Below the pieces are notes generated by a model. The model worked only from the letters and a program-made list of their open reading frames with translations, did no database searches and was not told the DNA's origin. Positions 1 to 36,310 of a DNA stretch of 36,310 nt are shown piece after piece; positions within the stretch are counted from its first letter, which is position 1, and every line of letters begins with the position of its first letter. The DNA lies in NCBI GenBank assembly GCA_903934285.1, contig CAIZNN010000099.1, positions 1 through 36,310 of the forward strand, written 5' to 3'. The stretch is from Akkermansiaceae bacterium. GTDB lineage: Bacteria; Verrucomicrobiota; Verrucomicrobiia; Verrucomicrobiales; Akkermansiaceae. The translations under genes and the position numbers were made by a program.

Positions 1-35
1 GCCCGGGCCACGGGTGGCCCGGGCATCTTGCCCGG
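1..35. repeat. REP-like palindrome, left edge cut by the window
   Basis: Bases 1-11 and 14-24 form a perfect 11-bp inverted repeat (GCCCGGGCCAC / GTGGCCCGGGC) with a 2-base loop. It is followed by GCATCTTGCCCGG, the right outer arm of a longer palindrome whose left outer arm would lie before base 1. The same design (outer GGGCA.GATGCCC arms, inner GGCCAC/GTGGC) recurs at 26201-26241 inside the glucanotransferase gene, so this is one dispersed family. Confidence 0.75.
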
Positions 36-99
36 AGCCCTCTGAGATGCAACGGTTTGTCGGACCATTTTTTTGTTATTTATTGTTGGTTTCAATGGG

Positions 100-228
100 G
101 ACTTGGTGGGGTGGCTCGGGAGCAAGACTACATGACTGAGCACAGAAGAGATCTTCAATCAGTGGCATCAGTCTTCTCAGTCTTCATCAGTGGTTTCTTC
201 CGCACGAGCTATCCCGCCACTCCAATTC
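100..228. repeat. Long dispersed repeat, copy A
   Basis: From GACTTGGTGGGG at 100 to CTCCAATT at about 228 this stretch matches 36162-36304 nearly base for base. The match includes the run CACAGAAG, ATCTTCAATCAGTGGCATCAG and TCTTCATCAGTGGTTTCTTCC. Copy A has lost two of the three CCACTGAGG units seen in copy B. No convincing gene covers it. It is probably a non-coding dispersed element that folds through its CCACTGA / TCAGTGG repeats. Confidence 0.85.
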
Positions 229-322
229 ACCCCACCCCGAATCCAGATGGCCGCATGGATGCCGGGTGGGTTGGGGGACCGTCGCGATGGAGCGTGCCGA
301 ATGAGCCACCAGCGCCGTGGAT

Positions 323-508
323 CTATGGGGTTGGAATTCCCAAATCTTTGCAGATTTTCCTTACCAACAGGTCGTCAACTTCGGCGTGGCGAGGCACTGC
401 TGAACGGCGAGTGGTGGCGCGAAGTCTCCACCATGAGTGATTGCCGCCTTCACGCACAAGCTCGCAGCCATGCTGAAGCAGATGGCTGATGAGCATCCGC
501 CGTTTCAT
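323..508 (-). CDS. hicA: HicA-family mRNA interferase toxin
   Basis: A 61-residue protein with the full HicA pattern: N-terminal KRR..ISHL..HGCEL.REGGNHS, then RRSAVPRH and a C-terminal DLLVRKICKDLGI. His24 in the GGNHS motif is the expected catalytic residue of this double-stranded-RNA-binding-fold ribonuclease. By family, HicA cleaves mRNA and stops translation until bound by HicB. The start (506-508) overlaps the stop of the upstream antitoxin gene as ATGA, so the two are translationally coupled, with antitoxin first. The length is normal and no key residue is missing. The pair may be active. Confidence 0.88.
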   Translation of the reverse strand: MKRRMLISHLLQHGCELVREGGNHSWWRLRATTRRSAVPRHAEVDDLLVRKICKDLGIPTP

Positions 509-717
509 ACGATCACCAGCTCTTCGGTGTAGCCGCTTGGCGCGCAGGACCTGGCATCTTCGCGGTTGAAGTCCAAGGCCTCCTTGAGCACTTCCTTGAG
601 GCTTGCCAACAGCTCGCTCTTGGTCCGCTCTTGAGCATTGACGCCGGGAACCTCTTCAATCCATCCAAGCCACCAGTCGCCATTCTGCTGGATGATTGCC
701 GTGTAGGTGGAAGTCAT
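505..717 (-). CDS. hicB: HicB-family antitoxin
   Basis: A 70-residue protein starting at the ATG whose complement is 715-717. An upstream in-frame ATG at 744 would add nine residues that do not fit the family. The chain begins TSTYTAIIQQNGDWWLGWIEEVPGVNAQERTK and continues SELLASLKEVLKEALDF. This is the partly degraded RNase-H-like fold of HicB, where G.W.G...E.PGV.AQ is the family hallmark. It is the short form without a separate DNA-binding domain. It should bind and neutralise the HicA encoded directly downstream. Antitoxin-first order is the less common hicBA arrangement. No operator could be pinned down. Confidence 0.87.
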   Translation of the reverse strand: MTSTYTAIIQQNGDWWLGWIEEVPGVNAQERTKSELLASLKEVLKEALDFNREDARSCAPSGYTEELVIV

Positions 718-838
718 GGCAGGATGATGGCACGCTTCGGTCATCAGCGCAACCGGTTAAATGTGCTTGGTCCGCAGCACCCAGGGCGAACCGAAGAGAA
801 GAATGCTGCGCACGGAGCAGAGGTCCCTGCATTGGCAT

Positions 839-856
839 ACGGGCGAACGCGCCCGT
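839..856. repeat. Short hairpin in the gap upstream of hicBA
   Basis: ACGGGCG (839-845) and CGCCCGT (850-856) are perfect inverted arms around an AACG loop. The surrounding stretch, 745-959, has no believable gene on either strand. Lacking a following T-run in either direction, the hairpin is not a clear terminator. Confidence 0.4.
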
Positions 857-959
857 GCCCCTATTGCAGAGGTCTCGCAGCGGCGCTTGCGCTCGCCGGC
901 AAGGACGGGCGATTTGCGGCTTGCCCAGGGGCGGTCCGCATGCGATGCCGCGCCCGTGA

Positions 960-1449
960 ATGAGATCATCTTTGAAGTGCGCGAGGATGAAACGGATGGC
1001 GGCTATGTCGCCATCGCCTTGGGTCACGCCATCGCCACTCAAGGGACAGCGTCGAATAATTGCGCGAGCACCAGGGCAATTTGTACGGGCTATGCCGCCT
1101 GGTTTGGTAAGAAAGACAAGCCGCTTGACTGATCCCTCGCCCGCCATGAGCACTTTCAGAATATCGCGCTCAAACTCGCTGTTCGAGTTCCTTAGCCCCA
1201 TGGCGACCTCGACGACGGTTTTTTCACCTGGAAAATAGAAATCCACCCGGAGTCCGTTATTACCTGAAATGCATTTCTCAGAAAAGTCCTCCTTAAACTC
1301 ATCGGTGGCCATTTCGCCATTTCGCCAAGCTCTTTCATATAGGCTTTAGTTGCATGATCGCCCTGGCCCGGTCCAAGACGTTCCATGAAACGAGGCCAAT
1401 TTGCTGCGAGCGTTTGTGCAATCTCATTAAGTCGGTCGGAACAATTCAT
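960..1449 (-). pseudogene. Frameshifted hypothetical gene, split by an 8-bp duplication
   Basis: Two minus-strand reading frames abut here. The upstream frame starts at 1449 (MNCSDRLNEIAQTL) and runs well to about 1324. The downstream frame resumes at TDEFKEDFSEKC and continues through FYFPGEKTVVEVAMGLRNS. The join contains GCCATTTC twice in tandem (1308-1315 and 1316-1323). Removing one copy fuses the frames exactly, giving KELGEMATDEFKEDF. The rebuilt protein has about 150 clear residues (including the stretch SVKRLVFLTKPGG), after which the reading drifts into hicB without its own stop, so the 3' end is also decayed. I do not recognise the family. A charged F.PGEKT...EVA core followed by LVFLTKPG suggests, weakly, a nuclease-like or defence-associated fold. 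Confidence 0.6.
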
Positions 1450-1908
1450 GCGCGTGTGGTCGGGGTTAGTATGGCGTTAATCGGCAATGCGAAGGAGTTA
1501 GAATCAATGCGGCTAATACCGCATCAGCCTTGGATGATCTGACATACATGAACGACTCTCTGCCGAGGTCAAGCCAAAGAGATGGCGATCCCATTCGGGG
1601 ACGATTGCCGCATTGAGCGCGACAAGGCACTGATGCGGGTGCCGGGGAAATTTGAAAACCGGGATGCATGGCAGGAAGGACGGGACTTGTCCTTCCTGGT
1701 GGACGGGGAGATGAAAATTCTCGTCCGCCGGAGCGAACACTGGGAGTCAAGCGGAGGGCTGAGGGGCAGGCAAGGGGAAAGTGCGGGATGGGGGAAAGAG
1801 ATTTTGGATGGTGGCGGATGGTGGGCGTCTAACGGCATGGCGTGGTCGCGAAAATAGAGGCGCAAAAAATGGAGTTGATAGAAGCCGGATTGCGGTTACG
1901 GTGCGCCT
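1450..1908. other. Gap without a recognisable gene; holds one strong hairpin
   Basis: Open frames here are short, overlap on both strands and look like no known protein. CAGGAAGGAC (1672-1681) and GTCCTTCCTG (1689-1698) form a perfect 10-bp hairpin with a 7-base loop. I see no promoter or RNA gene that I can support. The stretch is probably decayed or repeat-derived spacer. Confidence 0.5.
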
Positions 1909-2121
1909 GTGACCATCGCCGTCCAAGCCGTTTACGAAGAAGGGAAACTCCGGTTGCTTGAGCCGTTGGAACTGGCTGAACACACGGTGGTCCGAATCTC
2001 ATTGGAAACCTGGCAGGACGATATGGAGCGGAGGGCTTGGCTGGACCAGGGGCAACGTTCGCTCATGAGGGTCTGGGATAACACAGCCGACGACATTTAC
2101 ACTGATCTGCTCACGCGATGA
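1909..2121 (+). CDS. DUF104/AF2212-like antitoxin of a MazF-type pair
   Basis: A 70-residue protein starting at GTG (1909). It begins TIAVQAVYEEGKLRLLEPLELAEHTVVRISLE, which is the signature of the AF2212/DUF104 antitoxin family: a beta-strand domain reading A.YE.G.L..LEPL.L.E...V.I. The C-terminal half carries acidic helices ending DDIYTDLLTR. The next gene begins within two bases of its stop and encodes a PemK/MazF-like toxin, so it most likely binds and silences that toxin. The GTG start is chosen because the conserved strand begins right after it and no closer ATG exists. Confidence 0.8.
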   Translation: MTIAVQAVYEEGKLRLLEPLELAEHTVVRISLETWQDDMERRAWLDQGQRSLMRVWDNTADDIYTDLLTR

Positions 2122-2122
2122 T

Positions 2123-2419
2123 GTGGTCTTGCTGCCGATTCCGTTCACGGATTTGAGTAGCTCGAAGGTGAGGCCCGCCATTGTGGTGGGCCATGGAAGC
2201 TGGCCAGGTGACCTGTTTGTGGTGGCTGTGACTTCGCAGCTGGCAAACGCCGATCTGCTCGTCAACCAGTGGGCGAATGCCGGGCTAAATGTGCCCAGCG
2301 GAATCAAGGGGCAGATTTGCACCGTGGAGATAAGGTTGGTGCGAAAGGTAGTGGGACGCATCACGGCACAGGACCGGGCGGAACTCGATATCTTGTTGCG
2401 GAAATGGCTGGATTTGTAA
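2123..2419 (+). CDS. PemK/MazF-family endoribonuclease toxin
   Basis: About 98 residues. It begins VVLLPIPFTDLSSSKVRPAIVVG, the diagnostic first strands of the MazF/PemK fold (V.LLPFPFTDLS..K.RPA.V). Later parts FVVAVTSQ, SGIKGQICTVEIRLV and VVGRITAQDRAELDILLRKWL also fit. By family it cuts mRNA. The start is unsettled. The frame opens at GTG 2123, but the two codons before it are both Asp, which would match the usual GDVVL entry, and two ATGs at 2118 and 2121 lie in another frame. A small deletion at the ATGATG may have damaged the start. It is paired with the antitoxin ending at 2121. Confidence 0.82.
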   Translation: MVLLPIPFTDLSSSKVRPAIVVGHGSWPGDLFVVAVTSQLANADLLVNQWANAGLNVPSGIKGQICTVEIRLVRKVVGRITAQDRAELDILLRKWLDL

Positions 2420-2429
2420 AATCCTTCAG

Positions 2430-2661
2430 CAGCTGGCCGTCCGGTGCTTACATGCCGAAACTGGTCATGACTCAGGCAAGCTGCCGGGTCACGGTCCATT
2501 TCATCGCTGCGGCGCAGCGCCTCGGCCAAGCCACCGTCATCATCGACGAGCACGCCGGGCAGCGAATCGAGCAAATCCGCGGCGAGTTTCGTCCGCTGGG
2601 ACTCGGGAAGATTGAGGGCGAGAGGTTGAATTTCGGCGAGCGTGGCCAGGAGCGGGACCAT
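2430..2661 (-). pseudogene. Orphan addiction-module (PF09720-type) antitoxin remnant
   Basis: Starting at an ATG at 2661, the chain reads EIQPLALNLPESQRTKLAADLLDSLPG, then AEALRRSDEMDRDPAACLSHDQF. This matches the small 'addiction module component' antitoxin family: an L.LP..ER..LA..LL.SL helix pair followed by E...R..E.D......S..EF. The expected stop after this motif is absent and the frame runs on antisense through the MazF-type gene to 1999. No RelE/ParE toxin follows. It is best read as a decayed orphan that has lost its end and its partner. Confidence 0.6.
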
Positions 2662-2834
2662 ACCCGGATTTCCCCTCCCATCAAGAACGCAGTGCCTCAA
2701 CTCATTGGCTCAGGGTGTTGCGCAGGGACGGTGCAACCACGGTCGCTCAGGCGCGGGACGCGCCGCCGCCGCGCCGCCGTTCACCGCTCCGGCCATTCGC
2801 AGCGATCTGCGAGGAGCTTGCGCAGAAAGACACA

Positions 2835-2895
2835 ATCCATGGATGTTCACCGCCATGCCGCCGACGACGATGTAGTTTGCCAGCCGCGCATTGCC
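2835..2895 (-). pseudogene. Scrap of a small nucleotidyltransferase
   Basis: In one minus-strand frame the peptide ARLANYIVVGGMAVNIHG appears. It resembles the N-terminal VVGG.A...HG strand-turn of minimal nucleotidyltransferases (MNT/AbiEii-like). The Asp-x-Asp metal motif that should follow is missing and the frame lacks a proper start and end. The call rests on about 18 residues, so it is tentative. Confidence 0.3.
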
Positions 2896-2950
2896 AGGCG
2901 GGTGGGTGCGCAAGCCCTTTGCCGCGCGGGCTGGTGCGCGGGCTGGCGCC

Positions 2951-5260
2951 CTAATCCACCCGCAACAGTTCGAGCTTGTCGATGAAGAGGGCTTTGATTG
3001 CTGAGACCGAGCCAGCGGTCTTGTCGAAGCGCCCCGGCGCGAGCCAAAAATAGTGGTCACCTTGCGGCACCCACTCGGCCACATCGTACCATTCATACCC
3101 GTCGCCAACCGCGGAAGTCTTGCGTTGGATGGCGCCGCAGTCCTGCTTGTTGGTCGGGTCGTACACGCCGGCCCAGAACGCCTCGCCCTCGTGGCCCGGC
3201 TCTTTTTCGACGCGGGCGCAGATACGGAGGCGGTATTTTTTGCCGGGGTCGAACGCCACGCAGCTGAAGGGCAAGGTGGCACACCATTCGTAATGGGTGT
3301 TGTAAAGCTTCATCGCAGAGTGGTCTCCGGCCAACGGGTCGGCGACGGTATCGCCCCAGGTGCCGCGCTTGGCGAGTGAAAGCACGGTGTCTTCGACCGT
3401 CGCGCGGGTCTGGCCGGCGGTGTGCGTCTCAGCCATGGGCTGCGCCAGCAACGCCCAAGCGGCGAGAGTTTTGGCATGGTGCTCCGGGTTCTCGGAGATG
3501 CGGATGTTGTTAGCCTCGCTGCAGCGCGCCAGCAACGTGGCGGCCAGGGCGCGCTGCCCGGGCGGCACGTCGTGGCGTTGCGGGTTGGCCGCAGCCCAAA
3601 CCGTTTTCTCCACGAATGCCGGCATCCGGGCGAGGCGGGCATAGAGCACGGGAATCGCCCCCATCCGCACGTTGTAGGCGTGGGCGGGCGAATCCTTGAC
3701 GGCGGCTTCAGCCTGTTGCCACAAGGCGGCGGCGTGTTCATAGAAAGAGTCGGGGATGACCGGGTTTCTAACATCATCGAAGATGCGCAGCGGATTGGTC
3801 ACGGGGGGCTGGTAAATGGCGTGCAGTTCATCGAAATAGCGGCGGACCAGGGGTGCCGCGGCACCATAATAGCCGGCAAAAAAATCATTGAGCAGAGGTT
3901 CGGCGGGCAGATCCGGGTTCCACAGCCACTTGGCCAGCAGCCACGCCTTGAGTTCCGCGAAGTCGCCGTGGCGGCCTTGATAGGCGCCCTGTTCGAACAG
4001 CCCGACAACGTGGTTGTCGCGGAACAACTTCGCGTTGTCCTGCAGCGCCAGGACGTTGGGAAAGGGGCCGATGTAGTCGCGGAAGTTGGTGGTGTAGTCC
4101 CAGACGTAGAGCTTGTCGGTCATGGCACTCCAGCCGCGCAGCTCCCTAACAAATGCGCGGTTCTGCTCAAACGCGCTCTGCGCCAGCGGTTTGGAGAAGT
4201 CGCATTCGATCGAGCACAGGCGCGGTACCACGTTGTGGCGCGGCCGCAGGGTCTTGGGCGGCTTGCGGGTATACTGGTAGGCGAGCGTCTCGATCCAGAC
4301 GTTGGGAAATTCCCGCTCCACCGCCTCGGCGACTTGATTGACGAACTGGATCAAGGAACCGGCATGGGACTCCTCGCGGGCATCGATGGCTGCGCAGGGC
4401 GGGCAGGTGCAAAAGTTGTACCAATCATTCTGGCTCACGCTGAAGAGCTTCGCGCCGGGATCGTTGCGGATCAAGGCGAGCAGGCGTGCGGTGACGATCT
4501 GGAGCACCTCGGGGTTGGTCAGGCAGAGCTGCGTATGGTCTTTGACGCGCTTCCCATCGATCTCGCTGAAATACTCCGGGTGGCTCGCGAAGAACTCTTG
4601 CGGCGGACACAGCACATTGGCGGAGTGGACAAACAGGCCGCCGCCAAAGCGGATCTTGTCGCCGTGCTTGGCGGTCAGGCGCATCGCGTTGCCGTTGGCT
4701 TTGTTGCGGGCAGCGAGGTCGCCATCAAACATGTCAAACCAGAAGGGTTCGCGCATGGCGAAGGCGGGCTTGTGGGTCTCGTCGAGGGGCGGCACCGCCC
4801 AGACATCGCGCGGCGGAATGACACTGTGCCACGAGGCATACCAGCGGCAGCCACCGAACCGTTCGAGCAAGTCGTATACCCCGTACAGCGTGCCGCGCAC
4901 CGGGCCGGCAATGACCAGCAGGTGGCCCGCGCAGGTCTTGAGGCGGAAACCATCCTCGCCGAGGGCTGGCAGGTCAACGGCGCCACCGAGCAACGGCGCG
5001 GTGTGGCGGGTCTCCCCCAACACGATGGCGGTGGCGGGAAGCGCCGCATCATCGGTGACGATCGGGAGCCGCACCCCGGTCAGTTGTTCGGTGAATTTCT
5101 GCAACTCCTCGGCCGCGTAAATTTGCGCGGGCGAGGCGGTCACGGACCGCACAATCGTGCAGCTTGGGGGTTGGCCGCGCGTGGCGAGGGTGAAATTCTG
5201 CGCAACCAGCGCGGCCGGCACGATGGTCGCCACGAGGATACTGAGTGCTAGTTTCGGCAT
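2951..5260 (-). CDS. Secreted DUF4838 (glycosidase-like) protein
   Basis: 769 residues, starting at the ATG at 5258-5260, which places a signal peptide at the very N-terminus (PKLALSILVATIVPAALVAQ). The frame is open further upstream but that part is not protein-like. After the signal comes a GH67-N-like domain (IYAAEELQKFTEQLTGVRLPIV, about 45-150). The DUF4838 core follows (about 180-480), with LFVHSANVLCPPQEFFASHPEYFSE, CLTNPEV and the typical SQNDWYNFCTCPPC. The last ~150 residues look like a beta-sandwich carbohydrate-binding end. By family the protein is thought to act on polysaccharides outside the cell; no substrate can be named. It lies 58 bases downstream of the esterase gene on the same strand, so the two are probably co-transcribed. 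Confidence 0.85.
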   Translation of the reverse strand: MPKLALSILVATIVPAALVAQNFTLATRGQPPSCTIVRSVTASPAQIYAAEELQKFTEQLTGVRLPIVTDDAALPATAIVLGETRHTAPLLGGAVDLPALGEDGFRLKTCAGHLLVIAGPVRGTLYGVYDLLERFGGCRWYASWHSVIPPRDVWAVPPLDETHKPAFAMREPFWFDMFDGDLAARNKANGNAMRLTAKHGDKIRFGGGLFVHSANVLCPPQEFFASHPEYFSEIDGKRVKDHTQLCLTNPEVLQIVTARLLALIRNDPGAKLFSVSQNDWYNFCTCPPCAAIDAREESHAGSLIQFVNQVAEAVEREFPNVWIETLAYQYTRKPPKTLRPRHNVVPRLCSIECDFSKPLAQSAFEQNRAFVRELRGWSAMTDKLYVWDYTTNFRDYIGPFPNVLALQDNAKLFRDNHVVGLFEQGAYQGRHGDFAELKAWLLAKWLWNPDLPAEPLLNDFFAGYYGAAAPLVRRYFDELHAIYQPPVTNPLRIFDDVRNPVIPDSFYEHAAALWQQAEAAVKDSPAHAYNVRMGAIPVLYARLARMPAFVEKTVWAAANPQRHDVPPGQRALAATLLARCSEANNIRISENPEHHAKTLAAWALLAQPMAETHTAGQTRATVEDTVLSLAKRGTWGDTVADPLAGDHSAMKLYNTHYEWCATLPFSCVAFDPGKKYRLRICARVEKEPGHEGEAFWAGVYDPTNKQDCGAIQRKTSAVGDGYEWYDVAEWVPQGDHYFWLAPGRFDKTAGSVSAIKALFIDKLELLRVD

Positions 5261-5318
5261 GGGGCGGAGGCAGAGGTGGCGCGGGGACGGATTCACAATC
5301 GCAGCCTGGTGGTGCCGG

Positions 5319-6272
5319 CTATTTCTTCGTCTTCTCCCCTTGGGTTTGCTCAAACATCCACACATGGAGCTTTCGCTCCTGATAGACCTGCCCGATGATG
5401 CCGTGGCTGCCACCGGCGATTTCGGTGTATTCGACCTTGCCTCCCGCCTTCTTGAGGGCATCGACCATTTTGCGGCTTTGCTCGACATTGACCACCGTGT
5501 CGGCGGCGCCGTGGAAGACCCAGAAGGGCACGCCCTTCATGCCCTCTGCCGTTGCAGGATTGCCCCCGCCGGCAACCGGAACCGCGGCGGCAAACAGCTT
5601 GGGTTGCCTCGCCACGATGTCGAAGGTGCCGAACCCGCCCATCGAATATCCAGTCAGATAGATGCGCTGCGCATCGATGGGCAGATTCTTGACCACGGTC
5701 TCAATGACCTTGATGACATTGAGGTTGTTGTCGCCGTTCCAGAAGCCGTTGGCTGGGCATTGGGGCACGATGACGAAGCAGGGCCGCTTGTGGTAGTTGG
5801 CACCATCCGCGAAATCGCTCACCTGCCCCGGCACCTCCGGGGTCATCACATCGCCCCCCTTGCCATGCAGATACACCACTAGCGGATAGAGCTTGCCCCC
5901 TTTGAGTTTGCGCTCGCCGAAGAGCCGGTATTTGAGGGTGGCATCCTCCAGACGCTCCCATTTGCCGGTGATTTGTTTGGTGTACTCGTTTGATTTCTCC
6001 TCACCGGTCTTGCCGGTGCCTTGGGTGGCGCCCGGCGCCGGCTTGGCCGCAAGCTTGTCCTTGACCCACGTCCGGTCCTCCTCGGACAGTTTATCCAGCG
6101 CAAAGGAGATGCGTTTGCCGTCGGGCTTCTGAAAGGTGACGCTGCCATCGCTGGCGCTGATAAACTCAGCCTCGGTCTTCTGGGTGCCATCAGCGGAAGT
6201 CCACTCCCGGGCCTGGAGGGTGGTGATGCAGAAACACGTTGCCGGCACAAGGAAAAGCGGGTGAATTCTCAT
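5319..6272 (-). CDS. Secreted PHB-depolymerase-type esterase with SHD1-like N-domain
   Basis: 317 residues from the ATG at 6270-6272, chosen because a signal peptide follows at once (RIHPLFLVPATCFCITTLQA). Residues ~22-72 (REWTSADGTQKTEAEFISAS, then FALDKLSEEDRTWV) resemble the SHD1 domain often fused to secreted proteins of this phylum. The rest is an alpha/beta hydrolase of the esterase-PHB-depolymerase family. The oxyanion loop is YLHGKGG, the nucleophile is Ser210 in GYSMGG, the acid is Asp258 in HGAADTVV and the base is His290 in GGSHG. The triad is complete, so it should be active on an ester outside the cytoplasm, perhaps an acyl side chain of a polysaccharide. It sits first in a likely two-gene operon with the DUF4838 gene. 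Confidence 0.88.
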   Translation of the reverse strand: MRIHPLFLVPATCFCITTLQAREWTSADGTQKTEAEFISASDGSVTFQKPDGKRISFALDKLSEEDRTWVKDKLAAKPAPGATQGTGKTGEEKSNEYTKQITGKWERLEDATLKYRLFGERKLKGGKLYPLVVYLHGKGGDVMTPEVPGQVSDFADGANYHKRPCFVIVPQCPANGFWNGDNNLNVIKVIETVVKNLPIDAQRIYLTGYSMGGFGTFDIVARQPKLFAAAVPVAGGGNPATAEGMKGVPFWVFHGAADTVVNVEQSRKMVDALKKAGGKVEYTEIAGGSHGIIGQVYQERKLHVWMFEQTQGEKTKK

Positions 6273-6486
6273 GTTGTAGAACCCTGATAAAGCGGCCCCT
6301 CCCGGCCATGTCAAGGCCAATCCGTGGCGAATCGAGCAACCACCAGCAGCGCCCTCGCTTGGCACCTCATGGGGTGCCGGAAATTGTGCGGCGGGCAGCT
6401 GGCGGCTGGCGGCGGCGGGCTGGCCGGTGGCCAGCGCCCTGCAAATTTCGTGCAACTCGCGAGCGATCGAAGTGTTGCATGCCCGT

Positions 6487-6921
6487 ATGAAACACCTCGC
6501 ACTTACACTAAGCATTACGGCCGCGGCGCTCGTCGCCATCCCATCCACCACCTTCGCCCAGGAGCAACCCGCCGGCGGCCATCCCAATCGCCCCGAAGGC
6601 GCGGCCCGTCCCGATGGCCCCGATGGCGGCCGGCGCATGGGCCCGGAGGCACGCCTCAAATTCATGGCCGAGAAACTCGGACTCGACGCCGACCAACAGG
6701 CCAAGATCAAGGCGATCTATGAGAAGAACGCCCTCAAGGTCAAAGAAATCATGGCCAAGGGCTGGGCCAATCTCACCGACGAGGACAAGGCGGCAATGCG
6801 CGATTTGTTCAAATCGCAAGTGGAGGAAGTCGCCGCCGTCCTCACTCCCGAGCAACAGGAAATGCTCAAGGCCTTGCGTCCCCAAGGCCGCGGTGAGGCC
6901 AAGCCCGAGGCCGCCAAGTAA
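6487..6921 (+). CDS. Spy/CpxP-like (LTXXQ) periplasmic protein
   Basis: 144 residues starting at ATG 6487, with a clear signal peptide (KHLALTLSITAAALVAIPSTTFAQ). The mature part begins with a Pro/Gly-rich linker. A helical region follows: RLKFMAEKLGLDADQQAKIK, NALKVKEIMAKGW, DLFKSQVEEVAAVLTPEQQEML. The two (L)(T/D)..Q.. segments are the LTXXQ pattern of the Spy/CpxP/Zra family, which act as periplasmic chaperones or stress sensors. It is divergent from the esterase gene across a 214-base gap and is followed by its own terminator, so it is probably a single-gene transcript. Function beyond the fold is an inference. Confidence 0.78.
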   Translation: MKHLALTLSITAAALVAIPSTTFAQEQPAGGHPNRPEGAARPDGPDGGRRMGPEARLKFMAEKLGLDADQQAKIKAIYEKNALKVKEIMAKGWANLTDEDKAAMRDLFKSQVEEVAAVLTPEQQEMLKALRPQGRGEAKPEAAK

Positions 6922-6948
6922 GCCACGATTCACAATCCTTACTCATGA

Positions 6949-6978
6949 GGGCGGGAGGCATTGGCTTCCCGCCCTTTT
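6949..6978 (+). terminator. Rho-independent terminator after the Spy-like gene
   Basis: GGGCGGGAGGC (6949-6959) pairs with GCTTCCCGCCC (6964-6974). That is ten Watson-Crick pairs and one G-T pair around a 4-base loop, followed by TTTT. It lies 28 bases after the stop codon. Confidence 0.9.
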
Positions 6979-6994
6979 ACTTGCCGGCATCTTT

Positions 6995-7012
6995 CCTTGG
7001 CGCGCGCCAAGG
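6995..7012. promoter_or_regulatory. Perfect 18-bp palindrome, possible operator
   Basis: CCTTGGCGCGCGCCAAGG is self-complementary throughout with no loop. It lies between the Spy-gene terminator and the KH-protein gene. A perfect palindrome with no T-tail looks more like a protein-binding site than a terminator, but no regulator is implicated. Confidence 0.35.
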
Positions 7013-7172
7013 TGGTTAGATAAGGCCGGCCGGCATTGAAAAACCACAGAATCTGCTTGCGGTGCCCCCCAGCAGCAGCTAGTTGCGGGAGGAGCCACCA
7101 CAACCGATGCAAGCGCCGCGCTCCTTGGCTGGCGGTTGTCCCTCAGCCGCGGCTGAATAGTCTTCCCGGCTC

Positions 7173-7838
7173 ATGCCACGCACGACTTCCATGCCGAAAC
7201 GAATTGTCAAACCCGCCAAGTCTCCCAAGCCGCCCGCCAAGCCCCAAGCCGCGAAATGGGATCTCATGACGCTCCTGAAAACGGACATCGGGGAGCTTGA
7301 GTTCTCGCGCTCCCTGAGGCGCTTAGGGAACATCCGCGTCATGGAGTGGGATTTCAGAACGGTCCTGCCGGCGGTGAAAAAAATCGCCAACCGGGAGGTG
7401 GATCTCCTCGGCATCGTCAAACGCACCGCCCATTACAAGGTGATGGATTGGGATTTCCGCAGTGCGTTGCCGGCGCGAGGCAAACCCGCGTCACCAACAC
7501 CGCCCGCGCCACCGGCCAAGTGTATGAGCCGCGCCGAAATGCAGGCGCTCAGCGGCCGGTTGCAACAATTCCTGCACTATGTGGTGGCTAATTTGGTCGA
7601 TGAACCGGCCCACGCGCACATCGAGGTCACCCCGATCGCGCCAAACGGGCTGAGCTTCAAACTGGTGCTGGTCAACCGGGATGTGACGATGCTGATTGGC
7701 AGGGGAGGATTCACGGCATCTGCAATCCGCAGAATCCTGAAAACCGCTGCCGCGATGCACGGGGTGTGGGTGTTGCTGCAAATCCATTCGCAGCAAGAGG
7801 CGATGGCACTTGCCGCCAAGGACGAGGCGCGCCACTAG
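7173..7838 (+). CDS. KH-domain RNA-binding protein with triple WD-motif N-terminus
   Basis: 221 residues; ATG 7191 is an alternative start seven codons later. The C-terminal part (~135-205) is a KhpA-like KH domain: LQQFLHYVVANLVDEPAHAHIEV, then NRDVTMLIGRGGFTASAIRRIL, with GRGG at 176-179 as the nucleic-acid-gripping GXXG loop. Ahead of it, a basic Pro/Lys-rich start leads into three spaced copies of a short motif: KWDLMTLL (Trp29), EWDFRTVLPA (Trp59) and DWDFRSALPA (Trp93). KhpA itself is about 80 residues, so this is a fusion or lineage-specific expansion. The KH fold points to RNA binding. The repeated N-terminus is unrecognised and may bind a partner. Confidence 0.75.
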   Translation: MPRTTSMPKRIVKPAKSPKPPAKPQAAKWDLMTLLKTDIGELEFSRSLRRLGNIRVMEWDFRTVLPAVKKIANREVDLLGIVKRTAHYKVMDWDFRSALPARGKPASPTPPAPPAKCMSRAEMQALSGRLQQFLHYVVANLVDEPAHAHIEVTPIAPNGLSFKLVLVNRDVTMLIGRGGFTASAIRRILKTAAAMHGVWVLLQIHSQQEAMALAAKDEARH

Positions 7839-7938
7839 CGCGGCCGCTCTCATGATGGCACACGACTTCTTAACTTCTTGGCAGTCAGCAAGGAACGCCC
7901 TTGACAAAGCGCGGCGCCGCGGAAAACCTAACGCCTCC

Positions 7939-8607
7939 ATGAAAATCCCCCGGACTCTGCCTTGCCCGACCTCGCCAAACGCCGCGCCGCTCTGCGGCCA
8001 TCGGCAGTTCCGCTTGTGCCAAAGCAGCTTGTTGGCTGCACTCTGCAGTCTCCTTAGCTTCATCGGAGTTACGTGCGCTACCGGGATTGCCGCCGAGGCG
8101 CCAGCGCCCCGACCTGGCGCGGATCGCGCCCCAATCGAGGACCAGATCAAGAAAACGCTTTTTGAAAACACGACCGTGAAGGCTGCTGAGATTCAGGATC
8201 TTGGCATCGCCACCTGCCTGTCGGCGCGAGTATACAAGATTGAAATCACCATGGGCAAAAACCAGCAACGGGGAGCCACCAACACCATTTACGCGGTGAC
8301 GGCGAAGAACCTTTTGGAGATTGACAAACCGTCAACCAACGCCGACATGCCGGAATTGCTGGCGTTGGTCAAACCATCATTCAAGCTCAGCGACGAGACC
8401 GCCGGATTGACCATGTTGTCTGCTTTCAAGGCCATGTACCCGCCCATGGGCATGAACGAAACCACGCCGCGCGTGATCCATAAGGGGAAAACCTGGAGCT
8501 TTATCCTCGGCAAGTTTTTCGAGAATTTTTCCGGCTTTGTCGTCCAGACCGACGCCACCGGCAAAATCGTCAAAATCGCCTACGTTCTCGGAATTAAGGA
8601 GCAATAG
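7939..8607 (+). CDS. Secreted protein of unknown function
   Basis: 222 residues from ATG 7939; the frame is open from 7810 but overlaps the KH gene, and the hydrophobic stretch fits this later start. After a basic, Cys-rich leader, SSLLAALCSLLSFIGVTCATGIAAEA makes a signal peptide or anchor. The mature chain is mixed alpha/beta, with ITMGKNQQRGATNTIYAVTAKNLLEI, then KTWSFILGKFFENFSGFVVQTDATGKIVKIAYVLGI at the end. The C-terminal strand pairs look like a small beta-rich domain. I recognise no family. It may be exported and is probably independent of the downstream regulator gene. Confidence 0.65.
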   Translation: MKIPRTLPCPTSPNAAPLCGHRQFRLCQSSLLAALCSLLSFIGVTCATGIAAEAPAPRPGADRAPIEDQIKKTLFENTTVKAAEIQDLGIATCLSARVYKIEITMGKNQQRGATNTIYAVTAKNLLEIDKPSTNADMPELLALVKPSFKLSDETAGLTMLSAFKAMYPPMGMNETTPRVIHKGKTWSFILGKFFENFSGFVVQTDATGKIVKIAYVLGIKEQ

Positions 8608-8754
8608 CGCCACGGGTGCCGCACCGCGCCGGCAGCCTGTGATTGCGCGGGCCGGGTGTTCGCCTTCCCGTCGATTTATCCTAACTCAGCTTGCCATCGA
8701 CGGCGAAATGGAGCAAATCCATCTCTGCCGCATCCATGCTCCAGCTTGCACGCA

Positions 8755-10116
8755 ATGCCAGCCACCAAAGTCCTACCAAACCTCTTGATCGTCGATGATG
8801 ACGAATCGCTGCGCAACTTGCTGCTCATGGCGGCAAGGGGGCGGGGGTGGCATCCGGTGGCGGCCGCTTCCAGCACCGCTGCGTACCGCTGTCTCAAGCC
8901 CGGCATCAAAGCCGTGGTGCTGGACCACGGGCTGCCAGACGGCGACGGCATCCAGGCACTCGGCCGCATGCGCGAGCTTCGCCCCGACGTGCCGGTGATC
9001 ATGCTCACCGGGCTCAACGATGCGGAAACCGCAGTGCGGGCGCTGCGGGCGGGCGCGGACGACTACCTAACCAAACCGTTCGAATTGGAGCGCCTGTTCG
9101 GGGTGATTCGGGACGTCTGCCACTCGCGCCGCCAGAATTCCGGCGCGGAAGCGGCGGAGACCGGTGGCCTGCCCGCCAGCCGCGTTGAATTGTTGGAAGA
9201 GACCCGCAGCCCGGGCATGCGCGAGTTATTCCAGCGCATGCACAAGGCGGCCCAGCTCGATATCACCCTGCTGTTGACCGGCGAAAGCGGCACCGGCAAG
9301 ACCTTCATCGCACGTGAAATCCACCGCATGAGCCCGCGGGCCGCCGAGGCCTTCATTCCCGTGAGTTGTCCGGCATTGCCGCGCGAGTTGCTCGAGTCGG
9401 AGTTGTTCGGCCATGAGCGCGGCGCCTTCACCGGCGCCACGGCCACCCGGGAGGGCCGCTTCGAGCAGGCCACCAGGGGCACCATCTTGCTCGATGAAAT
9501 CGGCGACCTGCCCGGCGAACTCCAGCCCAAGCTGCTCACGGTGCTGCAAGACCAGCAGTTTTTCCGGGTTGGGGGCAACCGGATGCTGCGCACCGACGCG
9601 CGGATTGTGGCCGCCACCAATATCGACTTGCAGGCACGGGTGACGGCGGGCAGCTTCCGCGAGGATCTTTACTACCGGCTCAATGTGTTGGAGTTGCACC
9701 TGCCCGCGTTGCGCGAGCGCATCGAGGACCTGCCCGGGTTGGTGACGACAATCTTGGCCCGCATCGCGCGCAAACGCGGCAGGGACTCGTGGCCAGTCAC
9801 CGCCGCCGCCGTCGGGATGTTGGCAAGCCATCCCTGGCCCGGCAACATCCGCCAGCTCGAGAATGTGTTGGAGCGGGCGACCGCCTTCGCTGAAGCGGCG
9901 CAACTCGACGAGCGCGACATCGTCCCTCTGCTCGAAGGTCATTACCGCACGCCGGCACCAGACAACACCCCGGGCAGCTCACTCCAGGAAGTGGAACGCC
10001 AGGCGTTTCTTGCTGCCTACCAACGCAGCGGACGCAACAAGGCGCGCACCGCACGTGACCTCGGCATCGCGGAACGCACCGTCTACAATCTGCTGGCCCG
10101 CTATGACGCCAAATGA
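8755..10116 (+). CDS. Sigma-54-dependent response regulator (NtrC family)
   Basis: 453 residues from ATG 8755; an earlier start at 8656 would add a non-conserved leader. The receiver (~8-120) has the acidic pocket (LIVDDDES), phospho-acceptor Asp57 in VLDHGLPDGDG, and TKPF. The AAA+ domain (~150-375) carries Walker A GESGTGKT (from 176), GAFTGA (223-228), which contacts sigma-54, LLDEIGDLP as Walker B, and the arginine-bearing LYYRLNVLELHLPALRER. The end (KARTARDLGIAERTVYNLLARY) is a Fis-type helix-turn-helix. All parts for activating sigma-54 RNA polymerase are present. No cognate kinase is upstream. The repeat cluster and -24/-12 promoter that follow suggest it drives the downstream kinase operon. 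Confidence 0.95.
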   Translation: MPATKVLPNLLIVDDDESLRNLLLMAARGRGWHPVAAASSTAAYRCLKPGIKAVVLDHGLPDGDGIQALGRMRELRPDVPVIMLTGLNDAETAVRALRAGADDYLTKPFELERLFGVIRDVCHSRRQNSGAEAAETGGLPASRVELLEETRSPGMRELFQRMHKAAQLDITLLLTGESGTGKTFIAREIHRMSPRAAEAFIPVSCPALPRELLESELFGHERGAFTGATATREGRFEQATRGTILLDEIGDLPGELQPKLLTVLQDQQFFRVGGNRMLRTDARIVAATNIDLQARVTAGSFREDLYYRLNVLELHLPALRERIEDLPGLVTTILARIARKRGRDSWPVTAAAVGMLASHPWPGNIRQLENVLERATAFAEAAQLDERDIVPLLEGHYRTPAPDNTPGSSLQEVERQAFLAAYQRSGRNKARTARDLGIAERTVYNLLARYDAK

Positions 10117-10218
10117 CGCGCTTGTTAGCAAGCGCGGCCTGTCGGCACGTGTTGCCGCAACCCCCCTGCCCGTCGATGACGCACCCGGCATCCTGGAGCG
10201 CGCGCGGACATGGAATTC

Positions 10219-10268
10219 ATGCAAGATTTCATGCAAAGATTGCAGCATGCCTGCAATTTTTGCAGCAT
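10219..10268 (+). promoter_or_regulatory. TGCA-rich repeat cluster, likely activator-binding (UAS) region
   Basis: This 50-base stretch packs ATGCAAGATT (10219-10228), ATGCAAAGATT (10231-10241), the inverted repeat TTGCAG-N5-CTGCAA (10240-10256), and TTGCAGCAT twice (10240-10248 and 10260-10268). The two TTGCAGCAT copies sit 20 bases apart, close to two helical turns. It lies 75-125 bases before the -24/-12 promoter and is much more AT-rich than its surroundings. That is the usual place for NtrC-family enhancer sites. The binding protein is inferred to be the response regulator encoded just upstream. Confidence 0.6.
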
Positions 10269-10341
10269 CTCGCAGCCCAACCCGCCAGGGCACTACCCGC
10301 ACAATCCTTTTGATACAAGAACCTTTAGATTTTCCAAAATT

Positions 10342-10357
10342 TGGCATGGCGTTTGCG
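10342..10357 (+). promoter_or_regulatory. Sigma-54 (-24/-12) promoter
   Basis: TGGCA at 10342-10346 and TTGC at 10353-10356 match the core TGGCAC-N5-TTGC, with T in place of the last C of the -24 box. The conserved GG (10343-10344) and GC (10355-10356) are exactly 12 bases apart as the family demands. Transcription would start near 10368. This excludes the ATGs at 10346 and 10364 as starts for the next gene and favours GTG 10421. Confidence 0.75.
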
Positions 10358-10420
10358 GCGATTATGGGATCAGACCATAAGGTGGCCCCATTCCACCCTC
10401 GATCTCAATCCTCCGCTGCA

Positions 10421-11104
10421 GTGACTCATCCGTACCATCTTGTTGTTAAGGGGCCCCCTCCGAGGCCGCCTATCGCCCTTTATCTCTGCCTGCTATTGGC
10501 AGGCCTGCCCGCCACCGCAACCGCCGCGCCCGGTGACGCCGCGCCGCCTGACACCATCGAGCGCCCGCTCATCGCATCGTCCAGCGACGAACCGACCGTC
10601 GCTGACGCCGCCATTTTTGCTTGGGAGCTGCAACCCCTGCCGGGACCATCCAGCGGCAGCGGGGAGGATGGCGGCGACGCGCTAGCCCCACAATCGGCAA
10701 CTGCCGGAGGGGACGCCGCCCTGACCGGAGACGAACTCATCCACCGCATTATCAACGGTGGCGGCGACCCGCCCAGTGCGTTCTGGGACACCAACAAAGC
10801 TTGGGCCGGCCTCCTTCCCGCCCGTGCTGAAATCATGGACTGGAGCGGCATCAACCGCGGCGGATCGAAGGATGGCAAATCCGACGACACCCCCGCGGGT
10901 CCCGCCGCGGCGGCTGCCGGCAAACTGTCGGCAGCGGTGGTAGCGCTCGATCAGGCGCCGTCCCAGGGGTTTATCATTGCCTTTTTCTGTGTCGCGCTCG
11001 TCAGCGCCTTGGCTGCGCTGCTGGCATATTGCGCGGTGGTTTCTTGCGTGTCGACAACCCGTGGCAAGCTGCGCCCGGCCACGCCAAACTCTCCTGTGAA
11101 CTAG
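10421..11104 (+). CDS. Small exported protein with C-terminal membrane segment, first gene of the sigma-54 operon
   Basis: 227 residues if read from GTG 10421; the frame is open much further upstream, but the predicted transcript begins near 10368. Residues ~17-35 (IALYLCLLLAGLPATATAAP) look like a cleavable signal peptide. The middle is low-complexity and acidic, with Gly/Ala/Pro/Asp-rich stretches and one better-ordered patch (LTGDELIHRIINGGGDPPSAFWDTNKAWAG). A second hydrophobic segment near the C-terminus (FIIAFFCVALVSALAALLAY) is followed by a short basic tail. The predicted layout is a periplasmic domain held by a C-terminal helix. I recognise no family. Its place ahead of the receiver and kinase genes suggests a sensory or adaptor role. 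Confidence 0.6.
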   Translation: MTHPYHLVVKGPPPRPPIALYLCLLLAGLPATATAAPGDAAPPDTIERPLIASSSDEPTVADAAIFAWELQPLPGPSSGSGEDGGDALAPQSATAGGDAALTGDELIHRIINGGGDPPSAFWDTNKAWAGLLPARAEIMDWSGINRGGSKDGKSDDTPAGPAAAAAGKLSAAVVALDQAPSQGFIIAFFCVALVSALAALLAYCAVVSCVSTTRGKLRPATPNSPVN

Positions 11105-11138
11105 CAATGGGCCTTGAGGCGAACCCGAACGAACAACC

Positions 11139-11705
11139 ATGAAAATCTTGATTGCCGAGGACGACAATGTCTCCCGCACGATTCTGGCGAGCGTGTTGGC
11201 AAAGGGCGGGCACGAAGTGGTGAAAGCCATCAACGGCACCGAGGCGTGGCAGGTGCTGCAACGGCCTAACCCACCCCGCTTGGCGATCCTCGATTGGATG
11301 ATGCCGGAAATGGACGGCCTTGAGGTCCTGCGACTGGTGCGCAGCCTGCCAACCATCTGTCCGCCATACATCGTCATGCTCACGGCCCGCGATGGGAATG
11401 CCGACATTGTCGCCGGTCTCAATGCCGGGGCCAATGATTACTTGACCAAGCCGTTTGAGCCGAACGAACTGCTCGCCCGCGTCGAGGTCGGCCAGCGTAT
11501 CGTCGAAATGCAGTTGCTGCACAGCCGGCGGCTGGAAAGAGCCCAGATCTTCCGCGTCGATACCGGCCGGCGCCTACACGAGTTGCACGACGAGCTGGCC
11601 GCCAAGGAGGCGCAATTGCGCCGCGCCCAGGCGGCGCTGCTTGACTTGGAGGCGCGCCCACAACGGCCCCAGGAATGCTGCAAGCTTTGTGGCTCCACGG
11701 CATGA
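11139..11705 (+). CDS. Stand-alone response-regulator receiver with coiled-coil tail
   Basis: 188 residues. A full receiver (1-125) has the acidic pair in LIAEDDN, Asp52 in ILDWMMPEMDG, the conserved Thr in MLTA and Lys in TKPFEPNELLARV. The remaining ~60 residues are a charged helix (RRLHELHDELAAKEAQLRRAQAALLDLEA) with heptad-like spacing, then a short Cys-containing end (ECCKLCG). There is no output domain, so it probably works as a phosphoryl shuttle or a protein-binding switch between the kinases encoded next and other partners. It begins 34 bases after the previous gene and should share the sigma-54 transcript. Confidence 0.9.
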   Translation: MKILIAEDDNVSRTILASVLAKGGHEVVKAINGTEAWQVLQRPNPPRLAILDWMMPEMDGLEVLRLVRSLPTICPPYIVMLTARDGNADIVAGLNAGANDYLTKPFEPNELLARVEVGQRIVEMQLLHSRRLERAQIFRVDTGRRLHELHDELAAKEAQLRRAQAALLDLEARPQRPQECCKLCGSTA

Positions 11706-11769
11706 TGGAGCAGGGCCCCGGCGGCGGTGACAGGACAAGCCAGGGCGGAAAAAATTGATATTGCGCGGC

Positions 11770-11779
11770 GGGGGGGGGG
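11770..11779. repeat. Run of ten G in the gap before the first hybrid kinase
   Basis: A homopolymer of ten G lies about 55 bases before the kinase start, in a 128-base gap between two genes of one likely operon. Such tracts slip in replication, but here the run is outside any gene, so it could only alter leader spacing or structure. It could also be a sequencing weak point. Confidence 0.5.
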
Positions 11780-11833
11780 CAGTTACAAGTCGGGCCAAGC
11801 AGTTGCAGGCGGCAGCGCCAACGGTCTTTTCGT

Positions 11834-14800
11834 ATGTTGAAAAACGACAAATTGCGTCAACGCGCCGAAGCGTTGGCACGCGAGCAAGCCGCCGCCGATG
11901 CGGCGCCTCCTGCTGAAGGCATGTCGGCCGAGGCCGCCCGGCAGGCACGCCACGAGTTGCGGGTGTGCCGGATCCAACTGGAGTTGCAGCAGGCGGAATT
12001 GCGCCTGGCCCTGGAGCACACGGCGGTGTTGCAAGCGTCACTCACCTCCCCTGCTGCGGCCGGCCGTGATGGCCGCGCCCCGCGGCGCGCGGCGGCACGA
12101 GCCAGCGCCCCGGAGGCCCACAAGTTCCAAGCAGGGGTCATCGAGTCGCTGCTGGTGAGCATTCCCGACCTGATTTTCTACAAGGATATCGACGGCGTTT
12201 ATGTGGGTTGCAACCCGCCGTTCACTGAGTTTGTCGGCCGCCCGAAGGAGCAAATCATCGGCCGCACCGACTTTGACCTCTTCGATAAAAACGTCGCCGA
12301 ACAGTTCCGGGCCTACGACCAAAGCATGCTCGCATCGGGCCAATCCCGCCATAACGAGGAGGAAATCACCTATCCGGACGGACGCAAAATCCTCATCGAC
12401 ACCCTCAAGACGCCCTACTGGAGTCCGGACGGCGAACTCATCGGGGTGCTCGGCATTGGCCGCGACATCACTGCGCACATGCGCACCGAGGAGCAATTGC
12501 GCCGCACCACCGACCGGCTGTCGCTGGCAGTGCGCGCCGGGGGCGTGGGCATCTGGGTCTGGGACGTGGCCAACAACCGGCTGGAATGGGACGAGCAAAT
12601 GTTCCGGCTTTATGGCATCGGGCCGCAGCAGTTCGACGGGGTCTACGAGGCGTGGCAAGCGGGGTTGCACCCGGATGACCGGCAACGCTGCGACGCAGAA
12701 ATCCAGCTGGCGCTGCGCGGCGAAAAAGAATTCGACATCGAATTCCGCGTGCGCTGGCCCGACGGCTCCACCCACACCATCCGCGGCTTCGCCTCGGTGG
12801 AGCGCGATGGCGCCGGCCACCCGCTGCGCTTGATTGGCACCAACTGGGACATCACCGCCCAGAAATGCGCCGAGGAGACCCTGCGCGAGAGTGAGGCGAA
12901 TTTCCGCACGTTTTTTGAAACCGTGACCGACCTGATCCTGGTGAGCGCACCCGACGGCCGCGTCCTGTTTGCCAATAGCGCCGTCAGCCACATGTTGGGC
13001 TACTCCCCCGGTGAACTCCTCAACATGCATTTGCTCGATCTGCATCCGCCCGCCAAGCGGCAGGAAGCCGAAGCAATTTTCGGCGGGATGCGCCGTGGCG
13101 AGCGCGAAAGTTGCCCGTTGCCGCTGGCGCGCAAGGATGGCGGCTTGGTGCCGGTGGAGACCCGGGTGTGGCCTGGCAAGTGGAACGGTGTGGCTTGCAT
13201 CTTTGGCATCTGCAAAAACCTGACCGAGGAGCAGGAAGCCAAACAGCGCTTTGAGCGCCTGTTCCGCAGCAACCCCAGCTCAATCGCACTTAGTTGCCTC
13301 GAGGACCATCGCTTCCTGGACGTCAACGACGCCTTCGTGCAAACCCTCGGCTATGCCCGCGATGAAATCCTCGGCAAGTCCGGCACCGAACTCGGCTTGT
13401 TCACCCAACCCGCGCGCTATGCCGCAGCGCAGGCCGAAGTGATGAGCTGCCGCCGCCTGGCCGATTTCGATATGCAGATCCGCCACAAGGACGGCGCCAT
13501 TCTCGACGGCATCTTTTCCGGTGAGGTCATCCACAGCCAGGGACGGCAATACCTGCTGACCGTGATGGTCGACATCACCGAACGCAAACGCGCGGCAGCT
13601 GAACTGGCGCGCTTGTCTGCGATCCAGCACAAGCTGATGGATCTGGCCTCCCGCTTTGTCAATGTGCCAACGGAGCGGCAGGACGCCGCGATTGACGAGT
13701 CGCTGGCGGCCATGGGGCAGCTTATTCATGCCGACCGCGCCTATCTGTTCACCTACGACTTCGACGCCGGGATCATGTCCAACACCCACGAATGGTGCGG
13801 TCCGGAGATCAGTCCTGAAATCGACAACCTGCGCGCCGTGCCCAATGCGATGCTGCCGGGGTGGGTCGACGCGCACCGGCAGGGCAAGGCGGTGCATGTG
13901 CCCAGCGTTGCCGCGTTGCCGCCGGACGGGTTCTTGCGGCAGGTACTCCAAGAGCAGGGGATCCGCTCGTTGATCACGCTGCCGTTGCTGCAAGGGGATG
14001 CCTGCCTCGGCTTTGTCGGCTTCGACGCGGTGCGGGAAGAACGCGTGTGGTCTGAGGAAGAGTTGGCCCTGCTGCGGGTATTGGCCGAACTTTACGCCAA
14101 TTTCGAGGCCCGGCGGAAGGATGAAAGCCGTACCCGCGAACTGCAACGCCGACTGATCGAGGCGTGCGACTCGGCGCAGGCGGCGGTGCTGGCCAAGAGC
14201 TTGTTTCTGGCCAACATGTCGCATGAGATCCGCACCCCGCTCAATGCCGTCCTCGGCTATGCCCAAATCATGCAGCACGAGTGCGGCAAATGCGAGAATG
14301 GCAGGCGCCTCGGGTCGCTCATCCGCGGCGCCGAGCATTTGTTGGAGTTGCTAACCGATCTGTTGGAGCTGGTGCGCAGCGATGTGCGCGAAATCGCGCT
14401 GGCACCCTGCGACTTCGATTTCCATCAGATATTGGAGGATGTGCGCCTGATGTCCATGCGCCATCCCGGGACCCACGGGCTGACGCTGGAGGTGGCGCAT
14501 GCCGCGGACCTGCCGCGCTTCATCCATGGCGACTCCGGCAAGATCCGCCAGATCCTGGTCAACCTGGTCGGCAATGCCATCAAGTTCACCTCTGTGGGGG
14601 GCGTGCGGGTGGCCGCCTCACTGCTGCCGGGCCAAGAGCCGCACGACCTGTTGCTTGCGGTGGACGTTGCGGATACCGGCTGTGGCATCGCGCCAGACGA
14701 ATTGGAGCGCATCTTTGATTTGTTCGAGCAATCGCAACACGGGCATAAATACAGCAAGGGTGCCGGCTTGGGGCTGTGCTTGAGCCGGCGTTATGCGCAG

Positions 14801-15592
14801 GCACTCGGCGGTGATATCACCGTCACCAGCCGTCCCGGCGAAGGCAGTTGTTTCCGCCTCACCTTCAAGGCGCGGGCGGCTAGCGGCGGCGCCGCCGAGC
14901 AATTGCGCTGCGGCAGCGTGCTGCGCTTGGCAGCGGCGCAGGCGGCATGCCACGTGTTGCTGGTGGATGATGAGCCCGACAACCGCGACATGCTCACCGC
15001 CATGCTCACGGCGGTGGGTTTCACCGTCGAGGCGGTGGCTGATGCGGCACAAGCCCTGGACCGGTTGGGCCGGCTGGGCGGCACGGGTGGTATTGATCTG
15101 GTACTGATGGACAAACGCTTGCCGGAGATGGACGGGTACGAGGCGATTGGCCGCCTGCGCGCCCTGCCCGGCGGGCGCGAGGTGCCCGTGGTGGTGGTCA
15201 CCGCGTCGGGTGCCGCCGATGAAGAACACCTGGCCCGCGCCGCCGGGGCCGATGGCTATGTTTCCAAGCCTGTGCGCCGCGAGCAATTGCTCACCGAGAT
15301 CGGCAGCCTCACCCGGGTGCGTTACGAATATGAACCCCTGCCTCCCGTAACCTCAGAAGCAACGGATGCCACCCCACTTGATTCGATGGTTGCGGCGCGC
15401 TTGGAGCCAGAGCAATGCCGGATGCTGGGCGAAGCGCTGCGCCGCGGTGACATCCGGCGTTTGCGCGAGTTGATAGCAGCGCTTGACTCGGATCGCGCCG
15501 CGCTAGCCATCCGCATGCGCGCGCTGATTGATGTCTATGACTACGAGCAGTTACACCAGTTGCTCGAAGCAATGAAAGGAACTACCGTATGA
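11834..15592 (+). CDS. Hybrid sensor histidine kinase: four PAS, GAF, kinase, receiver
   Basis: 1252 residues with no membrane segment, so probably cytoplasmic. After a coiled-coil start (~1-70) come four PAS domains (about 102-220, 228-345, 350-468, 473-590), the latter part of the series closing with VDITERKR. A GAF domain follows (~595-755). HisKA has His797 in NMSHEIRTPLNAVLGYAQIM. The ATPase domain has the N box (NLVGNAIKF), DTGCGIAPDELERIFDLFEQ and GAGLGL. The receiver has Asp1045/1046, Asp1093 in LMDKRLPEMDG and a conserved Lys in SKPVRREQLL. A ~75-residue helical tail closes the chain and has no HPt-like His motif. It overlaps the next gene by ATGA. From the GAF on it is nearly the same as the kinase at 16817. 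Confidence 0.93.
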   Translation: MLKNDKLRQRAEALAREQAAADAAPPAEGMSAEAARQARHELRVCRIQLELQQAELRLALEHTAVLQASLTSPAAAGRDGRAPRRAAARASAPEAHKFQAGVIESLLVSIPDLIFYKDIDGVYVGCNPPFTEFVGRPKEQIIGRTDFDLFDKNVAEQFRAYDQSMLASGQSRHNEEEITYPDGRKILIDTLKTPYWSPDGELIGVLGIGRDITAHMRTEEQLRRTTDRLSLAVRAGGVGIWVWDVANNRLEWDEQMFRLYGIGPQQFDGVYEAWQAGLHPDDRQRCDAEIQLALRGEKEFDIEFRVRWPDGSTHTIRGFASVERDGAGHPLRLIGTNWDITAQKCAEETLRESEANFRTFFETVTDLILVSAPDGRVLFANSAVSHMLGYSPGELLNMHLLDLHPPAKRQEAEAIFGGMRRGERESCPLPLARKDGGLVPVETRVWPGKWNGVACIFGICKNLTEEQEAKQRFERLFRSNPSSIALSCLEDHRFLDVNDAFVQTLGYARDEILGKSGTELGLFTQPARYAAAQAEVMSCRRLADFDMQIRHKDGAILDGIFSGEVIHSQGRQYLLTVMVDITERKRAAAELARLSAIQHKLMDLASRFVNVPTERQDAAIDESLAAMGQLIHADRAYLFTYDFDAGIMSNTHEWCGPEISPEIDNLRAVPNAMLPGWVDAHRQGKAVHVPSVAALPPDGFLRQVLQEQGIRSLITLPLLQGDACLGFVGFDAVREERVWSEEELALLRVLAELYANFEARRKDESRTRELQRRLIEACDSAQAAVLAKSLFLANMSHEIRTPLNAVLGYAQIMQHECGKCENGRRLGSLIRGAEHLLELLTDLLELVRSDVREIALAPCDFDFHQILEDVRLMSMRHPGTHGLTLEVAHAADLPRFIHGDSGKIRQILVNLVGNAIKFTSVGGVRVAASLLPGQEPHDLLLAVDVADTGCGIAPDELERIFDLFEQSQHGHKYSKGAGLGLCLSRRYAQALGGDITVTSRPGEGSCFRLTFKARAASGGAAEQLRCGSVLRLAAAQAACHVLLVDDEPDNRDMLTAMLTAVGFTVEAVADAAQALDRLGRLGGTGGIDLVLMDKRLPEMDGYEAIGRLRALPGGREVPVVVVTASGAADEEHLARAAGADGYVSKPVRREQLLTEIGSLTRVRYEYEPLPPVTSEATDATPLDSMVAARLEPEQCRMLGEALRRGDIRRLRELIAALDSDRAALAIRMRALIDVYDYEQLHQLLEAMKGTTV
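15575..15580 (+). promoter_or_regulatory. Shine-Dalgarno for the first receiver-kinase gene
   Basis: AAAGGA lies inside the end of the hybrid kinase gene, 8 bases before the ATG at 15589. It supports re-initiation at the ATGA overlap. Confidence 0.7.
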
Positions 15593-16761
15593 AAATCGAT
15601 TCGAGACAAGCAACCATTCTCATTGTTGACGACGAGCCTGAAAACCTCAATGTGCTGGAGGCCTTGCTGACTCTGGTCGGGTACCGGGTGTCGGCCTTTC
15701 CGCGCGGTGAGATGGCACTGGTGGCGGCCAGCGAGGAATTGCCCGACCTGGTATTGTTGGATATCCGCATGCCCTGGATGGATGGCTATGAGGTTTGTCG
15801 CCGCTTCAAGGCGGATGCGCGCCTGCGGCAGATTCCAATCATCTTTCTGAGTGCTTTCTCAGACCATTCCGACAAGCTGCGAGCGTTCGAGGTGGGCGGG
15901 GTGGATTATGTGCTCAAACCCTTCGCTGAAGTCGAGGTGTTAGCCCGAGTCAACACCCACCTCAGGTTGAGCCGGCATCGATTGGATCTGGAGGAACTCG
16001 ACGCCCAGCGCGTGGAGGAATTGGCCGAGGCGCATCGCCGCCTGGAGGTCCGGGATGGCACCAAAAACCCGTGGTTCAGCGTGCTGTCGCACGAAATGCG
16101 TGCCCCGCTCAGCGGGCTGCTCGGCATTTCCGAACGGCTCTTTCTGGATTTGCCGGCTAAGTCCGCCCACCACAGCATGCGCGTCGAATATGACCGCTAC
16201 AGCAAACGCCTTGAGAAGCTCATCGATGACGCGCTGGCCTTGGCGCGCCTCGATGTGGAGGCGGCGGATTTGGCGCTGCGTCCGGTGCCCTTGGCGCAGG
16301 TGCTGCGCAATGCCCTGAGCGCGCTGGCGGGGCAAGCACCTGGCATCGACGTGCTCTCGGCGCTGGACGCGGTGGAGGAGGTCACGGTCATGGGAGAACC
16401 GGAGTTGCTGTTGCGCGCCTTCATCGACTTGCTGCTCACCGCCACCCGCTGTGTAGCGGCCGGCCAAGCCCTCAGCGTGACCACCCGCCTTACCGACGGC
16501 CGGGCCAAGGTGACGCTGCTCACCAGCGGGAAAACATTGTCGGCACAAGCCTTGGATACGTTTTTCGAGGTGGGCGGCCAACCCCTGCTGCTCCCTGACG
16601 ACAGCGGCGACTTGGGACTGGGCGCCGCCCTGGGCAGTCGCGTCATCCGCCTGGCCAAGGGATGGGTCTCGGTGCGCAACGGCGCGCAGCAGGGCCTGGT
16701 CATCGAAATTTCGCTGCCCGCAAACCCGCCCCACGCCTCGCCATCGAGGCGCTTGAACTAA
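15589..16761 (+). CDS. Receiver plus degenerate histidine kinase (likely pseudokinase)
   Basis: 390 residues. The receiver (~8-125) is intact: LIVDDEPENLNVL, Asp58 in LLDIRMPWMDGYEVCRRFK, and Lys in LKPFAEVEVLARV. A coiled linker leads to a HisKA-like helix with His168 in VLSHEMRAPLSGLLG. The ATPase half is broken at its key sites. Where the N box should read NLL.NA it reads DLLLTATRC. The DxGxG box is replaced by LLTSGKTL. The G2 glycines survive only loosely (GDLGLGAALGS). It can probably accept phosphate on the receiver, and perhaps on the His, but not bind ATP normally. It is coupled to the hybrid kinase before it by ATGA. Its sister at 20278 has all motifs. Confidence 0.88.
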   Translation: MKIDSRQATILIVDDEPENLNVLEALLTLVGYRVSAFPRGEMALVAASEELPDLVLLDIRMPWMDGYEVCRRFKADARLRQIPIIFLSAFSDHSDKLRAFEVGGVDYVLKPFAEVEVLARVNTHLRLSRHRLDLEELDAQRVEELAEAHRRLEVRDGTKNPWFSVLSHEMRAPLSGLLGISERLFLDLPAKSAHHSMRVEYDRYSKRLEKLIDDALALARLDVEAADLALRPVPLAQVLRNALSALAGQAPGIDVLSALDAVEEVTVMGEPELLLRAFIDLLLTATRCVAAGQALSVTTRLTDGRAKVTLLTSGKTLSAQALDTFFEVGGQPLLLPDDSGDLGLGAALGSRVIRLAKGWVSVRNGAQQGLVIEISLPANPPHASPSRRLN

Positions 16762-16816
16762 CTATTCCAGCGGTTCTTGTGCCGCGCCAAGCAGCCAATC
16801 TCCAGACTCATCGTTC

Positions 16817-19800
16817 ATGCCTCATCCAATCAATTACGCCAAGGCGATTCTGCGCGAGACCTTGTGCGTCGGCGCTTGGAAGCCGGTGATGTTGCTGGTG
16901 GCTGGCCTGACCCTCACCGGCTTGGCAACCCGGGCGGTGCGCTTGGCGACTGACGCGAGGGCAGTGCAGGGGTTTGACTACCAATGCCGCGAGGTGCAGG
17001 CCAAAATCGAGGAGCGTCTGCGTGACCATGAACAAATCCTGCACAGCGGAGCGGCGTTCTTTGCCGGTAGCGACGGGGTCACCCGCGAGGAATGGCGCGA
17101 GTTTTTCCAGCGCCAGAAAGCCAGTCAGAAACTGCCCGGCATTCTGGGCTTCGGGTTTACCCGGCTGGTGCCGCGTGAGCAGCTGGCAGAGCATGTTAGT
17201 GCGATGCGGGCCGAAGGCTTTGCCCAGTACCGGGTGTGGCCGGAGGGGGACCGGGACCCCTATTCGTCGATCGTGTTCTTGGAGCCGTTTACCGGACGCA
17301 ACCTGCGCGCCTTCGGCTACGACATGCTTGCAGAGCCGGTGCGGCGGGTGGCCATGGAGCGGGCGCGGGATGGCGATGAGGCGGCGCTCTCGGGCAGGGT
17401 CGTGCTGGTGCAGGAAACCGAAGAGGACGTGCAGGCCGGCACTTTGATGTACGTGCCTGTCTATCTGACCGGTGCGCCCCACGCCTCGGTGGCTGAGCGC
17501 CGCGCGGCCATCATCGGCTGGGTGTACAGCCCCTATCGGATGGGCGACCTGATCGAGGGGGTGCTGGCGGGCGGGGCCGGCAAGCCTCTGGAAAACATTC
17601 AATTGCGCATTTTCGATGGCAACTCGCCGGCTCCGGCCGCTTTGCTTTACCCTTGCAATGACCGCGGTCGGCACGGACCACAAGGAGATGATTGCCGGAC
17701 CAAACAGATGACGATCGATGCCGCCGGCCGCCAATGGCTGCTAAGTTTTGTGCAGATTGGAAGACCTGGCACCGGCCCGGATTACAGCAAAGTGTGGTGG
17801 GTATTGGTCGGCGGCTCGGCCATCAGTCTGCTATCGGCCGGCTTGCTGTTGGTGTCGACCAAAACCTTGTTTGATGCCCGCAACATCGCCGTGCGACTCA
17901 CTGCCGACTTGAGACAGAGCGAGCAACGCTGGAAATTCGCCCTGGAAGGTGCCGGCAATGAAGTGTGGGACTGGAGTGCGGAGACTGGTGAGATCGTGTT
18001 CTCCAATCGTTGGAAGGCCACACTGGGGTATGCCGACCAGGAGGGCGGTTCGACAGCGGAGGAATGGAAGGGCCGGCTGCATCCCGATGATAGGACGAGG
18101 GCGCTGGAGGCGCTGCAAGCGCATATGGACAATTCCTCCGTGCCCTACGTGAGCGAATACCGGATCGCGGACAAGGAAGGGGCTTGGAAGTGGGTGTGCA
18201 GCCGCGGCATGGCGGTGATTCGCGATGCGGCGGGACGCCCGCTGCGCCTGACTGGCACCATTGAGTACATCACCGAGCGCAAGCGGGTCGAGGAGGGGTT
18301 GGCCGGGCAGGCGGCGATTCGGCAAGCGCTGACCCATCTGGCCACCGGATTTGTCAATGTTGCGGTGGAACGGCAGAGTGTTGCCATCGACGAGTCGTTG
18401 GCGATCATGGGCCACTTGGTGGGGGCGGACCGCGCCTGGCTGGCCCGATATGACTTTGTCGCTGGCGTCCTGTCCCGCGGCCACGAGTGGTGTGCCGCGG
18501 GCATCGCGCCGGAAATTGCCAGCCAACAGGCGCTGCCCATCACATCGCTTCCGGACTGGGTGAAAATGCATCAACGCGGCCAGGTGGTCCACATCCCGAG
18601 TGTGGCCGCCCTGCCCACGGCCAACAATTCGCTACGCCAGGCGCCCCGCGCGCAGGCGGTGCGTTCGTACGTTACCGTGCCGTTGCTGCATGGCGGGGTT
18701 TGTCTTGGGTGTGTTGGGTTTGAGACCATCCGCCACGAGCACCATTGGTCGGAGGATGAGTTGGCGCTGCTGCGGATCCTGGCCGAAATTTACGCCAACT
18801 TCGAGACCCGCCGCGAGGTTGAAGGTCATACCCGCGAACTGCAACACCGGCTGATCGAGGCGCGCGACTCGGCGCAAGCGGCGGTGCTGACCAAGAGCTT
18901 GTTCCTGGCCAACATGTCGCACGAGATCCGCACCCCGCTCAACGCCGTTCTCGGGTATGCCCAAATCATGCAACTGGAGTGCGGCAAATGCCCGAATGGC
19001 GCCCGCCTCGGGTCACTCACCCGCGGCGCCGAACATTTGTTGGAGTTGCTAACCGATCTGTTGGAGCTGGTGCGCAGCGATGTGCGCGAAATCGCGCTGG
19101 CACCCTGTGACTTTGATTTCTATCAGATATTGGAGGATGTGCGCCTGATGTCCATGCGCCATCCGGGCGCGCGCGGACTGACGCTGGAGGTGTCGCATGC
19201 CACAGACCTGCCGCGCTTCATCCATGGCGACTCCGGCAAGATCCGCCAGATCCTGGTCAACCTGGTCGGCAATGCCAACAAGTTCACCTCTCAGGGCGGC
19301 GTGCGGGTGGCGGCTTCGGTGCTGGCTGGCAAAGAACCGGGCCAGCTGTTGCTCGCGGTGGACGTTGCAGATACCGGCTGTGGCATCGCACCAGACGAAT
19401 TGGAGCGCATCTTCGATTTGTTCGAACAGGCGCAACACGGGCACAGGAGTGGCAAGGGCTCCGGCTTGGGGCTGTGCTTGAGCCGGCGTTATGCGCAGGC
19501 ACTCGGCGGTAATATCACCGTCACCAGCCGGCTGGGCGAAGGCAGTTGTTTCCGCCTCACCTTCAAGGCGCTGGTGGTTGACGGCGCCGCCGCCGAGCAA
19601 TTGCGCTGCGGCAGCGTGCTGCGCATGGCGCCGGGGCAGGCGGCATGCCGCGTGTTGCTGGTGGATGATGAGCCCGACAACCGCGACATGCTCACCGCCA
19701 TGCTCACGGCGGTGGGTTTCACCGTCGAGGCGGTGGCTGATGCGGCGCTAGCCCTGGAGCGGCTGGGCCGCCCGGGTGGCAGCGATCTGGTGCTGATGGA

Positions 19801-20281
19801 CAAACGGTTGCCGGATATGGACGGGTACGAGGCGATTGGCCGCCTGCGCGCACTGCCCGGCGGCCGCGATGTGCCGGTGCTGGTGGTCACCGCGTCGGGT
19901 GCCGCCGACGAAGCGCAACTGGCCCGCGCCGCCGGGGCCGATGGCTATGTTTCCAAGCCTGTGCGGCGCGAGCAATTGCTAACCGAAATCGGCCGTGTCA
20001 CCCAGGTGAGTTACGAATATGAGTCGCCGCCGCCCGTCTGCCTGGTTGCCGTGGACGTCGCCGACCTCGATCCCGCCACCTTGGCCTGCCTTTCCGCCGC
20101 GCAATGCCAGGCCCTCGACCACGCCCTGCGCAACGGTGACATCCGGCGACTGCGTGAGGAGGTCAGCGAGATTGGCCGGGAGCATGCCGCGTTGGCGGTC
20201 CGCCTGGGGGTCTTGGTCAATGCTTATGCCTATACTCGTCTGCTTGGCCTGCTTGAGGCCGCCAAAGGAGGTGCCCAATGA
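16817..20281 (+). CDS. Membrane hybrid sensor histidine kinase: CHASE, PAS, GAF, kinase, receiver
   Basis: 1154 residues. A first membrane helix (~20-42) and a second (~325-347, VWWVLVGGSAISLLSAGLLL) bracket a periplasmic CHASE domain (about 75-290; motifs include HSGAAFFAGSDGVTREEW, LPGILGFGFTRLVP, and YDMLAEPVRRVAMERARD). CHASE domains sense small extracellular ligands. Inside follow one PAS (~360-492, ending YITERKR), GAF (~500-660), HisKA with His702, an ATPase domain (NLVGNANKF, DTGCGIAPDELERIFDLFEQ, GSGLGL) and a receiver with Asp995 in LMDKRLPDMDG. A helical tail of ~75 residues ends the chain. Everything from the GAF on mirrors the kinase at 11834. It ends in an ATGA overlap with the next gene. 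Confidence 0.94.
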   Translation: MPHPINYAKAILRETLCVGAWKPVMLLVAGLTLTGLATRAVRLATDARAVQGFDYQCREVQAKIEERLRDHEQILHSGAAFFAGSDGVTREEWREFFQRQKASQKLPGILGFGFTRLVPREQLAEHVSAMRAEGFAQYRVWPEGDRDPYSSIVFLEPFTGRNLRAFGYDMLAEPVRRVAMERARDGDEAALSGRVVLVQETEEDVQAGTLMYVPVYLTGAPHASVAERRAAIIGWVYSPYRMGDLIEGVLAGGAGKPLENIQLRIFDGNSPAPAALLYPCNDRGRHGPQGDDCRTKQMTIDAAGRQWLLSFVQIGRPGTGPDYSKVWWVLVGGSAISLLSAGLLLVSTKTLFDARNIAVRLTADLRQSEQRWKFALEGAGNEVWDWSAETGEIVFSNRWKATLGYADQEGGSTAEEWKGRLHPDDRTRALEALQAHMDNSSVPYVSEYRIADKEGAWKWVCSRGMAVIRDAAGRPLRLTGTIEYITERKRVEEGLAGQAAIRQALTHLATGFVNVAVERQSVAIDESLAIMGHLVGADRAWLARYDFVAGVLSRGHEWCAAGIAPEIASQQALPITSLPDWVKMHQRGQVVHIPSVAALPTANNSLRQAPRAQAVRSYVTVPLLHGGVCLGCVGFETIRHEHHWSEDELALLRILAEIYANFETRREVEGHTRELQHRLIEARDSAQAAVLTKSLFLANMSHEIRTPLNAVLGYAQIMQLECGKCPNGARLGSLTRGAEHLLELLTDLLELVRSDVREIALAPCDFDFYQILEDVRLMSMRHPGARGLTLEVSHATDLPRFIHGDSGKIRQILVNLVGNANKFTSQGGVRVAASVLAGKEPGQLLLAVDVADTGCGIAPDELERIFDLFEQAQHGHRSGKGSGLGLCLSRRYAQALGGNITVTSRLGEGSCFRLTFKALVVDGAAAEQLRCGSVLRMAPGQAACRVLLVDDEPDNRDMLTAMLTAVGFTVEAVADAALALERLGRPGGSDLVLMDKRLPDMDGYEAIGRLRALPGGRDVPVLVVTASGAADEAQLARAAGADGYVSKPVRREQLLTEIGRVTQVSYEYESPPPVCLVAVDVADLDPATLACLSAAQCQALDHALRNGDIRRLREEVSEIGREHAALAVRLGVLVNAYAYTRLLGLLEAAKGGAQ
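20264..20272 (+). promoter_or_regulatory. Strong Shine-Dalgarno for the second receiver-kinase gene
   Basis: AAAGGAGGT sits five bases before the ATG at 20278, within the last codons of the CHASE kinase gene. It is a near-perfect anti-16S match, stronger than the AAAGGA site serving the sister gene at 15589. Confidence 0.8.
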
Positions 20282-21408
20282 CTAGCGGGGATGCCCGGGC
20301 GGCCCTCATGATCGTCGATGACGAACCGGGCAACTTGGATGTGTTGGAGGAATTGCTGACCCAAGCGGGCTATCGTGTGGCGGCCTTTCCCAGCGGCGAG
20401 GAGGCGTTGGCAGCGGCCCACCTCAAGGCACCGGATCTGGTGTTGCTCGATGTGCGCATGCCCGGCATGGACGGCTACGAAGTGTGTCGCCGCTTCAAGG
20501 CCGACGAGGCCCTGCAGCCCATTCCCATTCTTTTCATCAGCGCGCTGTTGGCGACCGATGACATTGCGGCGGGCTTTGCCTGTGGCGGGGTGGACTACCT
20601 TGGCAAACCGTTTCGCAAGGCCGAGGTGCTGGCCCGGGTGCGCACCCATCTGGCACTGCGCGATGCCTATGTGAGGCTGGCCGCCGAACACGCCAATTTG
20701 CACTTGCTCGAGCGCCAGCGCGACGTGCTCACCCACATGTTGGCGCATGACATGCGCGGCCCCTTGCAAGTGATAGGCGGCCATCTCGAACTGCTGGCAG
20801 GCAACAGCGCCAGTGCGGAGCGCTCCGACGATGACCGCGACAGCTTGCAAGCCGCGATGCAGGGGGTGCACTTCCTCAACCAATTGGTATGCACCATGGT
20901 GGATTTGAGTCGCCTCGAAACGGTGGGCGTGCCCGTGGACCTGCAGCCCGTCACGGTGGCGGCGGTGCTTCAAGCCGCCCTCGCCCAGGCGCTTGACCCG
21001 GCCAACCGCTGCCGCATCGTCCAACACATCGCCGCGGATTGCCCATGGTTGCTGTGCGATCTGGATCTGAGCGCGCGCATCGTCGCCAATCTCCTCACCA
21101 ACGCATTCAAACACGCGCCGCCGCCCGGCGAAATCGTGCTCGGCGCAACCCCTCACCCCGACGGCGTCCGCCTCTGGGTGAGTGACCGCGGACCGGGCAT
21201 TCCCGCCCAGTTCCACCAACGGATTTTCGAGAAATTTGCCGTGGCCGAGCAACCGCCAGGCCATGCGCGGACTGCCACCGGGCTGGGCTTGGCCTTTTGC
21301 AAATTGGCGGTCCATGCCCAAGGCGGAGCCATCGGGGTCGACAGCCAGCCTGGCAGCGGCAGCACGTTTTGGTTCACTCTGCCGGCGGCACCGACCACAG
21401 GGCGGTGA
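20278..21408 (+). CDS. Receiver plus intact histidine kinase
   Basis: 376 residues. The receiver (~8-122) has MIVDDEPGNLDVLEELL, Asp58 in LLDVRMPGMDGYEVCRRFK and Lys in GKPFRKAEVLARVR. The kinase half is complete: His157 in LAHDMRGPLQVIGG, N box NLLTNAFKHA, DRGPGIP, FEKFAVAEQ and GLGLAFCKLAV, closing PGSGSTFWFTLP. Proteins with an N-terminal receiver and C-terminal kinase pass signals from one phosphorelay to another. Here the upstream partner is presumably the hybrid kinase with which it overlaps by ATGA. No response regulator with an output domain follows, so the final target may be the sigma-54 regulator at 8755 or lie elsewhere. Confidence 0.93.
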   Translation: MTSGDARAALMIVDDEPGNLDVLEELLTQAGYRVAAFPSGEEALAAAHLKAPDLVLLDVRMPGMDGYEVCRRFKADEALQPIPILFISALLATDDIAAGFACGGVDYLGKPFRKAEVLARVRTHLALRDAYVRLAAEHANLHLLERQRDVLTHMLAHDMRGPLQVIGGHLELLAGNSASAERSDDDRDSLQAAMQGVHFLNQLVCTMVDLSRLETVGVPVDLQPVTVAAVLQAALAQALDPANRCRIVQHIAADCPWLLCDLDLSARIVANLLTNAFKHAPPPGEIVLGATPHPDGVRLWVSDRGPGIPAQFHQRIFEKFAVAEQPPGHARTATGLGLAFCKLAVHAQGGAIGVDSQPGSGSTFWFTLPAAPTTGR

Positions 21409-21654
21409 CACCACGCCGCCAGTTTTGTCAGATTGGACGCGCGGCGTCAGGGCCCGGCGGCCGGCCCATTGGCGCGGCCGGGCCAATGCGATGTGTTCTG
21501 CACGAACGCGGCGGCAGCACCGACCGCTGTGGAAGTGCCTGGCAGCAACCAGGCCGGCAGGGCACCGGCAGCGGAGTTTCTCGTCCCGGGACCTTTGCCC
21601 GCCGCGGCAAAATTCAAGCTTGAACCGGCGGCGGCATCATGGAACCCTCAAGCC

Positions 21655-23160
21655 GTGAATAACGAGTCACTCTATCAGCAACGCCTGGCGCGCTACGTTA
21701 CCGCGATGCGCAACGAGAAGCCGGACAGCATCCCGATCCGGCCGTTTGTCGCCGAATTCACCGCCCGCTATGCCGGCTACACCTGCCAGGACGTGGCCCA
21801 TGATTACCACCGCGCCTTTGACGCCGCGGCGAAGTGCGCGCGGGATTTCGACTGGGACGCGGTGGTGCCCAACATGGTCTATGTGTGGACCGGCCTGGCG
21901 CAGGCTGTCGGGCTGCGCTACTACGGCATTCCCGGAATTCACGTGCCGGCCAGCAGCGGGTTCAACTACATCGAACCGGAGGAGGACCAGGCATGGATGC
22001 GGGAGGATGAATACGACGCGCTCATCGCCGATCCCACCGGGTTTCTCTACAACGTCTGGCTGCCGCGCGTCTCCACCGAGGTGAGCAAACTCGGCGAGCC
22101 CGCCACCTATCGCAACAACTTGTCGTTCGTCAAAGGCGGCATGGCCATGTTGCAATACTTCTACGCCTTCGGCCCGCAGGCCGCGCGCTTGCGCCAGGAA
22201 TCGGGCACCGTGTCGGCCATCGCCGGCATCTTCAAGGCCCCCTTCGACATCCTCGCCGACAAGTTGCGCGGCTACATCGGCCTCACCATGGATATGGTCA
22301 CCCAGCCGCACAAGGTGCTGGCCGCCTGTGAGGCGCTCATGCCGCACCTGTGCCATGTCGGGTTGACCACGGCCGACGCGGCGAAGCAAGTGCCCATCGG
22401 TTTTTGGATGCACCGGGGTTGCGTGCCGTTGGTTTCGCCGCGAACTTTTGACACCCATTACTGGCCGACGCTCAAACCCATCATCGAGGAGTTTTGGAAA
22501 CACGGCCACCAGACGCTGTTTTACGCCGAGGGCAAATGGAAGCACCACTTCGACACCTTCCGCCAACTGCCGGAGCGCAGCATCGTGTTTCACTGCGACC
22601 AGGACGACATCTTCGAGGTGCATCGGCGCCTGCACGACAAGTTCGCCCTGAGCGGCGGCGTGCCTAACAGCCTGCTGAGCTTCGGCAAACCGGAACAAGT
22701 GCGCGCATTCTGCCAGCGCGTCATCCGCGAGGTGGCCGCCGAGGGCGGCTACATCATGGATGCCGGCGCGATCATGCAGGACGACACCAGCATCGAGAAT
22801 TTGCGCGTGCTCACCGCCGTGACCCGCGAGTTCGGCGGCTACTCCGCCGGCAGCTATCTAGCGCCGACGCCGTTGCCGCCGGGCGAGGTCGCGGCGTCGC
22901 TGGCGCACCGCGCCGCGCTCACCGGCATGGCCGGACGCGGCATGGCCGGACGCGGCACACCCGGCATCACACCCGGCATCACACCCGGCATCACACCCGG
23001 CATCACACCCGGCATCACACCCGGCATTTGCCGACCCTGGGAGGACAAAGCAAAGGAATACCCGGAAATCACTGGTGACAAGGAAATGGTGCGCAAGGTG
23101 TGGAACGACATCGAGGGCTTGGCCAACACCTACATCTGGCAGTTGTTATTGAGTTTTTGA
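21655..23160 (+). CDS. Uroporphyrinogen-decarboxylase (URO-D) family protein, methyltransferase-like
   Basis: 501 residues from GTG 21655; the frame is open from 21433 but its first 74 residues are not conserved-looking and no good start precedes. The core reads MDMVTQPHKVLAACEALMPHL, then GFWMHRGCVPLVSPRTFDTHYWPTLKPIIEEFWKHG, FHCDQDDIFEVHRRLHDKFALSGGVPNSLLSFG and GGYIMDAGAIMQDDTSIENL. That matches the long URO-D branch related to the corrinoid methyltransferases MtaA/CmuA, not HemE (~350 residues). The HxH/Cys region (FHCD) may bind zinc as in that branch. A TPGI x6 insert (codons ~435-458) lies in the C-terminal quarter. It is isolated from any haem or corrinoid gene. The substrate cannot be named. 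Confidence 0.82.
   Translation: MNNESLYQQRLARYVTAMRNEKPDSIPIRPFVAEFTARYAGYTCQDVAHDYHRAFDAAAKCARDFDWDAVVPNMVYVWTGLAQAVGLRYYGIPGIHVPASSGFNYIEPEEDQAWMREDEYDALIADPTGFLYNVWLPRVSTEVSKLGEPATYRNNLSFVKGGMAMLQYFYAFGPQAARLRQESGTVSAIAGIFKAPFDILADKLRGYIGLTMDMVTQPHKVLAACEALMPHLCHVGLTTADAAKQVPIGFWMHRGCVPLVSPRTFDTHYWPTLKPIIEEFWKHGHQTLFYAEGKWKHHFDTFRQLPERSIVFHCDQDDIFEVHRRLHDKFALSGGVPNSLLSFGKPEQVRAFCQRVIREVAAEGGYIMDAGAIMQDDTSIENLRVLTAVTREFGGYSAGSYLAPTPLPPGEVAASLAHRAALTGMAGRGMAGRGTPGITPGITPGITPGITPGITPGICRPWEDKAKEYPEITGDKEMVRKVWNDIEGLANTYIWQLLLSF
22924..23028 (+). repeat. Coding minisatellite in the URO-D gene
   Basis: Two copies of a 15-base unit (22924-22938 and 22939-22953) are followed by six copies of the 12-base unit ACACCCGGCATC from 22957 to 23028, the last ending ATT. 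Both unit lengths are multiples of three, so copy changes keep the frame. They encode GMAGR x2 and TPGI x6. The copies are identical at the base level, which points to recent expansion. Confidence 0.95.
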
Positions 23161-23262
23161 CCCCCATCACCCGCCAGCCCCGCGCTATTGACGCCCGTTC
23201 CCACGCCGGGAGCACAACCCCAACCTACATTCCATGCGCCATCCCGCTCCCGCTCGCCGTCA

Positions 23263-23456
23263 AATGCAGGTGGAAGCTCCTTTTGTGAAATTTCGCTTGC
23301 GTTGCTGGGGGCGGCGGGTAGGTTGGTGGCATGCCACGTCCACGCTTCATTGCCCCATCAATGCAAGTGGATGCTCCTTTTGTGAAATTTCGCTTGCGTT
23401 GCTGGGGGCGGCGGGTAGGTTGGTGGCATGCCACGCGCACGCTTCATTGCCCCATG
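23263..23456 (+). repeat. 97-bp tandem duplication over the transposase 5' end
   Basis: Unit 1 (23263-23359) and unit 2 (23360-23456) are about 95% identical. Each contains CTCCTTTTGTGAAATTTCGC, GTTGCTGGGGGCGGCGGG and the start of the transposase (ATGCCACG..CACGCTTCATTGCC). The ATG in unit 1 is at 23331 and in unit 2 at 23428; only the second opens into the full gene. Confidence 0.92.
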
Positions 23457-24531
23457 GAAGGATTCGACGGAAAAGCCCGCGATTTACCACTGCGTGAGCC
23501 GGGTAGTGGACCGGCGCTTTGCCTTTGGCCAGGACGAGAAGGAAACGCTGCGGATGTTCATGCGGATGTATGAGAACTTTTCGGGTTGCCGGGTGCTGGC
23601 GTATTGCTTCATGAGCAATCATGTGCACTTGCTGCTGGAGGTGCCACCGCTGCCGGCGGGTGGCTTGTCGGACGCGGAGTTGCTGCACCGGCTGAGGTGC
23701 ATTAGCAACGAGGCGGTCGTGGCCGTGGTGGCGAAAGAGTTGGCGGAGGTGCGGCAGAGAGTGAAGACCGGCCTGGCGGATGAGTCGCTGGCGCGGGAGT
23801 TGCACGCGCGCTACACCTACCGGATGCACGATTTGAGCGAGTTCATGAAAGGGTTCATGCAACGCTTCACCCAATGGTTCAACCGCCATAGCAAACGAAG
23901 CGGCGGGCTGTGGGAGGATGTGTTCAAAAGCGTGCTGGTGGAGGACGGCATCGCGTCGCGCACCATCGCGGCATACATCGACCTGAACCCGGTGCGCGCC
24001 GGCCTGGCGGCGGATCCGGCGGAGTACCGCTGGAGCAGCTACGGCGAGGCAATGGGCGGTGGGCCCAGGGGCGATGGCAAGAAGGCGCGTGCGGGCCTGG
24101 TGCGGGCACTCATGGCGCACAAGGGGTATGCGGCGGACGCGCGCCACTGGGCCGGCGAGGTGTCGAAAGGCTACCGGCAGACCTTGTTAGCCGAAGGCGC
24201 GGAGAAGTTGCAGGAGGTGGCGGGCGCGGACGGCAGGCGTGAGGTCAGGGTGGTTAGAAAGGGGATGAAGAAGGAAGTGGTGGAGGCGGAATTGGCACAA
24301 TTGGAGCGGAGCCGGGACGTGGCGCTGGGCAAAATGCTGCGGTGCCGGGTGAGGTATTTCACGGACGGCGCGGTGCTGGGCAGCCGTGGGTTTGTGGACG
24401 GGGTGTTCTTGGCATGCCGGGAGCGGTTTGGGCCGAAACGCATGAGCGGGGCGCGGAAATTGCGTGGCAATGCGGCGGCGGCAGCCGGGGTGTTATGGAG
24501 TGTCAGGAATCTGACGAAGGGGATTGGATGA
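23428..24531 (+). CDS. REP-associated tyrosine transposase-like protein (Y1_Tnp / IS200-like)
   Basis: 367 residues. It starts PRARFIAPWKDSTEKPAIYHCVSRVVDRRFAFG, the usual entry of the RAYT family. The HUH motif is intact as MSNHVHLLLE (about 70). Where many RAYTs carry Tyr in Y..YFNR, this one reads FMQRFTQWFNRHSKRSGGLWEDVFKSVLVE, so a catalytic Tyr is not obvious there. YIDLNPVRAGL and YRWSSYGEA also fit the family. About 150 further residues, rich in basic helices, extend the C-terminus, as in the large form of this group. No insertion-sequence ends are seen. By family it is a domesticated single-strand nuclease that moves or maintains REP palindromes, two of which lie in this window. Confidence 0.88.
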   Translation: MPRARFIAPWKDSTEKPAIYHCVSRVVDRRFAFGQDEKETLRMFMRMYENFSGCRVLAYCFMSNHVHLLLEVPPLPAGGLSDAELLHRLRCISNEAVVAVVAKELAEVRQRVKTGLADESLARELHARYTYRMHDLSEFMKGFMQRFTQWFNRHSKRSGGLWEDVFKSVLVEDGIASRTIAAYIDLNPVRAGLAADPAEYRWSSYGEAMGGGPRGDGKKARAGLVRALMAHKGYAADARHWAGEVSKGYRQTLLAEGAEKLQEVAGADGRREVRVVRKGMKKEVVEAELAQLERSRDVALGKMLRCRVRYFTDGAVLGSRGFVDGVFLACRERFGPKRMSGARKLRGNAAAAAGVLWSVRNLTKGIG

Positions 24532-24648
24532 GGATGCGGGGAGGAACGGATGGAACGGCCCCCTGCCATCGATCGTCTTGCCCGCGGGGTTTGCCCTGTG
24601 GCGGGGTTTGCTCTGGTCGGCGCCGCCAAGGGGTGCTAGCGTCCGGGC

Positions 24649-25692
24649 GTGGATGCGTTGATTCATCACTTGCAACAGGGACTGGAACTTTCACCGGGTG
24701 AGGTCGAGGTGGCTGCCAACTTGCTGCTGGATGCCGCGGTGGCGGATGACACCAAAGAACGCCTGCTTGAGGCGCTCGCCGGCAAGGGCGAAACCCCGGC
24801 CGAAATCGCCGGGTTCGTGGAGGTTTTTCTCGGTCACGCGGTGGACCCGCAGGTGGGCCTGGTGGACTTGGAAGGTCCCACGCTGGATTTGTGTGGCACG
24901 GGCGGCGACCGGCTGAATTTGTTCAATGTTTCGACCACCGCGATGTTTATAGCGGCGGCGGCCGGGGCGGTGGTGGTCAAGCACGGCAACCGCGGCATCA
25001 CCTCGCCCAGCGGCGGCGCCGATGTGCTGGAAGCCCTGGGCATCCGCATCGACTTGCCGCCCGCAGGTTTCCGGACCTGCCTCGAAACGGCGGGGGTCGG
25101 CTTCATGTTTGCGCCGGCCTATCATCCGGCGTTCAGGGCGGTCGCGGGTGTTAGGAAAACCCTCGCCGCGCGCGGCGTGCGCACCATTTTCAATATCATC
25201 GGGCCTCTGCTCAACCCCGCCCGGCCGCAATGCCAACTGGTCGGGGTGTTTGCCCGCGAGCTGTGTCCGGCGTTTGCCGGGATTCTGGAAAGCCTCGGCC
25301 GCACTCGCGCCTGGGTGGTGCATGGCACCACCGGTGACGGCCACGCGGTGGATGAGGTGAGCCTGATGGGCGCGACGCGGATTTGCAGGGCTGGCCTCTA
25401 TCAGGACACAGCGGACGAGGAGGTGCGCCCGCAGGACTTCGGCCTGCAGCATGCGGATGTCAAGGACCTGCAAGGTGGCGATGCCACGGTGAATGCGGCG
25501 ATTCTTGAGGCCATCCTGGCCGGGTGCGACACCGGCCCGAAGCGCGACATGGTGTTGTTGAATGCCGGGGCGGCGCTGGCTTGCGCCGGCTTGGCCGCCG
25601 ACCTCGGTGCCGGCATCGAGGCGTCCCGCGACTTGCTCGCCAGCGGGGCCGCGCTGGAGCGGCTGCGCCTCCTGCAACAGGTGGCGAAATGA
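24649..25692 (+). CDS. trpD: Anthranilate phosphoribosyltransferase
   Basis: 347 residues from GTG 24649; the nearby ATG at 24653 is out of frame. It joins anthranilate to phosphoribosyl pyrophosphate in tryptophan synthesis. The PRPP-binding loop DLCGTGGDRLNLFNVST (~82-98), KHGNRGITSPSGGADVLEALG, a RTIFNIIGPLLNPARP stretch and the VDEVSL metal-binding region are all present, and length is normal for the family. No other trp gene lies nearby. It stands between the transposase and the glucanotransferase, 67 bases ahead of the latter, so co-transcription with malQ is possible but has no metabolic logic. Confidence 0.95.
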   Translation: MDALIHHLQQGLELSPGEVEVAANLLLDAAVADDTKERLLEALAGKGETPAEIAGFVEVFLGHAVDPQVGLVDLEGPTLDLCGTGGDRLNLFNVSTTAMFIAAAAGAVVVKHGNRGITSPSGGADVLEALGIRIDLPPAGFRTCLETAGVGFMFAPAYHPAFRAVAGVRKTLAARGVRTIFNIIGPLLNPARPQCQLVGVFARELCPAFAGILESLGRTRAWVVHGTTGDGHAVDEVSLMGATRICRAGLYQDTADEEVRPQDFGLQHADVKDLQGGDATVNAAILEAILAGCDTGPKRDMVLLNAGAALACAGLAADLGAGIEASRDLLASGAALERLRLLQQVAK

Positions 25693-25759
25693 TAAGCGGC
25701 GCGGCTCGTTACCCACCAACCCTTTGTAGTCAATCCGGCAGCACCGCACTCAAGCTACT

Positions 25760-28621
25760 ATGGAACTCGTATTTCGCGTCAATTACCGCACCGTGCCCGG
25801 CCAGTCGCTGTGGCTGCAAGTGGTGGCATTATTCACCGATAACGGCGCGCGCCTCGAGCAGGTGTTGCCGCTGCACTGGATCAACGCCGGGCAATGGGAG
25901 GGAAGCGTGGCGGTGCATGGCACCGGACCGATGCGCTTGTCCTATCACTATCAATTGCGCCAGCAAGGCAACGGCCTCAAGCTCGACGAATGGCTGGCAC
26001 CGCGGTGCCTGGAGGTGGATCCGGCGGTGCGGGATGTGGTGGTGGCGCTGGATACCTGGTGCTCGGCAGGGACTCCGGACCATGTGCTGGAAACCAAACC
26101 GTTCGCGGTACTGCTGCCCAAGCGCGGGCCGTTCCCGCCACCCTCACCCGCCACGCCCAAGGCTGTCGGTATAGCACAGGGTTTGGCAACCGACGGCTCC
26201 GGGCAGGATGCCCGGGCCACGGTGGCGCGGGCATCCTGCCCGCCGCCATTCTTGCGTTCCTTTCCCGCGCCGACCAAACTAACAGCATCGCCCGCCTCGC
26301 CGGTGGCCAGTCATGAATTTCTGTTGCGCATGGCGGCGGTGCCGCCGGGCCAGGCACCCTGCCTGCTTGGCAGTGTGCGCGAACTCGGTGATTGGGACTG
26401 GCAGCGCGCCCTGCCGCTGGAGGAAATTTCCGCCAACCTCTGGCGGGTGGCACTGAGCCTGCCCGCAGCGGGGCATATCGAATACAAGTACGGTCTGTGC
26501 GAGGTGGCGGCCGGGCGCATGCTCGCCATCGAGCAAGGTGCCAACCGGGTGTTGACAGGCCACGCGCGCGGCCCGCGGCAATGGACGCGGGTGAGCGATG
26601 AAGGCTACGCCCGCAACCCCAAGGAGCTGTTCCGTGGCTGCGGTGTGGCAGTGCCGGTGTTCTCCTTGCGCAGCGCGCAAGGCCTCGGCGTCGGCGAGTT
26701 CGCCGACCTCAAGCCGCTGGCGGACTGGGCGGCCACAGCCGGGCTGCGGCTCATCCAGATCCTGCCTATCAACGACACCACCGCGGCCGATGACTGGACC
26801 GATTCCTATCCGTATGCCGCAATCAGCGCGTTTGCCCTGCATCCGCTCTATCTGCGCATCGACGAGTTGTCCTATCCACTGCCGCCGCAGGCCGCCGCAC
26901 AAGCCGCCGCCGCGCGCCAGCGCCTCAATCCGCTGGCGGCGGTCGATTATGAGGCAGTGATGCAGGTGAAACGCCGCCTCTGCCGTGAGATCTATCAACA
27001 CCATCAGGCCGCCATCCTCGCCGACGCGGGGATTCACAAATTTCTCAAGCACAATCGCGACTGGCTGATTCCCTACGCGGTGTTTTGCCTGCTGCGCGAC
27101 CGCCACCATACCGCCGACTTCAGCGGCTGGGGCGAGTGGGCGGCGTTTGACCGCGAGCGGGTCGAGCAACTCGCCAGCCCGTCGGCCAAGAGTTGGCCGG
27201 AGGTTTTCTATCACGTCTGGCTGCAATATGAACTCGACCGCCAGTTGGCCGCGGCGCTGCGCCACCTGCATGAGCGCGGCATCGTGCTCAAGGGGGATTT
27301 GCCCATCGGCATCGACCGCCACTCGGTGGATGTCTGGGCGCAGCCGCAGTGGTTCAAGCGCACCGCCCAAGCGGGCGCGCCACCCGATGCCTTCGCCGTC
27401 AAGGGCCAGAACTGGGGTTTTCCGACTTATGACTGGGACGCCATGCAACAAGACGATTACAGTTGGTGGCGCGCACGCTTCGCGCAGCTTGGCCGCTACT
27501 TCGATGCCTATCGCATCGATCACATCCTCGGGTTTTTCCGGATCTGGCAGATTCCCCTCGACCAGGTGGAAGGTGTCATGGGCTGGTTTGATCCGGCACT
27601 CCCGGTGACCCTTGCTGAGCTGCATGCGCGGGGGATTGCCTTTGATTTCTGCCGCTTCTGTCGCCCCTACATCCGCGAGCACTCGCTGGCGGCGCGCTTC
27701 GGCGACGACGCCGGCTTGGTTAGAGGCGAATACCTCGAGCCCGCCGGCCATGACTATTGGAAGTTGAAGGAATCGGTGGCCACCCAGCGCCAAATCGTCG
27801 AGCACTTCAAGCACGCGACCGCGCCCGGGGCGCCGGAGCGGGACCGCTACGGGCGCCTGCGGGACGCCCTGTTGGATTGCGTGAGCGAGGTGTTGTTGTT
27901 CGAGGTTGCCGGCTCCAACGGCAGCTTGTTCCATCCGCGCTGGGCATTGCGCACGACCCGATCCTATCAGGAACTCGACGACGACGTGAAGTGGCGCTTC
28001 GACGAGTTATATCATGATTACTTTTATCGCCGCCAGGAGGAGTACTGGCAGGCGCGCGGCTTGGAGAAGCTGCCGGCGCTGCGCAAGGCCAGCCCGATGC
28101 TGCTGTGCGGCGAGGACCTGGGCGTGGTGCCGGCCTGCGTGCCCGGCGCGATGGCCGAACTCGGCATTCTCTCGCTCGAAATCCAACGCATGCCGAAATC
28201 CCCCGACATGGATTTTTCCCACCCGGGTGACGCGCCCTATCTGAGTGTGGTCAGTCCGTCCACCCACGACATGCCCACGCTGCGCGAATGGTGGCGCGAG
28301 GATGGCAAACTCACCGGCCACTTCGCGTGGAGTATGTTAGGGTTGGATTTTCCGGCGCTCCACCTGTCGGGCGAGACCGCCGCCCGCATCATCGCGCTGC
28401 ACCTCCACTCGCCGGCGATGTGGACGGTGGTGCCGCTGCAGGACTTGTTGGCGATGGATGAGTCCATCCGGCACCCGGACCCCGCCGCCGAGCGGATCAA
28501 CGTGCCCGCCATCATCCCACATTACTGGCAATACCGCATGTTCCTCGGCCTCGAACAACTCGCCACCGCCACCGCGTTCAACCAGCGCCTGCATGACATG
28601 ATCACCGCCGCCGGCCGCTGA
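25760..28621 (+). CDS. malQ: 4-alpha-glucanotransferase (GH77), DPE2-like, with REP insert
   Basis: 953 residues. It moves glucan segments between maltodextrins in glycogen or maltose use. Two starch-binding CBM20-like domains open the chain (~1-125 and ~185-290; the second has LLGSVRELGDWDWQRALPL and IEYKYGL). The GH77 barrel follows with nucleophile Asp587 in AYRIDHILGFFRIW, acid/base Glu785 in CGEDLGVVP, and Asp837 in STHDMPTLREWW. The tandem CBM20 plus an insertion in the barrel match plant DPE2 and some bacterial homologues; the E. coli enzyme is ~690 residues and lacks them. Residues ~135-175, between the CBMs, are Pro/Ala-rich and come from a palindromic repeat inserted in frame (26201-26241). 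All three catalytic carboxylates remain, so it should be active. Confidence 0.94.
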   Translation: MELVFRVNYRTVPGQSLWLQVVALFTDNGARLEQVLPLHWINAGQWEGSVAVHGTGPMRLSYHYQLRQQGNGLKLDEWLAPRCLEVDPAVRDVVVALDTWCSAGTPDHVLETKPFAVLLPKRGPFPPPSPATPKAVGIAQGLATDGSGQDARATVARASCPPPFLRSFPAPTKLTASPASPVASHEFLLRMAAVPPGQAPCLLGSVRELGDWDWQRALPLEEISANLWRVALSLPAAGHIEYKYGLCEVAAGRMLAIEQGANRVLTGHARGPRQWTRVSDEGYARNPKELFRGCGVAVPVFSLRSAQGLGVGEFADLKPLADWAATAGLRLIQILPINDTTAADDWTDSYPYAAISAFALHPLYLRIDELSYPLPPQAAAQAAAARQRLNPLAAVDYEAVMQVKRRLCREIYQHHQAAILADAGIHKFLKHNRDWLIPYAVFCLLRDRHHTADFSGWGEWAAFDRERVEQLASPSAKSWPEVFYHVWLQYELDRQLAAALRHLHERGIVLKGDLPIGIDRHSVDVWAQPQWFKRTAQAGAPPDAFAVKGQNWGFPTYDWDAMQQDDYSWWRARFAQLGRYFDAYRIDHILGFFRIWQIPLDQVEGVMGWFDPALPVTLAELHARGIAFDFCRFCRPYIREHSLAARFGDDAGLVRGEYLEPAGHDYWKLKESVATQRQIVEHFKHATAPGAPERDRYGRLRDALLDCVSEVLLFEVAGSNGSLFHPRWALRTTRSYQELDDDVKWRFDELYHDYFYRRQEEYWQARGLEKLPALRKASPMLLCGEDLGVVPACVPGAMAELGILSLEIQRMPKSPDMDFSHPGDAPYLSVVSPSTHDMPTLREWWREDGKLTGHFAWSMLGLDFPALHLSGETAARIIALHLHSPAMWTVVPLQDLLAMDESIRHPDPAAERINVPAIIPHYWQYRMFLGLEQLATATAFNQRLHDMITAAGR
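26201..26241. repeat. REP-like palindrome inserted in frame in malQ
   Basis: GGGCAGGATGCCCG (26201-26214) and CGGGCATCCTGCCC (26228-26241) are perfect 14-bp inverted arms. The 13-base centre holds a second small palindrome (GCCAC-G-GTGGC). It belongs to the same family as the truncated copy at 1-35. In the malQ frame it encodes GQDARATVARASCP, a peptide pattern I associate with such repeats elsewhere in this phylum. It lies in the linker between the two CBM20-like domains. Confidence 0.93.
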
Positions 28622-28683
28622 GCCGCGGTATAGCTGTCGCGGTTTTGCTTGCCGCGTGGGGTGGATTGGCGCACATCTGGGGC

Positions 28684-30891
28684 GTGAGGAATTTCCGGGT
28701 GGTGGCGGTTGTGGTTGCGCTGGCAATGAGCCTGGCCTCATGCGGGCGGAAGGCTGGCCATGCCGCGCCGGGGGCAAGTGGCGGCACGGCCCTGCCGCCG
28801 ATGGCGAAGTCGGGCGAATGCCGCGCCTGTCATCAGGATCCGGACAAGGCCTGGCGGGGATCGATGCATGCTTTGGCCCATCGCCGGATCGGCACGGTGG
28901 AGGATTCCTGGGCATTCCGCGCCAAGCCGCTGGCACTCGGCCAAGTGCGTTGGCAGTTCTCCGGTGACGAGGCGTCGCCGCGCATCGAATGGACCGACGC
29001 CGGCGCGCAGCTGCCCCCGCTCGCGCTGGTGCCGCAGATGGCCATCGGCCACCGGCCGTTGATTCAATATGTGTTGGATTTCGGCAAGGGCCGCTATCAG
29101 GTGCCCGACGCGTCGTGGGATCCGGTCAAACAGGAATGGTTCAGCATGTTTGGCAGCGACCAGCGCCAACCGCATGACTGGGGCCACTGGACGCAGCGCG
29201 GAATGAATTGGAACAGCCAGTGCGCATACTGCCACTTTTCCCAGTATCGGAAAAACTATCAGCCGCAGACCGATGCCTATGCCACCAGCTGGCTCGAGCA
29301 AGGCATCGGCTGCGCCCAGTGCCATGGTCCGTCGCGCGCCAAGCGGGAATCTAACGAATGTATCGTCGATTCCAACAAGAAATACACGCCGCAGCAGTGG
29401 CTGCATGCGTGCGCCAGCTGCCACAGCCGACGCGAGGAATTGGATGAGCAATTCCAAATCGGCGACAATTTTTTCGACCACTACAGTCTCGGGTTGCCGA
29501 GTCAGCCGGGGCTCTATCACCCGGATGGCCAGCAGATCGACGAGGATTACAACTTCACCTCATTGTTGCTTTCGCGGATGGGTCACAAGGGGGTTGTGTG
29601 TATCGATTGTCATGATTCCCATGCCGCCACGCCCAAGGGCGGCAAGCCGGCGGTCGATACCAACATGCTGTGCATGCAATGTCACGCCACCGGCTTGCGT
29701 GGCGCCATCGTCATCGAGCAGTGGGCGCATTCGTTTCACAAGCCGGGCAGCGCCGGCAGCCGCTGCGTGGACTGCCACATGCCGAAAACCACCTACATGG
29801 CACGCGATCCACGCAGCGACCACCGTTTTCCCAGCCCGGACCCCTCTCTATCAAAGGAGCTGGGCACCCCCAACGCCTGTAACAATTGTCATGCCGACAA
29901 GGGGCTGGATTGGCAGATCGAGTGGACCCACAAATGGTACGGGCCGACAAAGAAGCCGTTGGTGCGGGAGCGCACGCGGGCGATGGCGGCGGCGTATGCC
30001 GGCCGGCCGGAGGCCATGGACAAGTTGTTAGCGGCGTTTGACGTCGAGGAAATCGGGGCCTGGCAGGCGACCCTGCTGCGCCTGATGGAACCGTGGTGCG
30101 GGGATTCGCGGGTGACCCAGCGCGCCGCACGGGTGGCCGGCAGTGCCGATCCGCTGGTGCGCGCCGCCAGCGCCTGCGTGCTCGCCCGGAACCCCGCTGG
30201 CGGGCCGCAGTGGGAGCAATTGTCCAAGGATTCCGTTAGAGCGGTGCGCCTCGACGCCGGCTGGGGCGCGCTCGAGCGCCTGGCGCAAGACCATCCGTTG
30301 ATGTTAGAGATGGGGCAGGTGGCGCGGCATCAAGCGGACCAACCGGCCGGGCAGATGCGTCTGGCGCGCTTGGCCAGTCATCGTGGCGAGGCGGCGGCGG
30401 TGGAGGCGCACCTGCGCAAGGCGGCGGACTGGGACCGCGGGTCGGCGGTGCCGCGGCGGGAGCTGGCGGTCTATCTGGCAGGGGCCGGCCGCACCCGGGA
30501 GTCGCTGCCGGTGCTTGAAGAGGCCGCAAAGATTGCGCCCAAGGATCCGGAGTTGCCGTATCTGAGTGCGTTGGCCATGGCGGAGCTTGGCGATGAGGCG
30601 GGCACCGAGGCAAAACTGCGTGAGGCGATTCGCCTCCACCCCCGCTTTGCGCGGGCGTACTACAATCTGGGCTTGTTGTTGGCCGGGCAGGGACATGACC
30701 AGGCGGCCATCATCGCGCTGCGCAATGCCGCGATGTTCGAGCCCGCTGACCCGGAACCGCCGTATGCGCTGGCCACCATCTATCTGCGCCTCGGCCAGGG
30801 GGATGCGGCCGCCACCGCCGCGCGCGAAGCGCTCCAGCGCAACCCGGCCCATCAACCCGCAGCCGCGCTGTTGCGAGCGGCCGGGCGCTGA
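28684..30891 (+). CDS. Octahaem c-type cytochrome lipoprotein with TPR tail
   Basis: 735 residues from GTG 28684, chosen over an upstream TTG (28645) because a lipoprotein signal follows at once: RNFRVVAVVVALAMSLASCG, with Cys20 in the lipobox. Eight CXXCH haem motifs stand at residues 46 (CRACH), 180 (CAYCH), 210 (CAQCH), 243 (CASCH), 306 (CIDCH), 330 (CMQCH), 361 (CVDCH) and 399 (CNNCH). The last ~150 residues are tetratricopeptide repeats (AYYNLGLLLAGQGHDQAAI, YLRLGQGDAAATAAREAL), preceded by HEAT-like helices. This layout is known from PVC bacteria. It should be an exported, membrane-tethered electron-transfer protein or reductase whose TPRs bind partners. No partner gene or haem lyase is adjacent. 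Confidence 0.9.
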   Translation: MRNFRVVAVVVALAMSLASCGRKAGHAAPGASGGTALPPMAKSGECRACHQDPDKAWRGSMHALAHRRIGTVEDSWAFRAKPLALGQVRWQFSGDEASPRIEWTDAGAQLPPLALVPQMAIGHRPLIQYVLDFGKGRYQVPDASWDPVKQEWFSMFGSDQRQPHDWGHWTQRGMNWNSQCAYCHFSQYRKNYQPQTDAYATSWLEQGIGCAQCHGPSRAKRESNECIVDSNKKYTPQQWLHACASCHSRREELDEQFQIGDNFFDHYSLGLPSQPGLYHPDGQQIDEDYNFTSLLLSRMGHKGVVCIDCHDSHAATPKGGKPAVDTNMLCMQCHATGLRGAIVIEQWAHSFHKPGSAGSRCVDCHMPKTTYMARDPRSDHRFPSPDPSLSKELGTPNACNNCHADKGLDWQIEWTHKWYGPTKKPLVRERTRAMAAAYAGRPEAMDKLLAAFDVEEIGAWQATLLRLMEPWCGDSRVTQRAARVAGSADPLVRAASACVLARNPAGGPQWEQLSKDSVRAVRLDAGWGALERLAQDHPLMLEMGQVARHQADQPAGQMRLARLASHRGEAAAVEAHLRKAADWDRGSAVPRRELAVYLAGAGRTRESLPVLEEAAKIAPKDPELPYLSALAMAELGDEAGTEAKLREAIRLHPRFARAYYNLGLLLAGQGHDQAAIIALRNAAMFEPADPEPPYALATIYLRLGQGDAAATAAREALQRNPAHQPAAALLRAAGR

Positions 30892-30906
30892 GCAGCGGGC
30901 GGATGG

Positions 30907-30916
30907 CCCCCCCCCC
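30907..30916. repeat. Run of ten C between two genes
   Basis: A homopolymer of ten C, 15 bases after the cytochrome stop and 65 before the next start. It mirrors the ten-G run at 11770 and is likewise outside any confident gene. Confidence 0.5.
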
Positions 30917-30981
30917 GAAAACCGTCGGCTCGCGGCACTTGGGGCTTGGCAAGCCGCGGCGGTCGCGGCAGTCTTGGGCGC

Positions 30982-31284
30982 ATGTCGGCCCCGGAAGTTT
31001 CAGCCATTCTCATCATGCTCGCGGTGTGCGCGGGTTTGCTGTTGCTGTTGGTATGGCTGGCGATTCGGAGCGCGCGGCGCTTGCGGCGCCTCGAGCGCTT
31101 GCTAGAGGCGCGCGATGCCGCGGCGGCGGCGGCGGCACCCGCCGCCGCGCCCAGCGCGCCGCGGGGCGAGTTCGAGACATTTCTGGCGGAAGATCCGGCG
31201 CGGCAACAACTCGCCAAGAGTGAGCAATTCAGCGCCTATCGCCGCTGGCGGCGGGACAAGGGCTTGAATTGGTCCAAGCCTTGA
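30982..31284 (+). CDS. Small single-pass membrane protein
   Basis: 100 residues from ATG 30982. An N-terminal hydrophobic helix (VSAILIMLAVCAGLLLLLVW) is followed by a strongly basic face (RSARRLRRLERLL), an Ala/Pro linker of about 20 residues, and a well-defined end: FETFLAEDPARQQLAKSEQFSAYRRWRRDKGLNW. The helix should sit in the membrane with the basic side in the cytoplasm. I do not recognise a named family. It is downstream of the cytochrome gene by 90 bases and may share its transcript. Confidence 0.7.
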   Translation: MSAPEVSAILIMLAVCAGLLLLLVWLAIRSARRLRRLERLLEARDAAAAAAAPAAAPSAPRGEFETFLAEDPARQQLAKSEQFSAYRRWRRDKGLNWSKP

Positions 31285-31363
31285 AGGAAGCGGCATGAGG
31301 GGCAGCCAGGACGCGCGGCGTGCGCAGGCTTCCGGGGGGGACGGGACGTCTTTTCGCAGTATG

Positions 31364-32062
31364 TTAGATAGCGAGGATCGGCACTGCGGTTGGGCCGTCG
31401 CCGGAGATGTGGAGCACCTTGCCCTCGGCATCGAGGACCACTACCCGTTCTTTCACGAAACGCATCCCCTCGGTCTGGGTGGCGGCGAAGTTCTGGGCGA
31501 AGGTGAGTTTAAGGGTGACCACATGGACGTCCTTGAAAGTCTTGTCATCGAGCTTGAGCAGCTTGTGGAACTTGACGCCGGCGTGATAGTCGAGACAGCT
31601 GTTAGGTTCGGTGTAGCGGTTGAGGACTTGCTTGCCATAGTTGGCCACGAGTTCCGAGTAATAGGCGACGGCATCGCCGGTGATGGCGTAGGGAATGCGG
31701 ATGCCGAGTTGTTCCTTATACCACCACACCTTGTCGCCCTCCGGGGCGGCTGCTTCCCCGGCGGCCTGGCGCAACGCCGCCTTGGGCGCTTGGGCTGATT
31801 CGGCCGCGGCGATCATGGCTGCCTGCTTGTCGTCGGTGGCCTCACGGCGGATGACGACCTGGTGTTTTGCCGGGTTGGCCGGCCACGCTTTGGGCTCGGC
31901 GCCCGGCAGCATCGCCGCCGTGGCGGGCCCGCAAAGTGCGACCCACGCCATGAGCGCGCAGCTCAGGCCGAGTGCGGCGGACGATGCGGCGCGGCGCGGC
32001 AGCGCTGCGGCCGGCTGGATTTGGTCAAGGGATTTCAGCGGGAGGTTGGGGTGATTGGTCAT
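31364..32062 (-). CDS. Secreted protein of unknown function
   Basis: 232 residues from the ATG at 32060-32062; another ATG three codons earlier (32069-32071) is equally possible. The N-terminus is long and basic before a hydrophobic core (SSAALGLSCALMAWVALCGPATAAM), which makes a signal peptide likely. The mature chain has an Ala/Glu-rich helical part, then VWWYKEQLGIRIPYAITGDAVAYYSELVANYGKQVLNRYTEPNSCLDYHAG and a run of strands ending AVPILAI. No catalytic motif is evident. It faces the small membrane-protein gene tail to tail, across about 80 bases without a clear terminator. Confidence 0.7.
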   Translation of the reverse strand: MTNHPNLPLKSLDQIQPAAALPRRAASSAALGLSCALMAWVALCGPATAAMLPGAEPKAWPANPAKHQVVIRREATDDKQAAMIAAAESAQAPKAALRQAAGEAAAPEGDKVWWYKEQLGIRIPYAITGDAVAYYSELVANYGKQVLNRYTEPNSCLDYHAGVKFHKLLKLDDKTFKDVHVVTLKLTFAQNFAATQTEGMRFVKERVVVLDAEGKVLHISGDGPTAVPILAI

Positions 32063-32230
32063 GGCGTGCATGGTGTTGGCAGGCTGCGGCGGAACATACG
32101 CGCAGGCGCCCCCATCCGCAAGGGCCAACTCCTGGTGAGGCTTCGCCTCAGACGCAAGACGACAGGACCCAAGACCCAAGACGAAGAAATTGATCTAACG
32201 ACAACACAGTGGCGGTTACAAGGACTCTGG

Positions 32231-32281
32231 TCCGCACAGTCGGAGCGAAGCGCGGGTAGTCCGCACAGTCCTCTGTGCGGA
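32231..32281. repeat. Hairpin-forming dispersed-type repeat
   Basis: TCCGCACAGTC occurs at 32231-32241 and again at 32260-32270. The second copy forms a perfect 9-bp hairpin, TCCGCACAG (32260-32268) with CTGTGCGGA (32273-32281), around TCCT. The wider gap, 32063-32570, holds no gene I can support. Confidence 0.7.
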
Positions 32282-32569
32282 TCTTCGGCGCGAGAGATCC
32301 GGGACCCGGAATGCCATGCACAAAGACATCAATCAACAGACCAATGAACAGGCGCGCCCAGACAACCCATTCCAATGCAATCACGGCCCCCATTCATTGG
32401 AGTGTCTGCGTGGAATCCCGCAAGGCGGGAAGCCGTACCCAGGGCGGTGTGGGCCCCGGGGTTAGCGCTTCGGTGGCAGCCACCTGACTGCGCCGTCGTC
32501 AGCTGTGGAACTGGTCTCAACTGCTAGATCGGTGGGTGGAATGACCTGACCCTGCGCGCCGCGTCCGGC

Positions 32570-32890
32570 GGAAAGTTGTTCCCAACAGGCCGATTCGAGA
32601 GTGGCCCCTGGAGCAGCTCGGCGGAGGATCGGGATTTTGGGAGCAACTATCCGAAGGCTGTCCCGTGGGCAAGCATCACACCACCAACGCGTTCCGACTC
32701 AGCCCCTGCCAATGGGCCAAGCACCTCAGTTGGAAGCAGACCGCGAAACAGTTCCATACGTCATGGGACACCGTGTTCCGCAGCGCCCAATGGGTGGTGG
32801 ACTACGGCCTGTGCCACCGCTGTCCGGACGGCATCACCGCCATCGGAATCAACGAGGTGGCATACACCTTGCCGGTTTCAACGACTCTCG
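32570..32890 (+). pseudogene. Transposase remnant, ISL3-like
   Basis: One frame from 32665 reads GKHHTTNAFRL, QWAKHLSWKQTAKQFHTSWDTVFRSAQWVVDYGLCHRC and DGITAIGINEVAY. This resembles the helix-turn-helix middle of ISL3-family transposases up to the first Asp/Glu of the catalytic domain. Upstream, pieces such as AVPWAS occur in another frame, so there are frameshifts. The whole DDE catalytic part and both inverted ends are missing. About 110 residues of a ~400-residue protein survive. It is inactive. Confidence 0.6.
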
Positions 32891-33039
32891 GAAATTCCAT
32901 TTATCGTCACGACCGTCGGCATGGTGGCGGAAAATGCGGGCGATCGGCATTTTCGCTTCCCAGCGGCGGGCGATGCGCTAGGGTCGGCTGTAGACTGCGC
33001 TTGGTTCGCTGACCCGCCGCTGACGCCCGCCTCCCTAAC

Positions 33040-34092
33040 ATGCACTCCGCACTCATTCAATTGATCCAGGACGCCTTTGCCGGCGCGGCCACCGACGTGT
33101 TCCTGGTCGCTGGGGAAGCGCCGCGCATCCGTCACGAAGGCGAGGTCGTCGAACTCCATCCGGGTCCGATTCCAGCAGCGGCGATGGCAGGGTTCTGGGA
33201 ATCCTGCGGGATCGACCCGGCGACCCATTGCGAGGCCGACATCTCATGGCAACTGCCGCACGGCGGCCGGCTGCGGGTCAATCTCTATCACACGCTGGGC
33301 CGGCTCGCCGCCGCACTGCGGCCGATCCACGCCCAGGTGCCAGCGCTGGCGGAACTCGGGCTGCCCGCGGCGCTGCTCGAGTCATGGCTGCAACGCCGCT
33401 ACGGGCTCATCCTCATCACCGGCCCGACCGGTTCGGGCAAGTCCACCACCGTTGCATCCTGCCTGGCGTGGATCAACCGCCACCTCGCCCGCCACATTGT
33501 CACGCTGGAGGATCCCATCGAGTATCTGTTTGAAAACGAGCGGTCATTTTTCTCACAACGCGAGATCCGGCAAGATTCGCAATGTTTTGCCAGCGGCCTG
33601 CGCGCGGCGCTGCGGCAAAGCCCGGACGTGTTGTTTCTGGGGGAGATCCGCGATCAGGAGAGTGCGGTCACCGCGCTGCACGCTGCGGAAACCGGCCACC
33701 TCGTCATCACCACGCTGCACAGCAGCAGCGTGGTGGAAACCCTCGAACGCTTCTCCCACCTGCTGCAATCCGAAACCTCCGGCGCCCTCAGCCTGCTGGC
33801 GTCGCAACTCGTTGGTGTCCTTTCCCAACAACTCCTGCCACGCCGCGGCGGCGGGTTGTTCCCCGCGCTCGAATACCTGCAGAACGAAGCCGCCACCCGC
33901 CGCTGGATCCTCGACCACAAACTGAACGAATTGCAGGACCACCTGCAGAAGTCCAACGGGACGACGAATTGTTCGCTGCTCGACTACTTGGTGGCCTCCG
34001 CCCGCCAAGGGTTTGTCGAGGCGGACATCGCCCGCGCCGCCTGCCCGCGACCGCAGGATTTTGATCGCGCCATGCGCGGCATCTCATCCTAG
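33040..34092 (+). CDS. PilT/PilU-like type IV pilus ATPase, divergent copy
   Basis: 350 residues. It powers pilus retraction in its family. Walker A is GPTGSGKST (128-136), followed by HIVTLEDPIEYLFENERSFFSQREI (Asp and His boxes), Walker B VLFLGEIRD and ETGHLVITTLHSSSVVETLERF. The N-terminal PAS-like part is shortened and weakly conserved. The AIRNLIRE motif that PilT needs for retraction is replaced by ATRRWILDHKLNELQDHLQ. It is therefore more PilU-like or regulatory than a standard PilT. The stop is 12 bases before the canonical copy, so the two are co-transcribed and may form mixed hexamers, as PilT and PilU do. Confidence 0.88.
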   Translation: MHSALIQLIQDAFAGAATDVFLVAGEAPRIRHEGEVVELHPGPIPAAAMAGFWESCGIDPATHCEADISWQLPHGGRLRVNLYHTLGRLAAALRPIHAQVPALAELGLPAALLESWLQRRYGLILITGPTGSGKSTTVASCLAWINRHLARHIVTLEDPIEYLFENERSFFSQREIRQDSQCFASGLRAALRQSPDVLFLGEIRDQESAVTALHAAETGHLVITTLHSSSVVETLERFSHLLQSETSGALSLLASQLVGVLSQQLLPRRGGGLFPALEYLQNEAATRRWILDHKLNELQDHLQKSNGTTNCSLLDYLVASARQGFVEADIARAACPRPQDFDRAMRGISS

Positions 34093-34104
34093 CAAAACCA
34101 ACCC

Positions 34105-35193
34105 ATGACCCGCGACATCACCGACTACCTGCGAGAAGCCGTCGCCCGCGGCGGTTCCGACCTGCACCTCAGCGCGTGGGCTCCCGCCTGCGTGCGGATC
34201 AATGGGGCAATCCAGCCGCTCGACGACGCATTGTTAGAACCCGGGCACGTCCGCGAGCTCATCCTCGACACACTCACCGAATCGCAGCGCGCCACCTTGG
34301 AACAGGAATGGGAACTCGACTACGCACTCCAAGTCGAAGGCGTCGGCCGCTTCCGCGGCAACGTCCACATCGCCCGCGGCCAGGTGGAAGCCGCCTTCCG
34401 CTTCATCAACCAGGACATTCCCGAATTGGAAAGCCTCGGCCATCACGAGGCGGTGAGCGGGTTTTGCAACCTGCGCAGCGGTCTGGTGCTCATCACCGGC
34501 ATCACCGGCTCGGGCAAATCGACCACTCTCGCGTCGATGGTCAAACGCATCGCCGACACCCACAGCGGCGTGATCATCACCCTCGAGGATCCCATCGAGT
34601 TCATCTTCCAGCACCGCTCGAGCCTCATCAAACAACGCGAAGTCGGCGCCGACACGCGCAGCTTCCCGCTCGCCCTGCGCCAAGCGCTGCGCCAGGACCC
34701 CGACGTGATCGTGGTCGCCGAAATGCGCGACCTCGATACGATCCGGATCGCCCTAACAGCCGCGGAGACCGGCCACCTGGTCCTTGCCACCCTGCACACG
34801 GCGGATGCGCCGCAAACCATCGACCGGTTGGTGGATGTGTTTCCCGCCGACCAGCAACCGCAGATCATCACCCAACTATCCAGCGCGCTGGGGGGCATTG
34901 TCAGCCAGCGCCTGATTCCGCGCGCCGACGGCCAGGGCCGCGTCCTCGCCTCGGAAGTCCTCGTGCCTAACCACGGCATCCGCAACTGCATCCGCGAGCG
35001 CAAGCTCGAACAAATCGTCGGCCTGATGGAAATCGGCCACCGCGACGGCAACCGCACCATCGACCAAAGCATCGCTGCGTTGCTCGACGCCCAACTCATC
35101 ACCCGCGAGGATGCCATTTTTCACAGCCGCGAACGCAAGAGCTTCGAGGCGCCGCCGCCACCGCCCCGCAAACCGAAATCGATCTGGACCTGA
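34105..35193 (+). CDS. pilT: Type IV pilus retraction ATPase PilT
   Basis: 362 residues. The N-domain has the classic GGSDLHLSAWAPACVRINGAIQPL. The ATPase domain has Walker A GITGSGKST (132-140), ITLEDPIEFIFQHRSSLIKQREVG, Walker B DVIVVAEMRD and ETGHLVLATLHTADAPQTIDRLVDVF. NHGIRNCIRERKLEQI keeps the AIRNLIRE helix needed for retraction. A Pro/Lys-rich end (APPPPPRKPKSIWT) extends past the family core. All motor motifs are present. It follows the divergent copy and is followed seven bases later by a membrane-anchored protein, so the three genes probably form one operon. No pilin or assembly gene is in view. Confidence 0.94.
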   Translation: MTRDITDYLREAVARGGSDLHLSAWAPACVRINGAIQPLDDALLEPGHVRELILDTLTESQRATLEQEWELDYALQVEGVGRFRGNVHIARGQVEAAFRFINQDIPELESLGHHEAVSGFCNLRSGLVLITGITGSGKSTTLASMVKRIADTHSGVIITLEDPIEFIFQHRSSLIKQREVGADTRSFPLALRQALRQDPDVIVVAEMRDLDTIRIALTAAETGHLVLATLHTADAPQTIDRLVDVFPADQQPQIITQLSSALGGIVSQRLIPRADGQGRVLASEVLVPNHGIRNCIRERKLEQIVGLMEIGHRDGNRTIDQSIAALLDAQLITREDAIFHSRERKSFEAPPPPPRKPKSIWT

Positions 35194-35199
35194 ACCACC

Positions 35200-35892
35200 A
35201 TGGACGCCCCGAGCCCCCGCTATATCCTCACCCGTGCCACGGCGGCGCTTGTCCTGTTAGGCATCGCGCTCTTCGGCTTCAGTGTCTTCAAGAGACACCA
35301 ACGCCAGACCGACATCACCGCGGAGCTCGCCTCGCTCACCAGCGACAGCGCGTTTTTCCACCAATTCTACACCGCCGACGCCGGCAAGTCGCTGGTTAGA
35401 GCGGTCGGTCTCATCGCCGAGGCCAATTCGCTCGGCATCGCGCCGGACACCGCGATCAGCCGCGGTCTGGGCCTCAAGCCGCAGTGGTTCGCCGACGAAA
35501 CAAAACGTGACGAACCGCCGGTGCGCGAGCGCATCATCCGCGGCTGCCTGCGGGGCAATTATGAGAATTTCCTCAAACTCGGCTACAAGGCGGACTTCTA
35601 CACGCTCGACGCGATGAAAAAGGGCGAACTGCCGGCCATCCCCACCGGCCCCCACAGCGGCAGCAAACCCGACCTCGCCTACCTCATCCCCCCCGCCCTC
35701 TCGGCCGGCATCGATAAGGTCATCGCCAATCTGGAAATCCGTCCGCCGCCAGCCGACAAGGCACCACCCAGCGACATCCAAACCGCGGCGGCCAAACAAC
35801 TCGCCCGCGATCTGGCCGACGCGCGGGTCATCGAGGAACGGGTTTGCGAGCGCATCCTCGAGGGCTTGTCGGAACAAGCGCCCGCCAAGTAG
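35200..35892 (+). CDS. Membrane-anchored protein of unknown function, downstream of pilT
   Basis: 230 residues. An uncleaved N-terminal helix (ATAALVLLGIALFGFSVF) is followed by KRHQRQ, which suggests most of the chain is outside the cytoplasm or a loosely anchored cytoplasmic domain. The body is mainly helical: LTSDSAFFHQFYTADAGKSLVRAVGLIAEANSLGIAP, ERIIRGCLRGNYENFLKLGYKAD, and a charged end (RDLADARVIEERVCERILEGL). It has no recognised domain. Its tight spacing after pilT suggests a lineage-specific helper of pilus retraction. Confidence 0.72.
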   Translation: MDAPSPRYILTRATAALVLLGIALFGFSVFKRHQRQTDITAELASLTSDSAFFHQFYTADAGKSLVRAVGLIAEANSLGIAPDTAISRGLGLKPQWFADETKRDEPPVRERIIRGCLRGNYENFLKLGYKADFYTLDAMKKGELPAIPTGPHSGSKPDLAYLIPPALSAGIDKVIANLEIRPPPADKAPPSDIQTAAAKQLARDLADARVIEERVCERILEGLSEQAPAK

Positions 35893-35978
35893 CAGCGGGA
35901 CGGCGGGACGGTGCCGGACAAAAATGTTAGGCGGCAGTCCGCGTGCCACGTGTATCCAATGGCGGCCTGCTCAAGGGT

Positions 35979-36072
35979 TGGCCTGAAGGGCCAGGAGATT
36001 TCAGCCCAGGGCTGAGCGCTAGCGATGCCCTGGGACTGGTAGGTTGCAACTCTAGCGGCCTGAAGGGCCGCT
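35979..36072. repeat. Array of three hairpins after the pilT operon
   Basis: TGGCC-TGAAG-GGCCA (35979-35993), CCCAGGGC...GCCCTGGG (36005-36034) and AGCGGCC-TGAAG-GGCCGCT (36054-36072) are three perfect hairpins in 94 bases. The first and third share the TGAAG loop. None is followed by a T-run, so they are more likely a dispersed repeat than terminators. Confidence 0.75.
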
Positions 36073-36161
36073 ACAGAGGCCACCCGTAGGCATGCGGCCT
36101 ATCTCCGCTCCGCTTCGGTTCACGGATTGAAGAGGAAGACTTGGGGTGGGGTGGATGAGGT

Positions 36162-36304
36162 GACTTGGTGGGGTGGATCGGAAGCAAGAAACCACTGAGG
36201 CCACTGAGGCCACTGAGCACAGAAGAAATCTTCAATCAGTGGCATCAGTCTTCTCAGTCTTCATCAGTGGTTTCTTCCCCACGAGCTATCCCGACACTCC
36301 AATT
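36162..36304. repeat. Long dispersed repeat, copy B
   Basis: This matches copy A at 100-228. It keeps three tandem CCACTGAGG/C units (36191 onward) and their inverted partners TCAGTGG further on, so AAGAAACCACTGA can pair with TCAGTGGTTTCTT across about 85 bases. Just before it, at about 36138-36180, GACTTGG.GGTGGGGTGGAT occurs twice in near-tandem. No gene is seen from 35893 to the end of the window. Confidence 0.85.
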
Positions 36305-36310
36305 TAGCCC

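Follow-up and report, generated by a model that had tools for sequence, protein, structure and literature searches.

Within the 36,310-nucleotide stretch of Akkermansiaceae DNA analysed here (the window), a cluster of short repeats followed by a promoter-like sequence occupies the region 10219-10357 between a regulator gene and an orphan gene, which raises the question of what this region controls and which protein acts on it. On sequence grounds we give a probability of roughly 0.86 to the reading that it constitutes the control region of a sigma-54-dependent unit, with the product of the 8755 gene activating it through paired dyads.

The regulator, the promoter and the paired dyads

The relevant features of the window are:
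8755..10116, + strand: sigma-54 response regulator with receiver, AAA+ domain containing GAFTGA and helix-turn-helix, likely the activator (Pfam, translation, NtrC-type PDB relatives)
10117..10136, + strand: perfect 8-bp hairpin right after the regulator, with no T run (inverted repeat)
10219..10224, + strand: additional half-site ATGCAA
10231..10245, no strand: dyad 1, ATGCAA-AGA-TTGCAG, one mismatch
10251..10265, no strand: dyad 2, CTGCAA-TTT-TTGCAG, perfect
10306..10320, no strand: third conserved element CCTTTTGATACAAGA, of CCTT-N7-AAGG type (nine-promoter alignment)
10342..10356, + strand: -24/-12 promoter TGGCATGGCGTTTGC (exact pattern match)
10368, + strand: predicted transcription start (counted from -12; the 5' ends of an RNA family in relatives match)
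10421..11104, + strand: orphan protein of 227 aa with hydrophobic segments near both ends, GTG start plausible (codon statistics)
11139..11705, + strand: receiver-domain protein (Pfam)
11834..15592, + strand: PAS/GAF hybrid histidine kinase (Pfam)
15589-16761, + strand: receiver-HisKA protein (Pfam)
16817-20281, + strand: CHASE hybrid kinase (Pfam)
20278-21408, + strand: receiver-kinase (Pfam)

The initial annotation had placed the repeats directly behind a regulator gene with an intact GAFTGA motif, and indeed the gene ends at 10116 and its translation contains the motif; with its receiver, AAA+ domain and helix-turn-helix, the protein has the make-up of an NtrC-type enhancer-binding protein. 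A search of 9900-12000 for terminator-like sites found none. The proposed TGGCA and TTGC boxes with 12-base GG-GC spacing are likewise borne out as an exact -24/-12 element, its GG at 10343-44 and its GC at 10355-56 giving a G-to-G distance of 12 bases. Exact copies of TGGCAYRNNNNTTGC number two in the window (0.17 expected) and 29 in the 4.8-Mb genome, against one for the reversed pattern. One of the 29 boxes stands in front of rpoN, and GlnK-like and outer-membrane-like genes, names that are our reading of the translations, also appear to lie behind such boxes. The rpoN gene that the annotation presupposed is encoded in the genome (Sigma54_AID at C26, E 5.1e-14). The window's other exact box, at 32858-32872, has no dyad upstream and a PilT-like gene (33040) 182 bases downstream.

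The repeats preceding the promoter resolve into two tandem dyads of the form YTGCAA-N3-TTGCAG, each 15 bp long and spaced 20 bp centre to centre, at 104 bp (dyad 1) and 84 bp (dyad 2) upstream of the -24 T. Both the ATGCAA repeats (10219 and 10231) and the TTGCAGCAT repeats (10240 and 10260) are present as described, as is the inverted repeat TTGCAG-N5-CTGCAA (10240-10256); the latter was discarded as the binding unit because other sites keep CTGCAA-N3-TTGCAG, and it is this arrangement, present twice at 20-bp spacing, that is conserved. Both dyads that the window contains with up to one mismatch fall in this region, where 0.16 would be expected in the entire window, and two were reached in one of 100 shuffles. 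With its box spacing, an rpoN gene in the genome and predicted activator dyads within the range of ~80-200 bp upstream, the region appears to be a true sigma-54 promoter served by a paired enhancer.

The perfect dyad CTGCAA-N3-TTGCAG occurs at two places in the genome, 10251 and C115:12466, so that the suggested search for the cluster elsewhere was positive already in the same genome. The C115 copy (12466-12480) precedes an exact -24/-12 box (C115:12580, TGGCACGGCGATTGC) by 107 bp, and the window copy its own by 84 bp, measured from the dyad centres; the C115 copy also has a partner with two mismatches 20 bp further on. The chance that a given dyad would precede any of the 29 exact boxes by 76-115 bp is ~2.4e-4. 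Among these 29, the window and C115 alone have a dyad with up to two mismatches within 130 bp upstream; another (L083) has a three-mismatch dyad and lies inside an 868-aa frame. The target at C115 is a 213-aa protein without a Pfam match, whose gene scores as coding and the overlapping 234-aa frame on the reverse strand as non-coding. Dyads with up to two mismatches are found at 290 genome places against 156 for the reversed control, so that weak matches alone mean little, and a one-mismatch dyad at C50:16408 was set aside, its 3-kb locus lacking any TGGC[AG][CT]-N5-TTGC box. Since many of the 29 exact boxes lie inside long mechanical reading frames, any single match can be due to chance; that boxes and repeats alike are coincidental here is nevertheless scarcely credible, given that perfect dyads coincide with exact boxes at two places in the genome and that dyad promoters recur in relatives.

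The predicted start near 10368 would direct transcription into the orphan gene, whose 227-aa product has no Pfam or NCBIfam match; a search of 195 genomes gave it weak matches only, the best (1.4e-5) covering a part of the protein at 32%. The promoter had been taken to decide in favour of GTG 10421 as the start codon; that codon is plausible, and codon statistics lean its way over GTG 10382, the 13 codons 10382-10420 scoring as non-coding, but the promoter does not settle the choice. A transcript starting at 10368 excludes ATG 10364, which lies upstream of it. The frame of the gene is the best of three in five of six stretches of 120 bases, the first (10382-10501) being the exception. The receiver-domain gene at 11139 probably belongs to the same transcription unit and the kinase gene at 11834 possibly does, with further signalling genes spanning 15589..21408 behind the latter. 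A run of ten G residues (11770-11779) lies in the gap that precedes the kinase gene.

Dyad promoters beside orthologues of the regulator

Orthologues of the regulator are present in 19 of 194 other genomes at 57-80% identity (some matches being partial), while the next regulators reach at most 47% among the matches listed; in a tree the 20 orthologues, including that of the window, group together with 100/100 support. GSFTGA replaces GAFTGA in the regulators of G108, G090 and G009. The G070 regulator (L050) does not match the E-x-G-x-[FY]-TG pattern of this motif, and its locus is without a dyad promoter. Two loci with regulators of a sister group, 45-46% identical, have perfect dyads of the form CTGTAA-N3-TTACAG nearby (L061 3246; L062 4054 and 4084, 30 bp apart), and no -24/-12 was seen in these two loci with up to one mismatch.

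Counted by genome at the loci examined, a dyad with up to two mismatches accompanies a -24/-12 box in 13 of the 19 orthologue genomes; three more (G059, G108, G009) have weak dyad promoters, and in three (G022, G070, G029) such a promoter is absent or chance-like, the G022 scan match (TGGCGTGCTTTTCGC) being of the latter kind. A scan for the combination gave 17 hits across 24 loci (276 kb), three of them in loci fetched for earlier hits (C115, G035, G078); 80 unrelated loci (730 kb) of differing base composition gave no hit. The repeat cluster is found beyond the window's own genome as well, beside regulator orthologues and at nearly fixed spacing. In the type A layout, seen in the window, C115, G046, G037, G019, G055, G006 and G020, the dyads lie at about -85 and -105 from the -24 T, the outer one often with three mismatches in relatives; G059 has a weaker form, with dyads of two and three mismatches and GA instead of GC at -12. 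The type B layout belongs to the RNA genes described below and has a dyad at about -95, accompanied, wherever two can be made out, by another at about -116 or -126.

The targets of these promoters vary between genomes. In G037 and G019 the type A promoter precedes a gene for a 162-aa membrane protein and then the regulator itself, with a similar arrangement in G059; in G046 the target is a LuxR-type response regulator, in G055 and G020 proteins of ~100 aa with a common hydrophobic tail, and in G006 no obvious gene follows. The small reading frame of G055 has its only convincing relative in G020 (44%, E 5.2e-7), where a gene with a PEP-CTERM-like end (by eye; no Pfam match) comes after the small protein. 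The tail common to the two small proteins (L098 6830-7138 and L110 2696-2941, both on the reverse strand) reads ESEVSIGPLL-GITM---MRR-R.

The main reading has to contend with a downstream gene that is an orphan, with targets that differ, and with other activators that could read the dyads. The genome encodes further proteins of this kind, with at least four matches to the 8755 regulator at E up to 1e-60 (eight of 58 candidates scored), and neighbourhood alone proves nothing; the promoter might then depend on sigma-54 with another activator, such as an NtrC-like paralogue, on the dyads and the 8755 regulator a bystander. This is unlikely, as the dyads occur at the loci of this regulator's own orthologues (the 13 of 19 genomes above) and precede the regulator's own operon in G037 and G019, the two sister-group loci having a different dyad. 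Palindromes are also typical of repressors, and the dyads could serve one, or some other DNA-binding protein, with the -24/-12 box working without them. The sigma-54 holoenzyme, however, requires an AAA+ activator, and across loci the dyad pairs keep about 85, 95 or 105-126 bp from -24, as enhancers would, which leaves such an arrangement very improbable. It is thus likely that the 8755 regulator binds the dyads, and most likely this neighbouring protein that switches the promoter on.

A further element emerged from a gap-free alignment of nine type A promoters on -24, in which 7-column windows were compared with 300 random-shift controls. Between about -40 and the -24 box the windows exceed the 95% control level, many of them even the control maximum. 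The 95% level is passed over the third element, the -24/-12 region and dyad 2 and not over dyad 1, and part of the column excess is attributable to descent, since the nine include close relatives. The third element has the consensus CTTT-N6-AAGG, fits poorly in C115 and G055, and was missing at 10306-10320 from the initial annotation, whose list of elements was to that extent incomplete. In three RNA promoters (G090a, G078a, G108a) a CCTTGAACGTAAG-like block was seen by eye at equal distance. The element probably binds a further factor; its fit to the IHF consensus is only partial.

A small RNA family in relatives

A block, TTCTCTGGGGGGAGAA, was first seen at the predicted start of three promoters (G108, G090, G027), and its pattern gave further copies. 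The exact pattern TTCTCNGGGGGGAGAA occurs 13 times in the 195 genomes, 11 of them in regulator-bearing genomes and all 11 with a -24/-12 box; the other two, hairpins identical to the RNA 5' end in G185 and G120, genomes without the regulator, were rejected for having no -24/-12 in place. A covariance model trained on the 11 exact copies, with the promoter letters left out, gave 16 matches (E <=1e-3) in nine of 195 genomes, comprising the training copies, one copy each in G055 and G038 (already known from the one-mismatch pattern) and, newly found, a tandem array of three in G032 spaced 309 bp apart. Each of these genomes has one to three RNA genes:
L042 3016-3117 and 3914-4018, + strand: RNA genes
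L043 1136-1242 and 85-198, - strand: RNA genes
L049 3018-3122, + strand: RNA gene
L104 1951-2033, + strand: RNA gene
L223 4536-4623, + strand: RNA gene
L210 1500-1604, + strand: RNA gene
L198 1415-1517, - strand: RNA gene
L199 2377-2483 and 1401-1517, - strand: RNA genes
L235, L254 and L258, each from 1501, + strand: RNA genes
L040 from 3110, - strand: RNA gene
L051 from 1287, + strand: RNA gene

A -24/-12 box with up to two mismatches to TGGCAYRNNNNTTGC lies 26-28 bases upstream of all 16 RNA genes, the training copies having been chosen partly for this box and the G032 copies not. Among 18 weaker model matches, with loci for 14, none of the 14 has such a box and two have a four-mismatch version. 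Eight of the 16 RNA genes have a dyad with up to two mismatches, seven only one with three, and G090c none. The nine RNA genomes all belong to the 20 that carry the regulator; for independent genomes, an assumption that does not hold here, the probability of this would be 1.8e-10.

The RNA is ~80-115 nt long and folds into three hairpins, one at the 5' end, a second behind it and a long terminal one, followed in some copies by T runs; its 5' end, GUUCUC-YGGGGG-GAGAA, falls at the predicted sigma-54 start. In hairpin 2, 97.8% of cells are paired and four of five pairs show double changes, as seen in 10 of the 16 copies chosen for a gap-free stem alignment, a choice that leans towards the stem. 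Of five measures, all except the number of pair types, which is not raised, place this hairpin above all or nearly all shuffles. The 5' hairpin is nearly invariant in the training set, with no covariation, and its outer pairs appear weaker in G032 (by eye). A divergent version in G048 was noticed by eye and missed by the covariance model: TCCCGGGGGGGG, together with a terminator-like hairpin, lies between the regulator and a weak promoter (TGGCACACCACGAGC).

Rfam searches covering 17 different loci from the relatives, with an E limit of 1, returned no family beyond two chance-level matches, and the window gave no match at gathering scores. The small RNA was not found in the window's genome by the pattern with up to one mismatch or by the model under strict filters. 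A candidate in G046 (C427, E 0.0058) was ruled out as a copy for want of a -24/-12 box; the hairpin GATCTCCGGGGGGAGAT at L238 from 1501 (G046:C427:16666) resembles the RNA 5' end and has no such box. The tree of regulators places the window in one group with nine others (100/100), of which G055 and G048 have an RNA or RNA-like gene, as do eight of the ten regulators outside this group, the exceptions being G022 and G070. The tree suggests that the small RNA may be the older target of the wider regulator family, and that it may have been lost or replaced in the window's branch, whose lineage would use the same switch for protein genes.

Known systems and a proposed mechanism

The locus resembles NtrC-type sigma-54 systems in its -24/-12 box, its tandem dyads ~85-105 bp upstream, its adjoining activator with receiver, AAA+ domain and GAFTGA, and the presence of rpoN, but differs in the sequence of its dyad, CTGCAA-N3-TTGCAG, and in the extra conserved element between dyads and -24; against the model of NtrC proper (TIGR01818) the 8755 regulator scores 385.1, below the cut-off of 558.6. 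It is also similar over its length to PrsR of the PrsK/PrsR system of PEP-CTERM genes (TIGR02915; score 349.8, cut-off 502.6), for which an RpoN-dependent target with a predicted enhancer is described (PMC9850573). The PEP-CTERM-like protein of G020 fits this comparison, whereas the window's target has no PEP-CTERM tail.

The Vibrio LuxO-Qrr system shares a response regulator that activates sigma-54 promoters, TGCA-based dyads and, in the relatives, small RNA genes in one to three copies that begin at the sigma-54 start. The sequences behind the dyad promoters, however, have no Qrr match in Rfam, and the searches of the window's genome gave no RNA. Qrr action needs Hfq, whereas Hfq (PF17209) was found in none of the 195 genomes here by a search that was positive in five of 14 control genomes. 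The 8755 regulator scores 282.8 against the LuxO model (cut-off 800), and the LuxO site, TTGCAWWWTGCAA (PMC10162802), differs from CTGCAA-N3-TTGCAG. The relatives' RNA circuit thus appears to work like LuxO-Qrr but falls outside it by these measures. A literature search of titles and the beginnings of abstracts, with subscription papers mostly outside its scope, revealed nothing recognised as this system.

The elements, their recurrence beside regulator orthologues and the second genome site of the same layout are read directly from the sequence; for the events at the promoter we infer the following course, its binding and catalytic steps by analogy with the NtrC family. A neighbouring hybrid kinase, one of several, may phosphorylate the 8755 regulator, whose dimers would then occupy both CTGCAA-N3-TTGCAG dyads, two helical turns apart, and assemble. 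The assembled regulator would loop to RNA polymerase-sigma-54 at 10342-10356, where its AAA+ ring would open the promoter, and transcription from near 10368 would read the orphan gene at 10421 and probably the signalling genes behind it.

On a broader scale, we regard it as slightly better than an even bet that a circuit resembling LuxO-Qrr evolved separately in a lineage other than Vibrio, in which hybrid kinases act on the regulator, and this in turn, via CTGCAA-N3-TTGCAG and sigma-54, turns on one to three copies of an Hfq-independent small RNA with a G-run loop at its 5' end, and that the window's branch lost the RNA and rewired the switch to an operon of membrane-protein and signalling genes. 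An uncharacterised activator family hereby gains a likely recognition sequence. The RNA family, without a match in the searched Rfam release, would represent a multicopy sigma-54-driven small RNA system running parallel to that of Qrr, in bacteria where Hfq is not detected, and among related species the enhancer appears to have switched between RNA and protein gene targets.
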